Source: Ochrobactrum sp. BTU1
Lineage (GTDB): Bacteria; Pseudomonadota; Alphaproteobacteria; Rhizobiales; Rhizobiaceae
Assembly (NCBI GenBank): GCA_018798825.1
Contig: CP076355.1
Coordinates: 186,001-250,000, forward strand
DNA length: 64,000 nt
Reading direction: 5' to 3'
Positions 1 to 64,000 of this stretch are shown here, one piece after another. Below the pieces are notes generated by a model that had not been told where the DNA came from, ran no database searches, and saw only the letters and a list, made by a program, of their open reading frames with translations. Numbering within the stretch: position 1 is the stretch's first letter; every line of letters begins with the position of its first letter. Position numbers and translations under genes: made by a program.

Positions 1-1258
1 TCGATCGACCTTCGCTTTCCAGCCGCCTGATGGCGTGTCTGATCAGTTCCTCAAGATGCACTTTGCGCTGGCGAATGCCGCGCCAGCCGATGGCTTCCAG
101 AAACTGCTTGTCGATGAGCTTGCCGCCGGGACCCAAGCCTCGTGCTTCGTTCTCATAGACATAATCGAGCGTGGAGCCTGAATCAAAACCGGTACGACGG
201 CCAACTTTCAGACCTTCCGACAAAAGCGAGCCAAAGCCAATAGAGGCGCGCGTCGATGCCCAGTAAAGGCCGCGCGGTGAAAGCAGCGGTAGCGGACTTG
301 ATAGTCTGTCAGCCTCATCGCGCGTATGGCCTGCAATATGCGCTTCGGTCAGATCGGCGCGTTGTGGTGCCTCCGCAAAACGCGCCTCGATGAAATCATG
401 GATCAGCGCGAGTGCCGGTTTGCGATCCCGTTCGCCCAGCGTGTCATGGTAAAAACCTTTGAGCACATGGCGCTCTTTAATGCGGCTGCCAAGGTTCTCA
501 AAAAAGCGGTGCTGTGGCGTTGGCCGCACGACAAAATCGCTGCCGGAAATGAGCAACTGTGTCGGAACGGTAATCGCCCGCGCATCATCCACCACGCGCT
601 TTGCCGCATCATAAAGCTGAAGCAGGATATGCGAGGCGATTGGCCGTGTAATCAGCGGATCGGTGCGATAGGATTCAATGCGCTCCCGATCATGGGTCAG
701 AAACTGCGGTTTGACGTAGGAATTGACGAAGAACGTGCCTTTGAGTTTCTGCCAGAGCGCGATGCCCTCTTTGGCGAAAGGCACATAAAGCTTGATGTCG
801 AAGGCTGGCGACGCCATGACAAGCGCACGGATATTGGGCGCATAGTCATGTACCCATGCGCTCGCCAGAACGGCGCCGACGCTCTGCGCAATAAGCGCCA
901 CGTCTTCGTTTCTTACGCCGGTTTCATTGCGGATATAAGCAACGAAACTATCGAGATCGCGGATTGATGCTCCGAAGGACGGCGAAAAGCCTCGCACGCC
1001 AGGTGAGTTTCCGTGGCCGCGCGCATCCCAGGCATAGAATGCATAATCATCAAGGCCGAGCTCATCCACGAGATGGCTCACACGTCCGCTATGCTCATGA
1101 CCGCGATGCAGCAAAACGATAACGCCCTTCGGCTTTTCAGAGCGGGCAGGCCAGAAACGATAGAACAGCGAAGTGCCGTCATGGGTGACGAAATGGGATT
1201 CTAACGGTTCACGATATGACGCCGTTTCATGCCCCGGCAATTCTGTGCGCTGGCTCAT
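1..1258 (-). CDS. alpha/beta hydrolase, N-terminal part of a probable hydrolase/methyltransferase fusion (partial)
   Basis: The frame is open for about 419 codons from an ATG at 1258 and runs off the left edge, so the 3' end is missing. The first ~300 residues are an alpha/beta hydrolase of the monoglyceride lipase/lysophospholipase type: an oxyanion LLHRGHEHSG segment, the WDARGHGNSPG strand-loop, and an AQSVGA nucleophile elbow with Ser. The next ~110 residues (ending IRRLESEGRS) do not fit the hydrolase fold and contain a DYVYENEARG/GPGGKLIDK segment. Rhizobiales homologues carry a SAM-dependent methyltransferase domain here, so I infer a bifunctional hydrolase/methyltransferase. Two ATG codons are adjacent (1261 and 1258); AGGAG lies just upstream and suits 1258 better. 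It is divergent from a CDP-alcohol phosphatidyltransferase gene, which suggests a lipid-related role. Confidence 0.8.
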   Translation of the reverse strand, partial: MSQRTELPGHETASYREPLESHFVTHDGTSLFYRFWPARSEKPKGVIVLLHRGHEHSGRVSHLVDELGLDDYAFYAWDARGHGNSPGVRGFSPSFGASIRDLDSFVAYIRNETGVRNEDVALIAQSVGAVLASAWVHDYAPNIRALVMASPAFDIKLYVPFAKEGIALWQKLKGTFFVNSYVKPQFLTHDRERIESYRTDPLITRPIASHILLQLYDAAKRVVDDARAITVPTQLLISGSDFVVRPTPQHRFFENLGSRIKERHVLKGFYHDTLGERDRKPALALIHDFIEARFAEAPQRADLTEAHIAGHTRDEADRLSSPLPLLSPRGLYWASTRASIGFGSLLSEGLKVGRRTGFDSGSTLDYVYENEARGLGPGGKLIDKQFLEAIGWRGIRQRKVHLEELIRHAIRRLESEGRS

Positions 1259-1426
1259 CATTTCTCCTCTCAATAGGCCTTCTCCCATTTTTCGGGATGA
1301 ACTCCAAGTTATTCCACCCAATTACTATTGAGTAGAATAGAATGTTTGAATAAACGAGCTAAGGCCGGTCGCAAATAGCTGATTTCTACATAATCGTCAT
1401 TTCCAAAAGTTTCCCGAAAGTTTCTT

Positions 1427-2032
1427 ATGTCTGTTTATCAACTTAAGTCCCGTTTCCAGAACTTGTTGAGACCTCTTGTCGTGCAGCTTGCGGCAAAAGG
1501 TGTGACGGCCAATCAGGTCACGATTGCAGCTGCACTGGCTTCAATTGTTCTTGGTGCTTTTCTTGGGCTGAACGGGAATGCGATCTGGTTTGCGCTGCTG
1601 CCGGTCTGGCTTTTTCTGCGCATGGCGCTCAATGCTGTTGATGGCATGCTGGCACGCGAACATGGTCAGAAATCCATGCTGGGTGCCTACCTCAACGAGA
1701 TCGGCGATGTAATTTCCGACGCGGCGCTCTATGCGCCTTTTGCGATCATCGCGCCGTTCTCGGCGCTGTGGATTTTCGCGATTATCTTTATTGCCACGCT
1801 GACCGAGTTTGTCGGCGTGACGGCAGCCTCGCTCGGATCAAGCCGCCGTTATGACGGTCCAATGGGCAAGAGCGACCGCGCCGTGGTCTTTGGTGTGCTT
1901 GGTGCGTGGGTCGCCATTGATGGCGTTTTGCCACAATGGATGTTCTGGTTGCAGCCTGTGCTGTGCGCGCTTTTGATCCTCACTGTCGTCAAGCGCATCC
2001 GCAACGGAATAGCGGAAGCCCCGAACGCATAG
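1427..2032 (+). CDS. CDP-alcohol phosphatidyltransferase family membrane protein
   Basis: 201 residues with several hydrophobic membrane segments. The family transfers a phosphoalcohol from CDP-alcohol to a second alcohol in phospholipid synthesis at the inner membrane. The signature D-x2-D-G-x2-A-R-x8-G-x3-D-x3-D is recognisable at residues 69-94, but its first and third acidic positions are Asn (N69 and N90), while D72, G73, A76, R77, G86 and D94 fit. Metal coordination may therefore differ from classical PgsA/PssA enzymes. The substrate cannot be deduced. The gene is divergent from the hydrolase/methyltransferase gene, with 168 bp between the two starts. The ATG at 1427 follows an A-rich leader without a strong Shine-Dalgarno. 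Confidence 0.85.
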   Translation: MSVYQLKSRFQNLLRPLVVQLAAKGVTANQVTIAAALASIVLGAFLGLNGNAIWFALLPVWLFLRMALNAVDGMLAREHGQKSMLGAYLNEIGDVISDAALYAPFAIIAPFSALWIFAIIFIATLTEFVGVTAASLGSSRRYDGPMGKSDRAVVFGVLGAWVAIDGVLPQWMFWLQPVLCALLILTVVKRIRNGIAEAPNA

Positions 2033-2067
2033 CGTGGGGCTTCTTCTGTCTTGAGAACTATTCGCTT

Positions 2068-2709
2068 TTAGTTTGCAGAAACAAAAGCCGACATGCTGGT
2101 AATCAGCAGCATTCCGACAGTTGCGCCTGCGTCCTGAAGACCGATGGTCTTTTCCTGAAAAGCTGCGGCCTTGCCATGCTGAGCAACCATCGTTTTAGTC
2201 GCTTCAAGAGCATCTTCAGCAGCTTTGGCGGCGGCTGCAAGCGCATCTGCCAGCGAGGCACCCGCTGAGGCTTGTGCTTCAAGCGTTACGGCGATTGGAT
2301 CAAGCACATCGAGAAGCGTCTTGTCGCCAACCTTTGCCTTGCCGCGCTCGGCAATACCATCACGATATGCGCGCCAGAAAGCGGCAATCTCTGCGGTTCC
2401 CAGCTCGTCGATACCATCACAGACCTTGCTTGCACGCAGGAAGCCGGTTGCGGTCAGCGTGCCCATGGTTGATGGCGCGACGCGTGCCATGGTGGCGCCA
2501 GCTGTGCGCAGAAGCTTGTCGATGCCTGCAGCTTCACCTTCAGCATGGGCAGTTTCTGAAGCTGCTGCAAAGGCCTTGCTCATGGTGATGCCGAGATCGC
2601 TATCGCCAACTTTGCCGTCCAGCGCGATAAGGAATTCGCGCTGTTCTGCAAAAAGCTGCTTCCAGCTGTCGAAGAGATTGATCAGATCAGATGCTGTAAT
2701 GACGTTCAT
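2068..2709 (-). CDS. dhaL: dihydroxyacetone kinase family, DhaL-type subunit
   Basis: 213 residues, the normal length of a DhaL (ATP/ADP-binding) subunit. It starts with the ATG at 2709, preceded by GAGGT. The three metal-binding Asp of the family are present (D31, D36, D38), but the usual GDGDHG loop reads GDSDLG, so the conserved His is Leu. The distal glycine-rich part (VGDKTLLDVLDP, then AAFQEKTIGLQDAGA) matches the DhaL helical barrel. It lies 9 bp downstream of dhaK and is the last gene of the six-gene CUT2 operon. The pair presumably phosphorylates the imported ketose. Whether ATP or a phosphotransferase protein donates the phosphate is not visible; no dhaM-like PTS gene is nearby, which favours ATP. 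Confidence 0.85.
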   Translation of the reverse strand: MNVITASDLINLFDSWKQLFAEQREFLIALDGKVGDSDLGITMSKAFAAASETAHAEGEAAGIDKLLRTAGATMARVAPSTMGTLTATGFLRASKVCDGIDELGTAEIAAFWRAYRDGIAERGKAKVGDKTLLDVLDPIAVTLEAQASAGASLADALAAAAKAAEDALEATKTMVAQHGKAAAFQEKTIGLQDAGATVGMLLITSMSAFVSAN

Positions 2710-2718
2710 AATCTGACC

Positions 2719-3720
2719 TCAGCCCGCAAAATGCTTGAAGAACGGGGTGTTTGCGGAGGCGGCAACCAGTGGCTCCAGTTCTTCATCAAGATGCAGCACG
2801 GAAACTGACGCGCCAGCCATTTCCATGGACGTGGCAAACTCGCCGATCCAGACATGCTTGACCTTGACGCCACGCTCGTCAAACAGCTGCGAAACGCGTC
2901 GGAACATGATGTAAAGCTCTTCAAGCGGCGTGCCGCCAAGACCATTGACCAGCACAGCTACTTCGTCGCCGTTGGCATAGGCCTGCTCGGCGAAAATACG
3001 TCCCATCAGCTCGTCGATGACTGCATCCGCGCTGGCAAGCTTCTTGCGGCTGATGCCGGGTTCGCCATGGATGCCCATGCCGATTTCCATTTCATCTTCG
3101 CCGATGGAGAAGGTGGCGTGACCGATTTCCGGTACCACGCAGCTCGAAAGAGCAACGCCCATGGTGCGGGTGCGCAGGCGTGCCTTATCAGCAAGACGTG
3201 TCACTTCATCTAGCGACAGACCGTTGGCTGCTGCTGCACCGGCTGCTTTGTAGACAAAGAAGATACCGGCGACGCCGCGACGCTTATGTTCTTCACCGAC
3301 AACTGAGGACGCCACATCATCATTGCCGACAACCTGTTTGACGGCGATGCCATCGAGATCGGCAAGTTCTGCAGCCATATCGAAATTGATGATGTCGCCG
3401 CTATAGTTACCATAGATGTAGAGCACGCCTGCGCCCTGATCGATGGCCTTGGTGACCTGATACATCTGCTCCGAGCTTGGCGACTGGAAGACGCCGCCGA
3501 CAGCTGCGCCATCGATCATGCCTTCGCCGATATAGCCGAGGAACAACGGCAGGTGGCCGGAGCCGCCGCCTGTTGCAATGCCTACCTTGCCGGATTTGGT
3601 ATTGGCTGTGACCATGCAACGCTTGTCATTATCGACAAAGGTAAGCTCGGGATGTGCCCGATAGATGCCTTCGAGCATCTCATCCACGAAATTGACGGGA
3701 TCGTTCAGGAATTTCTTCAT
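2719..3720 (-). CDS. dhaK: dihydroxyacetone kinase family, DhaK-type subunit
   Basis: 333 residues. The start ATG at 3720 follows an AGAGGAAATC ribosome-binding site. DhaK subunits hold the substrate, usually as a hemiaminal to a His. Visible family marks are the GGGSGHLPLFLGYIG nucleotide/substrate loop near residue 50, the NYSGDIINFDMA segment carrying the catalytic Asp, and MEIGMGIHGEPG with the substrate-binding His region. Members phosphorylate dihydroxyacetone, glyceraldehyde or erythrulose. The gene is 23 bp downstream of a CUT2 permease and 9 bp upstream of dhaL. The context indicates a kinase for the transported compound and not for glycerol fermentation; no glycerol dehydrogenase is nearby. 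Confidence 0.88.
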   Translation of the reverse strand: MKKFLNDPVNFVDEMLEGIYRAHPELTFVDNDKRCMVTANTKSGKVGIATGGGSGHLPLFLGYIGEGMIDGAAVGGVFQSPSSEQMYQVTKAIDQGAGVLYIYGNYSGDIINFDMAAELADLDGIAVKQVVGNDDVASSVVGEEHKRRGVAGIFFVYKAAGAAAANGLSLDEVTRLADKARLRTRTMGVALSSCVVPEIGHATFSIGEDEMEIGMGIHGEPGISRKKLASADAVIDELMGRIFAEQAYANGDEVAVLVNGLGGTPLEELYIMFRRVSQLFDERGVKVKHVWIGEFATSMEMAGASVSVLHLDEELEPLVAASANTPFFKHFAG

Positions 3721-3743
3721 GATTTCCTCTTGAGAGTATCGGG

Positions 3744-4769
3744 TTATTTCTTGCGTTGGCGGGTGACGAAGAAGGCGGCGGCCAGCAGGATGAAGCAGCC
3801 TACGACGAGACGCTGCCATGTGCTGGGGATGCCGACGAGCACCAGAACACTGTTGATGACGGTGATGAGCAGCACACCGAGAAGGGTGCCGAAGACGGTG
3901 CCGGTGCCGCCGGTGATGCGTGCACCACCGAGAACCACAGCGGCGATAACCGCAATTTCTGTGCCAACAAAGTCGAAAGGGCTCGACTGGCGATTGGCGC
4001 AGACATGGATGATACCTGCAAGTCCGGCCAGACCACCTGCATAGCCGAACAGGAAGATATGGATGGTGCGCAGATTATAGCCGAGGCGGCTTGCGATCTG
4101 GCTGTTACCACCCATCGCAAAAATCGCGCGGCCCATTAAAGTGCGGTTCAATATCCACCAGGTCAGGATTGCAGCCGCAGGCAGCACCAGAAAATAGAAT
4201 GGCATGGTGATGGTTGCACCGGTTGCCGATTCAAACTGGAACAGCGGAAGGCGACCGAAAGCCCCCATTGTCGGCGGCAGCGACATAATCCAGACCGTGC
4301 CGACAAAAGCCAGCAGGAAGCCGCGGAAGAGATACTGCGTGCCGATGGTGACGATCAATGACGGCACATTGAGGTAATGCACCAGCAGACCGTTGAGAAC
4401 ACCGAGGAAAATACCGCCAGCAATCGCCATCAGAATGATGAAGATGATCGGCAGTTCCGGCATATAGGACTGCACAAGAAGCGTCAGCGAATAGACTGTG
4501 GTGGCGGCAATTGCCGTAAAGGAAACATCAATTCCACCAGCGGCGAGAATGATGAAGACGCCAAGCGCAAACAGGCCCATCACCACACTGGCCCGGCCAA
4601 TATCGATCAATGTCGAGGCTTGCAGGAATGCAGGGTTGATGATCGAGACAATCGTGCAGATTGCCACGAGCAGGAAGAAAGTGATCGATTCCGGGCGCCT
4701 GCGAATGAAATCACCTAACTTGAAGGATTGGCCTCGACCCAGATCCTGTTGATACTGCGACGCACTCAT
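3744..4769 (-). CDS. CUT2 (ribose-type) sugar ABC transporter permease
   Basis: 341 residues, RbsC/BPD_transp_2 fold with about 8-10 hydrophobic segments. The cytoplasmic coupling signature is at GRAIFAMGGNSQIASRLGYN, and the glycine-rich VVLGGARITGGTGTVFGTLLG motif is typical of the family. The ATG at 4767-4769 overlaps the ATPase stop by one base (TAATG), implying translational coupling. It is one of two permeases in this operon, the other being at 7588-8613, so the channel is probably a heterodimer. Confidence 0.9.
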   Translation of the reverse strand: MSASQYQQDLGRGQSFKLGDFIRRRPESITFFLLVAICTIVSIINPAFLQASTLIDIGRASVVMGLFALGVFIILAAGGIDVSFTAIAATTVYSLTLLVQSYMPELPIIFIILMAIAGGIFLGVLNGLLVHYLNVPSLIVTIGTQYLFRGFLLAFVGTVWIMSLPPTMGAFGRLPLFQFESATGATITMPFYFLVLPAAAILTWWILNRTLMGRAIFAMGGNSQIASRLGYNLRTIHIFLFGYAGGLAGLAGIIHVCANRQSSPFDFVGTEIAVIAAVVLGGARITGGTGTVFGTLLGVLLITVINSVLVLVGIPSTWQRLVVGCFILLAAAFFVTRQRKK

Positions 4770-6331
4770 TAGGCAACTTCCTTCTGCGACGACATCATGG
4801 CTTGATAGAGCTGATCTTCGGTGGCCTGTGCAGCATCCAGTTCTGCGACGATGCTCCCTGAGTTCATAACGAGAATGCGGTCGGCATTCTGCAGAAGCTC
4901 CGGCAGATCATCGCTGACGATGATGAGGCCCATGCCAGCTTCGGCCAGCGCCTGAATTGCGCGGTAAATTGTGTCTTTTGATCCGACATCGACGCCAACG
5001 GTCGGGCCGTGCAGCACCAGAAGCTTGGGGGCAATGCTCAGCCAGCGACCGATCAAAACGCGCTGCTGATTGCCGCCCGAAAGCGCACCAACAGGCAGGT
5101 CCAGATTGGTTGTGTTAAGCCGCATCTCTTTCATCAGCGAGGCGGCGATGTTGCGGCCCTGTTTCTGGTTGACCATGCCAAGGCTGTTGCAGATCTTCCG
5201 GAAGATCAGTGCGATCTCGTTTTGGAAGATCGACTTGTCGAGGAAAAGGCCTTCTGCAAGCCGGTCTTCCGGCACATAGCCTATGCCGCGCTCAATGGCT
5301 TCCGCAGGGCTTTTAACCTCGCTTACAGTCCCTTCGAGGCGGATTGAACCGGAATGCGCAGGCACAACGCCGGTGATTGCCATCGCAAGCTCGTTGCGGC
5401 CGGAATCTGCAAGGCCGGTGATGCCGAGGATTTCGCCTTTGCGTAAGCGAAAACCTATGTCCTCGAAGCCCGATGCGGTAAGGCCGTCGAGTTTAAGCAG
5501 TTCGGCATCGCCGGGCTGTGCCGTGCGATAACGTTCGGCATCGATTTCCCGGCCGATCATCAGCTCGGAAAGCTGCTTCTTGGTGTAGTTTTCGATTGGG
5601 CCTTGTGCCACGCACTGGCCATCGCGGAAGACAACCGCATTGCCGCCGATGCGATAGCATTCATCGAGTTTGTGGGTCACGAAAAGCACTGCGACGCGGT
5701 CAGCACGCAGGCGTTCAACAACTTCAATCAGATTGTCCACTTCGCGACGGGTCAGCGATGTGGTCGGCTCATCCATGATGACAAGCTTGGCGCGCGTTGC
5801 AATTGCGCGCGAAATGGCAACCAGCTGGCGCATGGCGAGCGGCAGCTCGGAAACGATTGTGTTCAGAAAGGCTTTGTCGGTTGGCAGGCCAACCGTGCTC
5901 AATGCCCGTTCTGCAGTCTCGCGAAGCTGAGAAAGCTTTACGCTGCGGAACAGTCGGCCATTGCCTTCAACGAGCTGCTCATTCAGCGCTACGTTTTCAG
6001 CGACGGTCAAATTGGGAATAAGCGACAGATCCTGATAGACGGTCTCGATCCCGGCTGCCAGCGACTGGATTGGGTTCAGCGAGGCATATGTTTTGCCATC
6101 GAGAATGATCTCGCCTTCGCTGGGTGCGTGTGCGCCGGACATGATCTTGATGACTGTGCTCTTGCCGCAGCCATTTTCACCCAACAGGTGGTAGGCCTGA
6201 CCAAGATCGATTGTCAGGTCGATGCCGCGCAGCGCATGAACGCCACCAAACCGCTTATGAATGTTGCGCAGTTCGAGAAAGCGATCCGGCGACCGGTCGT
6301 TGCTCGTCCCATTCGTCGTTGTAGTTGACAC
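4769..6331 (-). CDS. CUT2 sugar ABC transporter ATP-binding protein (duplicated ATPase)
   Basis: 520 residues from the GTG at 6331, with two ABC ATPase modules in tandem as in RbsA/LsrA. The first Walker A is GENGCGKST at residues 51-59, with a Walker B ending VIMDEPT. The second half has a degenerate Walker A (GLADSGRNELA) but an intact LSGGNQQ signature. I chose GTG 6331 because AAAGGA sits 7 nt upstream; an upstream TTG at 6364 would add 11 residues without a better site. It energises the two flanking permeases. A stable stem-loop at 6449-6478 separates it from the binding-protein gene upstream. Confidence 0.9.
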   Translation of the reverse strand: MSTTTTNGTSNDRSPDRFLELRNIHKRFGGVHALRGIDLTIDLGQAYHLLGENGCGKSTVIKIMSGAHAPSEGEIILDGKTYASLNPIQSLAAGIETVYQDLSLIPNLTVAENVALNEQLVEGNGRLFRSVKLSQLRETAERALSTVGLPTDKAFLNTIVSELPLAMRQLVAISRAIATRAKLVIMDEPTTSLTRREVDNLIEVVERLRADRVAVLFVTHKLDECYRIGGNAVVFRDGQCVAQGPIENYTKKQLSELMIGREIDAERYRTAQPGDAELLKLDGLTASGFEDIGFRLRKGEILGITGLADSGRNELAMAITGVVPAHSGSIRLEGTVSEVKSPAEAIERGIGYVPEDRLAEGLFLDKSIFQNEIALIFRKICNSLGMVNQKQGRNIAASLMKEMRLNTTNLDLPVGALSGGNQQRVLIGRWLSIAPKLLVLHGPTVGVDVGSKDTIYRAIQALAEAGMGLIIVSDDLPELLQNADRILVMNSGSIVAELDAAQATEDQLYQAMMSSQKEVA

Positions 6332-6448
6332 GTTAAATTCCTTTATCGCCGCACCGCTCGCCAAAATGACTGGGCTGGCTGTAGGATCGACCGACGGTAA
6401 TTATCGGGCGCTAATGTCTTGTTTTATGGCTGTTTTGTTGGTCCAGGC

Positions 6449-6478
6449 ACCCGGATGCAGCGGGGGCTGCATCCGGGT
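6449..6478 (-). other. intercistronic stem-loop between binding-protein and ATPase genes
   Basis: Thirteen base pairs, perfectly complementary (6449-6461 with 6466-6478), around a four-base loop. In the direction of transcription (minus strand) it has no T-run, so it is more likely an mRNA-stabilising or attenuating hairpin behind the binding-protein gene than a full terminator. On the plus strand it is followed by TTTTT, but no plus-strand gene needs it. Confidence 0.65.
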
Positions 6479-6545
6479 TTTTGAAACCATCGCGCGAGGC
6501 TGAACGATGTCCGAACACGATGGTCAGGCTACCTGTGCGTAACGC

Positions 6546-7556
6546 CTAGAACAGGTGTTCCTTGTAGGTCGCCTTGTCCGCAATCACCATGCCGTTGCCG
6601 ATCACGAGAAGGCCTTCGCCTGCCCCCTTCTTCACGCGAACGCTGTTATAGCCTTCAACGCCAAGATCGGTGCCGTCCTTGACTTCCTTCTTTTCAAGGA
6701 ACAGACGGGCGAGCGCATTCATCGCCATGCCAGCCTTCTGCGGATCCCAGAAGCCGATTGCTGTGATCGCACCGGATTCAAGCAGATCAGCCGAAGGGTT
6801 TGGCAGGCCGGTGCCAACCAGGCAGACCTTGCCGCTCAGGCCAGCTTCATCGATAGCGCGGCCAACGCCGAGAACGTCGTTACCGGCAGAGGTCTGGAAG
6901 CCCTTCAGGTCAGGATGCTTGCGCAGGATTTCCTTGGCCTTTTCATAGGTGCCGTTGGCGTCGTCGAAGGATTCGTTGTTCGGATCGACGAGCTGCATGT
7001 CAGCGTACTTCTTGGCGTTTTCTTCCGCTGCGCCAACCCACTGCATGTGCGTGCGGCTGCCGAGCGAGCCAACGAAAGTCGTCCACTTGCCACTCTTGCC
7101 CATGCATTCTGCCAGACGCTCGTTGAGCGCTGTGCCGTAATCGGCATTATCGAAGGCTTCGACATCGGCCATGGTGTTGACCTGGTTGTCGGCTTCATGG
7201 GTTACAACGACGATGCCGCGTTCCATGGCGCGCTTGAAGGTGCCTTCCAGAACAGCTGGATCCATAGGAACGACTGCAAGCGCATTGACGCCCTTGGCAA
7301 CGAGGTCCTGAACGATCTGGAGCTGCTGTGCTGCGTCAGACGTTGCAGGCCCGCTCTGCGTTGCAACCACATCAGGATTTGCCTTCTGATAGGCTTCAAC
7401 GCCGGTGTTCATGCGGTCGAACCAAGGAATACCGCTGATCTTGACGACAGTTGCGATAACTGGCTTTTCCTGTGCGACGAGCGTGCCCGCGCTGCCCGCG
7501 ACAATTGCTGCGCCAATGACAGTGCCGGCGAGCAGTTTTTTCGTTACTGATTTCAT
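6546..7556 (-). CDS. LsrB/RhaS-like periplasmic sugar-binding protein
   Basis: 336 residues from the ATG at 7556 (GAGGAAATC upstream), with a Sec signal peptide MKSVTKKLLAGTVIGAAIVAGSAG...VAQ. It is a type 1 periplasmic binding fold. The strand VVKISGIPWFDRMNTGVEAY, QWVGAAEENAKKY, GFWDPQKAGMAMNAL and a C-terminal GNGMVIADKATYKEHLF give it the LsrB/RhaS cast and separate it from the RbsB type. Automated pipelines often call such proteins autoinducer-2 binding proteins, but no lsrK, lsrF or lsrG gene accompanies it here. The ligand is inferred to be a small ketose or polyol, because the operon ends with a DAK-family kinase. Confidence 0.85.
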   Translation of the reverse strand: MKSVTKKLLAGTVIGAAIVAGSAGTLVAQEKPVIATVVKISGIPWFDRMNTGVEAYQKANPDVVATQSGPATSDAAQQLQIVQDLVAKGVNALAVVPMDPAVLEGTFKRAMERGIVVVTHEADNQVNTMADVEAFDNADYGTALNERLAECMGKSGKWTTFVGSLGSRTHMQWVGAAEENAKKYADMQLVDPNNESFDDANGTYEKAKEILRKHPDLKGFQTSAGNDVLGVGRAIDEAGLSGKVCLVGTGLPNPSADLLESGAITAIGFWDPQKAGMAMNALARLFLEKKEVKDGTDLGVEGYNSVRVKKGAGEGLLVIGNGMVIADKATYKEHLF

Positions 7557-7587
7557 GATTTCCTCCACGCTAACATTCCCCCAATGT

Positions 7588-8613
7588 CTATGGTCGGGTG
7601 CCTGAGGGTTGAGCACCGATATTTCCCTTTTGGCGATTGCCGAGGGTAAAGAATCCCGCGATGTCGTATTTTCCGACTGCGAGGAAGGCGAGCAGCAGCA
7701 GGCCCCAAGCGAAGTCGCGGACAAAATTGGAAAGACCGCCGAAGTTAAGCAGGCTGGACATGAGCTGCAGGGCCACTGCGCTCAGGACCACGCAGATCAC
7801 GCGGCCATAGCCACCTTCAGGCTTCACACCAGCCATGACGGCAATCAGAATTGCGACCAGAAGGTAAGAACTGCCATAATCGAACTTCACGTTGACGTTG
7901 CGTGCCGCGATGATGATGCCCGCAATCCCGGCCAGCAGGCCGCTGGTTGCATAGGTGGCAACGAGTACGCCGTTGCGCGGAAAACCTGCAAAAACAGCGG
8001 CTTTCGGATTGGTTCCCATCAGCATTAGCCAATAACCGTAGGGCGTAAAGCGCACCACAGCAGCAATCAACAACGCGACTGCGATAAAGATCAGGAAGCT
8101 GATCGGAACGGCCATAAACATGTCGTTGCCGATGCGCGACAGGAGATCCGGGCTGCCAACCATGACGGCACGGCCACCGGACACGACAACCGCAAGCCCC
8201 GTAAACGCCATCTGCGTGCCGAGCGTGCAAAGGATTGGCGTGATATTGAAGCGCGCAATCAGCACACCGTTGATGATACCGCCTGCAAGGCCGATCACCA
8301 GTGCCAGTCCGATGAAAGCTAGGCTAAAACCAAGCTGGTTTTCGGCGCTGGAAAAGAACATCGAAACGATAACTGCGGAAAGCACGCCCGCCAGATTGGC
8401 CAAAGCGATACCTGAAAGATCAATCCCGCCATTGCCAGCGCACATTGCCAGCATCACGCCGATTGCCAACAGCCCGATTTCAGGCACCTGGCCTGCCATC
8501 GACTGCAGATTGAACAGGGATAGGAAAGATCCACCCGAAATATACGCGCCAAGCGCGAGCAGTCCGAGATTGATGACAACTAGCATAGCAAGCTGATTGC
8601 TTGTCTTCTGCAT
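7588..8613 (-). CDS. CUT2 sugar ABC transporter permease (first gene of system 1)
   Basis: 341 residues, BPD_transp_2 family. The start ATG at 8613 follows a strong AGGAGGAGACC site. The coupling loop YWLMLMGTNPKAAVFAGFPRN and a late glycine-rich MAGVKPEGGYGRV segment support the family. It is the promoter-proximal gene of system 1, 31 bp upstream of the binding-protein gene. A palindromic operator candidate lies at 8630-8640, immediately before its ribosome-binding site. Confidence 0.9.
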   Translation of the reverse strand: MQKTSNQLAMLVVINLGLLALGAYISGGSFLSLFNLQSMAGQVPEIGLLAIGVMLAMCAGNGGIDLSGIALANLAGVLSAVIVSMFFSSAENQLGFSLAFIGLALVIGLAGGIINGVLIARFNITPILCTLGTQMAFTGLAVVVSGGRAVMVGSPDLLSRIGNDMFMAVPISFLIFIAVALLIAAVVRFTPYGYWLMLMGTNPKAAVFAGFPRNGVLVATYATSGLLAGIAGIIIAARNVNVKFDYGSSYLLVAILIAVMAGVKPEGGYGRVICVVLSAVALQLMSSLLNFGGLSNFVRDFAWGLLLLAFLAVGKYDIAGFFTLGNRQKGNIGAQPSGTRP

Positions 8614-8629
8614 GGTCTCCTCCTACCAT

Positions 8630-8640
8630 GTTTAGTAAAC
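8630..8640. promoter_or_regulatory. operator candidate O1 (GTTTAGTAAAC)
   Basis: An 11-bp palindrome with perfect 5-bp arms and a central base, 17 bp upstream of the first system-1 permease. The same sequence in inverse complement recurs at 8760-8770 before the LacI-family gene. LacI-family operators are short palindromes, so repression of system 1 from here is a reasonable inference. Confidence 0.6.
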
Positions 8641-8759
8641 AAAACTGTTATTCACTAAATAAATGACCAAGAGGTTAGGGCTTGTCAAGCGCAATATCAG
8701 GGAATTATGGTTGCCTAACAGGGGGAATTACCCTAATCGTTTTAAACAGCAGTGGTTCT

Positions 8760-8770
8760 GTTTACTAAAC
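8760..8770. promoter_or_regulatory. operator candidate O2 (GTTTACTAAAC)
   Basis: Exact inverse complement of O1, centred 130 bp away and 46 bp upstream of the LacI-family start. It would allow autoregulation and possibly looping between the divergent promoters. Confidence 0.6.
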
Positions 8771-8815
8771 TACAACGCAGTTCCCCCATCAAAGTCGAAG
8801 TTCCGCTTGGAAAAT

Positions 8816-9889
8816 ATGAAAAAGAAAAAGTCTTTTACGATCAGAGATATTGCCGAAAATGCGGGTGTTTCTCCCGCTACAGTGTCCCTCGTTCTGAACG
8901 GCAAAGGCGAAATTTCGGGAGAGACAAGAGCCCGCGTGCTTGAGTCGGTTTCCCGGCTCAATTATGTGCCGCGCGCAGCTAAAACTGGATCTGGTGGCGG
9001 TGAGACAATCCGCTTTCTGAAGATCGCCAAGCATGGCGAGACGGTAAATCGCGACCACAGCGTATTTGTCTCCGACTATATCGACGGCATGTCGTCTGAG
9101 GCTACGCGCCGCAATTACACGCTTGAAGTGGTAAGCTTTGAAGGACAACCGATCAGTGCGGTGGCAGAATCGCTGGCCGGTGCGCCGGTGCGCGGTGTGA
9201 TTGCTCTGGGAACCGAGCTTTCGGCAGCAGATATCCACATGATACAGGGGCTTGGCCTGCCAACTGTGTTTATCGACACGTTTTATGAGGTCATCGAAGC
9301 CAACTTCGTAGACATGAACAATGAGGATGCAGTCTTCAAAGTTCTTTCACGCTTCAAACAGCTTGGTTTTTCGCGCATCGGCTTTGTCGCAAGTCATACA
9401 GAAACGACGAATTTCCGCCTTCGGCGCGATGCGTTTTTCAAGAATATGCAGCGTCTGGACCTAACCGTTCAGGAACACGACATTCTTTCGGTTGAATCAA
9501 CCTATGAGGGTGCGCATCGAGATACTTGCGCAATGCTGCATTCGGGTCTTGATCTGGCTGAGTGCTATTTCTGCACCAATGATATCATCGCCTATGGCTT
9601 CATCCGGGCGTTGAAAGGCAAGGGCCTTCGTATTCCTGATGATGTTTCGGTGATTGGTTTTGATAATCTGCCGCAAAGTGCGACCATGGAGCCGGGGCTG
9701 ACGACGGTCGAAGTATCCAAGCGCAAGATCGGCAATCTCGCCGTAACCATTCTCGATGATCTCATCAATACCGCTGAATCGCAGCCACCAGTGAAAATTC
9801 TGGTCGGTGCAAGTCTCGTCATCAGATCAAGCGATGCTGGTGTTGCGGCTAAATCTGCTGCACCAAAGACCGGCGCTTTTACCAGCTAA
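8816..9889 (+). CDS. LacI-family transcriptional regulator
   Basis: 357 residues from the ATG at 8816. The N-terminus MKKKKSFTIRDIAENAGVSPATVSLVLNG is a textbook LacI helix-turn-helix plus hinge (VSRLNYVPRA). The rest is a periplasmic-binding-protein-like effector domain ending with the IPDDVSVIGFDNLP and PGLTTVEVSKRKIG segments typical of the family. An in-frame upstream extension to 8663 exists but covers the operator and lacks family similarity. Divergent from system 1, it is probably its repressor, responding to the transported sugar or its phosphate. Confidence 0.92.
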   Translation: MKKKKSFTIRDIAENAGVSPATVSLVLNGKGEISGETRARVLESVSRLNYVPRAAKTGSGGGETIRFLKIAKHGETVNRDHSVFVSDYIDGMSSEATRRNYTLEVVSFEGQPISAVAESLAGAPVRGVIALGTELSAADIHMIQGLGLPTVFIDTFYEVIEANFVDMNNEDAVFKVLSRFKQLGFSRIGFVASHTETTNFRLRRDAFFKNMQRLDLTVQEHDILSVESTYEGAHRDTCAMLHSGLDLAECYFCTNDIIAYGFIRALKGKGLRIPDDVSVIGFDNLPQSATMEPGLTTVEVSKRKIGNLAVTILDDLINTAESQPPVKILVGASLVIRSSDAGVAAKSAAPKTGAFTS

Positions 9890-10192
9890 TCCCATACAAA
9901 AGAGCATGAATTTTGATAGGCGGCAGGCGGAAGCTTGTCGCCTATTTTGCATGTCTTCGCCTCCCTAGCCCTCTTCCTGAGCGATCCGCTTTTCTGCGGC
10001 TCTGTCGGGTAAGTTGTGCGGATGGCTATCCACACCCCCCAAATAGGCAGACAATTACTCTTGTAATTTTAATTATACATCTGTATTCAGAATGAGAGTT
10101 CGCTATGGGCTGGAGGCAGAGGAGCCTTCCCGGGTGATCTTTCAAGCAGTCAGGCGGGAGGAAGTTTCGTCTGATTTCCAAGGGAGGAATTA
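9890..10192. other. intergenic region with terminator and system-2 promoter
   Basis: 303 bp between the LacI-family gene and the system-2 binding-protein gene. The left part holds the hairpin at 9916-9948. The right part should hold the system-2 promoter and SorC-type operator. A TAATT-TT-AATTA palindrome at 10064-10075 is the most symmetric site I see. No coding sequence is supported. Confidence 0.5.
9916..9948 (+). terminator. Rho-independent terminator candidate after the LacI-family gene
   Basis: The ATAGGCG (9916-9922) and CGCCTAT (9939-9945) arms pair perfectly. The stem continues inward with CA:TG and GC:GC pairs plus G-U wobbles to a GGAA loop, and is followed by a short TTTT. Confidence 0.6.
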
Positions 10193-11137
10193 ATGAATAA
10201 GCTTGCTATGCTGGCGGCTGTTGCTGCCTTTTCGTTGCCTGTTGCTGCTATGGCGCAGGACGGTCCTGGTACTGTTAAAAAAGACAGCTATCGTTTTGTC
10301 ATCGTGCCAAAGGTTGTGCATCCGTGGTTTGACAAGGTGAATGAAGGCGCACAGCAGGCCGCTGCTGCGCTCAAGGCACAGACTGGCGCAAATGTTGAAA
10401 TCGTTTACTCGGCACCACAGAGTGCAGACGTTGTTCAGCAGAATCAGATTATCGACAGCGCGCTTGCCACCCGCCCGGATGGTCTTGCGCTCGATCTGCT
10501 CGATCCGTCGGGCAATCGTGCGTCGCTCGAAGAAGCACAGGGACAGAAGATTCCTCTCGTGCTGTTTGACTCCGTGCCGCCTGAAGGCATGACCATCACG
10601 CACATCGGTTCAGATTTCTGCGAGCAGGCCAAAATTGCTGCCCGTCGTCTGGTCGAAGTGCTGGGTGGTGAAGGCGAAGTCGCAATCATGATGGGCGTGC
10701 CTACCGCACCAAACCATTCGATCCGCGCCGATTGCCATCGCGAAGTGTTCAAAGAACACCCGGGTATCAAGGTTGTTGCTGAAGGCATCGACAATGACAG
10801 CATCGAAATCGCACAGCAGCAGGCAGCCGCCATCATGCAGGCCAATCCAAACCTGAAGGGCTGGGTTGCTTCGGATGCGGCTGGTCCGATCGGTATCGGT
10901 CAGGCTATTGTTGAAGCCGGCAAGCAGGGCAAGGTCACGCTGGTCGGCCTCGACAATCTGCCGGAAATGCTCGACATGATCCGCAATGGCGTGGCTGACA
11001 GCTCATCCGCATCGCAACCTGAATTGCAGGGTTACTGGTCGGTGATGACGCTCTGGGCACAGGCAACCGGCGCTCCGGTTCCTGGCTATATCGACACCGG
11101 CAATGCTTTCCTTACAAAGGAAAACGTAGGCAACTGA
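10193..11137 (+). CDS. CUT2 sugar ABC transporter substrate-binding protein (system 2)
   Basis: 314 residues with a clear Sec signal peptide (MNKLAMLAAVAAFSLPVAAMAQ). The start ATG at 10193 follows AAGGGAGGAATTA. It is a type 1 periplasmic sugar-binding protein: PKVVHPWFDKVNEGAQQAAA is the first strand/helix, DLLDPSGNRASLEEAQGQKIPLVLFDS the hinge region, and AIVEAGKQGKVTLVGLDNLPEMLDMI the distal lobe. It differs clearly from the system-1 protein and is closer to RbsB-like proteins. It is the first gene of the plus-strand operon with ATPase, permease and fused DAK kinase. Confidence 0.9.
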   Translation: MNKLAMLAAVAAFSLPVAAMAQDGPGTVKKDSYRFVIVPKVVHPWFDKVNEGAQQAAAALKAQTGANVEIVYSAPQSADVVQQNQIIDSALATRPDGLALDLLDPSGNRASLEEAQGQKIPLVLFDSVPPEGMTITHIGSDFCEQAKIAARRLVEVLGGEGEVAIMMGVPTAPNHSIRADCHREVFKEHPGIKVVAEGIDNDSIEIAQQQAAAIMQANPNLKGWVASDAAGPIGIGQAIVEAGKQGKVTLVGLDNLPEMLDMIRNGVADSSSASQPELQGYWSVMTLWAQATGAPVPGYIDTGNAFLTKENVGN

Positions 11138-11157
11138 TCCGTTCTGGTCTTGTTGCA

Positions 11158-11181
11158 GGAGCACGGGTTCTCCCGTGCTCC
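11158..11181 (+). other. intercistronic stem-loop after the binding-protein gene
   Basis: Perfect 10-bp stem (11158-11167 with 11172-11181) around TTCT, followed by ATTCTTTCC. It is placed just like the stem-loop of system 1, between binding-protein and ATPase genes. Such hairpins commonly keep the binding protein more abundant than the membrane components. Confidence 0.7.
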
Positions 11182-11252
11182 ATTCTTTCCTGTCCTATCG
11201 GCTTTGACCAGCGGCTTGCCGGACATACCGATAGTTTTCCAAGGTGTCCATC

Positions 11253-12752
11253 ATGGCTTATCTTGAAACAAGCGGATTAGGCCGGGACTTTCCGGGCGTA
11301 ACCGCGCTGGATGGTGTTGACCTGAAAATCGAGCTGGGTCGCACGCATATTCTTGCTGGCGAAAACGGCGCCGGCAAATCCACACTCGTAAAAATTCTGA
11401 CCGGAACCGACAGCGCTTCGCGCGGTCAGGTACTGATTGATGGTCGCGATCCGGTTGCCGATTCTGCGCTTTATAAAAACGTCGCCTATGTTCCACAGGA
11501 GCTGACGCTGTTCCCGCAGATGAGCGTGGCTGAAAACCTGTTCATGCCATTCAGCCGAACCGGCCATGGCGGCTTTCTCGTCAACCGCAAGGCGTTGATG
11601 GAAGAGGCAAAATCCTATCTCGACCGTTTCGGCATAGAAGCGCAGCCGGATGACCTGGTTGCCAATATTTCTGTGTCCGATCAGCAGCTTCTGCAAATTG
11701 CGCGTGCCTGCACCAATGAGCAGATGAAGGTGCTGATCCTTGATGAGCCGACATCTTCGCTGACGCGCGTTGAAGTCGAGCGTGTCTTCAAGGTTATTCG
11801 TGGCCTGCTTGATCGCGATCATGCGATTGTTTTCATCAGTCACAAGATGGAAGAAGTCTTCCAGATTGGGGATGATTATACTGTTCTTCGCAATGGCACG
11901 AAGATTGAAAGCGGTCATATCAAGGACGTCACCGAAGCCGATCTGATCCGCGCCATGTCTGGGCGTGATCTTTCTTTCGATGAGCATTTCCGCCCGTTAA
12001 AGCCTACCACTGAAACCATCATGGAAGTGCGCGGACTGTCCGGTTCGCGCTTTGAAGACATCAGTTTTGATCTGCGCAAAGGCGAGATTCTCGGCTTTGC
12101 CGGCCTGGTAGGCGCTGGACGCTCCGAAGTGATGCAGACGATCTTTGGCTTTTTGAAAGCCAAATCGGGCCAGGTGAAGGTGGAGGGCGAGAGCTGGGGA
12201 CTGAATGATACCTCCCGCTCGGTTTCCGGCGGTATGCTCTATCTTTCGGAAGAACGCAAACATCACGGCATTCTGCCACTTCTGTCACTGCGTGAGAATA
12301 TCGGCATTTCGGTATTGTCGCTGACCAGCGGCAAATTGGGTATCTCCGACCGCCGTGAACGCAATATCGTGCAAAAAATTATCGATGATTACGGTATCCG
12401 CACATCTGGCATGGGCAAGCGCATCTCGCAGCTTTCGGGCGGCAATCAGCAGAAGGCGATTATCGGTCGCGCCATGGCCACGCGTCCGCGCGTCCTCATT
12501 TTTGATGAGCCGACGAAGGGTATCGATATCCGGACCAAGTCCGAGATTTATCGCATCATGAAAAATCTCGCCGAAGAAGGCGTCGGTGTCATCCTCGTCT
12601 CCTCGGAACTCAACGAACTGCAGAAATGCGCAAGCCGTATCATCACCATGCATAACGGCCATATCACTGGTGAGTTCTCCACCACCGATACCAACAATGA
12701 AACACTCGTGGGCGCGATCTTTGGAACAGAGGTAAAAGCCGATGCAAACTAA
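11253..12752 (+). CDS. CUT2 sugar ABC transporter ATP-binding protein (system 2)
   Basis: 499 residues from the ATG at 11253, which has AAGG 8 nt upstream; an upstream GTG at 11244 is a weaker choice. It is a tandem ABC ATPase of the RbsA type. The first Walker A is GENGAGKST (residues 36-44) with a Walker B VLILDEPTSS. The second half has a degenerate P-loop (GLVGAGRSEVM), an intact LSGGNQQ signature and VLIFDEPTKGID. It powers the permease that follows, whose start overlaps its end by 11 bp. Confidence 0.92.
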   Translation: MAYLETSGLGRDFPGVTALDGVDLKIELGRTHILAGENGAGKSTLVKILTGTDSASRGQVLIDGRDPVADSALYKNVAYVPQELTLFPQMSVAENLFMPFSRTGHGGFLVNRKALMEEAKSYLDRFGIEAQPDDLVANISVSDQQLLQIARACTNEQMKVLILDEPTSSLTRVEVERVFKVIRGLLDRDHAIVFISHKMEEVFQIGDDYTVLRNGTKIESGHIKDVTEADLIRAMSGRDLSFDEHFRPLKPTTETIMEVRGLSGSRFEDISFDLRKGEILGFAGLVGAGRSEVMQTIFGFLKAKSGQVKVEGESWGLNDTSRSVSGGMLYLSEERKHHGILPLLSLRENIGISVLSLTSGKLGISDRRERNIVQKIIDDYGIRTSGMGKRISQLSGGNQQKAIIGRAMATRPRVLIFDEPTKGIDIRTKSEIYRIMKNLAEEGVGVILVSSELNELQKCASRIITMHNGHITGEFSTTDTNNETLVGAIFGTEVKADAN

Positions 12753-13707
12753 TCCCCTTTCCAATCTCATCCGCACGCCGCTGGCCGGTGTGTTTGCGGC
12801 GCTATTGGTGATCTTTGCCCTTTCGGCCATCCTGTCACCTTACTTTCTCACACCTTACAATCTGTCGGTTGTTGCGCGCGGTCTCGCTTTTGTCGGTCTC
12901 ATCACCATCGCACAGTCGATGCTGATGGTGCTTGGCGAGCTGGATCTGTCGCTTGGCGTGATCGGTGGTCTTTGCGGCGTTGTTTCGGGCATTCTTATGG
13001 TTCGGATGGGTTTTGAGCCTTACTCAGCAATGTTGCTGGCAATACTGCTTGGCCTTTGCCTTGGTCTGTTCAACGGCTTCCTCGTCACGTTCCTCCGCCT
13101 GCATTCACTGGTGCTCACAATTGGTACGGCTGGCATCTTCGGCGGTGCCAATCTGGTGCTGACCCGCGGTGTTGCCATCACCGGCATTCCGCGTGATGTG
13201 CAATATCTCGGCCGTGGTGATTTGTTCGGCGTGCCAGTGCCGTTCATCATCATGTTTGTTGCACTGCTGCTGGCGACTTTCGTGATGCTGAAAACCCCGT
13301 TCGGTCGTTATATGTATGCCATCGGCAATAATCGTGATGGTGCTCGTATGCTGGGCATTCGCGTGGACCGTGTGCGTCTTATGGTGTTCGGTGTGGCCGG
13401 TGCAATTGCAGGTCTTGCAGGCGTGCTGATGGTTGCGCGTCTTGGAACGGCACAGCCGTCCATTGGCGACAGCTGGGTTCTCGCTCCGATTGCTGCATCC
13501 GTAATTGGTGGCGTTGCCACAACGGGCGGTATAGGCAGCCCGATTGGTGCGATCCTTGGTGCAGGTATCATCGCTATTATTGAAAACATTATCGTTCTGT
13601 TCGGTGTCTCCCCCTATTGGCAGGGCATTGTTTCAGGTGCAATCGTCGTGCTGGCAATCTCGTTCGATGCCATATCGCGTCGTTATCTGCGCCGGGATGC
13701 CAACTGA
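12742..13707 (+). CDS. CUT2 sugar ABC transporter permease (system 2)
   Basis: 321 residues, BPD_transp_2 family. The ATG at 12742 lies 11 bp inside the ATPase gene. The coupling loop GRYMYAIGNNRDGARMLGIRVDRV and a late glycine-rich segment (VIGGVATTGGIGSPIGAILGAG) are diagnostic. It is the only permease of system 2, so a homodimer is expected, unlike system 1. The next gene begins 35 bp downstream. Confidence 0.92.
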   Translation: MQTNPLSNLIRTPLAGVFAALLVIFALSAILSPYFLTPYNLSVVARGLAFVGLITIAQSMLMVLGELDLSLGVIGGLCGVVSGILMVRMGFEPYSAMLLAILLGLCLGLFNGFLVTFLRLHSLVLTIGTAGIFGGANLVLTRGVAITGIPRDVQYLGRGDLFGVPVPFIIMFVALLLATFVMLKTPFGRYMYAIGNNRDGARMLGIRVDRVRLMVFGVAGAIAGLAGVLMVARLGTAQPSIGDSWVLAPIAASVIGGVATTGGIGSPIGAILGAGIIAIIENIIVLFGVSPYWQGIVSGAIVVLAISFDAISRRYLRRDAN

Positions 13708-13742
13708 TCTGACGACCTGACACGTTTTAGAAAGCCAGAAAT

Positions 13743-15506
13743 ATGAATGAACAAGTCAAAACAAAGAAGCTGATCAACGCGCCGGAAAACATCATTGCGG
13801 AAATGATAGAAGGTATGGTCGGCGCGCATCCTGACATGCTGCGTGTTGAAGGCGAAACGGGTCGTGCAGTTGTGGCTGTCGATGGTCCACGCGAAGGCAA
13901 GGTCGGCATTGTGGTCGGTGGCGGTTCAGGTCACGAGCCAGCTTTTGCGGGCTATGTCGGGCGCGGCCTTGCCGATGCAGCAGCTGTTGGCAACGTGTTT
14001 GCCTCCCCATCGCCTGCTCATATTGCAGAAGCGGCACGGGCTGCGGATGGTGGCGCTGGCGTGCTGATGCTCTATGGCAATTATACCGGCGACGTTCTTA
14101 ACTTCACGATGGCTGCGGAAGAACTCGCGCAGGACGGCATGGATGTGCGTCATGTCGCAGTTGCGGACGATGTGGCCTCGGCTCCGCTTGATCGCAAGTC
14201 GGAGCGCCGCGGTATTGCCGGTGATTTCTTTGTGTTCAAGGTTGCTGGTGCTGCCGCTGATTTGGGTGAATCCCTGCCGCGCGTTGAAGCCCTAGCGCAG
14301 GCTGCCAATGAAGCGACCCGTTCGATGGGCGTGGCATTGAGCCCATGCTCGCTGCCCCAGACCGGCAAGCCGAACTTTTCCATCGGTGACGATGAAATGG
14401 AAATCGGCATGGGCCTGCATGGCGAGCCGGGTATCCGCCGCCAGAAGCTGGCGCCCGCCGATGAAGTGACTGACGAACTGATGGCCTCGGTTGTCGAAGA
14501 ACTGGCACTCAAGGCTGGTGATCGCGTTGCTGTTCTGGTCAACGGACTTGGCGCGACCACGCATATCGAGCTCTACCTGATTTTCCGCCGCGTGAAGCAG
14601 ATCCTGGATGGCAGGGACGTTCAGATCCACGCCTCCTGGGTTGGCGAATATGCGACGTCGCTCGAAATGGCTGGTGCGTCGGTGACGTTGATGAAACTCG
14701 ATGCGACGTTGCAGACGCTTCTCGATCATCCATGCCATACCCCAGCCTTAACGGTTGGTGCCGTGCAGCCAGCGGATCGTGAACCGGCTTCACATCGCAA
14801 GGCGCAGCGCAGTTCTGAACACAAGGAAGCTGCCATTGACACGCCGCGCAAACTCATCACCGAGGGTGACGTGACGCCTGCACTTTTCAAGGCGATGATG
14901 ATGAATGTCGGCAATCAGATCATCGCCGAGAAGAATTGGCTTTCGGAACTCGATGGGGTGATTGGCGATGGCGATCATGGCATTACCATGGAAATCGGCT
15001 GGAAGGCCGTGCAACATGCGCTAGAAGACGAGCAGGGCGATGAAACCATCGAAGCCATCTGCAAGCGCATGGCCAAGGCGTTTCTTGATGCGGTTGGCGC
15101 CTCGTCGGGTCCGCTCTATGCAACTGCGTTCCTGCGTGCGGGTACGGCTGTCAGCAATCGTCTAAACCTTGATGGTACGGGCATTGCCGAATGGCTTGCA
15201 GCCGCATCGCAAGGCATTCAGGATCGGGGCCGCGCTGCACCCGGCGACAAGACGATGATTGATGCATGGGTTCCGGCGGTCGAGGCTGCGAATGAAGCTG
15301 CGAAGGCCGGCAAGTCCACGCTTGACGTACTGATTGCTGCCCGCGATGGTGCGGAAGCGGGCATGAAGGCGACCACCGCAATGGAATCGCGTCGTGGCCG
15401 TTCAGCCAAGCTGGGCGAGCGCTCCATCGGCCATATTGATCCGGGTGCAGCGTCTACATTCGTAACCCTGCGCGCCATGGCAGAAGCGCTTCAAGGTAAA
15501 GCTTAA
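13743..15506 (+). CDS. fused DhaK-DhaL dihydroxyacetone kinase family protein
   Basis: 587 residues, the length of single-chain ATP-dependent DAK kinases. The DhaK part spans about 1-330 (GGGSGHEPAFAGYVG, NYTGDVLNFTMA, MEIGMGLHGEPG). A charged linker follows at about 345-370, then a DhaL part at about 375-587 with a canonical GDGDHGITM metal loop. Relatives phosphorylate dihydroxyacetone, glyceraldehyde or erythrulose isomers. As the last gene of the system-2 operon it should phosphorylate the imported compound. The start ATG at 13743 has only a weak ribosome-binding site. Unlike the split pair at 2068-3720, all DhaL metal-loop residues are conserved. Confidence 0.9.
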   Translation: MNEQVKTKKLINAPENIIAEMIEGMVGAHPDMLRVEGETGRAVVAVDGPREGKVGIVVGGGSGHEPAFAGYVGRGLADAAAVGNVFASPSPAHIAEAARAADGGAGVLMLYGNYTGDVLNFTMAAEELAQDGMDVRHVAVADDVASAPLDRKSERRGIAGDFFVFKVAGAAADLGESLPRVEALAQAANEATRSMGVALSPCSLPQTGKPNFSIGDDEMEIGMGLHGEPGIRRQKLAPADEVTDELMASVVEELALKAGDRVAVLVNGLGATTHIELYLIFRRVKQILDGRDVQIHASWVGEYATSLEMAGASVTLMKLDATLQTLLDHPCHTPALTVGAVQPADREPASHRKAQRSSEHKEAAIDTPRKLITEGDVTPALFKAMMMNVGNQIIAEKNWLSELDGVIGDGDHGITMEIGWKAVQHALEDEQGDETIEAICKRMAKAFLDAVGASSGPLYATAFLRAGTAVSNRLNLDGTGIAEWLAAASQGIQDRGRAAPGDKTMIDAWVPAVEAANEAAKAGKSTLDVLIAARDGAEAGMKATTAMESRRGRSAKLGERSIGHIDPGAASTFVTLRAMAEALQGKA

Positions 15507-15517
15507 TCAATTAGCAC

Positions 15518-15542
15518 AGGGGCCGTGTTTAGCGCGGCCCCT
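15518..15542. terminator. convergent hairpin between the DAK kinase and SorC regulator genes
   Basis: An 8-bp GC-rich stem, AGGGGCCG (15518-15525) with CGGCCCCT (15535-15542), sits in the 22-bp gap and overlaps the last codons of the minus-strand regulator. There is no T-run on either side, so termination is only presumed from the convergent context. Confidence 0.4.
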
Positions 15543-16485
15543 GCAATAATGCGCGGGCAACGCCTTCATTGGTGACGAGGCGATTGACAAAGCCGCCGCG
15601 CAGAATGGCCCGAATAATCGGAATTTTATTCGGCCCACCCGAGACCAGAACCGATGCGGGTTTGAGTTTGAGCTTGTCTGGTGGCAGGGCAATGATTGAT
15701 TCATTGAGGAAATGGTCAATCGGACGCCCCTGAGCATCAAGAAAATACCCCAGAAATTCACCGACCGCCCCAAGCCTCAGGACGGCATCGAGGTTATCTT
15801 TCACCACGCGGATGTGGGTGAGTGAGGTTTCCGATGTTAGTGCGCCGCAAGAGACAAGGCCGATATCCGCGATTTCGGTGCGCGCCAGAACGTCTGTCAG
15901 TTCGTCGCTCAAAAGAATTGCATCGCGGCTTTCGCGGTTTGCGCAATAGATCGGAGCAGTGAGATAATGACACTCAACGCCGAGCGCTCGCGCAAAGTCG
16001 GTTGCAACTTCAAATGTGTTTGTAGAGGAGCCGCTGGTCACGCCCCCGGTCAGACTGACGACCCAGCTTTCAGGTTTGGGACGCGAACGTAAATTTCTAA
16101 CCGCAAAACTTAAAGTGCGTCCCGAGGCAATGCCCACCCCCATGTCCCGCCCTGAAATCAGCTCGCTTGCCATGGTCCCTGCGGCTTCGCCGATCACACG
16201 TTTCTGCTCCAGATAGTCATCAAGATCCGGCACCACTACGGCATCAGCTAAGCCGTAACGAGCCGCGACCTTCTCCGCCAGTTCGATACAATCCACAAGC
16301 GGCAGGCTGACTTTGACCTGTATCTGACCCGACTCGCGAACCTGACCAATGATCTTGTTGACCTTTAGCCGGGTAATGTTAAGCCGTTGTGCGATTTCCT
16401 GCTGAGTCTGGCCGCCAATGAAATAGAGCCAGGCCACGCGTGCGCGCTCCTGCTCTTCATCGACTGATACGAAATTCTCGTTCAT
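15529..16485 (-). CDS. SorC/DeoR-type sugar-binding transcriptional regulator (EryD-like)
   Basis: 318 residues. The N-terminal helix-turn-helix (ARVAWLYFIGGQTQQEIAQRLNI..LKVNKII) and a sugar-phosphate-binding C-terminal domain (GVGIASGRTLSFAVRNL; RLGAVGEFLGYFLDAQGRPIDH; VLVSGGPNKIPIIRAILRGG) have the architecture of SorC-family regulators such as Brucella EryD. It is convergent with the system-2 operon and very likely controls it, using a phosphorylated product of the DAK kinase as effector. The ATG start is at 16485. Confidence 0.88.
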   Translation of the reverse strand: MNENFVSVDEEQERARVAWLYFIGGQTQQEIAQRLNITRLKVNKIIGQVRESGQIQVKVSLPLVDCIELAEKVAARYGLADAVVVPDLDDYLEQKRVIGEAAGTMASELISGRDMGVGIASGRTLSFAVRNLRSRPKPESWVVSLTGGVTSGSSTNTFEVATDFARALGVECHYLTAPIYCANRESRDAILLSDELTDVLARTEIADIGLVSCGALTSETSLTHIRVVKDNLDAVLRLGAVGEFLGYFLDAQGRPIDHFLNESIIALPPDKLKLKPASVLVSGGPNKIPIIRAILRGGFVNRLVTNEGVARALLQGPR

Positions 16486-16570
16486 TCACTGGCCCTTAAC
16501 AGTCGCTACGTGCGGCAGAATATCCTTGAGCGGTCGCGCTGAAAAGCATCAATTCCTGCGCTCTTTCAAC

Positions 16571-16612
16571 GCGCATCTTGCCTGAAAACGGTTTCTCATT
16601 TTCAGGATGCGC
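16571..16612. repeat. dispersed palindromic repeat (GCGCATC type)
   Basis: GCGCATC (16571-16577) and GATGCGC (16606-16612) enclose a second inverted pair, CTGAAAA (16582-16588) and TTTTCAG (16599-16605). The same nested layout recurs at 29182-29278 and 35699-35746. Confidence 0.7.
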
Positions 16613-16741
16613 TTCTCACTCTTTTCATAACTGAGGTACGGGCCGCAATGAATTTTGCAATGCCGGATGTTATTTCTTTTCAAGCTACGCTGAATGCCGA
16701 CACATTTTTGTATATGAAATTTGCAGAGCATTTTTAAGTAA

Positions 16742-16770
16742 TTTAACTTGACTCAAATTATCATGTTAAA
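16742..16770. promoter_or_regulatory. iron-responsive operator candidate (RirA IRO-type box)
   Basis: TGA (16749-16751), nine bases, then TCA (16761-16763) is exactly the TGA-N9-TCA pattern described for rhizobial RirA targets. It is embedded in a larger inverted repeat, TTTAACTTGA against TCATGTTAAA, with one mismatch. It lies 41 bp upstream of a small membrane-peptide ORF and about 270 bp upstream of a TonB receptor, so iron repression of both is likely. An Irr site cannot be excluded. Confidence 0.6.
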
Positions 16771-16811
16771 TAGAGGTTGCGGCGGAGGCATCCCTGTCGG
16801 CGGGTAAGATC

Positions 16812-16931
16812 ATGTATAACAAAAATAGTCAGAAGACGGCGCTTCATCGATTTGTCGAGGGAGATGGATTCTGGGTAGCGTATGCTGGTTTATTTGCAGT
16901 GATCGTTATCATTGCAAATCTTTACCTTTGA
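16812..16931 (+). CDS. small single-pass membrane protein, 39 residues
   Basis: A short ORF with the ATG at 16812. A polar, basic N-terminus (MYNKNSQKTALHRF) is followed by VEGDGFW and one strongly hydrophobic segment (about residues 21-39) ending at the C-terminus. This is the look of a tail-anchored or single-span membrane peptide. It sits directly behind the iron-box palindrome and 108 bp before the TonB receptor, so co-transcription is likely. I do not recognise a named family; it is not HemP/HmuP, which lacks a membrane span. The ribosome-binding site (GGGTAAGATC) is weak, so translation needs proof. Confidence 0.5.
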   Translation: MYNKNSQKTALHRFVEGDGFWVAYAGLFAVIVIIANLYL

Positions 16932-17039
16932 AAATTGTCAGCCTGTAAACTGCAACGTCTGCAGGCCGACCACGCATATCAGCAGCAAGCAATAGTTCTC
17001 AGGTAGCCAGCCACTGATTTCCACTTTCGCGAGGAAACA

Positions 17040-19196
17040 GTGAAAAAAATACACTCAAAACAATACGGCATTCTTTTACTCGGTGTTGCCTATAGCGCAT
17101 TCATCGCGGGCATTCCCGCGGCCTATCCGCAATCGGCGAGCGCTACACAGCAGAGTGCAGAAGCGGGCGACAAGTCACAAGACCAGAAGGTTCCAGGCTC
17201 TGTGGAGCTTCAGCCGATTATCATCAGTGCAGGCGTCGACATGGACGCGCCCTATCTGACGCCAGGCGGTGTCAGCGTCATCGATGGCAATATCGTGCAG
17301 GAAAAATACGGTGGCGATGCAAACGCAATCGTTCGCTCCATGCCTGGCACTTTCACGCGTATCTCATCGAGCCAGCCGGGTGTTGCGGTTAATATTCGTG
17401 GCTTTGAATCGGATGGTCGCATCAATACCATGATCGATGGTGTTCCGCAGATGTTCAGAAACACTGCAGGTCATGCTTCGACCGGTGGAGAACTGCTTTA
17501 TATCGATACCAACCTGCTAGCAGGTGTGGGTGCCGAGCGCGGTGCTGTAAACGGTGCCCATGGCATGGGGTCGCTTGCCGGAGCGGTCAATTTCAGGACG
17601 ATTGATTTCCAAGATGTGGTCCTTGATGGACAGGACCAGGGCGTCAAGACAATCATGAAGGCCGGAAATAATGGCTTCGGTCTTTCGGGCATGATTGCCG
17701 GTGGTGCAAGGACCAATATACCTGGATCGGGAACGGCGTCTATTGTTGGTGCTTTCAGCTATAGTGATCGCGAGAATTACCGCCGAGGAGACGGTGTTTA
17801 CAATACGCCGGATGCGAGTAACAAGCCGGGTTCGGGTTTGTTGAAGTTTCATTTCCAGCCAGACGATGTGCATGATCTGAAACTCGGCGCACGGTGGTAC
17901 AAGAACCGCTTTCTGGTTTCGGGCTATGAGTGGGGCGTAACGAACTCGACTTACACGGCCAACTATAGCTATAATCCGGATAGTGACTGGATCGATTTGA
18001 AGGTCAACGCTTATTATAACCGCACAGATATGTCTTACGATCCGACGACCGGTGGTTCTTATCGGCAGCGCCAGACGCGTGACAATGGCTATGGATTCGA
18101 TGTCACGAACACCAGCCGTTTTGACATCACCGACGCCGTTAGCGCTCGCTGGGAATATGGTGCGGCCTATTCTTCGGACGATTACAAGGTCAATAATTAT
18201 CGTGGGGCAAACCCTCCCGGCAGAATGCAAAAAGCGCGTGCTTTCACAGACCTCACTTTGTCGAGCGGAATCTTTGAGCTTAGCACAGGGATAAATTACG
18301 ACTACTGGACCCTGAGTGGGCACCAAAGCCCTTGTACGGCCAATGTCGGTTTCTGCCCACCAACGGGCGGTAATGTCGATGTGTCACGAAGTGAAAATGC
18401 GTTAAATCCGAAGATTACTCTCTCCGCAAAGCCGCTGGATTGGTTGCAGCCTTACGTCACCTATGCTCACACGTTCAGGCCTCCATCCGCGCGAGAAGCG
18501 CTATGGGCACTGGTTCCAATCGGCGCTGGCATTGGTGGTGGTCAGTTCTCCAACTTCTACCTCGATCCGGAAAAGTCTCGCGGATGGGAGTTCGGCACAA
18601 ATGTCATTAAAGATGACGTATTGTTGGCAGGCGACGCATTGAGACTGAAAGTAAACTACTTCCGCTACGATATCGAAAACTACATCGTCAACAATATCAT
18701 CAGCCTGCCGGGCGATCCGTATGAACGGGCAATCTGGGTCAATGTGCCAGGAACCACCCACTCACGCGGCTTCGAAATCGAAGGCGGTTATGATGCGCGG
18801 TTTGCCTATGTGAACTTGTCTTATACCCATGCAACCAACGATCAGCCAGTTGGCTGGGGCGCAGGTATCGGCAATGGCGACTCGACATTCCTGCCGGAAG
18901 ACTATGTGACTGCCGATGTCGGCGTTCGTGCATTTGATGAAGCTCTGACGGTCGGTGCCACGATGAATTATGTTGGCGGCAGCCGCTACGCAGTTGGATT
19001 TGGCGATACCGAGAAGAAGGAAGCCTATACGCTTTACAATCTCTATGCCTCGTACAAGTTCAACAAACACGCGACCGCGTTCATGAACGTCGAGAACTTG
19101 ACGGATGTGGCGTATAGCCCAGCTGTATCGGGTGAAATGGCTGACAAAACCGGCCGCGGGCGCACCTTTATGGTGGGGCTCACAACCCAGTTCTAA
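17040..19196 (+). CDS. TonB-dependent outer-membrane receptor, probably heme/hemoglobin type
   Basis: 718 residues from the GTG at 17040 (GAGGAAACA upstream) with a signal peptide ending near AYPQSASA. A plug domain (ELQPIIISAGVDMD as TonB-box region; NIRGFESDGRINTMIDGVPQ; GMGSLAGAVNFRT) precedes a 22-strand barrel ending in the aromatic-terminated ...FMVGLTTQF. The segment YVTYAHTFRPPSAREALW resembles the FRAP-box region of heme receptors, though it reads FRPP, so heme specificity is only probable. No hmuSTUV genes are adjacent. The upstream TGA-N9-TCA palindrome suggests RirA-type iron repression. Confidence 0.82.
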   Translation: MKKIHSKQYGILLLGVAYSAFIAGIPAAYPQSASATQQSAEAGDKSQDQKVPGSVELQPIIISAGVDMDAPYLTPGGVSVIDGNIVQEKYGGDANAIVRSMPGTFTRISSSQPGVAVNIRGFESDGRINTMIDGVPQMFRNTAGHASTGGELLYIDTNLLAGVGAERGAVNGAHGMGSLAGAVNFRTIDFQDVVLDGQDQGVKTIMKAGNNGFGLSGMIAGGARTNIPGSGTASIVGAFSYSDRENYRRGDGVYNTPDASNKPGSGLLKFHFQPDDVHDLKLGARWYKNRFLVSGYEWGVTNSTYTANYSYNPDSDWIDLKVNAYYNRTDMSYDPTTGGSYRQRQTRDNGYGFDVTNTSRFDITDAVSARWEYGAAYSSDDYKVNNYRGANPPGRMQKARAFTDLTLSSGIFELSTGINYDYWTLSGHQSPCTANVGFCPPTGGNVDVSRSENALNPKITLSAKPLDWLQPYVTYAHTFRPPSAREALWALVPIGAGIGGGQFSNFYLDPEKSRGWEFGTNVIKDDVLLAGDALRLKVNYFRYDIENYIVNNIISLPGDPYERAIWVNVPGTTHSRGFEIEGGYDARFAYVNLSYTHATNDQPVGWGAGIGNGDSTFLPEDYVTADVGVRAFDEALTVGATMNYVGGSRYAVGFGDTEKKEAYTLYNLYASYKFNKHATAFMNVENLTDVAYSPAVSGEMADKTGRGRTFMVGLTTQF

Positions 19197-19246
19197 CCTG
19201 AAAAAAATGAAAATCGTACGGCTGGCGTAATGTCAGTCGTATGAAC

Positions 19247-21379
19247 TTAGAGCTCGATGGGGACTGTGACCACGACTTTCAGACCCGGTTCGTTGTTGAG
19301 TTCTTCCATCTCGCCGCCAAGTCCCAACACAATGGCATTAAGCATTTTGCTGCCAAAGCCGACGCGGCTGCGTGTCTTGCCCGTTCCGTTATCAGCTACG
19401 ATCAGGCGCGCCTCATTGAAATGCTGATCAAGCGTAACCCATGTTGGTCCTGGTGCGCCATCATAGGCATATTTATTCGCGTTGGTCACAAGCTCGGAAT
19501 AGACCAAACCAATATTGATTGCGCGGTCGGCATTGATGAGCACATGCGAGAGCCTGCTTGTATGGCGGCTGCGCCATTCCTCTCCCATCGATTGAAACAG
19601 TTCGTTCGACAGTTCGTCGAGATAGCGGGCAAGATCAACGGAACCGACATAGCTATCGGAATAAAGACGGCGGTGGACGAGTGCCACTGCGGCGATACGG
19701 CTGCGGGCATCCGTCAAATACTGCGTAATCAACGGATCGCTGGTTTCCCGCATTTGCATTCCAAGGAAGGTCGAAACGAGCTGAAGACTGTTCTGGACGC
19801 GGTGATTGATTTCCTTCATCAGAAAATCTTTCTGTTCCAGAAGCTTTTCCTGCTGATCCAGAGTGCGCTGCAATTCGCTGTTCAGCTTGTCTATCCGACG
19901 GCGCTGATAGGCCTCGTGAATGACGCGGCTAATTCGATGCATTGCGTCGATCTTGTTGAAGTTCCAATAACGTGAGCGACCATGCACTTCTTCCGACCAG
20001 GCTTCAAACGAGGCGCGTGGCGTGAGCGGCGTTGAGGCGGAATCCGACGTGTCTTTATGAGGATTACCTGCCCATTCCACGATCTGCACTTTTTCCGCGC
20101 GCGACCAGATCAGAAACACATCTTCATCCAAATGTAGTTTCAACACGGCAATGCCGCTGGCAATTGGGATAATATGTTGCGGCAGGTCTTTGTCACGCCC
20201 CATCTCATGTGAATGAAACAAGCCGTCTTTGAACCTACCGTGGATCAGATCAAGGATTGTTCGCAAATCGGAAATATCGGGCGACGCACCGGTCCGCGCC
20301 GCGATCTTTCCATTGAAAACCACGGCAAAGCCATCCGCAATCATCATCTGTCGCAGATTGTCGGCGGCTTCCGCAAGGCGTTCTTCGAGTGGTGCGTTAA
20401 TCAGGAGTGCTTCGACCAGTCGATCTTCATGCGAACGCAGCCGCAACCGCTCCCGGGCATTTTCTGCCTCATCCTTCGATTTCATCTGTCGGGCGAGGCT
20501 TGCGGCCAACGCACGGGCTGATGCGCGTGTTGCAAATGGCATAGCAAGCGGCACCACATTGTGACAGGCAATGAGGCCCCAGAGTACGCCGTCCTTGATG
20601 ATCGAGACAGATGCGCTAGCGGCAACGCCCATATTCTGCAGATATTGGAGGTGAATGGGGGAAACACTACGCAGGGCTACATCGCTCAAATCCAGCGGCT
20701 GCTGTGGTTCTTCGCTGTACCATCTCAGGGGAGCCGGAACATAGGACGCGTCTGGAATGACGCGCACGCGATTGCGAAGATAAAGCGCCCTTGCTTGTTT
20801 GGGAATGTCGCTGGCAGGAAAGTGGTGGTTGCGAAAAGAAGGGTAATTGTCGTTGCCATCTTCAGCTACCACAACGCCGGACGCATCTTCGAGAAACTGA
20901 TAGATCATCACGCGATCAAAACCGGTCAGTTTGCGGAATGCCACCACAGCTTTCTGAAAAAGAGTCCTAATATCGGGTGCTGCTTCAAACTGATAAGCCA
21001 CCGCCTCAAGACCAGAAAGAGACTGCTCAGGCGTAACAAATGAATGCAGTGCGGGTTCTATTTCGACCAGCAGATATTCGCTGAGGATATGGCCGAGGAG
21101 GTCGAAAGTTTCCTCCCCAATGATGAGTTTACCCAGAATGATTTCGTCGGCTCGCGGCGCTTCTGTGGCGAGCGCCAGTGCATCGAATTGCAAAAGGTCA
21201 TCGAGGTTCTGGCCGGGCCATGTCTCCCCAAAATAGGCCTCCAATTGCCCGGCGCCGCCGACGATGAGACCGCTCGCCAGTTCTGCTATGAGTAGCATGC
21301 CATGCGGCTGGATAGATCCGGGTATATGAATTGGTTCGCGGTCGCAGGCAGTCTGATCAAGCGGGCTGTCTGGCGACAT
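19247..21379 (-). CDS. bphP: bacteriophytochrome histidine kinase (PAS-GAF-PHY, HWE/HisKA_2 type)
   Basis: 710 residues. The start ATG at 21379 lies 23 bp inside the heme-oxygenase gene; an upstream in-frame extension is not needed. Residues 1-30 carry the biliverdin-attaching Cys12 and the IHIPGSIQPHG motif of the PAS domain. The GAF domain has FPASDIP at residues 187-193 and LWGLIACHN with the chromophore-pocket His. A PHY domain follows. The kinase part has EINHRVQNSLQLVSTFLGMQ, the phospho-acceptor His of the HisKA_2/HWE class, then an N-box (SELVTNANKYAYDG) and a G-box (ADNGTG). It should sense red/far-red light via biliverdin made by the preceding heme oxygenase. No partner response regulator is in this operon. 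Confidence 0.92.
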   Translation of the reverse strand: MSPDSPLDQTACDREPIHIPGSIQPHGMLLIAELASGLIVGGAGQLEAYFGETWPGQNLDDLLQFDALALATEAPRADEIILGKLIIGEETFDLLGHILSEYLLVEIEPALHSFVTPEQSLSGLEAVAYQFEAAPDIRTLFQKAVVAFRKLTGFDRVMIYQFLEDASGVVVAEDGNDNYPSFRNHHFPASDIPKQARALYLRNRVRVIPDASYVPAPLRWYSEEPQQPLDLSDVALRSVSPIHLQYLQNMGVAASASVSIIKDGVLWGLIACHNVVPLAMPFATRASARALAASLARQMKSKDEAENARERLRLRSHEDRLVEALLINAPLEERLAEAADNLRQMMIADGFAVVFNGKIAARTGASPDISDLRTILDLIHGRFKDGLFHSHEMGRDKDLPQHIIPIASGIAVLKLHLDEDVFLIWSRAEKVQIVEWAGNPHKDTSDSASTPLTPRASFEAWSEEVHGRSRYWNFNKIDAMHRISRVIHEAYQRRRIDKLNSELQRTLDQQEKLLEQKDFLMKEINHRVQNSLQLVSTFLGMQMRETSDPLITQYLTDARSRIAAVALVHRRLYSDSYVGSVDLARYLDELSNELFQSMGEEWRSRHTSRLSHVLINADRAINIGLVYSELVTNANKYAYDGAPGPTWVTLDQHFNEARLIVADNGTGKTRSRVGFGSKMLNAIVLGLGGEMEELNNEPGLKVVVTVPIEL

Positions 21380-21962
21380 AGTTGAAGACCTTTTGATAAT
21401 TATACTCAAATGCACCGAATGCTGCGATGGCGGCAAATTTGCAGCGCTCTTCGTCATCGTCATCGAAGGGCGTTATATCGATCAAATTAAGTGTTTGCTG
21501 CCATGAACGCAAATTCGCCATTTGTCTGTCGAGATGTCTGGCGCCGAACTCTTTCGTGAAACCGAGTTTGGCGACTTGCTCGGCGCGGTCCTGAACCCGA
21601 ATGGCGGATGCTTCCAGCACATAGAGCGTCCCGATGATGGTGGGTAGATCGACGGGCTCGGTCGCGCGCTTGAACTTCAACGTCTCGGGTGGGAGACAAT
21701 CGGGGAAGTCATTTATATCGTGGGTAAGATCAGGCTCAATCCTGCGGTCGTTCCATTGCGGTAGAAGAGCTTCGATGTGGCTTGTTTCAAGCATCGATTC
21801 CAGTAAAAGGCGACTTGCAAGCGTAGCCTGCAAATAATTTCTGTAGGAAGCTTCTGAACCAAACATGGACAGATCGCTGCACAGCGCGTCGACTCGATTA
21901 TGATGAGGATCGGTGGCCGACTTTAATCGCCAATATCGCCCCGACGTCACTTTATGGAACAT
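21357..21962 (-). CDS. bphO: biliverdin-producing heme oxygenase, BphO type
   Basis: 201 residues, the usual length of bacterial heme oxygenases. The segment LKSATDPHHNRVDAL near the N-terminus supplies the proximal heme His, and the rest is helical (GTLYVLEASAIRVQDRAEQV, AAFGAFEYNYQKVFNYV). It opens heme to biliverdin, iron and CO. The downstream overlapping bacteriophytochrome gene needs biliverdin as chromophore, so photoreceptor assembly is the likely job and not iron release. The start ATG at 21962 has GGAG about 12 nt upstream, somewhat distant. Confidence 0.85.
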   Translation of the reverse strand: MFHKVTSGRYWRLKSATDPHHNRVDALCSDLSMFGSEASYRNYLQATLASRLLLESMLETSHIEALLPQWNDRRIEPDLTHDINDFPDCLPPETLKFKRATEPVDLPTIIGTLYVLEASAIRVQDRAEQVAKLGFTKEFGARHLDRQMANLRSWQQTLNLIDITPFDDDDEERCKFAAIAAFGAFEYNYQKVFNYVARQPA

Positions 21963-22207
21963 TGAAGAAATTCACTCCGCTTAAGTCTGGAGTGTACGAA
22001 AGCTAAAAATTCAGACGCACCTCTCCGGGCGCACTAACGCAGCAGATGCAATTTTGTTCCGAAATATTTGGGTGGTGTCCGCAAATAAATAGATGTTGCG
22101 CAAGCCAGGAAAAGCCTGAACCGAATGATGTGCCTGAGAAAAAGCTAAAAGCCGAAAAACGTCTAAGCACTTGAGCGTTATACTAAATTTAAGGCTTGGA
22201 GTTCGAA

Positions 22208-22282
22208 TGGTGGGCGTAACAGGGATTGAACCTGTGACCCCTACAATGTCAATGTAGTGCTCTCCCGCTGAGCTATACGCCC
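22208..22282 (-). tRNA. tRNA-Val (GAC)
   Basis: The minus strand folds as a cloverleaf: acceptor GGGCGTA with TACGCCC, a D-arm with AGCTCAGCGGGAGAGC, an anticodon stem CTACA/TGTAG around the loop TTGACAT (anticodon GAC), and a T-arm containing GGTTCAATCCC. Discriminator A and an encoded CCA complete the 3' end at 22208. Confidence 0.97.
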
Positions 22283-22395
22283 ATTCGATGTGGCGCATAC
22301 ACCATATAGCGTTGCGTCCGTCAATGCCCTTTTTTGAACTTTTTTATTCTTTTTGTTGAATACCTTATCAAAGGCCGGGAAAGTCGCTGGTCGCC

Positions 22396-22758
22396 TTATG
22401 CGGCGATCAGCATTTTTTCAATTTCGTTCACAAGATCGCGCAGGTGGAAAGGCTTGGAAAGCACTTTCGCATCGCGCGGGGCGTCCGAATCGGGATTGAG
22501 GGCCACTGCCGCAAAGCCCGTAATGAACATGATTTTCAGATCAGGGTCGATTTCAGTTGCGCGGCGTGCAAGCTCGATACCATCCATTTCTGGCATGACG
22601 ATATCGGTCAAAAGCAGCGAGAATGGCTCCTCGCGCAGTCTGTCATAGGCGCTGGCACCGTTATCGAAATGAGTAACGTGATAGCCCGCCTTTTCCAGCG
22701 CCTTCACGAGGAAACGACGCATATCGTTGTCGTCTTCAGCTAGCAGAATTCTTTTCAT
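22396..22758 (-). CDS. cpdR: CpdR-type single-domain response regulator
   Basis: 120 residues, a lone receiver domain. The acidic pair is AEDDND, the phospho-acceptor Asp is in LLLTDIVMPEMDG, the Thr/Ser switch is MFITGFAAVAL, and the Lys is in VLSKPFHL. The FITGFAAV segment and overall sequence match alphaproteobacterial CpdR, which steers ClpXP proteolysis of cell-cycle proteins when unphosphorylated and is controlled by the CckA-ChpT relay. It is monocistronic here, between tRNA-Val and a divergent amidohydrolase gene. Confidence 0.9.
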   Translation of the reverse strand: MKRILLAEDDNDMRRFLVKALEKAGYHVTHFDNGASAYDRLREEPFSLLLTDIVMPEMDGIELARRATEIDPDLKIMFITGFAAVALNPDSDAPRDAKVLSKPFHLRDLVNEIEKMLIAA

Positions 22759-23070
22759 GGGTCCGTCCGAATTTCGCGCCGCCCGTTCGTGCCTTCTGGC
22801 ACAAATGACGACTCAGTTTTCACACTAGAAAACGCTTTTTTGGTAAATATGAAATGAATGCTCTCGCAAATGTTAATTGTTATGGCCAGTGTTTGGCAAC
22901 AAGCTGATATGTGTTACAGCTTTGCATCGTTTGAACGGCCTGCCAAAGGGAGGAAAGGTTGGCCCTCAAACATTGGATATTGAATCGCGCCCTATTATTA
23001 TAAGATACTGCTTTAAAAGCGTAATTATCGTATGGTCGGTCGTCTAAAGGCAGTCGAAACGGGTTTAAGT
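22759..23070. other. divergent intergenic region
   Basis: 312 bp between cpdR and the N-formylglutamate amidohydrolase gene. It is AT-rich and presumably holds both promoters. I see no hairpin terminator, repeat or credible ORF in it. Confidence 0.4.
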
Positions 23071-23961
23071 ATGAGTCTGGATCGTGATTTTCATCTGATG
23101 CCCCCTTTCGAGGTCTGTGCACCTGCGCAGCAGCGTATTCCTTTCGTTTTTAATTCTCCCCACAGCGGTCGAGCCTATCCCAATTCATTTCTCGAAGAAT
23201 CGCGGCTGGATGCGCTCGCCATTCGCTATTCCGAAGATTGCTACGTCGATGAGCTTTTTGCAGCAGTGCCTCGCCTTGGCGCGCCGTTGCTCAAAGCCCA
23301 CTTCCCGCGCGCCTTTCTGGACGTAAACCGTGAGCCATACGAGCTTGACCCGCGAATGTTTGCGGAGCCTTTGCCGCCTTACGTGAACAGCCAGTCGGCG
23401 CGTGTTGCGGGCGGTCTGGGCACTGTGCCGCGTCTGGTCGGCGAGGGGCAGCTTATTTATCCTGGCCGCATATCGCTTGAAGAGGCCTATTATCGTATTG
23501 AGGAGCTTTATAAGCCCTATCACCGTGCGCTGGATGGTCTGCTTCAGTCGACCCATGAGCGCTTTGGCTATTCGGTTCTGATCGATTGTCACTCAATGCC
23601 GGGCGGCACGCGCTCCGGCGATGTTGGCGGGCGGCCTGATTTCATCATTGGTGATCGTTTCGGTCGATCCTGCAGCGAGCAGCTGACGCAGGCGGCAATC
23701 GAGTTGCTTCGCGGCCTTGGGTACACTGTCGCACATAACAAGCCTTATGCAGGTGGTTTTATCACGGAGCATTATGGCAGACCTGCTGCAGCCTGTTACG
23801 CGTTGCAGATCGAGATCAATCGCAGTCTCTATATGAATGAGCAGACCTTGCAGAAGCTTGCCGGCTTCGATGCGCTATGCGCCGATCTCTATCAGTTCCT
23901 GAGCGATCTCACGTCCTTGCCGGATGAACTTCTGGTCGTGCGGCCGCTCGCAGCTGAATAG
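23071..23961 (+). CDS. N-formylglutamate amidohydrolase family protein
   Basis: 296 residues from the ATG at 23071; an upstream in-frame ATG at 23032 would add 13 residues, and neither has a strong ribosome-binding site. The family signature FVFNSPHSGRAYP is at the N-terminus, metal-binding residues are in DCHSMPG, and the QIEINRSLYMNEQT motif lies near the end. The enzyme class hydrolyses N-formylglutamate to glutamate and formate at the end of one histidine degradation route. No hut genes are in this window, so the substrate is inferred from family only. Confidence 0.82.
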   Translation: MSLDRDFHLMPPFEVCAPAQQRIPFVFNSPHSGRAYPNSFLEESRLDALAIRYSEDCYVDELFAAVPRLGAPLLKAHFPRAFLDVNREPYELDPRMFAEPLPPYVNSQSARVAGGLGTVPRLVGEGQLIYPGRISLEEAYYRIEELYKPYHRALDGLLQSTHERFGYSVLIDCHSMPGGTRSGDVGGRPDFIIGDRFGRSCSEQLTQAAIELLRGLGYTVAHNKPYAGGFITEHYGRPAAACYALQIEINRSLYMNEQTLQKLAGFDALCADLYQFLSDLTSLPDELLVVRPLAAE

Positions 23962-23990
23962 CTGTCGGGTGCTCTAACACTATATATTTA

Positions 23991-24037
23991 CAGCATAATC
24001 TCACCTTAAACTGGTTCAGGTTTCAGGAATTATGCTG
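23991..24037. repeat. palindromic repeat element
   Basis: CAGCATAAT (23991-23999) and ATTATGCTG (24029-24037) are perfect inverted arms around a 29-bp centre containing AAACTGGTTCAGGTTT. It has a REP-like layout and follows the amidohydrolase gene. Confidence 0.55.
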
Positions 24038-24066
24038 CAGCACAGAAATCTAACATCAAATGCATA

Positions 24067-24154
24067 TAAAAAGAGCCGCGCTCCAAGAAGAAAGCGCGGC
24101 CAAAGACTAGGGAGGAAATGCCCCGAAAGGCACCGACAGGACAGCCTGTCTGAC
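24067..24154 (-). ncRNA. trans-acting small RNA candidate with anti-Shine-Dalgarno loop
   Basis: Read on the minus strand, a TTGACG -35 (24182-24187), a 17-bp spacer and TAACTT (24159-24164) precede about 88 nt of structured sequence. Hairpin 1 is GACAGG-CTGT-CCTGTC (24150-24135). Hairpin 2 is TGCC...GGCA (24132-24119). Then comes an unpaired TTTCCTCCCT (24118-24109), and last a Rho-independent terminator with an 8-bp GC stem (24100-24093 with 24082-24075) followed by TCTTTTT. The CU-rich loop could pair with Shine-Dalgarno sequences, as in rhizobial AbcR- and MmgR-type Hfq-dependent RNAs. Family membership is not proven from sequence alone. Confidence 0.7.
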
Positions 24155-24252
24155 CTTTAAGTTACGCGGCAAAGCTTTATGCGTCAAGGATTTACGCATA
24201 TTTTTTGTGCTAAAAAATAGACAGCTCAAATTGTGAGCAATATTAGGACGAG

Positions 24253-25071
24253 ATGCACATCAATGCATCATCTTATGGAAACGGGAGATTGGGATTGCTG
24301 ATTGATAAGGCATTTTTTTCCGAAGTCGCTTCGGTCGCAGCTGCTGAAACCTTGCCACGGTTTCGCCAGTTCAACGAGATCGACAACAAATATACTTCGG
24401 GATTTGATCCGGTCACGGAAGCCGACCGTGCTGCGGAACGCGCGATTCGTGCAGTCATCGGGCGCGAGTTTCCAGATCACGGCATTCTTGGCGAAGAATA
24501 TGGCCCTGAAAATATCGATCGCAGTCATGTTTGGGTGATCGACCCGGTTGATGGCACCCGCGCTTTCATCTCTGGTCTGCCTGTTTGGGGAACGCTGGTC
24601 GGCCTGACCGTCGATGGCGATGCAAAGGCTGGCATGATGTCCCAGCCTTTCACGGGTGAGCTGTTTTACGGCGATGCCAATGGTTCTTATCTCCTCCGCG
24701 AAGGTGCAGAACCACGTCGGCTTTCTGTGCGCGCTCAGGCAAAGCTTGAAGATGCGACCATGTTCACCACCACGCCGGCACTTTTCAAGGGCGATCTGCG
24801 TAAGGGCTTTGACCGACTGGAAAATGCGGTGCGTCTGTCGCGTTACGGCGTTGATTGCTATGCCTTTGCGATGCTGGCAAGTGGCTTTGCCGATATCGTC
24901 GTGGAAGCGGGCCTTCAGCCCTATGATATCGTGGCGCTCATTCCAATCATCGAGCAGGCGGGTGGCGTTGTCACGCAGCGTGACGGCGGCCCGGCAGAAA
25001 AGGGCGGTGATGTTGTTGCCGCAGCTTCACCAGCACTGCACAAGGCCGCTCTTGATTTGCTGAACAGCTGA
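24253..25071 (+). CDS. hisN: histidinol-phosphatase, inositol monophosphatase family
   Basis: 272 residues. Metal-binding motifs of the IMPase superfamily are clear: GEEYGPE (Glu), WVIDPVDGTRAFISGLPVWGT (DPxDGT) and GVDCYAFAMLASGFADIVVEAGLQPYDI with the late Asp. The alphaproteobacterial branch with this RAFISGLPVWGTLVG wording is the histidinol-phosphatase HisN of histidine synthesis; other inositol- or sugar-phosphatase roles are possible. The ATG at 24253 follows AGGACGAG. The end lies 3 bp from the convergent hydrolase gene. Confidence 0.85.
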   Translation: MHINASSYGNGRLGLLIDKAFFSEVASVAAAETLPRFRQFNEIDNKYTSGFDPVTEADRAAERAIRAVIGREFPDHGILGEEYGPENIDRSHVWVIDPVDGTRAFISGLPVWGTLVGLTVDGDAKAGMMSQPFTGELFYGDANGSYLLREGAEPRRLSVRAQAKLEDATMFTTTPALFKGDLRKGFDRLENAVRLSRYGVDCYAFAMLASGFADIVVEAGLQPYDIVALIPIIEQAGGVVTQRDGGPAEKGGDVVAAASPALHKAALDLLNS

Positions 25072-25074
25072 TCG

Positions 25075-26070
25075 TCAGGCCTTGTCTGGATTTGCAGGCT
25101 CTATGCTCTCTGGAAGCGCTTCAATTTCCGATGTGCCGGGAATGAAAGCGTCGAAAGCGGCAAGAGCCTGCTCCCGATAGAAATCGGCTTCCTGAAGCAA
25201 TTCATGGCGAGCGCCGTCGATGACGACGAGCGAGACGTTGCGCGTGCGCGCAGCAAAGCGCTCAATAGCTGTGGTCGAGACGACCTTGTCAGCACCTGCA
25301 GCAATAACCAGCACAGGCACTGTCGGCCCGTCATAGAAACCGGGCTGATGAATACGGGCTGCGGCCGCAAGCGCATTGCCGATCCAGTTGATCGTTGGCC
25401 CGCCAAGCGCCAGTTCTGGATGTTTTCGCACCACAGCCACATTCCGTTCAAAGCGTTCCGGATCATTGGTCAGCGGGTTGTTTTCAAAGGGCCTTTCACC
25501 GCGCAAGCGCCCACCGGCGGCATAATTCCGACCCATTCCTAGCCAGCGCAAGGTCGTTGCCATGAAGCGCATTTTGGTGTCGCCGGATTGTGATGGACGC
25601 AATCCCATTAATGGCGCGCACAGCACGATACGCGTCACGCGCGATGCCAGTTTGTGAATCGATGAATAGGTAATCAGTGCGCCTGCCGAATGCGCCAGCA
25701 CATAGAAGGGTGGCGGACAATCAGGCAGCACGATCTCGGTCAGAAACTGATCGAGATCGTCAGTATAGTCGCTGAAATTCCGAACATAGCCGCGCAGCCG
25801 GTCTTCGAGCAGCCGCTGCGAACCACCCTGGCCGCGCCAGTCGAGCGTTGCGACCGTGAACCCGCGTCTGGCCAGATCCGAGATGGTTTCAAAGTATTTT
25901 TCGATAAACTCGTTGCGGCCCTGCAGCAGAATAATGGTTCCGCGCGAAGGTTTTGTTTCGGGCCTCATAATGGCGTAGCGCAGATCCAGGCCATCTTTCG
26001 ATTTGAACTGTCCTGATTTTGTCCCTGCGGGAATGGGGTTCGCGTCGGTTTCAAAAAGAAATTCTGGCAT
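25075..26070 (-). CDS. alpha/beta hydrolase, lysophospholipase-like
   Basis: 331 residues. The N-terminal ILLQGRNEFIEKYFETISDLARRGFTVATLDWRGQGGSQR block and the nucleophile elbow VLAHSAGA are those of PldB/monoglyceride-lipase-like hydrolases. The catalytic Asp is likely in GADKVVS and the His in GARHELLQE. There is no signal peptide, so it acts in the cytoplasm or at the inner face of the membrane. The substrate is probably a lysophospholipid or monoacylglycerol, by family. Confidence 0.82.
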   Translation of the reverse strand: MPEFLFETDANPIPAGTKSGQFKSKDGLDLRYAIMRPETKPSRGTIILLQGRNEFIEKYFETISDLARRGFTVATLDWRGQGGSQRLLEDRLRGYVRNFSDYTDDLDQFLTEIVLPDCPPPFYVLAHSAGALITYSSIHKLASRVTRIVLCAPLMGLRPSQSGDTKMRFMATTLRWLGMGRNYAAGGRLRGERPFENNPLTNDPERFERNVAVVRKHPELALGGPTINWIGNALAAAARIHQPGFYDGPTVPVLVIAAGADKVVSTTAIERFAARTRNVSLVVIDGARHELLQEADFYREQALAAFDAFIPGTSEIEALPESIEPANPDKA

Positions 26071-26125
26071 TCAAACTGCGGCCCCAATTAAAATCACACA
26101 CCAGTATAGTCGGATAAAGAATGAT

Positions 26126-26162
26126 AAAAAGTAACCGGAAGTTTGCAAGCAAACTTCCGGTT
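26126..26162 (-). terminator. Rho-independent terminator after the small periplasmic protein gene
   Basis: Perfect inverted arms of 14 bp (26133-26146 with 26149-26162), followed on the minus strand by ACTTTTTATC. A second small hairpin (CCAGTG/CACTGG, about 26173-26195) lies just before it. Confidence 0.75.
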
Positions 26163-26220
26163 CAGGAAACAACCAGTGCAAGGGACGTTACACTGGCTGA
26201 TCTTTCCAAATCAGAGAATA

Positions 26221-26646
26221 TTACCAGCCGCGACCAACGCGGCGTTCATCGATGATGCGGCCGCTGAATGCATCGACCACAACGATTACGCGGCGGCCAT
26301 TCGGGCGGGTTGCCTTGACGAGATAAGCTCCGCGTTCACGGCGCATATCACCGACATCATAGCCGCGGCGCTGCAGTGAGCGCGAAATCTGGCGTGGGCC
26401 GAGTGTTTCCGGACGTCCATAGCCGTCACCCCAGCCCGGTCCGCGACCCGGGCCTCTATCATATCCGCGATCTGGACCGTCCCAACCTGGACGTGGTCCG
26501 CCGCGTGGCGGCATTGGTGGACGATAACCATCATCGTCGTAATACTGAACCTGAACACGCAGGCCGTTATCAGCTGCATGGGACGTAGTCGCAATTCCGG
26601 TTGCGACGGTGGCAAGTGCGGCAAAAGCAAGAAAAGCTTTTTTCAT
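26221..26646 (-). CDS. small secreted protein with glycine/proline-rich middle and PepSY-like C-terminus
   Basis: 141 residues from the ATG at 26646. The signal peptide MKKAFLAFAALATVATGIATTSHAA is followed by a low-complexity stretch rich in Pro, Gly, Arg and Asp (about residues 40-80), then by a compact domain, ISRSLQRRGYDVGDMRRERGAYLVKATRPNGRRVIVVVD. The last part resembles PepSY-like domains found in many Brucella/Rhizobium periplasmic proteins. Function unknown. An in-frame extension to 26766 is unlikely to be real because it would bury the signal peptide. Confidence 0.78.
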   Translation of the reverse strand: MKKAFLAFAALATVATGIATTSHAADNGLRVQVQYYDDDGYRPPMPPRGGPRPGWDGPDRGYDRGPGRGPGWGDGYGRPETLGPRQISRSLQRRGYDVGDMRRERGAYLVKATRPNGRRVIVVVDAFSGRIIDERRVGRGW

Positions 26647-26882
26647 AACCGTAATCCTTTGGTGAACCCGCCTCTCAGCAGGCATAGTGGGACAATAGCC
26701 CCAAGCATCTGAACGCTCGCCGAAGATGATGTTCATTTTGGGTTCATTGGATGGCGTAACCCCCAATTTCCGGGGTCCAAGCGATCAGGAGTTGTTACGC
26801 TAAGTGATAAGCCGTGTAACTATATTCTCGGCTTTCACGCGCGGCCCCGACAGCGTTTTATGCAAGACACAATAAAATCAGC

Positions 26883-26912
26883 CTTGAAATGAAAAAGGGG
26901 CATTCCCAATTA
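26883..26912 (+). promoter_or_regulatory. sigma-32 (RpoH)-type promoter candidate for hsp20
   Basis: CTTGAA (26883-26888), a 16-bp spacer and CCCAATTA (26905-26912) fit the heat-shock consensus CTTGAA/CCCAT-T. It leaves a leader of about 100 nt before the hsp20 start. Confidence 0.6.
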
Positions 26913-26918
26913 AGTTTT

Positions 26919-27018
26919 GCGGTCGCCGATAACGGGATCGCCGGCACGAAGGATTCGCCAGAATGGGAGTTCTGCCGCCAAACCAATGCATTATGTCGCT
27001 CTTAAGGAGGGCTTACAC
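26919..27018 (+). promoter_or_regulatory. possible ROSE-type RNA thermometer in the hsp20 leader
   Basis: The 100-nt leader ends with TCGCT (26996-27000), which can pair through a six-pair stem (26998-27003 with 27007-27012) with the AAGGAGG Shine-Dalgarno (27004-27010), hiding it. A U(U/C)GCU anti-SD opposite an AGGAG site is the hallmark of ROSE elements upstream of rhizobial small heat-shock genes. The upstream hairpins are weak by eye. Confidence 0.45.
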
Positions 27019-27492
27019 ATGCGTCACGTTGATTTTTCCCCGCTCTATCGTTCCACCGTTGGTTTCGACCGCCTCTTCTCCTCGATGCTCGACACGCTCG
27101 CATCGCCAGAAGGTTCGCAGTCTTATCCGCCATATAATATTGAGCGGACCGGTGAGAACACCTATCGCATCACCATGGCCGTTGCAGGCTTTTCGGAAAG
27201 CGAACTCGAAATCGAAGCCCATCGCAATCAGTTGACCGTGAAGGGCCAGAAGGCCGAGAACGATGCTTCTGAAACCGGTGAAGTGCTTTATCGCGGCATT
27301 GCTTCGCGTGCTTTCGAGCGCCGCTTCCAGCTTGCAGACTTTGTTGAAGTTGCTGGCGCCAGCCTCAAGAATGGCTTGCTCCATATCGATCTCAAGCGCG
27401 AAATCCCTGAACAGATGAAGCCGCGCAAGATAGAAGTCAGCAAAGCATCGGTTGGTGAAGCCCAGCAGATCGAAACGAAAACTGCCCACTAA
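27019..27492 (+). CDS. small heat-shock protein, Hsp20 family
   Basis: 157 residues from the ATG at 27019, preceded by TAAGGAGG. The alpha-crystallin domain runs from about residue 35 (YNIERTGENTYRITMAVAGFSESELEIEAHRNQLTVKG) to about 130, with the class A-like N-terminus MRHVDFSPLYRSTVGFDRLFSSML similar to IbpA and rhizobial class A proteins, and a C-terminal PRKIEV (I-x-V type) motif. It is a holdase chaperone binding unfolding proteins. Heat control is likely both transcriptional (RpoH-like promoter) and translational (leader hairpin). Confidence 0.92.
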   Translation: MRHVDFSPLYRSTVGFDRLFSSMLDTLASPEGSQSYPPYNIERTGENTYRITMAVAGFSESELEIEAHRNQLTVKGQKAENDASETGEVLYRGIASRAFERRFQLADFVEVAGASLKNGLLHIDLKREIPEQMKPRKIEVSKASVGEAQQIETKTAH

Positions 27493-27515
27493 TCTCTGCT
27501 GAAGCCTATATAAAG

Positions 27516-27544
27516 AAAGCGGCGCATTAAGCGCCGCTTTTTTT
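27516..27544. terminator. Rho-independent terminator between hsp20 and ltaE
   Basis: Perfect 10-bp stem AAAGCGGCGC/GCGCCGCTTT (27516-27525, 27531-27540) with loop ATTAA and a T-run downstream on the plus strand. The minus strand also ends in a T-rich tail, so it may serve both convergent genes. Confidence 0.85.
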
Positions 27545-27562
27545 GCTTTTGGGATACGCGCT

Positions 27563-28612
27563 CTAAGCGATAAGCTTGCCGAACTGATCGACTTCTTCTT
27601 CGGTATTGGCAAAGCTCGTGACGAAGCGCGCGAAGATTTCGCCCTCGCTGATGCGGTTGACTTCCGAATGCGGCGGGTTCCAGTCATAGAAGATCGCACC
27701 CGCACTGCGCAGGCGGTCATAGACTGACTGTTTCATGATCGCGAAAACCTCGTTGGCTTCCGGCTTCCATGCGAGCCGCATCTGGCTGGATGCATCGATG
27801 TGACGGGCGAGACGCGCGGAGAGCGCATTGGAATGCTTTGCAAGGTCAATCCAGAGATCGTCTGCAAGATAGGCATCGAACTGTGCTGCAATAAAGCGCG
27901 TCTTTGAGAAAAGCTGTGCCGCACGTTTGCGGATGAAAGGCAGGTCGCGTGCGCGGGCCGGGTCCATGAAGACCAGTGCTTCCGCACACCAGCAACCATT
28001 CTTGGTGCCGCCAAAGGAAACAATATCGACGCCTTGTTTCCACGTCATTTCGGCTGGCGTCATATCAAGGGATACAAGCGCGTTGGCAAAACGTGCGCCG
28101 TCCATATGCAGAGGCAGGCCCGCATCGCGGCAAATCTGCGAGATCGTCGCGATATGTTCAGACTGGTACAGCGTGCCGACTTCCGTGGCCTGCGTGATGC
28201 TGACCGCCATCGGCTGACCGGCATGGACGAAAGCTGGATTGAAACGCTTGAGTTCGCGCTTGAGCAATTCAGGATCAATACGGCCCATTGCGCCATCAAT
28301 CGGATGCAGACGTGCGCCGCCGGTGAAATATTCAGGCGCACCGCATTCATCTTCGATCACATGCGCTTCTCGATGCACGAGTGAAACGCCGCCCGGACGG
28401 TTGACGCTGGCGAGCGCCAAGGAGTTGGCCGCCGTGCCTGTGCCGACAAAGAAGACCGCGACTTCACGCTCGAACAATTCGTTGAAACGCTGTTCAACGC
28501 GTTTGTCGATTTCGCTGGCGCCATAGGCTGCAGCAAATCCGTTTGCATGAAGCGAAAGACTTTCAGCGATTTTCGGGTGGGCGCCTGCCCAATTGTCTGA
28601 AGCAAAATGCAC
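27563..28612 (-). CDS. ltaE: low-specificity threonine aldolase family
   Basis: 349 residues from a GTG at 28612 with GGAGA upstream. It is a PLP-dependent fold type I enzyme: the pyridoxal Lys lies in VSFGGTKNGCW, with LPLHMDGARFANAL as the Asp segment and FASDNWAGAHP at the N-terminus. It cleaves L-threonine/allo-threonine to glycine and acetaldehyde. Length and motifs are normal. The phenylserine aldolase subgroup is an alternative reading of the same family. Confidence 0.85.
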   Translation of the reverse strand: MHFASDNWAGAHPKIAESLSLHANGFAAAYGASEIDKRVEQRFNELFEREVAVFFVGTGTAANSLALASVNRPGGVSLVHREAHVIEDECGAPEYFTGGARLHPIDGAMGRIDPELLKRELKRFNPAFVHAGQPMAVSITQATEVGTLYQSEHIATISQICRDAGLPLHMDGARFANALVSLDMTPAEMTWKQGVDIVSFGGTKNGCWCAEALVFMDPARARDLPFIRKRAAQLFSKTRFIAAQFDAYLADDLWIDLAKHSNALSARLARHIDASSQMRLAWKPEANEVFAIMKQSVYDRLRSAGAIFYDWNPPHSEVNRISEGEIFARFVTSFANTEEEVDQFGKLIA

Positions 28613-29181
28613 GATGTTCTCCGCTGGCGGTAGGACCTTATAGCAAAGGTCTATAACCGGACTCGGTAACAGGCGTAAGGCCTGTTGACGCTAAAAAGCG
28701 AGCAGCATGTGTCACTTTTTAGAGCTTCCCGTGAGGAGCGCCAGGCGCGCCAAACTGACGCAACTAGCATCAAACGTAATTAAATGATGCAATAGTGAAT
28801 GTCTGCGACACTTTGTTTCGCAATTGGCTCGAAAAAATCATGTTTCCATCTTGTGAGCGAATTTGAATTCTGTCATACGTGATTAGGACAGCAATACTGA
28901 CTAATTCACCCTTGCTGTCCAATTCATCACTGTGATCGTCAGGTTTCTTGTCAAAGCTTCCGTCAGTTGCAGAAAGAAAGTGCCGCGCGGATCGGGATAA
29001 CCCGGCAGAATGCGATGCTTAATGAGACAGGGGAGTTTGGTGCGCCGCAATGCGGGCCGAGGTCGCTTGTCGAGCCTGAAAGACTACGGCGCCAAAACAA
29101 TATTCCTTTCGATGGCTATGCCATCGGCCCCGGAACGTCGTCCAACGCCTTTTCGATAAGGCTTTCCATACATAGACTAAA

Positions 29182-29224
29182 GTGCGTCCCAAAAAGTGCG
29201 AAGCGGTTTTTGGATCAGACGCAC
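29182..29224. repeat. palindromic repeat, tandem copy 1 upstream of gltB
   Basis: GTGCGTC...GACGCAC arms enclose an AAAGTGCGAAGCGG core flanked by complementary CCAAAA/TTTTTGG. The same core recurs at 29236-29278, 41161-41259 and 42549-42645. Confidence 0.75.
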
Positions 29225-29235
29225 GGCGAGACACA

Positions 29236-29278
29236 GCGCATCCCGAAAAGTGCGAAGCGGTTTTCGGATGAGATGCGC
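29236..29278. repeat. palindromic repeat, tandem copy 2 upstream of gltB
   Basis: GCGCATC...GATGCGC outer arms and CCGAAAA...TTTTCGG inner arms around GTGCGAAGC. It lies 11 bp from copy 1 and about 80 bp upstream of gltB, so it may influence the gltB leader. Confidence 0.75.
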
Positions 29279-29360
29279 GACTAAAACAGTTCGGAACGAA
29301 TAGCCGTTCCGGTTCATTATCGTATCGCGCAGGGTTGCGCGCTCACTGGAGGGAATGACG

Positions 29361-32300
29361 ATGCCGCATTTGACGCCATCTGTATCGCATGTGGATTTAC
29401 ACAACGGTCAGAACGGAACGGTCAAAGCTGCGACCAATTCCACCAACGCAACCCGAAAAACGCGAACTTCGGCGGGTACTCCCCCCGCCCAAGGTCTCTA
29501 TGATCCACGCAACGAACGCGACGCCTGCGGCGTTGGCTTCATTGCGCATTTGAAGGGTCAGAAGTCGCATCAGGTTGTCGAAAACGGCCTCAAGATGCTT
29601 GAAAACCTCACCCATCGTGGTGCGGTTGGCGCAGACCCTCTGATGGGCGATGGTGCAGGCATTCTGGTGCAGATTCCAGATCGCTTTTTTCGCGAAGAAA
29701 TGGCGCGTCAGGGCATCGACCTGCCGCAGCCGGGCCATTATGCCGTAGGCTATCTCTTCATGCCGCGCGATGCAAAATTGCGTGCGCATATCGAAGAAAT
29801 CATCAAGGAAGTCATTGCTGCTGAAGGCCAGACATTCATCGGTTTCCGTCAGGTGCCGGTTGATAATGAGTCTTTGTCGAAGGCTCCTGAAATTGCTGCG
29901 ACCGAGCCTTTCCATGTCCAGGTTTTCATCGGCCGTAGCGCGACTATTGAAACCGACGATGATTTTGAACGCCGTCTGTTCGTGCTGCGCAAGGTCATTT
30001 CCAACCGCATCTATCAGGAAAACGAGGGGGACGATAAGGGCTTCTATATCGTATCCATGTCGGCGCGCACTGTTGTTTATAAGGGCATGTTCCTGGCCTA
30101 TCAGGTTGGTGCCTATTACAACGACCTGAAAGATCCGCGCTTTGAAAGTGCTGTGGCTCTCGTTCACCAGCGCTTTTCGACCAATACTTTCCCGTCGTGG
30201 CGTCTGGCGCATCCATATCGCATGGTTGCGCATAACGGCGAAATCAACACGCTGCGCGGCAACGTCAACTGGATGGCTGCCCGTCAGGCATCGGTGGATT
30301 CGGAGCTGTTCGGCAACGATATTTCCAAGCTTTGGCCGATTTCCTACGAAGGTCAGTCAGACACTGCCTGCTTCGATAACGCGCTCGAATTCCTGCATCA
30401 GGGAGGCTACAGCCTCGCCCATGCGATGATGATGCTGATCCCGGAAGCATGGTCGGGCAACAAGCTGATGTCGGACGAACGCCGCGCGTTCTACGAATAT
30501 CATGCGGCTCTCATGGAGCCATGGGATGGTCCTGCAGCCGTTGCCTTTACCGATGGCCGCCAGATTGGTGCGACGCTGGACCGTAACGGTCTGCGTCCGG
30601 CCCGTTATATTGTGACTGACGATGATTTCGTCATTCTGGCTTCGGAAGCAGGGGTTCTGCCTGTCGAAGAGAAGAAGGTCGTCAAGAAGTGGCGTCTTCA
30701 GCCAGGCCGTATGCTGCTCATCGATATGGAAGAAGGCCGCATCGTTTCGGATGAGGAAATCAAGTCACAGATCGCACAGAAGCATCCTTACAAGCAGTGG
30801 CTTTCCAACACGCAGCTTATTCTGGAAGACCTGAACCCGGTTGAGCCTCGCGCGCTGCGCAAGGATGTAAGCCTCCTCGACCGTCAGCAGTCATTCGGTT
30901 ACAGCCAGGAAGACACCAAGCTTCTGATGTCGCCAATGGCCACAACGGGTCAGGAAGCCATCGGTTCGATGGGTACGGATACGCCGATTTCGGCCATGTC
31001 CGACAAGTCGAAGCTGCTCTACACCTATTTCAAGCAGAACTTCGCGCAGGTCACCAACCCGCCGATTGATCCGATCCGTGAAGAGCTGGTGATGAGCCTT
31101 GTCTCCTTCATCGGACCGCGCCCAAACATTTTCGATCTGGTTGGCACATCGCGTCGCAAGCGTCTGGAAGTGCGTCAGCCGATCCTGACCAATGGCGATC
31201 TCGAAAAGATCCGCTCCATCGGTCACACGGAAGATCGCTTCGATACCAAGACGCTCGACATCACCTATAATGTCGGCGAAGGCGCTAACGGTATGCAGGG
31301 CGCGATTGAACGCCTGTGCGACCGTGCGGAAGCAGCGGTTCATGGCGGCTATAACATCGTCATCCTGTCGGATCGTCAGGTTGGTCCGGATCGCATTCCG
31401 ATCCCGGCTCTGCTGGCAACGGCTGCTGTCCACCATCACCTGATCCGCAAGGGTCTTCGTACATCGGTCGGTCTGGTTGTTGAATCGGGTGAACCACGCG
31501 AAGTGCATCATTTCGCTTGCCTCGCAGGCTATGGTGCAGAAGCAATTAACCCGTATCTCGCCTTCGACACGCTGCTCGACATGCATCGCCGTCGCGAATT
31601 CCCGCCGGAAGTCGACGAATATGAAGTGGTCAAGCGCTACATCAAGTCGATCGGTAAGGGCATTCTCAAGGTCATGTCCAAGATGGGCATCTCGACCTAC
31701 CAGTCCTATTGCGGCGCGCAGATTTTCGATGCGGTTGGCTTGCAGACGAGCTTTGTCGATCAGTTCTTCTTCGGTACGGCAACGAGCATCGAGGGCGTTG
31801 GTCTTGACGAAATCGCGGAAGAAACCGTGCGCCGTCACACCGATGCGTTCGGTAATGACCCGGTTCTGCTGACAGCGCTCGAAGTTGGTGGCGAATATGC
31901 CTACCGTATGCGTGGCGAAGCACATCTCTGGTCGCCGGATGCGGTAGCGAAACTGCAGCACGCCGTCCGTACTTCGAACCCTGATACATTCACCGAATAT
32001 ACGTCCATGCTCGACTCCAAGGCGGCGCAGGCAAAGACCATTCGTGGCTTGTTTGATATCCGCTTTGCGGAAGCAAGTGGTCGCAAGCCGGTTGCCATTG
32101 AAGAGGTTGAATCGGCGGTCGATATCGTCAAGCGCTTCTCGACCGGCGCCATGTCGTTCGGCTCGATCTCGCGTGAAGCTCACACCACGCTTGCGCGTGC
32201 GATGAACGCCATTGGCGGCAAGTCAAACACGGGTGAGGGCGGTGAAGAGCCGGATCGTTTCTATCCGCTGCCGGATGGTACGCCAAACCCAGAACGCTCT

Positions 32301-34112
32301 GCGATCAAGCAGGTGGCATCGGGCCGTTTCGGTGTGACGACGGAATATCTGGTCAATTCCGATCTCATCCAGATCAAGGTTGCGCAGGGTGCAAAGCCGG
32401 GTGAAGGCGGTCAGCTGCCGGGCCATAAGGTCGATGCGACCATCGCCAAGACACGTCACTCGACGCCGGGCGTTGGCCTCATTTCGCCTCCGCCACACCA
32501 TGACATTTATTCCATCGAAGATCTGGCACAGCTGATCTATGATCTGAAGAACGTCAATCCGGCTGCTGATATTTCCGTTAAGCTGGTTTCGGAAGTGGGT
32601 GTTGGTACGGTTGCGGCCGGTGTTGCCAAGGCACGCGCTGACCACATCACAGTGTCCGGCTATGATGGCGGCACGGGTGCGTCTCCGCTCACATCACTCA
32701 AGCACGCTGGTTCGCCATGGGAAATCGGCCTTGCCGAAACCCACCAGACGCTGGTGTTGAATGGTCTTCGTTCGCGCATTGCGCTGCAGGTCGATGGCGG
32801 TCTTCGGACCGGTCGCGACGTGGTGATTGGTGCACTGCTCGGTGCCGACGAATTCGGTTTCTCGACCGCTCCGCTGATTGCCGCTGGCTGCATCATGATG
32901 CGCAAGTGCCATCTCAACACCTGCCCTGTGGGCGTTGCCACACAGGACCCTGTTCTGCGCAAGCGCTTCAAGGGCACGCCTGAGCATGTCATCAACTTCT
33001 TCTTCTATCTGGCAGAAGAAGTGCGCGCATTGCTGGCAGCCATGGGCTTCACCAAGCTTGAGCAGATTATCGGCGAAACCGAACTGCTCGAAAAGCAGAC
33101 CATGATCGATCATTGGAAGGCCAAGGGTCTCGACTTCAGCCGTATCTTCTACAAGCCGGAAGCTGAGAAGCACGAAATCTTCTGGACCGAACGTCAGCAT
33201 CATCCGATTGAAGATGTTCTGGATCGGACGCTGATTGCTCAGGCCATGCCTGCGCTTGAAAACAAGACGCCGGTCAAGATCGATGTCGACATCAAGAATG
33301 TCGACCGTTCGGCAGGTGCGATGCTTTCGGGTGAAGTGGCCAAGCGTTTCCGCCACAAGGGTCTGCCGGATGACACCATTGCCGTTACCCTCCGTGGTAC
33401 GGCTGGCCAGTCCTTCGGTGCCTTTCTTGCACGCGGTGTCTCGTTCGAACTGATTGGCGATGGCAACGACTATATCGGCAAGGGTCTTTCGGGTGGTCGC
33501 ATTGTCATACGTCCGCCAGAAGACACGCGTATTGTGGCTGAAAACTCGATCATCGCAGGTAATACCGTGCTTTACGGTGCGCTTGAAGGCGAGTGCTATT
33601 TCCGCGGTGTGGCAGGCGAGCGTTTCGCAGTGCGTAACTCTGGTGCGGTCACGGTTGTCGAAGGCGTGGGTGATCACGGCTGCGAATACATGACGGGTGG
33701 TGTGGTTGTCGTTATCGGTCAGACTGGCCGTAACTTTGCAGCGGGCATGTCGGGCGGTGTCGCCTATGTGCTGGATGAAGAAGGTGACTTTGCACAGCGC
33801 TGCAACATGGCGATGGTCGAGCTGGAACCGGTGCCGGAAGAGGATGACATCCTCGAAAAGCTGCACCATCACGGCGGCGACCTGATGCACAAGGGCCGTG
33901 TGGATGTATCGGCAAACATGACGCGCCACGACGAAGAACGTCTGGTGCAACTGATTGCCAACCATCTGCATTACACCGGCTCTACGCGTGCGAAAGACAT
34001 TCTCGATAATTGGGAGAGCTATCGCCCGAAATTCGTGAAGGTCATGCCGGTCGAATATCGCCGCGCTCTCGAAGAGATGGAACGCATGCAGATCGGCGTT
34101 GCAGCGGAATAA
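29361..34112 (+). CDS. gltB: glutamate synthase [NADPH] large (alpha) subunit
   Basis: 1583 residues from the ATG at 29361, which has GGAGG 8 nt upstream; an ATG two codons earlier is too close. A ~47-residue propeptide-like leader precedes the Ntn amidotransferase Cys in [15 protein letters not shown]. The central and FMN-binding domains follow. The 3Fe-4S ligands lie in [14 protein letters not shown], and the C-terminal beta-helix ([31 protein letters not shown]) is complete. It makes two glutamates from glutamine and 2-oxoglutarate with electrons from GltD. It forms an operon with gltD, 70 bp downstream. Confidence 0.98.
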
Positions 34113-34127
34113 AACTCATAATCAAGA

Positions 34128-34166
34128 CGCGGTGCTTGTGCGCCTGAAATGGCGAATAGCACCGCG
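34128..34166 (+). other. gltB-gltD intercistronic stem-loop
   Basis: A perfect 9-bp stem CGCGGTGCT/AGCACCGCG (34128-34136, 34158-34166) encloses a smaller GCGCC...GGCG hairpin. There is no T-run, so it is probably an RNA-stability or expression-balancing structure. Confidence 0.6.
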
Positions 34167-34182
34167 ATAGGAGCATGGAATA

Positions 34183-35637
34183 ATGGGTAAGGTTACTGGT
34201 TTTCTTGAGGTTGATCGGCAGGTAGCAAAGTACCAGCCAGCATCCGATCGCATTCGTCACTTCCGCGAATTCACGCTTCCCATGACGGATGGTGAAGTGC
34301 AGAAGCAGGCGGCACGCTGCATGGATTGCGGCATCCCGTTCTGCCACGGTCCAACGGGCTGCCCTGTGCATAATCAGATCCCTGACTGGAACGATCTCGT
34401 CTATAACAACAACTGGGATCAGGCGATCCGCAACCTGCATCTGACCAACAACTTCCCGGAATTCACGGGTCGTGTTTGTCCGGCGCCTTGCGAGGAAGCC
34501 TGCACGCTGAACCTTGAAGATGCGCCAGTTGCGATCAAGACCGTTGAACAGGCGCTGGGCGACAAGGCCTATGAGCTTGGTTATATCGTTCCGCAGCCAG
34601 CAGCGCAGAAGACCGGCAAGTCAGTTGCGATCATCGGTTCTGGCCCGGCAGGTCTTGCTGCCGCACAGCAGCTGGCACGCGCTGGGCACATGGTCGATGT
34701 CTATGAACGCGAAAGCCGTCCGGGTGGTCTGCTGCGTTATGGCATTCCTGACTTCAAGATGGAAAAGCACCTGATCGACCGTCGCGTCACGCAGATGGAA
34801 GGTGAGGGCGTCCGCTTCCTTTGCGGCGTAAATATTGGCGTCGACAAGCCGCTGCGCGGTCTGCTCGATACCTATGATGCGGTGCTTTATTCGGGCGGCT
34901 CCGAAAAGCCGCGTCCAGCCGGTATTCCGGGTGCAGACCTTGAAGGCGTGCATGATGCCATGCCTTACCTCGTTCAGCAGAACCGTCGTGTTGGCCGCGA
35001 AAGCATTGAATCGGTCGCCTGGCATGAAGCGCCAATCCTTGCAGGTGGCAAGCATATCGTCGTTGTCGGCGGTGGTGATACGGCTTCTGACTGCGTTGGC
35101 ACGGCTTTCCGTCAGGGCGCGGTCAATGTCACGCAGCTCGATATTCGCCCGCAGCCGCCTGAAAGAGAAGACAAGCTGAGCGTCTGGCCTTATTGGGCAA
35201 CCAAGATGCGTACGTCTTCCAGTCAGGCTGAAGGTGCTAATCGCGAGTTTCAGGTGGCAACGCTTGAATTCATCGGCGAAGACGGCAAGCTCACTCATGT
35301 GAAGTGCTGCCAGGTTGATGAAAAGCGCAAGCCGATTGCTGGCTCTGAGTTTTTCATCAAGGCGGATCTTGCTTTCATCGCCATCGGCTTCTTCGGTCCG
35401 GGTGAAGACAGCGTGGTGAAGGAACTTGGCGATAAGCTCGAAATCGCAACGGATCGTCGCGGTGGGACTTCCGTGAAGGCCAATGAGCAAGACTATCGCA
35501 CCAATGTCGATAAGCTCTATGCAGCAGGCGATGTGCGCCGTGGTCAGTCGCTGGTTGTCTGGGCAATTCGTGAAGGCCGTCAGGCAGCCCACGCAATTGA
35601 TGCGGATCTGATGGGATCGTCCGTATTGCCGCGGTAA
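34183..35637 (+). CDS. gltD: glutamate synthase [NADPH] small (beta) subunit
   Basis: 484 residues. N-terminal Cys motifs for Fe-S clusters (AARCMDCGIPFCHG, GCPVHNQIPDW, GRVCPAPCEEACTLN) are followed by the FAD GxGxxG segment (IIGSGPAGLAAAQQLA) and the NADPH segment (VVVGGGDTASDCVGTA). It passes NADPH electrons to GltB. The ATG at 34183 follows AGGAGCATGGAATA. The operon terminates at a strong hairpin 18 bp downstream. Confidence 0.98.
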   Translation: MGKVTGFLEVDRQVAKYQPASDRIRHFREFTLPMTDGEVQKQAARCMDCGIPFCHGPTGCPVHNQIPDWNDLVYNNNWDQAIRNLHLTNNFPEFTGRVCPAPCEEACTLNLEDAPVAIKTVEQALGDKAYELGYIVPQPAAQKTGKSVAIIGSGPAGLAAAQQLARAGHMVDVYERESRPGGLLRYGIPDFKMEKHLIDRRVTQMEGEGVRFLCGVNIGVDKPLRGLLDTYDAVLYSGGSEKPRPAGIPGADLEGVHDAMPYLVQQNRRVGRESIESVAWHEAPILAGGKHIVVVGGGDTASDCVGTAFRQGAVNVTQLDIRPQPPEREDKLSVWPYWATKMRTSSSQAEGANREFQVATLEFIGEDGKLTHVKCCQVDEKRKPIAGSEFFIKADLAFIAIGFFGPGEDSVVKELGDKLEIATDRRGGTSVKANEQDYRTNVDKLYAAGDVRRGQSLVVWAIREGRQAAHAIDADLMGSSVLPR

Positions 35638-35655
35638 TTAAAACTTCGTCTCAAT

Positions 35656-35684
35656 AAAAAGCCCGGCTTTAAGCCGGGCTTTTT
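35656..35684. terminator. strong Rho-independent terminator after gltD
   Basis: A-run, GCCCGGCTT, one-base centre, AAGCCGGGC, T-run (35656-35684). Being symmetric, it can also stop minus-strand transcripts from cycA. Confidence 0.9.
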
Positions 35685-35698
35685 AGTTACTTTTTTGT

Positions 35699-35746
35699 AC
35701 GCGCATTTTGGTCCGAAAACCGGTTTCCACTTTTCGGAATGCGCGT
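35699..35746. repeat. dispersed palindromic repeat at the cycA stop codon
   Basis: ACGCGCATT (35699-35707) and AATGCGCGT (35738-35746) enclose CCGAAAA...TTTTCGG around CCGGTTTCCAC. The outer arm touches the first base of the cycA stop codon. Confidence 0.75.
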
Positions 35747-37149
35747 TAGCTCTGCTGACGATTCTTGCGGATTGCCAGATAGACAATGCCTAAGAACACA
35801 AACCAGATCGGTGTTACTTTGAGTGCCGCTGCCGTGTCCTGTTCCTGTGCCAGCGCCCAGAGAATGAAGGCAAAGAAGGTAAAGACCATGACGACTGAAG
35901 CGCGTCCGCCCGGCAGCTTGAAGGTCGACTTTTCATGCAGATCAGGACGCTTGCGGCGATACTGAAGATAAGACGCAAGAATGATCGACCAGATGAAGAT
36001 GAAGAGAAGCGCTGAAATCGTCGTGACGATAGTAAAAGCTTCAATGATGCTCTGGCCTGCATAAAGTAGCACAACGCCTGCAAGCAGGAAGATGCAGGAG
36101 AAGAACAGGGCATTCACCGGCACCTTGCGGCTGTTAAGCTTGCCGAGTGTCTGCGGTGCTAGGCGCGATGTTGCCAGACCATAAATCATGCGCGAGGTCG
36201 AGTAGATGCCGGAATTGGCGCTCGACGTTGCCGAAGTCAGCACCACGAAGTTGACGACATGGGCGGCAATGCCAAGTCCTGCCAGCGAGAACATGGCCAC
36301 GAACGGGCTGGAGTTTGGATCGACCTGATCCCACGGAATGACCGTGATAATCACGAACAGCGCACCAACATAGAAAAGCACGACACGGATCGGGATCGAA
36401 TTGATTGCCTTTGGCAGATTACGCGTCGGGTTTTCGGTTTCAGCCGCAGCCGTACCAACCAGCTCGATACCCACGAAAGCGAAAACCGCGATCTGGAAGC
36501 CTGCCACAAAGCCGAAGAAGCCGTTCGGGAAGAACCCGCCATTCGCCCACAGATGCGTGACCGAAGCCTGCGTGCCATTTGGCAGCGTGAAATTCGTGAT
36601 CAGCATATAAGCGCCAGCCAGAATAAGCGCGACAATTGCAACGATCTTGATCAGCGCAAACCAGAATTCGATTTCACCGAAGTTGCGCACGTTTGGCAGG
36701 TTCAGCAGCAGCAACACGCCGATCAGGCCAAGCGCCGGAATCCACAGAGCCAGTTCCGGATACCAGAACGATACATAGCCCGAAACTGCCACCACATCGG
36801 CAATGCCGGTTACAATCCAGCAAAGCCAGTAGGTCCAGCCAGTGAAGAACTGTGCCCATGGGCCGAGATAGTCGCCTGCGAAATCAGCGAATGAGCGATA
36901 TTCGAGATTGGACAGCAGGATTTCACCCAGCGCACGCATCACGAAGAACAGCATGAAGCCGATGATCGCATAGACCAGCAGAATGGATGGTCCCGCGAGC
37001 GAGATGGTCTTGCCCGAACCCATGAAAAGGCCCGTGCCGATTGCGCCACCAATGGCGATCAGCTGGAGATGTCGATTGGACAGATTGCGTGCAAGATGGG
37101 GTTCCTCCTCCCGGTTGTTCTCAACGGGAGGCTTCGATGCAATATTCAT
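35746..37149 (-). CDS. cycA: D-serine/D-alanine/glycine:H+ symporter, amino acid-polyamine-organocation family
   Basis: 467 residues with 12 predicted membrane spans. The N-terminal RNLSNRHLQLIAIGGAIGTGLFMGSGKTISLAGPSI and the NYL-rich LGEILLSNLEYRSFADFAGDYLGPWAQFFTGWTYW region are nearly those of E. coli CycA. FVGIELVGTAAAETENPTRNLPKAINSIPIR is the conserved family loop. It imports glycine, D-alanine and D-serine with protons. It is monocistronic, convergent to gltD. Confidence 0.93.
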   Translation of the reverse strand: MNIASKPPVENNREEEPHLARNLSNRHLQLIAIGGAIGTGLFMGSGKTISLAGPSILLVYAIIGFMLFFVMRALGEILLSNLEYRSFADFAGDYLGPWAQFFTGWTYWLCWIVTGIADVVAVSGYVSFWYPELALWIPALGLIGVLLLLNLPNVRNFGEIEFWFALIKIVAIVALILAGAYMLITNFTLPNGTQASVTHLWANGGFFPNGFFGFVAGFQIAVFAFVGIELVGTAAAETENPTRNLPKAINSIPIRVVLFYVGALFVIITVIPWDQVDPNSSPFVAMFSLAGLGIAAHVVNFVVLTSATSSANSGIYSTSRMIYGLATSRLAPQTLGKLNSRKVPVNALFFSCIFLLAGVVLLYAGQSIIEAFTIVTTISALLFIFIWSIILASYLQYRRKRPDLHEKSTFKLPGGRASVVMVFTFFAFILWALAQEQDTAAALKVTPIWFVFLGIVYLAIRKNRQQS

Positions 37150-37348
37150 TCAGATGCCTCTTATGCATTGCGGCCGCGTCGGGGACGCACCCTCAAAATC
37201 ATGCCCGGAACGGACAACAGGCTTCTGATAGACGAGGAAATCTGTAATGTGAACTAAGAGAAATATAGCAATTAGGCGAAGAAATGCCGCATATTTCACC
37301 ACACTTTCAGTAAAAGTTGGCCTGCTCCGCCATTATTATGTTTAAGTA

Positions 37349-38497
37349 TCAGGGATTTACGCTTTTTTGCGGCCAACTGAAGTCATCTGCCCGGCCAGGA
37401 GCAGTTTTTCGCTCTGCTGATGGCTTTTTCTCTTCCTTTTTGCGCGATGCCAGCGTTCCGCCCAGCAAGACGCCGCTATTGTCGCGGTCAATGTCGCGCA
37501 GACTCACCGGCGCAATGCGATCAACAGGCTTGGCAGGGTCCTGTTTTCCGGCGGTGGGCAACAATTGCTCATTGTCGCGAATGTCGCCGAAAAGCGCCTT
37601 TAGAGGCTTCTCTGCGTAGAAAGCGAGTTTGCGTTTGCCGGCAGTGGTGGTGTTGATCCCATCATTACCGCGCAGACGCGCTGTCTGACCGTTGATGTCG
37701 AAGCCGGTCTGGCTGAAATTGCCTTCTTCGTCGATAAAACCGTCCCAAACATCAATAAATCTCGCCCCCGCCTTTTCGGATGCGGTGCGATAGATTTCGT
37801 TGAGCGCAAGCATATCTTGCGACATGCCGCGTGGCCGAAACGGTGGCTGGCCAACCCATATTAGAGGATAGTTCTTATCCTTGATTTCCTTCATGAACTT
37901 GGAAACGCGGGTTTGGTATTCCGCCGTCCATTCGGGCGAGCGAGCCGCAAGACTTTGCCCTTTTGCGGTGATCGCCTGTCGGTCGTTTGAACCGATCATC
38001 ACGACGACAGCGGCAGGCTTTTCTTCTTCAAGTATCTTGCCGATGCTGGCAGGCCAATCAAAATGGTCGTCGCGGACAAAGCCTGACGAGCCGTTGATAC
38101 GGCTGACGATCCGCAAATCCGGATTGGTTGCAAAGGCAACGTCGAGACCTTCCGCAAGACCATTGCCGATGAAGTCACCCACCACGAGAACCTTTTTGGC
38201 ATCCGGCTTCTTTTCAACGAAATTGACTTCGGGCTGCGGGGCAGGTGCGGGTGTTGAGCGGGCAACGGGTGTTGCTTTTTGCGCGCGCTTGGGTTTGGCC
38301 GGGCGCACACGTTGTGGTTTTGGCTGCTCATATTGCTGCTGTGGCTGTGCCTTTTTGGGGCCGAACAGCAGGTCGAAAATCGTACGTGGACGCTCCTGTG
38401 CCGATGCAGATGACAAGGCGGAGAGAACAATCGCGAAGGCAACAAGCTTAGTTGCTAAAACGCTGAAAGCCGTGTTTTTGAACTGCTTTGTCTGCAT
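37349..38497 (-). CDS. DUF459/SGNH-like periplasmic protein, probably lacking the Ser-His pair
   Basis: 382 residues with a signal peptide (ends ...LSSASAQ), a Pro/Lys/Gln-rich linker (about 45-95) and an SGNH-hydrolase-like domain. The blocks are recognisable (VLVVGDFIGNGLAEGL; VVVMIGSNDRQ; LIWVGQPP; DGINTTTAGKRKLAFY), but the GDS serine position is Phe and the block-V His position is Asn, so it may be catalytically inactive or use other residues. The C-terminus is low-complexity and charged. Many Rhizobiales homologues sit near peptidoglycan genes, and here an MltB-like transglycosylase lies just upstream, which suggests an envelope role. Confidence 0.8.
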   Translation of the reverse strand: MQTKQFKNTAFSVLATKLVAFAIVLSALSSASAQERPRTIFDLLFGPKKAQPQQQYEQPKPQRVRPAKPKRAQKATPVARSTPAPAPQPEVNFVEKKPDAKKVLVVGDFIGNGLAEGLDVAFATNPDLRIVSRINGSSGFVRDDHFDWPASIGKILEEEKPAAVVVMIGSNDRQAITAKGQSLAARSPEWTAEYQTRVSKFMKEIKDKNYPLIWVGQPPFRPRGMSQDMLALNEIYRTASEKAGARFIDVWDGFIDEEGNFSQTGFDINGQTARLRGNDGINTTTAGKRKLAFYAEKPLKALFGDIRDNEQLLPTAGKQDPAKPVDRIAPVSLRDIDRDNSGVLLGGTLASRKKEEKKPSAERKTAPGRADDFSWPQKSVNP

Positions 38498-38540
38498 AGT
38501 TCTTACCTTCCTGCTTCCAGAATTGTAGCGCCCATCGCCA

Positions 38541-38575
38541 AAAAGAAAAAGGAGCGTACATCAGATGCACGCTCC
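38541..38575 (-). terminator. Rho-independent terminator after the transglycosylase gene
   Basis: On the minus strand, GGAGCGTGCAT and ATGTACGCTCC pair around CTG (38575-38551) and are followed by TTTTTCTTTTT. Confidence 0.85.
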
Positions 38576-38593
38576 ATTCCTTTTAAGCGGCTT

Positions 38594-39832
38594 TTAACGG
38601 CGGCGGAGAACCGAAAGCACCTCCGCGCTTGGATGGCCGTCTGGCTGCAAGCCATTGCGCTGCTGGAATGCTTCAATCGCTTTGCGCGAAGTTGAACCGA
38701 TCTTGCCGTCGATCTTGCCGTCGTAATAGCCAAGCGCCTTAAGATGCGTCTGCAATTCTTCACGTTCATTCATGGTGATTGGCGTGAAAGGACGGTTCCA
38801 ATCCTGGCGCAAACCCTGATAACCACCAATGCGATCTGCAAGCAGGCCAACGGCGAGTGCATATTTATCGGCATTGTTATAGCGTTTGATGACGGAGAAG
38901 TTCTTAGCCATCAGGAAGGCTGGCCCCTCACGACCGTCCAGAACTTTCAAAGTGACCTTTTCATTGGCATCTGGGAATGGACGGCCATTGGCGCGAACCA
39001 CGCCGAGCTTCTGCCATTCAGCAGCCGAAAGTGAGCCGGATGGGAACTTTCGCCCAGCTGGAAGCTGAACTTCATAACCCCAAGTACGACCCGGCTGCCA
39101 GCCATTGCGATGCAAAAGGTTTGCGGCGGTGCCAAGAGCATCGGGAACCGAATTCCAGATATCGCGCTTGCCATTGCCGTCCATGTCGACAGCATAGGCC
39201 TGGTAGCTGGTCGGGATGAACTGGGTATGACCCATCGCGCCTGCCCAAGAGCCGGTCAGATGTCCGCGGTCGATATCACCGGTCTGGAGAATTTTCATTG
39301 CGGCGATCAGCTGCGTGCGGCCGAACTTGGCGCGACGCTGATCTGCATAGGCCAGCGTCGCCAGCGAGCGGATCGTGTCCATCATGACATCGTCGCGCTT
39401 GAGGATTTCGCCGTAATTGCTCTCCATCGACCAGATGGCCAGCAGGATATTGCGATCAACTGAGAAGCGCTGTTCGATGCGCTGGAGCCATGGGCCCCAT
39501 TTTTTCGCCATGCTCTGGCCCACAGCCACGGAATGCTCATTCACGCGGTTGTCGATGTAGTTCCAGACAGGCTCGTTGAACTCCGGCTGAAAGCGCGCTT
39601 TGCGCAGTACTTCCGGATCGGGCGAATCGACGCCTCGAAACGCGCGGTCAAATGTCGATGGCGATACGCCATTCTGAACAGCCGTGGTGCGGAAACTGGA
39701 AACCCATTTTCTGAAATTGGCATCAGCGAAAGCGCTGCCAGTCGTCAGCCCAGATGCAAGCATTGCCACCGCAACGGTTGCTGTAATCTTGGCGCGCATT
39801 CCTCGTCCCAGAGTGAATGGAAATCGCAGCAT
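38594..39832 (-). CDS. lytic murein transglycosylase, MltB-like (SLT_2) with peptidoglycan-binding domain
   Basis: 412 residues from the ATG at 39832, with GAAGGG upstream; an in-frame ATG at 39856 lacks a site. A signal peptide ends near GSAFADA. The catalytic Glu is in LLAIWSMESNYGEI, and the substrate segment GSWAGAMGHTQFIPTSYQAYAVDMDGNGKRDIW is canonical for family 3 enzymes. A PG_binding_1 domain occupies the last ~60 residues (ELQTHLKALGYYDGKIDGKIGSTSRKAIEAFQQRNGL). It cleaves glycan strands in the periplasm. Confidence 0.93.
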   Translation of the reverse strand: MLRFPFTLGRGMRAKITATVAVAMLASGLTTGSAFADANFRKWVSSFRTTAVQNGVSPSTFDRAFRGVDSPDPEVLRKARFQPEFNEPVWNYIDNRVNEHSVAVGQSMAKKWGPWLQRIEQRFSVDRNILLAIWSMESNYGEILKRDDVMMDTIRSLATLAYADQRRAKFGRTQLIAAMKILQTGDIDRGHLTGSWAGAMGHTQFIPTSYQAYAVDMDGNGKRDIWNSVPDALGTAANLLHRNGWQPGRTWGYEVQLPAGRKFPSGSLSAAEWQKLGVVRANGRPFPDANEKVTLKVLDGREGPAFLMAKNFSVIKRYNNADKYALAVGLLADRIGGYQGLRQDWNRPFTPITMNEREELQTHLKALGYYDGKIDGKIGSTSRKAIEAFQQRNGLQPDGHPSAEVLSVLRRR

Positions 39833-40200
39833 TCTGTGTTTCCCTTCTGCAATCATATTTTGCCGTGCCTAACGGCGAGTTGCCTTTCATGCCGAGCCTG
39901 TTTCAGTTAGATTGCATTAAGTCGCTAATACTATCCAGTGTTGAATTTGGGGCCGACCCTGATGAGGCTTAGAATTATAGGCTTCAGGTTAGCATTTGGT
40001 TTACCATGGCGCGATTTACGAAAAAAATTGCCTGAACTTTTATGAAATATTTGAATCAAGTAAGATTAAGGTCAGGTCATCGAATGTGATAAGGAAAAAG
40101 ACGGAATTTCGTCATTCCTTAATGAAAACGCCCTATTTGAAATGCAATGGTTTCAATGCTTTGATAGCACAACGCTGTTTGTAACAAATCGAGGAGACGA
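39833..40200. other. divergent intergenic region before galU
   Basis: 368 bp between the transglycosylase and galU starts. It is AT-rich from about 39970 to 40190, presumably containing the galU promoter. A 62-codon plus-strand ORF within it has no coding look. No repeat or structured RNA was recognised. Confidence 0.4.
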
Positions 40201-41094
40201 ATGAGTTCGATCCGCAAAATCCGTAAGGCAGTTTTCCCGGTCGCCGGTCTTGGGACCCGCTTTCTTCCCGCGACAAAGTCCATCCCCAAGGAAATGCTTA
40301 CCGTAGTCGACAAGCCAGTCATCCAGTATGTGGTAGACGAGGCCCGCGAGGCCGGTATCGAACATCTGATTTTCGTCACCGGACGCAACAAGGCTGTCAT
40401 CGAAGACTATTTCGACGCACAGGTTGAGCTTTATTCCACGCTTGCCGAACGCGGTAAGAAGGCTGAGCTTGAGCATCTGCAGGAATTGCAGCCGCAGCCA
40501 GGCACCACCAGCTTCACCCGTCAGCAGGTTCCACTCGGTCTTGGCCATGCGGTCTGGTGTGCACGCGAACTGGTCGGCGATGAACCTTTTGCACTGCTTT
40601 TGCCAGATATGGTCATGCAGTCGAAGAAGGGCTGCCTCAAGGAAATGGTCGAGCTTTATGAACAAACCGGCGGCAATGTGATTGCCGTGCAGGAATGCGA
40701 TCCTGAAGAAGCCCATAAGTACGGCATCGTCGGCAAGGGCAATGCGATTGGCAACGGTTTTGAGATCAACCAGATGGTTGAAAAGCCAGCCAAGGGCACC
40801 GCACCTTCAAATCTCTATATCAATGGCCGCTACATTCTTCAGCCGGAAATCTTTGAACTGCTAAGCAAGCAGGAAAAGGGTGCTGGCAATGAAATCCAGC
40901 TGACCGACGCCATGCTCAAACTTGCAGACCAGCAGAAGTTCTTCGGCTTCGATTACCATGGCCGGACATTCGACTGTGGCTCGAAGTCGGGCTTCATCGA
41001 AGCAAACGTGGCTTTTGCCCTGTGGCGTAAGGATATCCGCCCAACGGTCGAAGTTTCGATTGCCGATCTGCTCAAGACGATCAAGCCGGAATAA
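40201..41094 (+). CDS. galU: UTP-glucose-1-phosphate uridylyltransferase
   Basis: 297 residues. The nucleotidyltransferase motif [24 protein letters not shown] is at the start, with [19 protein letters not shown] and a late [15 protein letters not shown]. It makes UDP-glucose for exopolysaccharide, cyclic glucan and lipopolysaccharide synthesis. The ATG at 40201 follows GAGGAGACGA. It is single-gene, closed by a terminator at 41121-41152. Confidence 0.96.
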
Positions 41095-41120
41095 GTCAGA
41101 CCGACATCCGGTACCAAGAG

Positions 41121-41152
41121 AACCCCGCTTTCAAATGTGAAGCGGGGTTTTT
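41121..41152 (+). terminator. Rho-independent terminator after galU
   Basis: AACCCCGCTT (41121-41130) and AAGCGGGGTT (41140-41149) form a 10-bp stem with a 9-base loop, followed by TTTTG. Confidence 0.9.
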
Positions 41153-41160
41153 GTTTATAG

Positions 41161-41259
41161 CAATTCCAACAAAAGTGCGAAGCGGTTTTGTGTTGGATGA
41201 TCTATAAAACAAACAGTTACTGCGGCTCCAACGAACCAATCTAGCTGGAGCCGCAGTAA
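41161..41259 (+). repeat. two-hairpin dispersed repeat, left copy flanking ureD-ureA
   Basis: First a palindrome TCCAACA...TGTTGGA around AAAGTGCGAAGCGG, then AAAACAAACAGTTAC, then a perfect 14-bp inverted repeat (41217-41230 with 41246-41259). The inverse complement of the same arrangement, with compensatory changes in the second hairpin, occurs at 42549-42645. Confidence 0.7.
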
Positions 41260-41331
41260 TATAACATGTCGTCCCCCTGGCCAGTTCTCTTGGCATGAAA
41301 TTCGCTTCCTCAACTACGACAAAGCGAAAGC

Positions 41332-42183
41332 ATGATCGGGAATATGACGGCAGCAAACCAGCATCTGAGGGCGCTTTCATCACAGCGCGTTAACGGAATT
41401 GGGCGATTATCGCTTCAGTTCAAGGATGGCCGTACCCGAATTGCAAAGCTTTATCAGGAGGGCGCTGCAAAGATCCGTATGCCACGAGCTGCAACTGATC
41501 CTCTTGAGGCTATCCTCATAAATACATCGGGCGGTTTAACTGGCGGTGATCGCCTGAATTGGCAGATGGAACTGGCCAAAAACACGTCAGCTATCATCAC
41601 GAGCCAAGCCTGCGAACGTATCTACCGCGCGAGCGATGATGAGGCTCGCATCACCACAAGTATCAAGCTTGCAGACGGCACACGTTTTGCATGGCTCCCA
41701 CAGGAAACCATTCTGTTCAACCAATCTGCGCTATTGCGCAGGCTGGAGATTGAAATGGCTGCAAGTGCTGAACTGCTGCTGGTGGAAACAACGGTTTTCG
41801 GGCGGCTTGCAATGGGAGAAAGGGTCGAGCAAGCGCAGTTTCGAGATCGCTGGCGGGTGCGGGTTGGAGATCGGCTGGTTCACGCTGAAGAGTTCAGCAT
41901 TGGCCCCGACGTGGCCGCGCAATTGAACAGCCGCGCTGTAACCGATGGTGCTGTGGCGATAGCGACAATCCTGATGATTGGGAAGCAAATAGCACGCCAT
42001 CTCGATAAAGCCCGGCAGATTGTGGGTGAGGATGGGGGATGCAGCATCACCGAGACCGCAGGCGTGGCGAAGCTTCTGATCCGGCTTATGACGTCGGACA
42101 GCTATTCGCTCCGCAAGCGGTTGGTACCTCTGCTGACGTTGCTTAATGGAAAGGCACAATTGCCTAAAGTTTGGTCAATTTAA
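41332..42183 (+). CDS. ureD: urease accessory protein UreD
   Basis: 283 residues. Typical UreD segments are visible: [39 protein letters not shown] and [42 protein letters not shown]. UreD binds the apo-urease trimer and, with UreF and UreG, guides nickel and CO2 insertion. It is the first gene of the operon. The ATG at 41332 or a second ATG at 41344 could start it; ribosome-binding sites do not decide. Confidence 0.93.
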
Positions 42184-42230
42184 ATCCGGCGTGAGCTCAG
42201 GTTTTATGCAGGACGATTTGGAACAGGATC

Positions 42231-42533
42231 ATGAATTTAACGCCAAGAGAAAAAGATAAACTCCTAATCGCTATGGCCGCCATGGTCGCCCGCCGCCGAT
42301 TGGAACGCGGTGTGAAGCTCAATCATCCGGAAGCGATTGCTCTGATCAGCGATTTCGTTGTTGAGGGCGCAAGAGATGGGCGCTCCGTCGCCCACCTCAT
42401 GGAAGCGGGAGCCCATGTGATTACGCGTGAGCAGGTGATGGTAGGTGTCGCAGAGATGATCCACGATGTTCAGGTCGAGGCGACCTTTCCTGATGGCACC
42501 AAGCTCGTCACCGTGCATGAACCAATTCGCTGA
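42231..42533 (+). CDS. ureA: urease gamma subunit
   Basis: 100 residues, the standard length. It begins [35 protein letters not shown], has the conserved [16 protein letters not shown], and ends with [14 protein letters not shown]. It is a structural subunit of the nickel urease (UreABC)3. The ATG at 42231 follows CAGGATC. A repeat element and a hupE/ureJ gene separate it from ureB. Confidence 0.97.
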
Positions 42534-42548
42534 AGCGGGAAGACATAG

Positions 42549-42645
42549 AGCGGTTTCAGTTAAGAATGAATCGTTGGAACCGCTGTAACTGTTTGTTTTT
42601 ACGCATTATCCGACGCAAATCCGCTTCGCACTTTTGGCGGAAATA
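42549..42645 (-). repeat. two-hairpin dispersed repeat, right copy (inverted) flanking ureD-ureA
   Basis: Inverse complement of the 41161-41259 element: AGCGGTTTCA/TGGAACCGCT hairpin (42549-42558, 42575-42584), AACTGTTTGTTTT spacer, and a CCGCTTCGCACTTT core. Together with the left copy it brackets ureD and ureA. Confidence 0.7.
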
Positions 42646-42665
42646 CTTTAATAAAGGGAGTGATA

Positions 42666-43253
42666 ATGAAAAAATCGATATTTCTTGCGGCAACAGCGAT
42701 GGCTCTCACAGCAAGCCCTGCCTTCGCGCATCTTAATCCTGCCGAGCATGGTTCGTTCGTGGCGGGTTTCACGCATCCGCTTTCAGGGGCTGATCATATA
42801 CTGGCGATGGTGGCAGTCGGTCTATGGGCTGCAATGCTTGGCGGGCGGGCGCTGTTTGCTGTACCTGCCGCCTTTGTCGGTGTCATGCTGCTCGGCTTTG
42901 TTGTGGCCCTCGCGGGGTTTCCGGTACCGTTTGTCGAGCCGGTTATCCTCGCGTCAGTGGTCGTGATTGGCCTTCTTGTTGCTTTGGCGCTTCCGGTTTC
43001 GGATGTAGTTGGCGCCATGATCGTTGGCTTCTTCGCATTCTTCCATGGTCATGCCCATGGCGGTGAAATTGGTGGAGCGGCTTTCCTTTCCTATGGTGCT
43101 GGATTTACGCTGGCGACGATCCTGCTCCATGTGGCAGGTATTGGCGTGGGGCTCACAGCCGGGCGCATGATGACGGAGAAAAACTGGCGAATTGCCCTGC
43201 GCTTTACGGGTGGCGCGACGGCTCTTGGCGGCCTCATGCTGATGGCCGGATGA
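42666..43253 (+). CDS. ureJ: HupE/UreJ-family membrane protein, probable nickel transporter
   Basis: 195 residues from the ATG at 42666 (GGGAG upstream). A signal-like first segment (MKKSIFLAATAMALTASPAFA) is followed by HLNPAEHGSFVAGFTHPLSGADHILAMVAVGLWA, the His-rich HupE motif thought to bind nickel, then by further spans with FFAFFHGHAHGGE. HupE/UreJ proteins are secondary nickel permeases linked to hydrogenase or urease. Its place between ureA and ureB, 9 bp from ureB, supports nickel supply to this urease. Confidence 0.88.
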   Translation: MKKSIFLAATAMALTASPAFAHLNPAEHGSFVAGFTHPLSGADHILAMVAVGLWAAMLGGRALFAVPAAFVGVMLLGFVVALAGFPVPFVEPVILASVVVIGLLVALALPVSDVVGAMIVGFFAFFHGHAHGGEIGGAAFLSYGAGFTLATILLHVAGIGVGLTAGRMMTEKNWRIALRFTGGATALGGLMLMAG

Positions 43254-43262
43254 GGTGATGCG

Positions 43263-43568
43263 ATGATACCCGGAGAAATCATTACCGCCGATGGCGACAT
43301 AGAGCTCAATCAAGGCCAATCGACCATTACCCTCAAAGTGGCCAATACCGGCGATCGCCCTATCCAGGTGGGAAGCCATTATCACTTCTACGAAGTCAAT
43401 GCGGCGTTGTCTTTTGATCGCGAGCAGGCGCGTGGTTTCAGGCTCGATATTGCAGCCGGAACTGCAGTTCGTTTCGAGCCGGGACAGGAGCGTGATGTGA
43501 CGCTTGTGCCGATTGGTGGAAAACGCGAAATTTATGGCTTCCGTCAGCTTGTCATGGGCAGGCTCTAA
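43263..43568 (+). CDS. ureB: urease beta subunit
   Basis: 101 residues beginning [19 protein letters not shown], with the conserved [21 protein letters not shown] and [27 protein letters not shown]. It is a separate beta subunit, as in most bacteria, not fused to gamma as in Helicobacter. It is flanked by ureJ and ureC at 9 and 21 bp. Confidence 0.97.
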
Positions 43569-43589
43569 TCCAGGAAAAAGGGGAATCCC

Positions 43590-45302
43590 ATGCCAGCCAG
43601 AATTAGTCGCGTCACATATGCGCAGATGTTCGGCCCGACCACCGGAGACAAGGTTCGGCTTGCCGATACGGAGCTGTTTATCGAAGTCGAAAAAGATATG
43701 ACCGTCCATGGCGAGGAGGTGAAGTTCGGTGGTGGCAAGGTTATCCGTGACGGTATGGGGCAAAGCCAGCTATCGCGCGCACAAGGCGCTATGGATACTG
43801 TCATCACCAATGCGCTGATCCTTGATCATACCGGCATTTACAAGGCCGATGTCGGTCTGCTCGACGGGCGTATTGCGGGCATCGGCAAAGCCGGCAATCC
43901 TGATACTCAGCCCGGTGTAACGATTATCATCGGCCCCGGCACGGAGATCATAGCAGGCGAAGGCCGTATCCTGACTGCGGGTGCTATTGATTCACATATC
44001 CATTTCATTTCGCCACAGCAGGTGGAAGAAGCTTTGAACTCTGGTGTCACCTGTATGGTCGGTGGCGGCACCGGTCCGGCACATGGTACCCTTGCTACCA
44101 CCTGCACTCCGGGACCGTGGAACATTGCTCGTTTGATCCAGTCATTTGACGGCATGGCGATGAATTTCGGCGTGTTTGGCAAGGGCAATGCATCCTTGCC
44201 CGGCGCACTGGAGGAAATGGTGCTTGCTGGTGCTTGCGGTCTGAAACTCCATGAAGATTGGGGAACGACCCCGGCCTCTATCGACAATTGCCTTGATGTC
44301 GCGGACCGGTTTGATGTGCAGGTGGCAATCCATACCGACACGCTCAATGAATCGGGCTTTGTTGAAGATACGCTTGCTGCTTTCAAAGGGCGCACGATCC
44401 ATTCATTTCATACCGAAGGTGCAGGTGGCGGGCACGCCCCCGATATCATACGCGTCTGCCAATATCCGAACGTATTGCCCGCTTCGACCAACCCCACACG
44501 GCCTTATACGGTCAATACGGTGGCCGAACATCTCGATATGCTGATGGTCTGCCATCACCTGTCGCCATCTATCCCGGAAGACATAGCCTTTGCTGAAAGT
44601 CGCATCCGCAAGGAAACGATTGCCGCCGAAGATATTCTGCATGACATGGGTGCTTTCTCTATCATCTCATCAGACAGTCAGGCCATGGGCCGTGTTGGCG
44701 AAATGATTATTCGCTGCTGGCAAACTGCCGACAAGATGAAGCGGCAACGAGGCGCACTCTCTGAAGATGTACCAGGCAATGATAATTACCGTGCCCGTCG
44801 CTATGTTGCGAAATATACGATCAACCCAGCAATTGCGCATGGCATGTCGCATGAGATTGGTTCGGTCGAAGTTGGAAAGCGCGCCGATCTGGTATTGTGG
44901 AATCCGGCATTCTTTGGGGTAAAGCCAGATTTCGTATTGCTTGGCGGCTGGATTGCAACCGCCCCGATGGGCGACCCAAATGCTTCCATTCCCACGCCGC
45001 AACCCATGCATTACAGGCCTATGTTCGGCTCGTTCGGCAAGGCGCGCACTAACAGCTCGATAACATTCGTTTCTGAAGCCGCGATGGCTGCAGGTTTGCG
45101 GGAGTCGATTGGGGTGGACAAACGAATGCTTGCGATCAAAAATACGCGCGGTGGTATTGGCAAACGCTCGATGATTTTGAATGATGCCATGCCGCAGATT
45201 GAAGTCGACCCGGAAACCTACGAAGTGCGGGCCAATGGTGAGCTTTTGACTTGCGAGCCAGCGGATGTCGTTCCGATGGCTCAACGCTACTTCCTGTTTT
45301 AA
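43590..45302 (+). CDS. ureC: urease alpha (catalytic) subunit
   Basis: 570 residues. Nickel ligands and active-site groups are all visible: DSHIHFISP (His pair), GLKLHEDWG (carbamylated Lys), AIHTDTLNE and [13 protein letters not shown] (His), [22 protein letters not shown] (mobile flap with Cys and His) and [12 protein letters not shown] (Asp). It hydrolyses urea to ammonia and carbamate in the cytoplasm. In Brucella this urease supports survival of gastric acid; a nitrogen-nutrition role is equally likely in a soil relative. Confidence 0.98.
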
Positions 45303-45311
45303 AGGTTTGAA

Positions 45312-45806
45312 ATGATAGAAGTAAAGTCAATCATCCGCGCTCATGAAGTAATTGATGCTGTCCCGGCGGGCCATGCAATCCTCGAACGCGATGAGCGCCA
45401 TCTGCGCCGCAAAGCCATAGCACTTGAAGACGGTGAGAAAATCTTTATGGATTTTGCTGAGCCGGTAGTGCTCGACCATGGCGACCGGTTGGTGCTGGAA
45501 GATGGGCGCGAGATCGAAGTTCGTGCCGCCCTAGAGGCGCTCTATGAGGTCCGCGGTCGCGATGCACTCCATATTGCGGAGCTTGCATGGCACATCGGCA
45601 ACAGACATCTTGCCGCACAGATTGAACCGGATCGAATTTTCATTCTGCGAGATCACGTAATTCGGGAGATGCTCGAAGGGCTTGGCGCCAAAGTTATTGA
45701 TACCGTTGCAATCTTCAGGCCATTGCGCGGAGCCTATTCGGGCGCGCATTCAGCACACGATCACCAGCATAACCACCATGTCGATCACCACCACGATCAC
45801 GACTGA
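45312..45806 (+). CDS. ureE: urease accessory metallochaperone UreE
   Basis: 164 residues. An N-terminal peptide-binding domain ([23 protein letters not shown]) and a metal-binding domain ([37 protein letters not shown]) precede a His/Asp-rich tail of about 19 residues with ten His, a nickel-storage extension. The next gene, ureF, starts inside the tail-coding region with a 29-bp overlap. Confidence 0.96.
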
Positions 45807-46464
45807 TCAGAACGTTGCATTGGTGCGCTTGATGGCCTGGCTTTCGCCGGCCTTTCCGGTGGGCTCTTTCAGCTATAGCATTGGGCTGGAACGTGCGGTT
45901 CATGATGGTCTGGTAACCGATGTTGAGGGACTGCAAACGTGGCTGCAATCGCTCATCAAGTATGGGTCAGGCTGGAATGATGCTGTCCTGTTTGCGGAAA
46001 GCTGGCGAAAGGCCGTTTCAGGTGGTGACCTTCAGGAAGTAGCGGAGCTTGGCGCAGCACTAGCAGGTTCCCACGAACGGCGCATGGAAACTATGTTGCA
46101 AGGCTCTGCATTTTTGGTGGCTGCCGAACCTTGGGATCATGTAATTTTCAGACGCCTGCCGTCTGAATGTGCTTATCCTGTTGCGGTGGGTGCCGTGTCC
46201 GGCGCGCACGGCATTCCGCTGGGATTGGCACTGAGCGCCTATCTACAGGCTTTTTGCATCAATCTTCTGCAAGCATCCATTCGGCTTTCCGTTACTGGGC
46301 AAGCGGGCGTTACAAGCCTGATGGCAGCTTTGGAGCCAACGCTTGTTACGACGGCTGCAAGGGCTGCTCAATCCATATTGGATGACCTTGGTTCGGCAAC
46401 ATTTCTTGCTGAAATCATGGCCATGAAACACGAAACACAGCATTCGAGGCTTTTCCGCTCATGA
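45778..46464 (+). CDS. ureF: urease accessory protein UreF
   Basis: 228 residues from the ATG at 45778, inside the His-tail of ureE; longer in-frame extensions only translate ureE sequence in another frame. The core [24 protein letters not shown], the Gly/Ala-rich [18 protein letters not shown], and helices ending near HSRLFRS are typical. UreF bridges UreD and UreG and gates GTP hydrolysis during nickel insertion. It overlaps ureG by 4 bp (ATGA). Confidence 0.94.
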
Positions 46465-47072
46465 CACAAAAAAACGGACCTTTGCGCGTTGGTATCGGTG
46501 GCCCCGTAGGCTCGGGAAAGACGACTTTAACGGAGAAACTCTGCAAGGCCTTACGCGAGAAATATTCCATTGCGGTAATCACAAACGATATTTACACGCG
46601 GGAGGATGCGCTCATTCTCGCCAAACATCAGGCCTTGTCTGAAGATCGCATCATGGGTGTGGAGACAGGCGGGTGTCCGCACACGGCGATCCGCGAAGAC
46701 GCTTCAATCAATCTTCAGGCGATTGCCGAGATGAACAAGCGGTTTCCCGATCTGGATATCGTTTTCATCGAATCTGGCGGTGACAATCTTGCAGCAACAT
46801 TTTCGCCCGATCTCGCGGATCTGACGCTTTATGTAATTTCCGTTTGTCAGGGCGAGGAAATACCGCGCAAGGGCGGGCCGGGCATCACGCGGTCCGACTT
46901 TCTTGTGATTAATAAGAGCGATCTTGCGCCATATGTTCATGTTGATCTCGATATCATGAATGGCGACGCTGCGCGGATGCGTGGCAAGCGTCCTTATGGA
47001 TTTACTGATCTGCATCGCGGCAAGGGTGTGCAGGAGGTTGTGGATTTCATTTTGGAGAACGGCAATCTTTAG
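46461..47072 (+). CDS. ureG: urease accessory GTPase UreG
   Basis: 203 residues. The P-loop is [11 protein letters not shown], and [17 protein letters not shown] holds the nickel-binding Cys-Pro-His. [15 protein letters not shown] is the switch region and NKSDLAP the guanine-specificity motif. It is a SIMIBI GTPase that delivers nickel to UreABC. It is the last gene of the operon, overlapping the convergent LysR gene by 4 bp. Confidence 0.97.
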
Positions 47073-47995
47073 AGATTCATGCGTCGGCACATGGCGATGA
47101 AACTCTTAACTGCCTGCGATGCCTCGCTTTTACGAAAAGCCAGTGCCACGTCGGACGTGGTGGAAATTCCAGCAACATCGATATAGCGAATGCCGGGCAA
47201 GCCCACAGCACTTAGCGATTTTGGCGCAAGTGCCACGCCCATCCCGATAGATACGCGGCTCGCAATTTCGGTGAAATCGAGCGCTTGAGCGCTGATGTTG
47301 GGTTCAAAGCCTGCGATGTGACAGGCTTCGATGGTTGTACCGTGAAATCCGATATCGGCTGGCTGACGCGGGGTGATGAAGATTTCATCCTTGAGTGACG
47401 GAAGCTCAATGGTAGCTTGATGCGCCAGCGGGTGCGTTTCGCTGAGAACTGCAACAAGCGGCTCCTTTCTCACCACTAGGCTGGTGAGACCAGGCAGAAG
47501 AAGCGCAGGCCACCGCACGAAACCCATGTCGAGGAGCCCTTCGGAAATGCGCGTCAATTGCATCCGCAGCTCCATCTCGACCAGATTGACCGAAACGTCG
47601 GGATATTCCTGCTTGAACTTGCGAATGGTCTCGAACACTACGCCCGAATAGGCAGCAGAGGCGACATAGCCGATGGAAATCTGGCCAATTTCACCACGCC
47701 CGGCACGGTTGACCGCAATCATCGTCGCATCGACCTGCATGAGTATTTTGACTGCCTCGCGATAAAGCACTTCGCCTGATTGCGTCAGTTGAACGGCGCG
47801 TCGCGAGCGATCAAGAAGAGGTGCACCGAGAATGGTTTCCAGCGCCATGATCTGCTGGCTGAGACCGGGTTGGGCAATGCCAAGTTTTGCAGCTGCCCGT
47901 TCAAAGTTCTTCTCCTCAACAAGCGCGCAGAAATAACGCAAATGTCGAAGTTCAAAGGATCTGGACGTAAGGAGCTTGCTGCGCTGTTCCGGCAT
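47069..47995 (-). CDS. LysR-family regulator next to the siderophore receptor
   Basis: 308 residues from the ATG at 47995; a TTG-initiated extension to 48049 would cover the putative operator. The N-terminal helix-turn-helix is [36 protein letters not shown], followed by an effector domain with [29 protein letters not shown], in the style of the CatM/BenM branch. It is divergent from the FhuA-like receptor gene, with a T-N11-A palindrome between them at 48040-48056. Control of the siderophore operon is inferred. It could instead act on the urease operon, which ends at its 3' side. Confidence 0.9.
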
Positions 47996-48039
47996 GGCTG
48001 TTTCTTTGAATAATTCAAAACTATGGCGATTTTGATTAG

Positions 48040-48056
48040 CATAACTCAAACTTATG
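48040..48056. promoter_or_regulatory. LysR-type T-N11-A binding site candidate
   Basis: CATAA-N7-TTATG is a perfect inverted repeat that meets the T-N11-A rule of LysR operators. It lies 45 bp upstream of the regulator start and 80 bp upstream of the receptor start. Confidence 0.5.
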
Positions 48057-48135
48057 AAAAATACGCCCTTGAATTATTGGATAGATTACGAAAAGATGAT
48101 TAATGGAGTCCAGTTTAAACCTTGAGGGGATCAAA

Positions 48136-50292
48136 GTGAAAATCCTGGCCCGAAACCGCCACGCATTATCGGTCGTCATTCTTTCCGGCACAACCTTCGC
48201 TGCCATCGTTGCAGCACATGCGCAGGAAACAGCAAGCCCCACCGTGCTTGCACCGATTGTTGTGAATAGCGGTTCGGAAGATCCAACCGCTCCCGTCAAA
48301 GGCTATGTTGCCAGAACAAGCATCAGCGCGACCAAGACCGGCACACCGCTGGTTGAAACCCCGCAGTCTATTTCGGTCATTACGGCTGACCAGTTGAAAG
48401 CGCAGGATGCGCAAACCCTTGGGCAAGCGCTTGGCTATACGCCGGGTGTGGTTTCCGAACCCTATGGTTCCGACCCGCGCTTTGATTCACCGCTGATCCG
48501 TGGTTTTGATGGCCGTCAGGTGCAGTTCTTAAACGGTCTTCGCCTGATGCGCACTGCAGGTGCCTCGGCGGTTGATCCTTATATGCTTGAGCGTATCGAA
48601 GTGGTGCGCGGACCTGCTTCGGTGATGTTCGGTCAGGGTAATCCCGGTGGCCTGATCAATATGATCAGCAAGCGCCCGACGTTTGAGAAGTTCGGCGAGA
48701 TCGGCGTTCAGGCTGGCAGCTATGACACCTATGGCACCTATTTCGATTTTGGCGGTCCTGTCGCGGAAAGTGATCAGTTTGCTTATCGCCTGACGGGCAT
48801 GGTGCGCAAAGCTGGCACACAGACTGACTATCTCGACAATGATCGCTATTTCATCGCGCCCGCTTTCACATGGAAGCCGGATGAAGATACCAAGCTCACC
48901 ATTCTCACCAGCTTCCAGCATGACAATCCAAGCTCACCTTCGGGCTTGCCTGCACAGCTCACATTGAACGCGACCGATTACAGCCTGCCACGCGACTTCT
49001 ATGTCGGCGATCCAAGCTATGACGATTCAAGCCGCAATGTCGTCAATCTCGGTTATGAGCTTGAACATCGCATCAACGAAACATGGACCTTCCGGCAGAA
49101 CGCGCGTTATACCAATCAACGCTGGGATTATACGGCGCTTGGCATGGCATCGACCGGTCTCGCAAAGGACGGCCGCACGATCAACCGCACGGCCACAGTT
49201 CAGAACGAACGCCTGAACACGTTCAATATCGATAATAATCTGGTCGCCGAGTTCGATACAGGTCTGGTCGAGCACAAGTTTCTTGTCGGTGTCGACTATC
49301 GCTATTTCGACAATAGTGCCGGAACGCAGTTCTGGAGTGCGACCACACTGGATGCCTACAACCCTGTCTATGGTGGGCCGATCAAGTACCTGACCGCGAA
49401 GCCGACCGTTAACACGCTTGTCGATTCCCGCATGACGCAGGTTGGTATCTATGCGCAGGACGAGCTGGCCTATGAAAACTGGCGCGCGACTTTCGCTCTG
49501 CGTCAGGATTGGGCTTCGACCCGCGGCACCTCTACCAATCGCAATACCAATACACCACGCCCGCTTGATCAGGATGATGAGAAACTGACCGGCCGTGCAG
49601 GCCTTGGTTATGTGTTTGACAATGGCATCGCGCCTTATGTCAGCTATTCGACTTCGTTTGAACCTGTAGCAGTTTCGGCAACCGCAGGTGTATTGCAGCC
49701 AACGACCGGCAAGCAGTGGGAAGCAGGCGTAAAATATCAGCCAAATGGCTGGGATGGTTATTTTGCTGCAGCGGTTTATGATCTGCGCCAGCAGAATGTG
49801 CCAATCAGCGTTCCGCTGCCGGGCGGAACCGGTTCCACGACTGAACAGATCGGCGAAATTCAGGTTAAGGGGCTTGAGCTTGAAGGTGTGACCAGCCTTG
49901 CCCAAGGCCTCGATCTGCGTGCAGCCTACACCTATATGAAGGCCGAAATCGTAAGCGGCAAGGATGACGGAAATCGTCCGCCGAACGTGCCAGAACATGC
50001 AGCCAGCCTTTGGCTTGATTACACCTTCCAAGAAGGTTCCGTGCTTGAAGGATTTGGCGTTGGTGGCGGTGTGCGCTATCTTGGCCAGCGCTTTGGCGAT
50101 ACAGGGAATACGCTTGATCTTGATGGCGTGACCCTCGCCGATGCTGCAATCCACTATCAGAAGGATCACATCAGGGCGTCGCTCAATATCAAGAATATTG
50201 CGGACAAGAAGTATGTCGCAAGTTGCAGTTCTTTCGGATGTAACTATGGTGACGGCAGAACCTATATGAGCAAGCTGACATTTACATGGTAA
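48136..50292 (+). CDS. TonB-dependent hydroxamate-siderophore receptor, FhuA/FoxA-like
   Basis: 718 residues from a GTG at 48136 with GAGGGG 7 nt upstream; an ATG at 48103 lacks a site and would extend the signal peptide. The signal peptide ends ...VAAHAQ. The plug domain has TKTGTPLVETPQSISVITADQL, PLIRGFDGRQVQFLNGLR and MLERIEVVRGPASVMFGQGNPGGLINMISKRP. The C-terminus contains the Cys pair and ends YMSKLTFTW, as in ferrichrome and ferrioxamine receptors. It is followed by a binding protein (7-bp overlap) and a permease. The exact siderophore is unknown. Confidence 0.9.
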   Translation: MKILARNRHALSVVILSGTTFAAIVAAHAQETASPTVLAPIVVNSGSEDPTAPVKGYVARTSISATKTGTPLVETPQSISVITADQLKAQDAQTLGQALGYTPGVVSEPYGSDPRFDSPLIRGFDGRQVQFLNGLRLMRTAGASAVDPYMLERIEVVRGPASVMFGQGNPGGLINMISKRPTFEKFGEIGVQAGSYDTYGTYFDFGGPVAESDQFAYRLTGMVRKAGTQTDYLDNDRYFIAPAFTWKPDEDTKLTILTSFQHDNPSSPSGLPAQLTLNATDYSLPRDFYVGDPSYDDSSRNVVNLGYELEHRINETWTFRQNARYTNQRWDYTALGMASTGLAKDGRTINRTATVQNERLNTFNIDNNLVAEFDTGLVEHKFLVGVDYRYFDNSAGTQFWSATTLDAYNPVYGGPIKYLTAKPTVNTLVDSRMTQVGIYAQDELAYENWRATFALRQDWASTRGTSTNRNTNTPRPLDQDDEKLTGRAGLGYVFDNGIAPYVSYSTSFEPVAVSATAGVLQPTTGKQWEAGVKYQPNGWDGYFAAAVYDLRQQNVPISVPLPGGTGSTTEQIGEIQVKGLELEGVTSLAQGLDLRAAYTYMKAEIVSGKDDGNRPPNVPEHAASLWLDYTFQEGSVLEGFGVGGGVRYLGQRFGDTGNTLDLDGVTLADAAIHYQKDHIRASLNIKNIADKKYVASCSSFGCNYGDGRTYMSKLTFTW

Positions 50293-51203
50293 CAGGCCCG
50301 CAACGCGGATCGTTAGTCTCTGCATCTAAAATCAGCCGCCGGAAAGCCCTTGGCCTTCTGGCGGCTTTGGCTTTGCCGAATGTGGCACGCGCCAATCCAT
50401 TTCCGCGTATTGCGGCAATCGATTGGGCCATGCTCGAATGTCTGGTGGCATTGGGTGTCACGCCGATTGCGGCAACAGAGCTGATCCGGTTTCGTGAAGA
50501 TGCGGTTGAGCCGCAATTGCCTGCTTCGGTTGTCGATCTCGGTCTGCGTGGTTCGCCGAATTTCGAGCTGCTTTATCTGCTCAAGCCTGATCTGATCCTG
50601 AGTTCCCCTTTTTATACCCGGCATGAAGAGGCGATGAAATCGATAGCGCCGATCATGTCGTTGCCGTTTTACGTGCGCGGCGAGGGGCCCTATGAGAAGT
50701 CGCTGCAAGCTGTAACGGCGCTGGGCGATAAGCTTGAACTCAGCGCCAAAGCATCAAGTGTTATTGAGGCTCAGGCGAAGTTTATTGCCGAGACCAAAGA
50801 GACGTTGAAACCTTTTGCATCGCGCCCGACCTACCTCATCAATATTGGCGATGCGCGCCATTTCCGCGCTTTCGGCAATGACAGCATGTTTGGTGATGTG
50901 CTGGAGCGGCTTGGTCTGCCAAACGCTTGGACGGATCGCTCGCGCTTTACATTTGCGGCCCCCGTTCCGCTGGAAAATCTGGCAGCAAATCCTGATGCGC
51001 GCATCATCATCATCTCGGATATTCCAGTTGAATCGCGCAACAGCCTGCGCAACAGCGTGATCTGGCAATCGCTCAAACCTGTCCGCGACGGCCGTGTCTA
51101 TATGGTGGGTAACATCAATCCCTATGGCGGACTGACCGCCGGATTGCGATTTGCACGGCTTCTGAGCCGGGCGTTGCAGGCAAGCGGCGAGGCATTCCTG
51201 TGA
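50286..51203 (+). CDS. periplasmic iron-siderophore binding protein, FhuD-like
   Basis: 305 residues. The N-terminus has a twin-arginine type signal (SRRKALGLLAALALPNVARA), then a class III binding fold: IAAIDWAMLECLVALGVTPIAA, VDLGLRGSPNFELLYLLKPDLILSSPF and NPYGGLTAGLRFARLLSRAL. A Tat-type signal is familiar for FhuD homologues. It picks up the ferric hydroxamate from the receptor. The start overlaps the receptor stop by 7 bp and the end overlaps fhuB by 4 bp. Confidence 0.88.
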   Translation: MVTGPQRGSLVSASKISRRKALGLLAALALPNVARANPFPRIAAIDWAMLECLVALGVTPIAATELIRFREDAVEPQLPASVVDLGLRGSPNFELLYLLKPDLILSSPFYTRHEEAMKSIAPIMSLPFYVRGEGPYEKSLQAVTALGDKLELSAKASSVIEAQAKFIAETKETLKPFASRPTYLINIGDARHFRAFGNDSMFGDVLERLGLPNAWTDRSRFTFAAPVPLENLAANPDARIIIISDIPVESRNSLRNSVIWQSLKPVRDGRVYMVGNINPYGGLTAGLRFARLLSRALQASGEAFL

Positions 51204-53173
51204 CCCGTGGCGGACTGATTTCAAGCGCTGTAATCGGCATTATGATTGCTCTTGGGCTGTTTCTCTGGAACGCCAACGCGTTTTTGCCTTTTGCGCAATG
51301 GCCTTCGCTGCCGTTTAATCCGCAAAACATGAGTACCGAGCAGGTCATCCTGGCCTATGCGCTGTTTCCGCGTGCTTCCGTTGCGATTTTTGCCGGTGCA
51401 GCACTGGGGCTGGCGGGTGCGTTGCTGCAGCGTTTGCTCAACAACCCGATTGCCGATCCATCGACGCTTGGTGTGTCATCGGGCGCGCAGCTGGCAATCG
51501 TTACGGCAACGCTGTTCTTCCCGACAGTGCTTGACCAGTTTCGGTGGGCGGTGGCGCTTTCGGGTGCTGGTGTTGCGACCGCAATCGTGTTTCTGCTTGG
51601 CTGGCGCAGTCGGCTTGAGCCAGTGACGATGGTTGTGTCCGGTCTTCTGATCGGTGTGACATGCAGTGCGATTTCCGCCGCGATGACGCTATCGCAAGGC
51701 CAGTATCTCATGTCGCTTGTGACATGGAACGGCGGTTCGCTGAGCCAGCAGGACTGGTCATCGACAGTCGCTCTTGCTTTGCAATTCCTCGTCTGCCTCA
51801 TTGCCGCAGTCATGCTGAGCCGTCCGCTGACACTAGCAGGCCTTGGCGATAGCAGCGCTCGCTCGCTGGGTGTTCCGCTGGCATGGCTGCGTGTGGCGGT
51901 CGTGGCTGTTGCGGTGGTGCTGAGTGCCGGCGTTGCGGCCAGTGTCGGGCTTGTCAGTTTTATCGGTCTGGCTGCCCCTGCAATCGTCCGTGGCTTCGGG
52001 GTCAGAAAGCCGGGTTCAAATCTGCTGGCGTCACCTTTTGCTGGTGCCGTTCTTCTCTGGATCTGCGACGGAGCGGTGCAAGTTTTCGGCGCAAATCTGG
52101 GTGAGACTTTCCCGACAGGCGCAGTTACCGCGCTGATCGGCGGGCCTTTGCTGCTCTGGCTCATTCCGCGTGTGCGTTCGACAGGATCGCAGCAATCCTC
52201 ATCTGCACAGGTTTTCAGACGTGCTTCAAATGCCAAACTTGGCTTGCTGCTCATCGCTCTGCTGGTCGCCGCTTTTCTCGCTCTTGCGCTTGCGCGCACG
52301 CCGGAAGGCTGGTTGCTTCTGACAGGCGAAAATCTTCGCGATATCCTGCCTTTGCGCTGGCCGCGTCTTCTGGCTGCCGCTGCCGCAGGCAGTCTGCTTG
52401 CAATGGCGGGCGCTGTCCTTCAGCGCCTCACAGGCAACCCGCTGGCAAGCCCGGAAGTAATCGGCGTCAGTGGCGGAGCAGGCATAGGCTTTGCTTTAGC
52501 ACTGACAATTTTCGCGGCACCCAATAATGCGCAATTGCTGCTTTGCGCGTCCATTGGTGCGCTGATTGCCATGCTGGTTGTATTGAGCTTTGCGAGCCGC
52601 AGAAGGCTCTCATCCGCACGCTTGCTGCTGGCCGGCATTTCGGTCGGTTCGCTCGCATCTGCCATATTGAGCATCTTCCTCTCGATCGGCGATCAGCGGT
52701 CGTGGCAGATTCTTGCCTGGCTCAGCGGTTCATCGGCAACGGCAACGCCGGAAAGTTCGCTTTTCCTTGTCGTGCTGACATTCACAGTGATTGGGCTGGC
52801 ATTGCTCGCGTCTCGCTGGTTGACCATCCTGCCGCTGGGGCAGACGATTCCAGTCTCGCTTGGTTTGCCGGTGCGGTCTGCGCGGATATTGACGATCCTG
52901 CTTGCCGCAATTGCCAGTGCCGCCGCATCGCTTCTCGTCGGCCCTTTGAGCTTCGTGGGGCTGATGGCGCCGCATATGACGCGCCGTATGGGCTTTGATC
53001 AGGCTCAGTCGCATGTCGTGGCATCAGCCGTGCTGGGCGCGCTTTTGATGGTGATTGCCGATCTTGGTTCGCGCAATGCGACCTTCCCCTATGAGTTACC
53101 GCTGGGCCTTTTCGCAGCTTTGGTCGGTGCGCCCTATCTCGCCTGGGCACTCGCATCGGCCCGGAAATCGTGA
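51200..53173 (+). CDS. fhuB: ferric-hydroxamate ABC permease, fused double FhuB
   Basis: 657 residues starting at a GTG that overlaps the preceding stop (GTGA). Two FecCD/BtuC-type permease halves are fused, as in E. coli FhuB. In each half the signature is duplicated: GAALGLAGALLQRLLNNPIADPSTLGVSSGAQLAI and SLLAMAGAVLQRLTGNPLASPEVIGVSGGAGIGF, then VSFIGLAAPAIVR and LSFVGLMAPHMTR. About 20 membrane spans. The cognate ATPase (FhuC) is not in the window, so it must be encoded elsewhere or borrowed. The last codons and stop lie in a palindromic repeat (53161-53184). Confidence 0.92.
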   Translation: MTRGGLISSAVIGIMIALGLFLWNANAFLPFAQWPSLPFNPQNMSTEQVILAYALFPRASVAIFAGAALGLAGALLQRLLNNPIADPSTLGVSSGAQLAIVTATLFFPTVLDQFRWAVALSGAGVATAIVFLLGWRSRLEPVTMVVSGLLIGVTCSAISAAMTLSQGQYLMSLVTWNGGSLSQQDWSSTVALALQFLVCLIAAVMLSRPLTLAGLGDSSARSLGVPLAWLRVAVVAVAVVLSAGVAASVGLVSFIGLAAPAIVRGFGVRKPGSNLLASPFAGAVLLWICDGAVQVFGANLGETFPTGAVTALIGGPLLLWLIPRVRSTGSQQSSSAQVFRRASNAKLGLLLIALLVAAFLALALARTPEGWLLLTGENLRDILPLRWPRLLAAAAAGSLLAMAGAVLQRLTGNPLASPEVIGVSGGAGIGFALALTIFAAPNNAQLLLCASIGALIAMLVVLSFASRRRLSSARLLLAGISVGSLASAILSIFLSIGDQRSWQILAWLSGSSATATPESSLFLVVLTFTVIGLALLASRWLTILPLGQTIPVSLGLPVRSARILTILLAAIASAAASLLVGPLSFVGLMAPHMTRRMGFDQAQSHVVASAVLGALLMVIADLGSRNATFPYELPLGLFAALVGAPYLAWALASARKS

Positions 53174-53184
53174 ACGATTTTCGG
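53161..53184. repeat. partial palindromic repeat covering the fhuB stop
   Basis: CCGGAAATCGTGAACGATTTTCGG is a near-perfect inverted repeat with the CCGAAAA/TTTTCGG outline of the other dispersed palindromes. Its left arm contains the last codons and the TGA of fhuB. Confidence 0.5.
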
Positions 53185-53254
53185 AAAGCATGATGCACAG
53201 ATTTAAATATTCGGAGCGTCCTTTGTGCGTTCTTTTGCCGAAAGGGATAATCTG

Positions 53255-53857
53255 ATGAATACGAACACGCCGCTCTTGATGGATTCTCCGGAGCGATACG
53301 GGCTTGTGAGCCGGATTCTACATTGGGCAATGGCCTATATTCTGCTCTGGCAGTTTATGATGATCCTTTCGTGGAAAATGGTTGGCCCTTCACCGATGCT
53401 TGATACCATCCGGGTTTTCGGTCCGGCACATGGAACGGTCGGGTTTCTGACGATTGTATTGGTTGTCGTGCGTGCCATCTGGGCATTCATCAATCGCAAT
53501 CAGCGCCCGCCGCATCAAGCAAGACTGATGGGCAAACTGGCGCGCATTGCACATAATGCATTCTATGTGCTGCTGTTCGCCATTCCGGCTCTGGCGCTGT
53601 TTCGCGCTTATGGCAGCGGTAAGGGACGCGAGCAATGGGGCATCAATATTGTCCCTGCAACGGGCGAGAAAGTGGAATGGATGATGGCACCCGCAAATGC
53701 GCTGCACAGCCTGCTTTCATGGGTTCTGTGCGTGTTGATTGTCGCCCACATACTGGCCGCACTGTTTCATCGCTTGGTTCTTAAAGACGGCATTCTCTCA
53801 CGCATGGCTGGCCCGATGCGCTCCAAATTCAGAGTTTTGCCGCAAGGAAATCGATAA
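53255..53857 (+). CDS. cytochrome b561 family membrane protein
   Basis: 200 residues from the ATG at 53255 (AAAGGGATAATCTG upstream). Four membrane spans with the expected heme-ligand His: SRILHWAMAYILLWQF, GPAHGTVGFLTIVLVVVRAIW, ARIAHNAFYVLLFAIPAL and LHSLLSWVLCVLIVAHILAALFHRLVLKDG. It is a di-heme quinol/superoxide-linked electron carrier by family. Placed 81 bp after fhuB, it may belong to the siderophore operon and could supply electrons for ferric reduction, but this is only inference. The end overlaps the convergent LysR gene by 29 bp. Confidence 0.85.
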   Translation: MNTNTPLLMDSPERYGLVSRILHWAMAYILLWQFMMILSWKMVGPSPMLDTIRVFGPAHGTVGFLTIVLVVVRAIWAFINRNQRPPHQARLMGKLARIAHNAFYVLLFAIPALALFRAYGSGKGREQWGINIVPATGEKVEWMMAPANALHSLLSWVLCVLIVAHILAALFHRLVLKDGILSRMAGPMRSKFRVLPQGNR

Positions 53858-54716
53858 AGGCACGGATACGCGCGGCGAGGTGAGGGTGGCCGGGGAAAAC
53901 CGCATGGATTTTCTCAGGCTCCGATGGCGACCATGCGGCCAGCACTTCCACCAGTCGCCCGCTTGCCAGATCATCGGCAACAGTATGCTCTCCGGTCTTC
54001 ATCAGCCCACCACCTTCAAGGCAGATGCGTCTTAGGATCGTGCCGTCGCTGCCAAGAAAATTGCCGGAAACCACCTGTCGAATGCTATGACCCGTATCCG
54101 GGTCGGCAAACTCCCATTCGCTCGGCTGGAAATTATAGCGCAGACAATTATGCGTTTTGAGGTCTTCCGGTCTCTGTGGCGTGCCGTGCTTTTCCAGATA
54201 AAGCGGAGAGGCAACTACCAGCCGCCGCATCAGAGTGATTGGGCGGGCTTTCAAAGCCGAATCCTTCAAGACGCCGGAGCGGATCGCAAGATCGGTTCGC
54301 TCCTGCCAGAGATCGATAATGCTGTCGTTTAACGTAATATCCAGCTCGACCTCCGGATATAGTTTCAGAAATTCAGGCACCAGCGGCATGATGACCGTTG
54401 CACCAAAGCCGACCGTCGAACTGACACGCAAAGGGCCGCGTACTGCTGCCTTTGCGCCATCGGTGATGCGCGCCTCCATTTCAGTCAACCGGTCGAGCAG
54501 GCTGCGCGCTTCCGCCAGATAGATTTCACCTTCCGGTGTCGGCGTCAGACTGCGGGTGGACCGCACCAGCAAACGCACCTGCAAGCGATCTTCCAGCCTC
54601 GAGACAAGACGGCTGATCGCTGACGGTGTCATGTTGAGCTGACGGGCGGCAGCGGAAAAACTGCCTGTTGCCACTGCGCGCGCAAAGACTTCCATTTCAC
54701 CAAAGCGATTATCCAA
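53829..54716 (-). CDS. LysR-family transcriptional regulator
   Basis: 295 residues starting at a TTG (54716) with AGGTG upstream; an internal ATG at 54695 is the alternative. The helix-turn-helix is MEVFARAVATGSFSAAARQLNMTPSAISRLVSRLEDRL, and the effector domain has the GPLRVSSTVGFGATVIMPLVPEFLKLYPEVELDI wording of the group controlling small oxidoreductase/efflux clusters. It is divergent from an MFS exporter and an aldo-keto reductase gene, the probable targets. An inverted repeat TATCA-N11-TGATA at 54757-54777 is a candidate operator. Confidence 0.9.
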   Translation of the reverse strand: MDNRFGEMEVFARAVATGSFSAAARQLNMTPSAISRLVSRLEDRLQVRLLVRSTRSLTPTPEGEIYLAEARSLLDRLTEMEARITDGAKAAVRGPLRVSSTVGFGATVIMPLVPEFLKLYPEVELDITLNDSIIDLWQERTDLAIRSGVLKDSALKARPITLMRRLVVASPLYLEKHGTPQRPEDLKTHNCLRYNFQPSEWEFADPDTGHSIRQVVSGNFLGSDGTILRRICLEGGGLMKTGEHTVADDLASGRLVEVLAAWSPSEPEKIHAVFPGHPHLAARIRAFIDFLAAKL

Positions 54717-54824
54717 AGCATCACCTGTGAATTTGATGAACAGTTATATGCAAGATTATCACTCTTATCATTTGATATCCAGAGAGCGATATGGAGACAA
54801 AGTTAAACAACAGGAACTCCTCCC

Positions 54825-56006
54825 ATGCCTGTAGCTCTCATTGCTCTTACGATCGCGGCTTATGCGATCGGGACGACCGAATTTGTGATCGTTGGCTTGC
54901 TGCCGACGGTCGCTTCGGATCTGAATATCACTTTGCCGCTCGCCGGATTGATCGTCAGCGTTTATGCGCTTGGCGTCACCTTTGGCGCTCCAATCCTCAC
55001 GGCCCTGACCGGTCGTCTTGAACGCAAGCCATTGCTGCTCGGCCTCATGGCGCTGTTCATCGCTGGAAACATGGTTGCAGCCTCCGCCGCAAGCTATGAA
55101 ATCCTCATGGTCGGGCGCGTGCTGTCTGCCTTTGCGCACGGCGTTTTCTTCTCGGTCGGTGCCACCATCGCGGCTGATCTCGTGCCGGAAAACAAACGCG
55201 CTTCGGCTATCGCCATGATGTTCATGGGCCTGACAGTTGCAATCGTTACCGGCGTGCCGCTCGGCACATGGATCGGCCAGAACTTTGGCTGGCGTGCAAC
55301 CTTCTGGGCTGTTTCGGCCATCGGCCTTGTGGCTCTCGTGGGTATTGTAGCACTTCTGCCGCGTGCATTGCCGAAGGCTGAACCAGCATCGCTCATGGAT
55401 CAGCTTCGTGTTCTGGGCTCCGGTCGCTTGCTGATTGTCTATGGCATGACCGCACTCGGTTATGGCGGTACGTTTGTGGCCTTCACCTATCTCACCCCGA
55501 TCCTGCAGGATATTACCGGCTTTTCCGCAGATTCCGTCAGCTACATTCTCGTGCTTTATGGCATCGCCATTGCCATCGGCAATATCGTCGGCGGACGCAT
55601 TTCAAACGCCGATCCGGTGCGGGCCCTGACTGTTCTGTTCGTGTTGCAGGCGATTGTGCTGGTGCTGTTCAGCTTTAGTGCTATGTCGCCGCTCTTCACG
55701 CTGATCACGCTTGCGGCCCTCGGCTTCCTGCAATTCGCAAATGTTCCCGGCCTGCAGCTCTATGTGGTGCAGCTTGCCAAAGAACACCGTCCGGGGGCTG
55801 TCGATGTCGCTTCCGCGCTGAATATTGCAGCGTTCAATCTCGGCATTGCGCTTGGCGCCTGGCTCGGAGGCATGGTGGTCGAAAGCCAGCTCGGTCTCAT
55901 CTCAACCCCTTGGGTTGGTGCAATTCTCGTCGCGGGTGCTCTTGGCCTCACAGTTTTGAGCGGCGTGCTTGATCGCCGCACTGAAACCCGCGTCGCAACC
56001 GCTTGA
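54825..56006 (+). CDS. MFS transporter, DHA1 family (AraJ/YdhP-like)
   Basis: 393 residues, 12 membrane spans. It starts MPVALIALTIAAYAIGTTEFVIVGLLPTVASDLNITLPLAGLIVSVYALGV, which is the diagnostic first helix pair of AraJ/YdhP-like drug:H+ antiporters. The motif-A-like loop is LTGRLERKPLL and motif C is GVPLGTWIGQNFGWRATFW. Substrate unknown; sugar efflux or drug export are the family roles. It forms an operon with the following aldo-keto reductase (17 bp gap). Confidence 0.9.
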   Translation: MPVALIALTIAAYAIGTTEFVIVGLLPTVASDLNITLPLAGLIVSVYALGVTFGAPILTALTGRLERKPLLLGLMALFIAGNMVAASAASYEILMVGRVLSAFAHGVFFSVGATIAADLVPENKRASAIAMMFMGLTVAIVTGVPLGTWIGQNFGWRATFWAVSAIGLVALVGIVALLPRALPKAEPASLMDQLRVLGSGRLLIVYGMTALGYGGTFVAFTYLTPILQDITGFSADSVSYILVLYGIAIAIGNIVGGRISNADPVRALTVLFVLQAIVLVLFSFSAMSPLFTLITLAALGFLQFANVPGLQLYVVQLAKEHRPGAVDVASALNIAAFNLGIALGAWLGGMVVESQLGLISTPWVGAILVAGALGLTVLSGVLDRRTETRVATA

Positions 56007-56023
56007 AAATACGAGGAATGACT

Positions 56024-56848
56024 ATGCATAACGTAACAACAAATGGTGCCACCATCCCGGCTCTCGGCCTTGGCACTTTCCGTATGCCCGGCGAAGATGT
56101 GCTGCGCATTGTTCCCTATGCGCTCAAGGCTGGCTTTCGCCATGTCGATACAGCCCAGATCTATGGCAACGAAGCCGAAGTCGGCGAAGCCATTTTCAGC
56201 TCCGGCATTCAGCGTGACGATGTCTTCCTCACCACGAAGGTCTGGGTCGATCATTACAAGCACGATGCTTTTATCAATTCTGTCGATGAAAGCCTTGCCA
56301 AGCTGAAGACTGATTATGTCGATCTTCTTCTTCTGCACTGGCCAAATGAAGCCGTGCCGCTTGCCGAGCAGATCGGCGCGCTGAATGAAGTGGCAAAGGC
56401 TGGCAAGGTGCGTCACATCGGTGTGTCCAACTTCAACACGGCTCTGATGGCGGAAGCAAAGGCCCTGTCTGATCTGCCGCTGGTGACGAACCAGATCGAA
56501 TATCACCCTTATCTGACCCAGCAGACAGTGATTGAAACGGCTCACGCTGCAGGCATGTCGATCACCGTCTATTATGCGATGGCTGACGGCAAGGTGTTCG
56601 GCGACGCGGTGTTGAAGGACATTGCTTCCGCCCACGGCAAGTCGGTTGCTCAGGTGGTTCTTCGCTGGCTGGTGCAGCAGGATAAGTTGATTGCACTGTC
56701 AAAGACCGTCAGCGAAGCGCGGATCAAAGAAAACCTCGCCATCTTCGACTTCGCCTTAAGTGACGCAGAAATGCAGGCAATCCACGCGCTTGCCAAGACA
56801 GATGGGCGTATCGTCAGCCCGGACGGACTGGCCCCGAAGTGGGACTGA
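56024..56848 (+). CDS. aldo/keto reductase, DkgB-like
   Basis: 274 residues from the ATG at 56024, which has GAGGA 6 nt upstream. The catalytic tetrad is present: Asp and Tyr in GFRHVDTAQIYGNEAEVG, Lys in LTTKVWVDH and His in LLLHWPNEA. The NADPH-binding end has IALSKTVSEARIKENLAIFDFALSDAEM. It reduces aldehydes or ketoacids with NADPH; 2,5-diketo-D-gluconate and methylglyoxal are substrates of close relatives. Co-transcription with an exporter and LysR control suggest detoxification of a reactive carbonyl. Confidence 0.9.
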   Translation: MHNVTTNGATIPALGLGTFRMPGEDVLRIVPYALKAGFRHVDTAQIYGNEAEVGEAIFSSGIQRDDVFLTTKVWVDHYKHDAFINSVDESLAKLKTDYVDLLLLHWPNEAVPLAEQIGALNEVAKAGKVRHIGVSNFNTALMAEAKALSDLPLVTNQIEYHPYLTQQTVIETAHAAGMSITVYYAMADGKVFGDAVLKDIASAHGKSVAQVVLRWLVQQDKLIALSKTVSEARIKENLAIFDFALSDAEMQAIHALAKTDGRIVSPDGLAPKWD

Positions 56849-56854
56849 AAACAG

Positions 56855-56881
56855 AAAGGACGGCGCAAGCCGTCCTTTTTT
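56855..56881 (+). terminator. Rho-independent terminator after the aldo/keto reductase
   Basis: AAAGGACGGC (56855-56864), loop GCAA, GCCGTCCTTT (56869-56878), then TTT. Confidence 0.9.
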
Positions 56882-56891
56882 AGCGCATGTT

Positions 56892-58520
56892 TTATCGCTG
56901 TATTTTCATGCCGACATAAATACTGTTGGCGTGGTACTCGCGATAAGAAATTTGGCTGGTTTGAAACTCATGCCTTAGTCGTGCGTCAATGCCGACAAAG
57001 CGGTTGATCCAGTATGTCGCGCCAATCTGGGCGCCGACAGTGTAATCCGTGCCAGTGCCGTCCTTGTTGTCGCGGACATTGAGATCAAGCTTGCCGTTCA
57101 GGCTAAAATCGGATCTCACCTGGCGTTTCACTTCGATACTTGCGAAATGCAGAAGCGCGCCGGCGACGCCCGGCGTTGTTGATGTATCGACGGTGGTTTG
57201 CGCAAAAAGCTGAACATCGGTGCCGCGCAATGGCGACCAGTTGATGCTCGCAGCCAATGACGGCCCACTAATATCGGAGAGGCGCGCATCATCGCTGTTA
57301 ACGCGCATGAAGCCAGCCGAGAATTCGCCGTTGAATTTCTCGCCGCGATCAAACATCAGACCGCCGCGCACTGCATATTGCGAGCCGCTACGCTCATAAC
57401 CGTTGCTGTCCACGCGATCATCGAACATGCGCTTGCCGAGTTCGACTTCGGCAAAGGGCTTGAGTGCCGGCGAAATGCTGAAGCCGCCGCGCAGCGTCAC
57501 ACTGGCATAGGTATTGTCGCGGTCCTTCTGGCTGACCGTGCCCCCGGAAGACAATTCCGCATCACCATAGATTTCATGCTCGACGCGACCCGTCGCACGG
57601 CCAAAAAGTAGGCCGGTGTCGCGTTCGATACCGAGGCTGCCGTTGATGGTATGAACGAGCGGTCGCTTCAAAGCGTCCGTGACGCCGTTCGGGCTTGATG
57701 CGCTTTCACGGCGCAGCTTATAGCCCGCCCCCGCATTCACGGTTGTCTGGTCGCTCAAATCAAAACGCAGATTGCCCTGAACATCGACGCGAGGTTCTGA
57801 CACGTCCTGCCCGGAGATTGATTTGCTCATTGTGCCGGAAGCATCGATTTTTGCCTGATGGCGTCCCCAATCCGATTCTGCATTGAGGCGGAGAGTTGTT
57901 TCCGACAGCACTGCGCTGGAGCCGGTCGAGCTGTTGTCACCATTGGTGGTGGCGCGAATGCCCTGTTCGAGTGTCGGACGCAATACAAACGTGCCCGCAC
58001 GAATGCCGATTGGCGCGAATGGATCGGCTTCCTGTGTTGCACGGCGACCCTGTTCGGGGAGCGCGGGCAGGTTCTCACGACGCGCGCGACCGGTTTCGTC
58101 CTGCTCTTCCGTTGTGACCGCGCTGACGGGCATATTGTCGGTGGCAAGGAAGCGTGGTGCTTCTTCTTCGGCAATCGTTGCTGCCTGCGCCGGTTCAATG
58201 GGCTGAGGCGGTGCGGGAGGCGTGTAGGAATCGTCTGCAAGATTATCCTGTGCAGGCGCATTCGGATTTGCAGGATCAATATCGCGATTGGCGTTCTGTT
58301 CTGACGAGGAAATGGGAAGATTACCGTCTTCGTCCAGATCGCCGCGCAGCTGCGTATCCTGTGCAAATGCAATCGAATTGCTGATTGCCAGGGCAACCCC
58401 TGCCAGCAACAGGCTTCTCAGCCTGCGGGCAAAAGGCGATGGTCCGCCCGATGGGATATTGGCAAAAAGCATATTGTCTTCAAACCGTTGCAACGTGGTA
58501 AGCGAACGGTAAACGGACAT
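56892..58520 (-). CDS. outer-membrane beta-barrel protein (DUF2320/BBP2-like)
   Basis: 542 residues from the ATG at 58520. A signal peptide with a positively charged start (FARRLRSLLLAGVALAISNSIAFA) comes at about residues 33-56. A long acidic, Pro/Asn-rich periplasmic stretch (about 57-155) precedes a barrel of alternating strands rich in aromatic ends (TLRLNAESDWGRHQAKIDASG, RVEHEIYGDAEL) and a C-terminal IYVGMKIQR. I assign it to the rhizobial outer-membrane proteins of the BBP2/DUF2320 kind; they often accompany polysaccharide genes. It is divergent from kdsD, a lipopolysaccharide gene. An internal ATG at 58472 is an alternative start. Confidence 0.8.
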   Translation of the reverse strand: MSVYRSLTTLQRFEDNMLFANIPSGGPSPFARRLRSLLLAGVALAISNSIAFAQDTQLRGDLDEDGNLPISSSEQNANRDIDPANPNAPAQDNLADDSYTPPAPPQPIEPAQAATIAEEEAPRFLATDNMPVSAVTTEEQDETGRARRENLPALPEQGRRATQEADPFAPIGIRAGTFVLRPTLEQGIRATTNGDNSSTGSSAVLSETTLRLNAESDWGRHQAKIDASGTMSKSISGQDVSEPRVDVQGNLRFDLSDQTTVNAGAGYKLRRESASSPNGVTDALKRPLVHTINGSLGIERDTGLLFGRATGRVEHEIYGDAELSSGGTVSQKDRDNTYASVTLRGGFSISPALKPFAEVELGKRMFDDRVDSNGYERSGSQYAVRGGLMFDRGEKFNGEFSAGFMRVNSDDARLSDISGPSLAASINWSPLRGTDVQLFAQTTVDTSTTPGVAGALLHFASIEVKRQVRSDFSLNGKLDLNVRDNKDGTGTDYTVGAQIGATYWINRFVGIDARLRHEFQTSQISYREYHANSIYVGMKIQR

Positions 58521-58616
58521 GGTTAATTCTTTATTGACGATTGCGTTTTGAGCGTCGTTATTGTGCGTCAACAAATACTTGGACAAGCAGCAGCGAAGGC
58601 GCTAACCGTTGGCGTC

Positions 58617-59618
58617 ATGACAAAGCTCGACACGACACATGAAGCCGCGCCTGCGGAGGATTCGATTGCCTCGGCTCTGCGCACCATCAAGACCGAGAAT
58701 GCGGGCCTCGTAGCGCTTGAAGATGCGCTGAACAACGGCCTTGCTGCACCCTTTGCGGAAGCGGTCAGGACGATTGTTGCCTCGAAGGGCCGTCTCGTGG
58801 TGACTGGCGTGGGCAAGAGCGGGCATATTGGCACCAAGCTTGCCGCAACTTTTGCATCGACTGGTACGTCCGCTTTCTTCGTGCATTCGGCGGAAGCCAA
58901 TCACGGCGATCTTGGCATGATCGGTACGGATGATGTCATTCTCGCAATTTCGTGGTCGGGCGAAACGGCGGAACTCAAGGGCATCGTCAATTATTCGCAA
59001 CGCTTCCGCATTCCGCTGATCGCAATTACCGCGGGCGAGGAATCGGCTCTTGGACGTGCGGCGAATGTCGTGTTGTTATTGCCAAAGGCACAGGAAGCCT
59101 GTCCACATGGTTTGGCGCCGACTACATCAACGATGATGCAGTTGGCCATTGGCGATGCGCTTGCAATTGCGCTTCTCGAAGCGCGTGGTTTCAGCCCGAC
59201 AGACTTCAAAACCTTCCATCCGGGCGGTTCGCTCGGTGCAAGTCTCGTCCATGTTCGTGAGATCATGCATAAGGGTGACCGTCTGCCGCTGGTCAATGTG
59301 GGTACATTGATGCCGGACGCCATGAAGGTGCAGGCGCAAAAGAGTTTTGGCTGTGTGATCGTTGTCGATCAGGACGGTCAGTTGGCAGGCTTTATCTCGG
59401 ACGGTGATATTTCGCGAAATCTGAGCCGCAATCTTTCAGAGCTGACCGTTGATGACATCATGACGCGTAAGCCAAGGACGATTGATAAGAATTTGCTGGC
59501 GAGCGCAGCACTCAGCCTCATCAATGAAAAGCACATCGGCGCGCTGATCGTTGTTGAAGACAACCGGCCAATTGGCCTCGTTCACTTCCACGATCTGCTG
59601 CGGATTGGCGTTGCCTAA
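58617..59618 (+). CDS. kdsD: arabinose-5-phosphate isomerase, KpsF/GutQ family
   Basis: 333 residues from the ATG at 58617; the upstream in-frame ORF overlaps the divergent promoter. The SIS domain has LVVTGVGKSGHIGTKLAATFASTG and ISWSGETAELKGI, then APTTSTMMQLAIGDALAIALLEARGF; two CBS domains follow (VREIMHKGDRLPLV..., VDDIMTRKPRTI...). It converts ribulose-5-phosphate to arabinose-5-phosphate, the first step to Kdo of lipopolysaccharide. The ribosome-binding site is poor, so the start is provisional. Confidence 0.93.
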   Translation: MTKLDTTHEAAPAEDSIASALRTIKTENAGLVALEDALNNGLAAPFAEAVRTIVASKGRLVVTGVGKSGHIGTKLAATFASTGTSAFFVHSAEANHGDLGMIGTDDVILAISWSGETAELKGIVNYSQRFRIPLIAITAGEESALGRAANVVLLLPKAQEACPHGLAPTTSTMMQLAIGDALAIALLEARGFSPTDFKTFHPGGSLGASLVHVREIMHKGDRLPLVNVGTLMPDAMKVQAQKSFGCVIVVDQDGQLAGFISDGDISRNLSRNLSELTVDDIMTRKPRTIDKNLLASAALSLINEKHIGALIVVEDNRPIGLVHFHDLLRIGVA

Positions 59619-59621
59619 TTG

Positions 59622-59659
59622 GAAATGGAAGTGGCTGTTTAAACAGCCACTTCCATTTC
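59622..59659. other. perfect 38-bp palindrome at the kdsD/nfeD junction
   Basis: Two 19-bp arms (59622-59640 and 59641-59659) are exact inverse complements with no spacer. The right arm is the last 19 bases before the nfeD stop region, encoding its C-terminal EMEVAV, and the left arm fills the gap after kdsD. The stem could end both convergent transcripts, although neither side has a T-run. Confidence 0.85.
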
Positions 59660-60097
59660 AAGCGTGATCGGATCAAACGACACGATATGCACCTCAGTAC
59701 CTGCGGGTAAGTCCGGGCCTTTGATGCGCCATGTTGTATCATTGATACGGATGCGGCCGCGACCGTTGACGATAGGTTCCGCAAGGGTGGCGCGCTGGCC
59801 GACGAGCTGATCGCCGCGACGATTGAGCAAAGGCTCATCCTGACGGTCGCTGGAGCCAAAAACGCGGCGTCCTGCCAGCACGAAAATAACGGCCAGCACC
59901 AGAAACAGGACGATCTGCAACTGCCAGCCAAAGCCCACGACCGAACCCAGCAGAAAAGCAAAGACGCCGGTTACGAGGGCCGCAAGGCCGAACCAGATGA
60001 AGAAGATGCCGGGCGCCAGGATTTCCAGGATGAGCAGGACAAGTCCTAAAACGAACCAGCCCCAGAGCCCAAGTTGTGACAGGAAATTGATGATCAT
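59639..60097 (-). CDS. nfeD: NfeD-like membrane protein, short form
   Basis: 152 residues: two to three N-terminal spans (LGLWGWFVLGLVLLILEILAPGIFFIWFGLAALVTGVF) and a C-terminal OB-fold domain (LVGQRATLAEPIVNGRGRIRINDTTWRIKGPDLPAGTEVHIV). Short NfeD proteins lack the serine-protease domain and act with a stomatin-family partner, which here is the gene 15 bp upstream in the same operon. Confidence 0.93.
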   Translation of the reverse strand: MIINFLSQLGLWGWFVLGLVLLILEILAPGIFFIWFGLAALVTGVFAFLLGSVVGFGWQLQIVLFLVLAVIFVLAGRRVFGSSDRQDEPLLNRRGDQLVGQRATLAEPIVNGRGRIRINDTTWRIKGPDLPAGTEVHIVSFDPITLEMEVAV

Positions 60098-60112
60098 GGC
60101 GCCCTGCCTGTT

Positions 60113-61099
60113 TTAGCTGCGAGTGGTAGGAACGCTGCGCGTGCGTGCAGCAGGTGCAGCCGGTGTTGGGTCAACCGGATGGCTGCCATCGCCAAACACT
60201 TCCTTGGCAATCGCACCGATACCAGCCAGCGAGCCGATCAGCGAGCTTGCTTCAAGCGGCATCAGAACCACTTTCTGGTTCTTGGCACTGGCGATATTGC
60301 CGAGTGCCTCGGTGTATTTCTGCGCAACGAAGTAGTTGAGTGCCTGAACATTACCGTTTGCAACGGCGTCGGAAACCAGCGTCGTTGCCTTGGCTTCAGC
60401 TTCTGCAAGGCGTTCGCGCGCTTCAGCTTCGCGCTTGGCGGCTTCCAGTTTGCCTTCCGCTTCGAGGATCTGCGACTGCTTCTGGCCTTCAGCGCGCAAG
60501 ATCTGCGCATTACGGTCGCCCTCAGCTTCCAGAACCTGCGCACGTTTGTCGCGTTCCGCCTTCATCTGGCGGGCCATCGAGGTGACGATGTCGGCAGGCG
60601 GATTGATATCCTTGATTTCAACGCGGGTCATTTTGAGACCCCACGGATGGGCTGCTTCATCGACAACGCGCAGCAGACGATCATTGATCGCGTCGCGGTT
60701 GGACAGCAGTTCATCGAGATCCATCGAGCCCATGACGGTACGGATATTGGTCATGGTGAGGTTCAGGATTGCATATTGCAGATTGGCAACCTGATAGGCG
60801 GCTTGTGCTGCATTGAGCACCTGATAGAAGGCCACGCCATCGACGCCGACAATGGCGTTATCACGGGTGATGACTTCCTGCGTTGGAACGTCGAGCACCT
60901 GTTCCATCATGTTAAGCCGTGCGCCGATACGGTCGAAGAAAGGCACAATGAGATTGAGGCCCGGCATCAGCGTGCGGGTATAGCGGCCAAAGCGCTCCAC
61001 CGTGTAATTGTAGCCCTGCGGCACAGTCTTGATGCCAGCAAAAAGCGTTGCAAGCACAAGTGCGGCTAAAATCAGCAGCGTGATGTCAAAACCAGTCAT
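60113..61099 (-). CDS. SPFH/stomatin-like membrane protein, QmcA family
   Basis: 328 residues. One N-terminal span (DITLLILAALVLATLFAGIKTVPQG), an SPFH/PHB domain (YTVERFGRYTRTLMPGLNLIVPFFDRI; GVDGVAFYQVLNAAQAAYQV) and a long Ala/Glu/Arg-rich coiled coil (about 185-245) give the typical stomatin layout. Such proteins organise membrane microdomains and modulate proteases. It forms an operon with nfeD downstream and hemH upstream (17 bp gap). Confidence 0.93.
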   Translation of the reverse strand: MTGFDITLLILAALVLATLFAGIKTVPQGYNYTVERFGRYTRTLMPGLNLIVPFFDRIGARLNMMEQVLDVPTQEVITRDNAIVGVDGVAFYQVLNAAQAAYQVANLQYAILNLTMTNIRTVMGSMDLDELLSNRDAINDRLLRVVDEAAHPWGLKMTRVEIKDINPPADIVTSMARQMKAERDKRAQVLEAEGDRNAQILRAEGQKQSQILEAEGKLEAAKREAEARERLAEAEAKATTLVSDAVANGNVQALNYFVAQKYTEALGNIASAKNQKVVLMPLEASSLIGSLAGIGAIAKEVFGDGSHPVDPTPAAPAARTRSVPTTRS

Positions 61100-61116
61100 T
61101 ATTCAAACCCCTTCAA

Positions 61117-62154
61117 TCAAACCCAACCCTGCAACTCGCGACGGACGAGTGTTTCGATAACCTTCATGCCTTCTTCGCTATCGTTGAGGCATGGTATATG
61201 GCTGAAATTCTCGCCGCCAGCCTCATGAAACTCTTCTGCCGCTTCGTGGCCAATTTCATCGACCGTTTCCAGACAATCCACCACAAAGCCCGGATTGAGA
61301 ACGGCCACGGCTTTTATGCCCTGCTTTGCCAGTTCTACAAGAGTTTCGTCGGTGTATGGCTGCAACCATTCTTCCGGTCCGAAACGCGACTGGAAAGTCG
61401 AGCGGAACTGCTTGTCGTCCATTCCAAGACGAGCGCGCAAAAGCCGCGAAGTTTCAAGGCATTGTGCGCGATACGGATCGCCCTTGTCGGAATAGCTTTT
61501 CGGGATTCCGTGATAAGAAGCGAGGATCACTTCCGGCTTGAAATCAAGCGTTGCCAGATGCTTCTCGATCGACTGCGCGAGCGCCTCGATATAGACCGGC
61601 TCCACTTCATAGGAAGGGATCGTGCGGACAGCTGGCATGAAGCGCTTTTTCATCAGCACTTCAAAGAATTTGTCATTTACGGTAGCGGTGGTCGTTGCCG
61701 AATATTGCGGATAGAGCGGGAACATCACGATGCGTTCGCAGCCCTGTTTCAGCAGCCGATCCGTCACTTCCTCAATCGAAGGCTGACCATAGCGCATGGC
61801 CCAGTCGACGATGACATTCGGATGATCTTTCAGCGCGACCGCAAGCTTCTCACCTTGCGCACGGGTAAAGGTGCGCAGCGGTGATTCATTTTTCTCGCGG
61901 TTCCAGATGCGGTCATAGAGTGCGCCAGAGCGCTTCGGGCGCGTGTTGAGCACAATGCCATAAAGGATCGGATACCAGAATAGACGCGGCCATTCGATCA
62001 CGCGGCGATCCGAGAGAAACTCGGCCAGATAACGGCGCATCGGGGCATAGCTTGTGCCGTCCGGCGTGCCGAGATTAACAAGCAAGACACCGACTTTGGG
62101 TTGCTTTACAGCATGGCTGGCTGGGGTGGCGATCACTTTATCCGTCTCACTCAT
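61117..62154 (-). CDS. hemH: ferrochelatase
   Basis: 345 residues. The N-terminal VGVLLVNLGTPDGTSYAPMRRYLAEFLSDRRVIE, the catalytic His in LASYHGIPKSYSDKGDPY and the Glu segment FQSRFGPEEWLQPYTDETL are all present. It inserts ferrous iron into protoporphyrin IX at the inner membrane, the last step of heme synthesis. Brucella genomes also place it beside omp10, as here. Confidence 0.97.
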   Translation of the reverse strand: MSETDKVIATPASHAVKQPKVGVLLVNLGTPDGTSYAPMRRYLAEFLSDRRVIEWPRLFWYPILYGIVLNTRPKRSGALYDRIWNREKNESPLRTFTRAQGEKLAVALKDHPNVIVDWAMRYGQPSIEEVTDRLLKQGCERIVMFPLYPQYSATTTATVNDKFFEVLMKKRFMPAVRTIPSYEVEPVYIEALAQSIEKHLATLDFKPEVILASYHGIPKSYSDKGDPYRAQCLETSRLLRARLGMDDKQFRSTFQSRFGPEEWLQPYTDETLVELAKQGIKAVAVLNPGFVVDCLETVDEIGHEAAEEFHEAGGENFSHIPCLNDSEEGMKVIETLVRRELQGWV

Positions 62155-62259
62155 ATTCCGACTCCTGCTTTGCCGGAAAACTAGAGAAAAAAAGGCAAAT
62201 TACAATCCTAACAATGACTAAGGCAGTTGAATTGTCTGAAGATTACGGAAGTATCACAT

Positions 62260-62292
62260 AAAAAAACGGCACACGCTAAAAGCGTATGCCGT
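62260..62292 (-). terminator. Rho-independent terminator after omp10
   Basis: A 12-bp stem with one mismatch (62292-62281 with 62277-62266) around TTT is followed on the minus strand by T7. It separates omp10 from hemH. Confidence 0.85.
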
Positions 62293-62314
62293 CTGGACGG
62301 GTAATCAGAAGGTT

Positions 62315-62692
62315 TTAGCCGCGACGGGTCAGCGAGAAACGCGATCCTGCGGACGAGGTGCAGTTCAGCTGGTTCTGTGCCACGAGAGCGCAGTTTACGC
62401 GGGACGACGTGCCACGCACGATCGAGCGCATGTCGATTTCGACAAGCTGTGGTGACTGGTAACGATAGTTACCTTCTGCGAGCTTCTCGTTGGTGTCGGT
62501 CGAGCGGGTTTCGAAAATGCCGCCATTGAAGGATGAAACGATACCGTTCGGATCAACCCATGCGCCGTCGATACCGGATGGCGCGCGATTGACGACAGGG
62601 ACATTGCCACCACCGCCAGGGCCGGTTGCCACACAACCTGCAAGCGCGAGCGATACGATTGCCGTAGAGCCAATGATGCGGAAGCGTTTCAT
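62315..62692 (-). CDS. omp10: outer-membrane lipoprotein Omp10
   Basis: 126 residues from the ATG at 62692 (TGGAG 9 nt upstream). The lipobox LALAGC gives the lipidated Cys near residue 20. The rest (GIDGAWVDPNGIVSSFNGGIFETR, TNEKLAEGNY, VEIDMRSIVRGT, NCTSSAGSRFSLTR) is recognisably Brucella Omp10, a minor outer-membrane lipoprotein antigen. Codons further upstream (62707) are possible but give a poor spacing. Neighbours hemH and homospermidine synthase fit Brucella-type order. Confidence 0.92.
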   Translation of the reverse strand: MKRFRIIGSTAIVSLALAGCVATGPGGGGNVPVVNRAPSGIDGAWVDPNGIVSSFNGGIFETRSTDTNEKLAEGNYRYQSPQLVEIDMRSIVRGTSSRVNCALVAQNQLNCTSSAGSRFSLTRRG

Positions 62693-62834
62693 GTCCATTT
62701 TCTCCATAAGAGTGTTTCTCGTGTGATGTATGGAAATTTACACGATTACAAGCCCCTTTGACGACGATAGCCAAAATGTTGCGAAACTGCCGCAATCGAA
62801 ATTGCCCCGCAAAGGCTGGGCAATTCCATTTGTT

Positions 62835-64000
62835 TTAGCGCACTAGAATGTTGCGGAATTGCCAAGGGTCTTTGGTGTCGACATCTTCTTCGAACAGAAC
62901 GCCACGGCCTTCCAGAGGGTTCCAGTCGGTATAATAGCCTTTGACGGGCCCCAAATATGGGAGCTGCACTTCAAGGCAGCGACGATAGTCCATTTCGTCG
63001 GTTTCGACGATGCCCCTTTCAGGGTTTTCCAATGCCCAGACCATGCCAGCCAGAACAGAAGACGAAACCTGCAGACCCGTTGCGTTTTGATAAGGCGCGA
63101 GTTTGCGAGCTTCTTCGACGCTCAGCTGCGAGCCATACCAATAAGCGTTTTTGTCGTGACCATAGAGCAGGACGCCCAACTCATCCGAGCCGTCGAGAAT
63201 TTCGTCTTCCTCAAGCACATGCTGAACCGCCTGCGCACGCCCGCTGCCGCCAAACATTTCATCAAGCGAGAGAATGGCGACATTGCTCGGATGATAGGCG
63301 TAGTTACAAGTCGGGCGATATTCGAGCTTGCCCTTCTTGCTGCGCACAGTGAAGAAGTCGGCAATCGAAATTGCTTCATTGTGGGTGACAAGCAGACCAT
63401 ATTGCGCGCCATGGGTCGGGCACCAGGTGCGAATGCGTGTATTGCCTCCGGGCTGTTCAAGGAAGATCGCAGCCTTGTTGCCCTTTTTCTGCTTGCGAGC
63501 GTTTTTAGGCTTCCAGTTTTCATGGGTGCCCCAGCCGAGCTCCGCAGGCTGCAAGCCTTCAGCAATAAAGCCTTCCACCGACCATGTGTTCCAGAAGGTG
63601 TCGAACGGCTTTGGCTCCTTGGCGCGCTGGGTGTCGCGTTCAGCGATATGAACACCCTTCACGCCGGCTTTCTTCATAAGCTTTCCCCAGCCCTGACGGT
63701 CATCGGCTGCTGGTTCTTCAAACTCAAGCTTGAGTTCGCCTGCGAGATCAACGAGCGCTTTTTTCACAAACCACGACACCATGCCGGGATTTGCTCCACA
63801 GCAGGAAACAGCGGTCGGGCCACCCGGATTTTTTTTCTTTTCAGCGCGAACGGTCTCGCGCAGCGCATAATTGGTGCGCGAAGCATTGTCTGCTTCGGTG
63901 TCAAAATAGAAACCAAGCCATGGCTCGACAACCGTATCAATATAGAGCGCGCCCTGTTCGCGGCTGTAGCGCATCAGATCGAGCGATCCGGTGTCAACCG
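62835..64000 (-). CDS. hss: homospermidine synthase (partial, 5' end beyond the window)
   Basis: 388 codons are visible; the frame stays open to base 64000, so roughly the first 90 residues are missing. Seen are VEPWLGFYFDTEADNASRTNYALRE, SCCGANPGMVSWFVKKAL, FDTFWNTWSVEGFIAEGLQPAELGWGTHE and GGSGRAQAVQHVLEEDEI, typical of the bacterial homospermidine synthase of the saccharopine-dehydrogenase-like fold. It makes sym-homospermidine from putrescine with NAD as hydride carrier. Homospermidine is a hallmark polyamine of many Rhizobiales. Confidence 0.94.
   Translation of the reverse strand, partial: VDTGSLDLMRYSREQGALYIDTVVEPWLGFYFDTEADNASRTNYALRETVRAEKKKNPGGPTAVSCCGANPGMVSWFVKKALVDLAGELKLEFEEPAADDRQGWGKLMKKAGVKGVHIAERDTQRAKEPKPFDTFWNTWSVEGFIAEGLQPAELGWGTHENWKPKNARKQKKGNKAAIFLEQPGGNTRIRTWCPTHGAQYGLLVTHNEAISIADFFTVRSKKGKLEYRPTCNYAYHPSNVAILSLDEMFGGSGRAQAVQHVLEEDEILDGSDELGVLLYGHDKNAYWYGSQLSVEEARKLAPYQNATGLQVSSSVLAGMVWALENPERGIVETDEMDYRRCLEVQLPYLGPVKGYYTDWNPLEGRGVLFEEDVDTKDPWQFRNILVR

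What the first reader, a model, noticed from the sequence alone, without database searches (positions are those of the whole stretch)
24067..24187. Unannotated minus-strand small RNA with anti-Shine-Dalgarno loop
A 291-bp gap between two plus-strand genes contains, on the minus strand, a -35/-10 pair with 17-bp spacing, two compact hairpins, an exposed TTTCCTCCCT and a textbook Rho-independent terminator, all within about 120 bp. No minus-strand gene upstream could use this terminator, so a free-standing transcript of about 88 nt is the simplest reading. The CU-rich loop could pair with AGGGAGG-type ribosome-binding sites, including those of ABC transporter binding-protein genes such as the one at 10193 in this same window.
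Basis: partly seen in the sequence, partly recalled or inferred. Interest (0 to 1): 0.75.

Follow-up and report, generated by a model that had tools for sequence, protein, structure and literature searches.

The report
MmgR small RNA without its granules
The spotted gene is a known kind of bacterial small regulatory RNA (MmgR), but in this genus it survives although the storage-granule pathway it is known for, and the repressor that normally controls it, appear to be gone.

Summary
In detail: a minus-strand sRNA gene with promoter, two hairpins, an exposed UUUCCUCCCU and a terminator lies at 24187-24064. It is not a new family. Rfam places it in RF00519 suhB/mmgR (54.1 bits, cut-off 41), the alpha-r8 family, often found beside an N-formylglutamate amidohydrolase gene, as here.

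The new part is evolutionary. A 22-nt core is identical in 32 of 35 genus genomes. Yet PhaR, MmgR's repressor in Sinorhizobium, is found in 0 of 35, PhaC in 1 and phasin in 1. Outside the genus PhaR and PhaC are in 50 of 50 genomes examined, and 61 of 62 mmgR promoters carry a PhaR box at one fixed place. No genus promoter has a perfect box there. One clade of three, including Falsochrobactrum, also lost mmgR.

Most likely mechanism: Hfq-assisted blocking of ribosome-binding sites, now uncoupled from PHB control.

The parts
24067..24154 (-). mmgR (alpha-r8, RF00519) sRNA, predicted transcript of about 88 nt; Rfam match 24059-24138
   Evidence: transcript ends predicted, not observed
24182..24187 (-). 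-35 element TTGACG; TTGAC present in all 32 genus loci aligned
24159..24164 (-). -10-like element TAACTT, 17-base spacer
24165..24181 (-). -35/-10 spacer; the place where 61 of 62 non-genus mmgR promoters carry a PhaR box, absent here
24135..24150 (-). 5' hairpin GACAGG/CCTGTC
24118..24133 (-). second hairpin (TGCC/GGCA core)
24109..24118 (-). TTTCCTCCCT, conserved unpaired seed (anti-Shine-Dalgarno); its first T can close the second hairpin
24064..24101 (-). Rho-independent terminator, stem 24101-24074 plus T-rich tail
23032..23961 (+). N-formylglutamate amidohydrolase gene (PF05013), the usual neighbour of mmgR
24289..25071 (+). Inositol monophosphatase family gene (PF00459, suhB-type), divergent from mmgR; start TTG 24289 inferred (ORF list: ATG 24253)

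Best explanation
This is mmgR, the alpha-r8 (RF00519) trans-acting sRNA. It is transcribed from its own promoter as about 88 nt and ends at an intrinsic terminator. With Hfq it uses the unpaired UUUCCUCCCU to pair with AGGGAGG-type ribosome-binding sites and blocks translation, most likely of nutrient-uptake and envelope genes. In this genus it has been uncoupled from PHB metabolism: the PhaR repressor, the PhaR operator in its promoter, and (in 34 of 35 genomes) PHB synthase and phasin are missing, while the RNA is kept. Shown here: family, structure, conservation, and absence of operator, repressor and PHB genes. Shown elsewhere for relatives: seed pairing at a ribosome-binding site (Caulobacter SisA) and PhaR binding to the mmgR promoter (S. 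meliloti). Inferred: expression, Hfq binding and all targets in this organism.
For: RF00519 at 54.1 bits, E 2.5e-8. 22-nt core exact in 32 of 35 genus genomes; 10-mer next to the FGase gene in 74 of 80 FGase loci. PhaR 0 of 35, PhaC 1 of 35, phasin 1 of 35 in the genus, Caulobacter control positive each time, against PhaR and PhaC in 50 of 50 non-genus genomes. PhaR core in 61 of 62 non-genus mmgR promoters, at offset 10 or 11 from the start of TTGAC; no perfect core at that offset in 32 genus promoters. G057, of another family, has mmgR, no PhaR and no box. Hfq gene present. Direct seed pairing and repression by the same 10-mer in Caulobacter (PMC12559287, section 8 read); PhaR gel shift on the S. 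meliloti mmgR promoter (PMC12542648, passages).
Against: No transcript, Hfq binding or target was observed. AGGGAGGAA sites are about as dense in mmgR-less genomes (20 in 10.6 Mb) as in mmgR-bearing ones (41 in 18.9 Mb), so no target signal specific to mmgR was found. One genus promoter has a one-mismatch PhaR core at the old place (offset 11), and one has a perfect core elsewhere (offset 6). Tianweitania (L173) has PhaR but no box. G033 does have PhaC and phasin. The genus genomes are related, so the 32 promoters are not independent cases.
Confidence: 0.8

Rival explanations
1. MmgR here is largely redundant with the three AbcR (ar15) RNAs and acts on the same ABC/TRAP transporter mRNAs as an additional anti-Shine-Dalgarno RNA; this is.
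For: Three ar15 genes in the own genome. Seeds overlap (CCUCCC), duplex energies for the 10193 gene are similar, and many AGGGAGGAA sites precede transport genes as judged by eye.
Against: The 22 nt around the seed, not only CCUCCC, are identical in 32 genomes, more than generic Shine-Dalgarno pairing needs. The promoter is conserved separately.
Confidence: 0.3
2. MmgR is under no strong present function in this genus and is a relic kept by short evolutionary time after loss of PHB metabolism.
For: Its known role and its repressor are gone; one clade of three lost it without losing the neighbouring genes.
Against: The 10-mer, the 22-nt core, the terminator and TTGAC are conserved across the genus while the flanks, the hairpin loops and the spacer diverge; the FGase protein differs by up to 19% among the genus members compared with the window.
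Confidence: 0.08
3. It is a cis element, attenuator or antisense RNA of the neighbouring suhB-type gene.
For: The promoter lies in the region shared with the divergent IMPase gene, and the family was first noticed upstream of suhB (PMC1273637, passages).
Against: The RNA runs away from IMPase and converges on FGase without overlapping either. The 2005 paper itself discarded the cis reading. Caulobacter holds four copies at different places (PMC12559287, section 7 read).
Confidence: 0.03

Closest known systems
MmgR (alpha-r8, Rfam RF00519 suhB) of Sinorhizobium meliloti
   Same: Family model over the cut-off, 10-mer seed, terminator; in the mmgR loci of relatives also the place beside FGase.
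   Different: No PhaR box in the promoter, no PhaR gene, and PHB synthase and phasin missing in 34 of 35 genus genomes; so limiting PHB granules cannot be its job in this strain (G000 has none of the three).
SisA-D (alpha-r8) of Caulobacter crescentus
   Same: Same 10-mer, hairpin plus terminator layout; SisA lies downstream of an FGase gene (PMC12559287, sections 7 and 8 read).
   Different: Four copies there against one mmgR found here; no sponge RNA like CrfA was looked for here.
AbcR1/AbcR2 (RF02345 ar15; the equation ar15 = AbcR is recalled)
   Same: CCUCCC seed against Shine-Dalgarno sequences, terminator, same Rfam clan CL00108.
   Different: Longer, with a second module GTTCCCCTCTGGAGG that the window RNA lacks; three separate copies in the own genome.
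NfeR1 (alpha-r14)
   Same: Anti-Shine-Dalgarno motifs in an Rhizobiales sRNA.
   Different: Described with three hairpins carrying the motif in all loops (PMC7143759, passages); here the motif occurs once, between hairpins.

Membership tests
alpha-r8 / RF00519 mmgR | Covariance model match over the gathering score | tested here: met
   54.1 bits against 41, positions 1-77 of 77. Caution: some ar15 genes also pass 41 bits.
alpha-r8 / RF00519 mmgR | Single-stranded UUUCCUCCCU downstream of a hairpin, then a Rho-independent terminator | tested here: met
alpha-r8 / RF00519 mmgR | Usual single copy next to an FGase gene (PMC12559287, section 7) | tested here: met
   FGase PF05013 at 23032-23961; 10-mer beside FGase in 74 of 80 loci
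alpha-r8 / RF00519 mmgR | Hfq-dependent trans-acting RNA | not testable with these tools
   Only the presence of an hfq gene was shown
MmgR as known in S. meliloti (typical, not family-defining) | PhaR box between -35 and -10, PhaR present | tested here: not met
   No perfect box at the fixed offset in 32 genus promoters; PhaR 0 of 35
MmgR as known in S. meliloti (typical, not family-defining) | PHB synthase and phasins present to be controlled | tested here: not met
   PhaC 1 of 35, phasin 1 of 35, own genome none
AbcR, ar15 (RF02345) | Second module GTTCCCCTCTGGAGG after the CCUCCC seed (recalled as AbcR feature; seen in the ar15 hits) | tested here: not met
   Absent from the window RNA, present in the ar15 copies. 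The Rfam scan keeps only the best family of a clan, so it gives no separate ar15 score here.
   The motif occurs once, unpaired between hairpins

The most novel reading that the evidence does not exclude
MmgR has outlived both its repressor and the pathway it is named after: in Ochrobactrum/Brucella-type bacteria it is a stand-alone regulator of nutrient-uptake and envelope genes, controlled through newly conserved promoter stretches (a GCYYA...TGAGC dyad and GCTCAAAAAATATGCG) instead of PhaR. Control of PHB would then be an addition in PHB-making lineages and not the founding job of alpha-r8 sRNAs.
Probability: 0.5. Interest if true: 0.6.

Novelty: new member of a known kind. Interest (0 to 1): 0.42.

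Why it matters
MmgR is cited as a PHB regulator, and whether alpha-r8 sRNAs serve carbon metabolism in general is left open in the discussion of the 2025 Caulobacter paper (PMC12559287, passage). A genus that keeps the RNA but has no PHB system separates the two roles: a phenotype found there cannot be due to granules. The matched absence of PhaR and of its operator, seen again in one genome of another family (G057), is a clear case of a small RNA whose input changed while its seed stayed fixed.

Tried and rejected
Extra mmgR copies: the other three RF00519 hits of the own genome, and the second hits scanned in G003, G030, G001 and G033, are ar15. In G026 the better hit (56.2 bits) carries the ar15 module by eye (not itself scanned with Rfam) and the 53.6-bit hit is the mmgR. 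So a paralogue story was dropped.

Targets by ribosome-binding site: 61 distinct AGGGAGGAA-N(1-9)-ATG sites in 7 genomes; 60 were fetched and read, one G013 site was not. Many precede substrate-binding proteins and other transport genes, judged by eye, without Pfam. Density is 41 sites in 18.9 Mb for four mmgR-bearing genomes and 20 in 10.6 Mb for three mmgR-less ones, so no specific signal. A DJ-1/PfpI-like gene has the site in G000, G031 and G009 and in none of the three mmgR-less lists; whether the orthologue exists there was not checked. The 13-base perfect match before an outer-membrane barrel gene on replicon C4 (L231; PF13505; -29.0 kcal/mol, best of the 12 sites scored) is not kept upstream of two plasmid homologues of 75% and 66% identity, so it stays a strain-level lead.

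Remnant of the PhaR box in the genus: best mismatch counts 0:1, 1:3, 2:18, 3:9, 4:1 of 32, against shuffles 0.3%, 6.2%, 32.2%, 53.0%, 8.3%. A slight excess at 2 mismatches; related sequences, so not weighed further.

mmgR on plasmids: only a 66-base match outside the RNA was found.

Chance fold: rejected.

Full report
What is there. The minus strand at 24187-24064 carries TTGACG, a 17-base spacer, TAACTT, then about 88 nt with two hairpins, an unpaired TTTCCTCCCT and a GC-rich terminator with a T run. The 91-nt RNA folds at -34.8 kcal/mol, z -3.39, and none of 200 shuffles reaches it. The strict promoter scan does not list the weak promoter, and terminator-like sites are only mildly above chance in this region (15 against 10.6, sd 2.7). 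The stronger evidence is conservation.

What it is. Rfam places 24059-24138 (-) in RF00519 suhB/mmgR with 54.1 bits (cut-off 41, E 2.5e-8 for the window), over positions 1-77 of 77. The neighbours are an FGase gene (PF05013) and an inositol monophosphatase gene (PF00459). The family was described in 2005 as an sRNA on the strand opposite to suhB (PMC1273637, passages). The FGase link and the 10-mer are given in PMC12559287 (outline, sections 7-9 and passages read).

Copies. Three other RF00519 hits in the own genome are ar15, i.e. AbcR (RF02345 at 77.0, 65.3 and 76.9 bits). One mmgR core was found in the own genome. RF00519 alone is not a safe test in this group: the own-genome C3 ar15 gene scores 42.1 bits with it, over the cut-off.

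Conservation. A 22-nt core matches exactly in 32 of 35 genus genomes. In the alignment of 32 members (24 distinct) the three helices pair in 99.1% of cells; 3 pairs show a double change (20 of 500 shuffles reach this), 3 of 500 shuffles reach the covariation score, and further pair types are not above shuffles (411 of 500). In the three genomes without the core (G004, G025, G032) FGase and IMPase are still neighbours, with only 45-49 bp between the matched parts, against 246-518 bp in the 32 genus loci that have it. The three form one clade (support 0.97) nested among mmgR-bearing members in an FGase plus IMPase tree, so one secondary loss is the simplest reading.

The missing pathway. In S. 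meliloti MmgR limits PHB, PhaP1 and PhaP2 proteins rise in the mutant, and AniA (PhaR) represses mmgR while NtrC raises it (PMC8401924, passages). PhaR binds the mmgR promoter in gel shifts (PMC12542648, passages). The 2017 paper itself is not held. In this genus PhaR (PF07879) is found in 0 of 35 genomes, PHB synthase (PF07167) in 1 and phasin (PF09361) in 1; the one exception, G033, has two PhaC and one phasin on a 90-kb contig. Caulobacter rings as control in all three searches. Outside the genus PhaR is in 50 of 50 and PhaC in 50 of 50 genomes. These are 50 of the 67 non-genus FGase loci; 17 were left out because of a 50-locus limit.

The missing operator. Of the 67 non-genus loci 62 have the exact 10-mer. 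In 61 of these 62 the PhaR core YGCRNYGCR is perfect and starts 10 (58 loci) or 11 (3 loci) bases from the start of TTGAC. The exception is Tianweitania (L173), which does have PhaR. Of the five non-genus loci without the exact 10-mer, L166 and L169 keep TTCCTCCCT; all five of these genomes have PhaR and PhaC, so mmgR can also be lost or altered where PHB genes stay. Of 32 genus promoters none has a perfect core at that place. One has a one-mismatch core there (offset 11), two have a one-mismatch core at offset 16, and one (L077) has a perfect core at offset 6.

Order level. In 13 of 13 PhaR-bearing genomes whose best mmgR locus was held, at least one mmgR copy has a PhaR core in the 85 bp read upstream; in three of them (G045, G054, G050) it lies only nearer the start site than the usual place. 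G057, of another family, has mmgR at 64.2 bits, no PhaR, and no PhaR core upstream of that copy or of its two weaker hits. In the other direction, G035 has PhaR but no room for mmgR at its FGase locus. So mmgR and PHB are separable both ways.

How it most likely works. The 10-mer is invariant here and is a proven seed in Caulobacter, where SisA represses a TonB-receptor mRNA at a site upstream of the start codon and compensatory changes restore repression. Hfq is encoded in the own genome. I therefore expect blocking of ribosome-binding sites of several mRNAs; which ones is unknown. Site density is similar in mmgR-bearing and mmgR-less genomes (41 in 18.9 Mb, 20 in 10.6 Mb).

Promoter. In place of the PhaR box the genus shows other conserved stretches upstream of TTGAC: a GCYYA...TGAGC dyad and GCTCAAAAAATATGCG. 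They may bind another regulator or help RNA polymerase; this was not tested.

In print. Searches of the held library listed no paper that, from title and start of abstract, treats mmgR in Ochrobactrum or Brucella or reports this loss of the operator. A review of Brucella sRNAs holds neither 'suhB' nor 'MmgR' (PMC9751625, term search). The 2016 phylogeny of the family and the 2018 promoter paper were seen only as references and may already contain part of this.

Verdict. The absence of PhaR, of its operator and of PHB genes around a preserved sRNA is the part worth following.

Noticed in passing
window 43746-44031 (-): Rfam 5_ureB_sRNA (RF02514, 96.3 bits) lies opposite a plus-strand ORF of 570 aa that starts near 43719; probably a match to conserved urease coding sequence read from the other strand, not an sRNA. 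The urease identity was not tested.
   Followed up: partly
window 23971-24036: A short dyad-bearing repeat (GCATAATC...GGAATTATGC) between FGase and mmgR; a 66-base match at 82-86% identity occurs on Pseudochrobactrum plasmids, only one copy in the window.
   Followed up: partly
G057 (L009, L281-L283): A genome of another family with mmgR but no PhaR also lacks the PhaR box, a second case of the same loss.
   Followed up: partly
L031, L032, L033 (G000 C3, C2, C1): Three ar15 (AbcR) genes in the own genome, one on the 1.0-Mb replicon C3; RF00519 scores that one 42.1 bits, over its cut-off, so automatic annotation could call it mmgR.
   Followed up: yes
L231:208-967 (-), G000 C4: An outer-membrane barrel gene with AGGGAGGAAATGC before its start, a 13-base perfect complement of MmgR; not kept in two plasmid homologues.
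   Followed up: partly
L185-L187 (G033 C6): The only genus genome with PhaC (two) and a phasin, all on one 90-kb contig; gain by transfer or contamination was not checked.
   Followed up: no
window 24253-24289: The IMPase gene probably starts at TTG 24289 and not at ATG 24253, judging by L083.
   Followed up: partly
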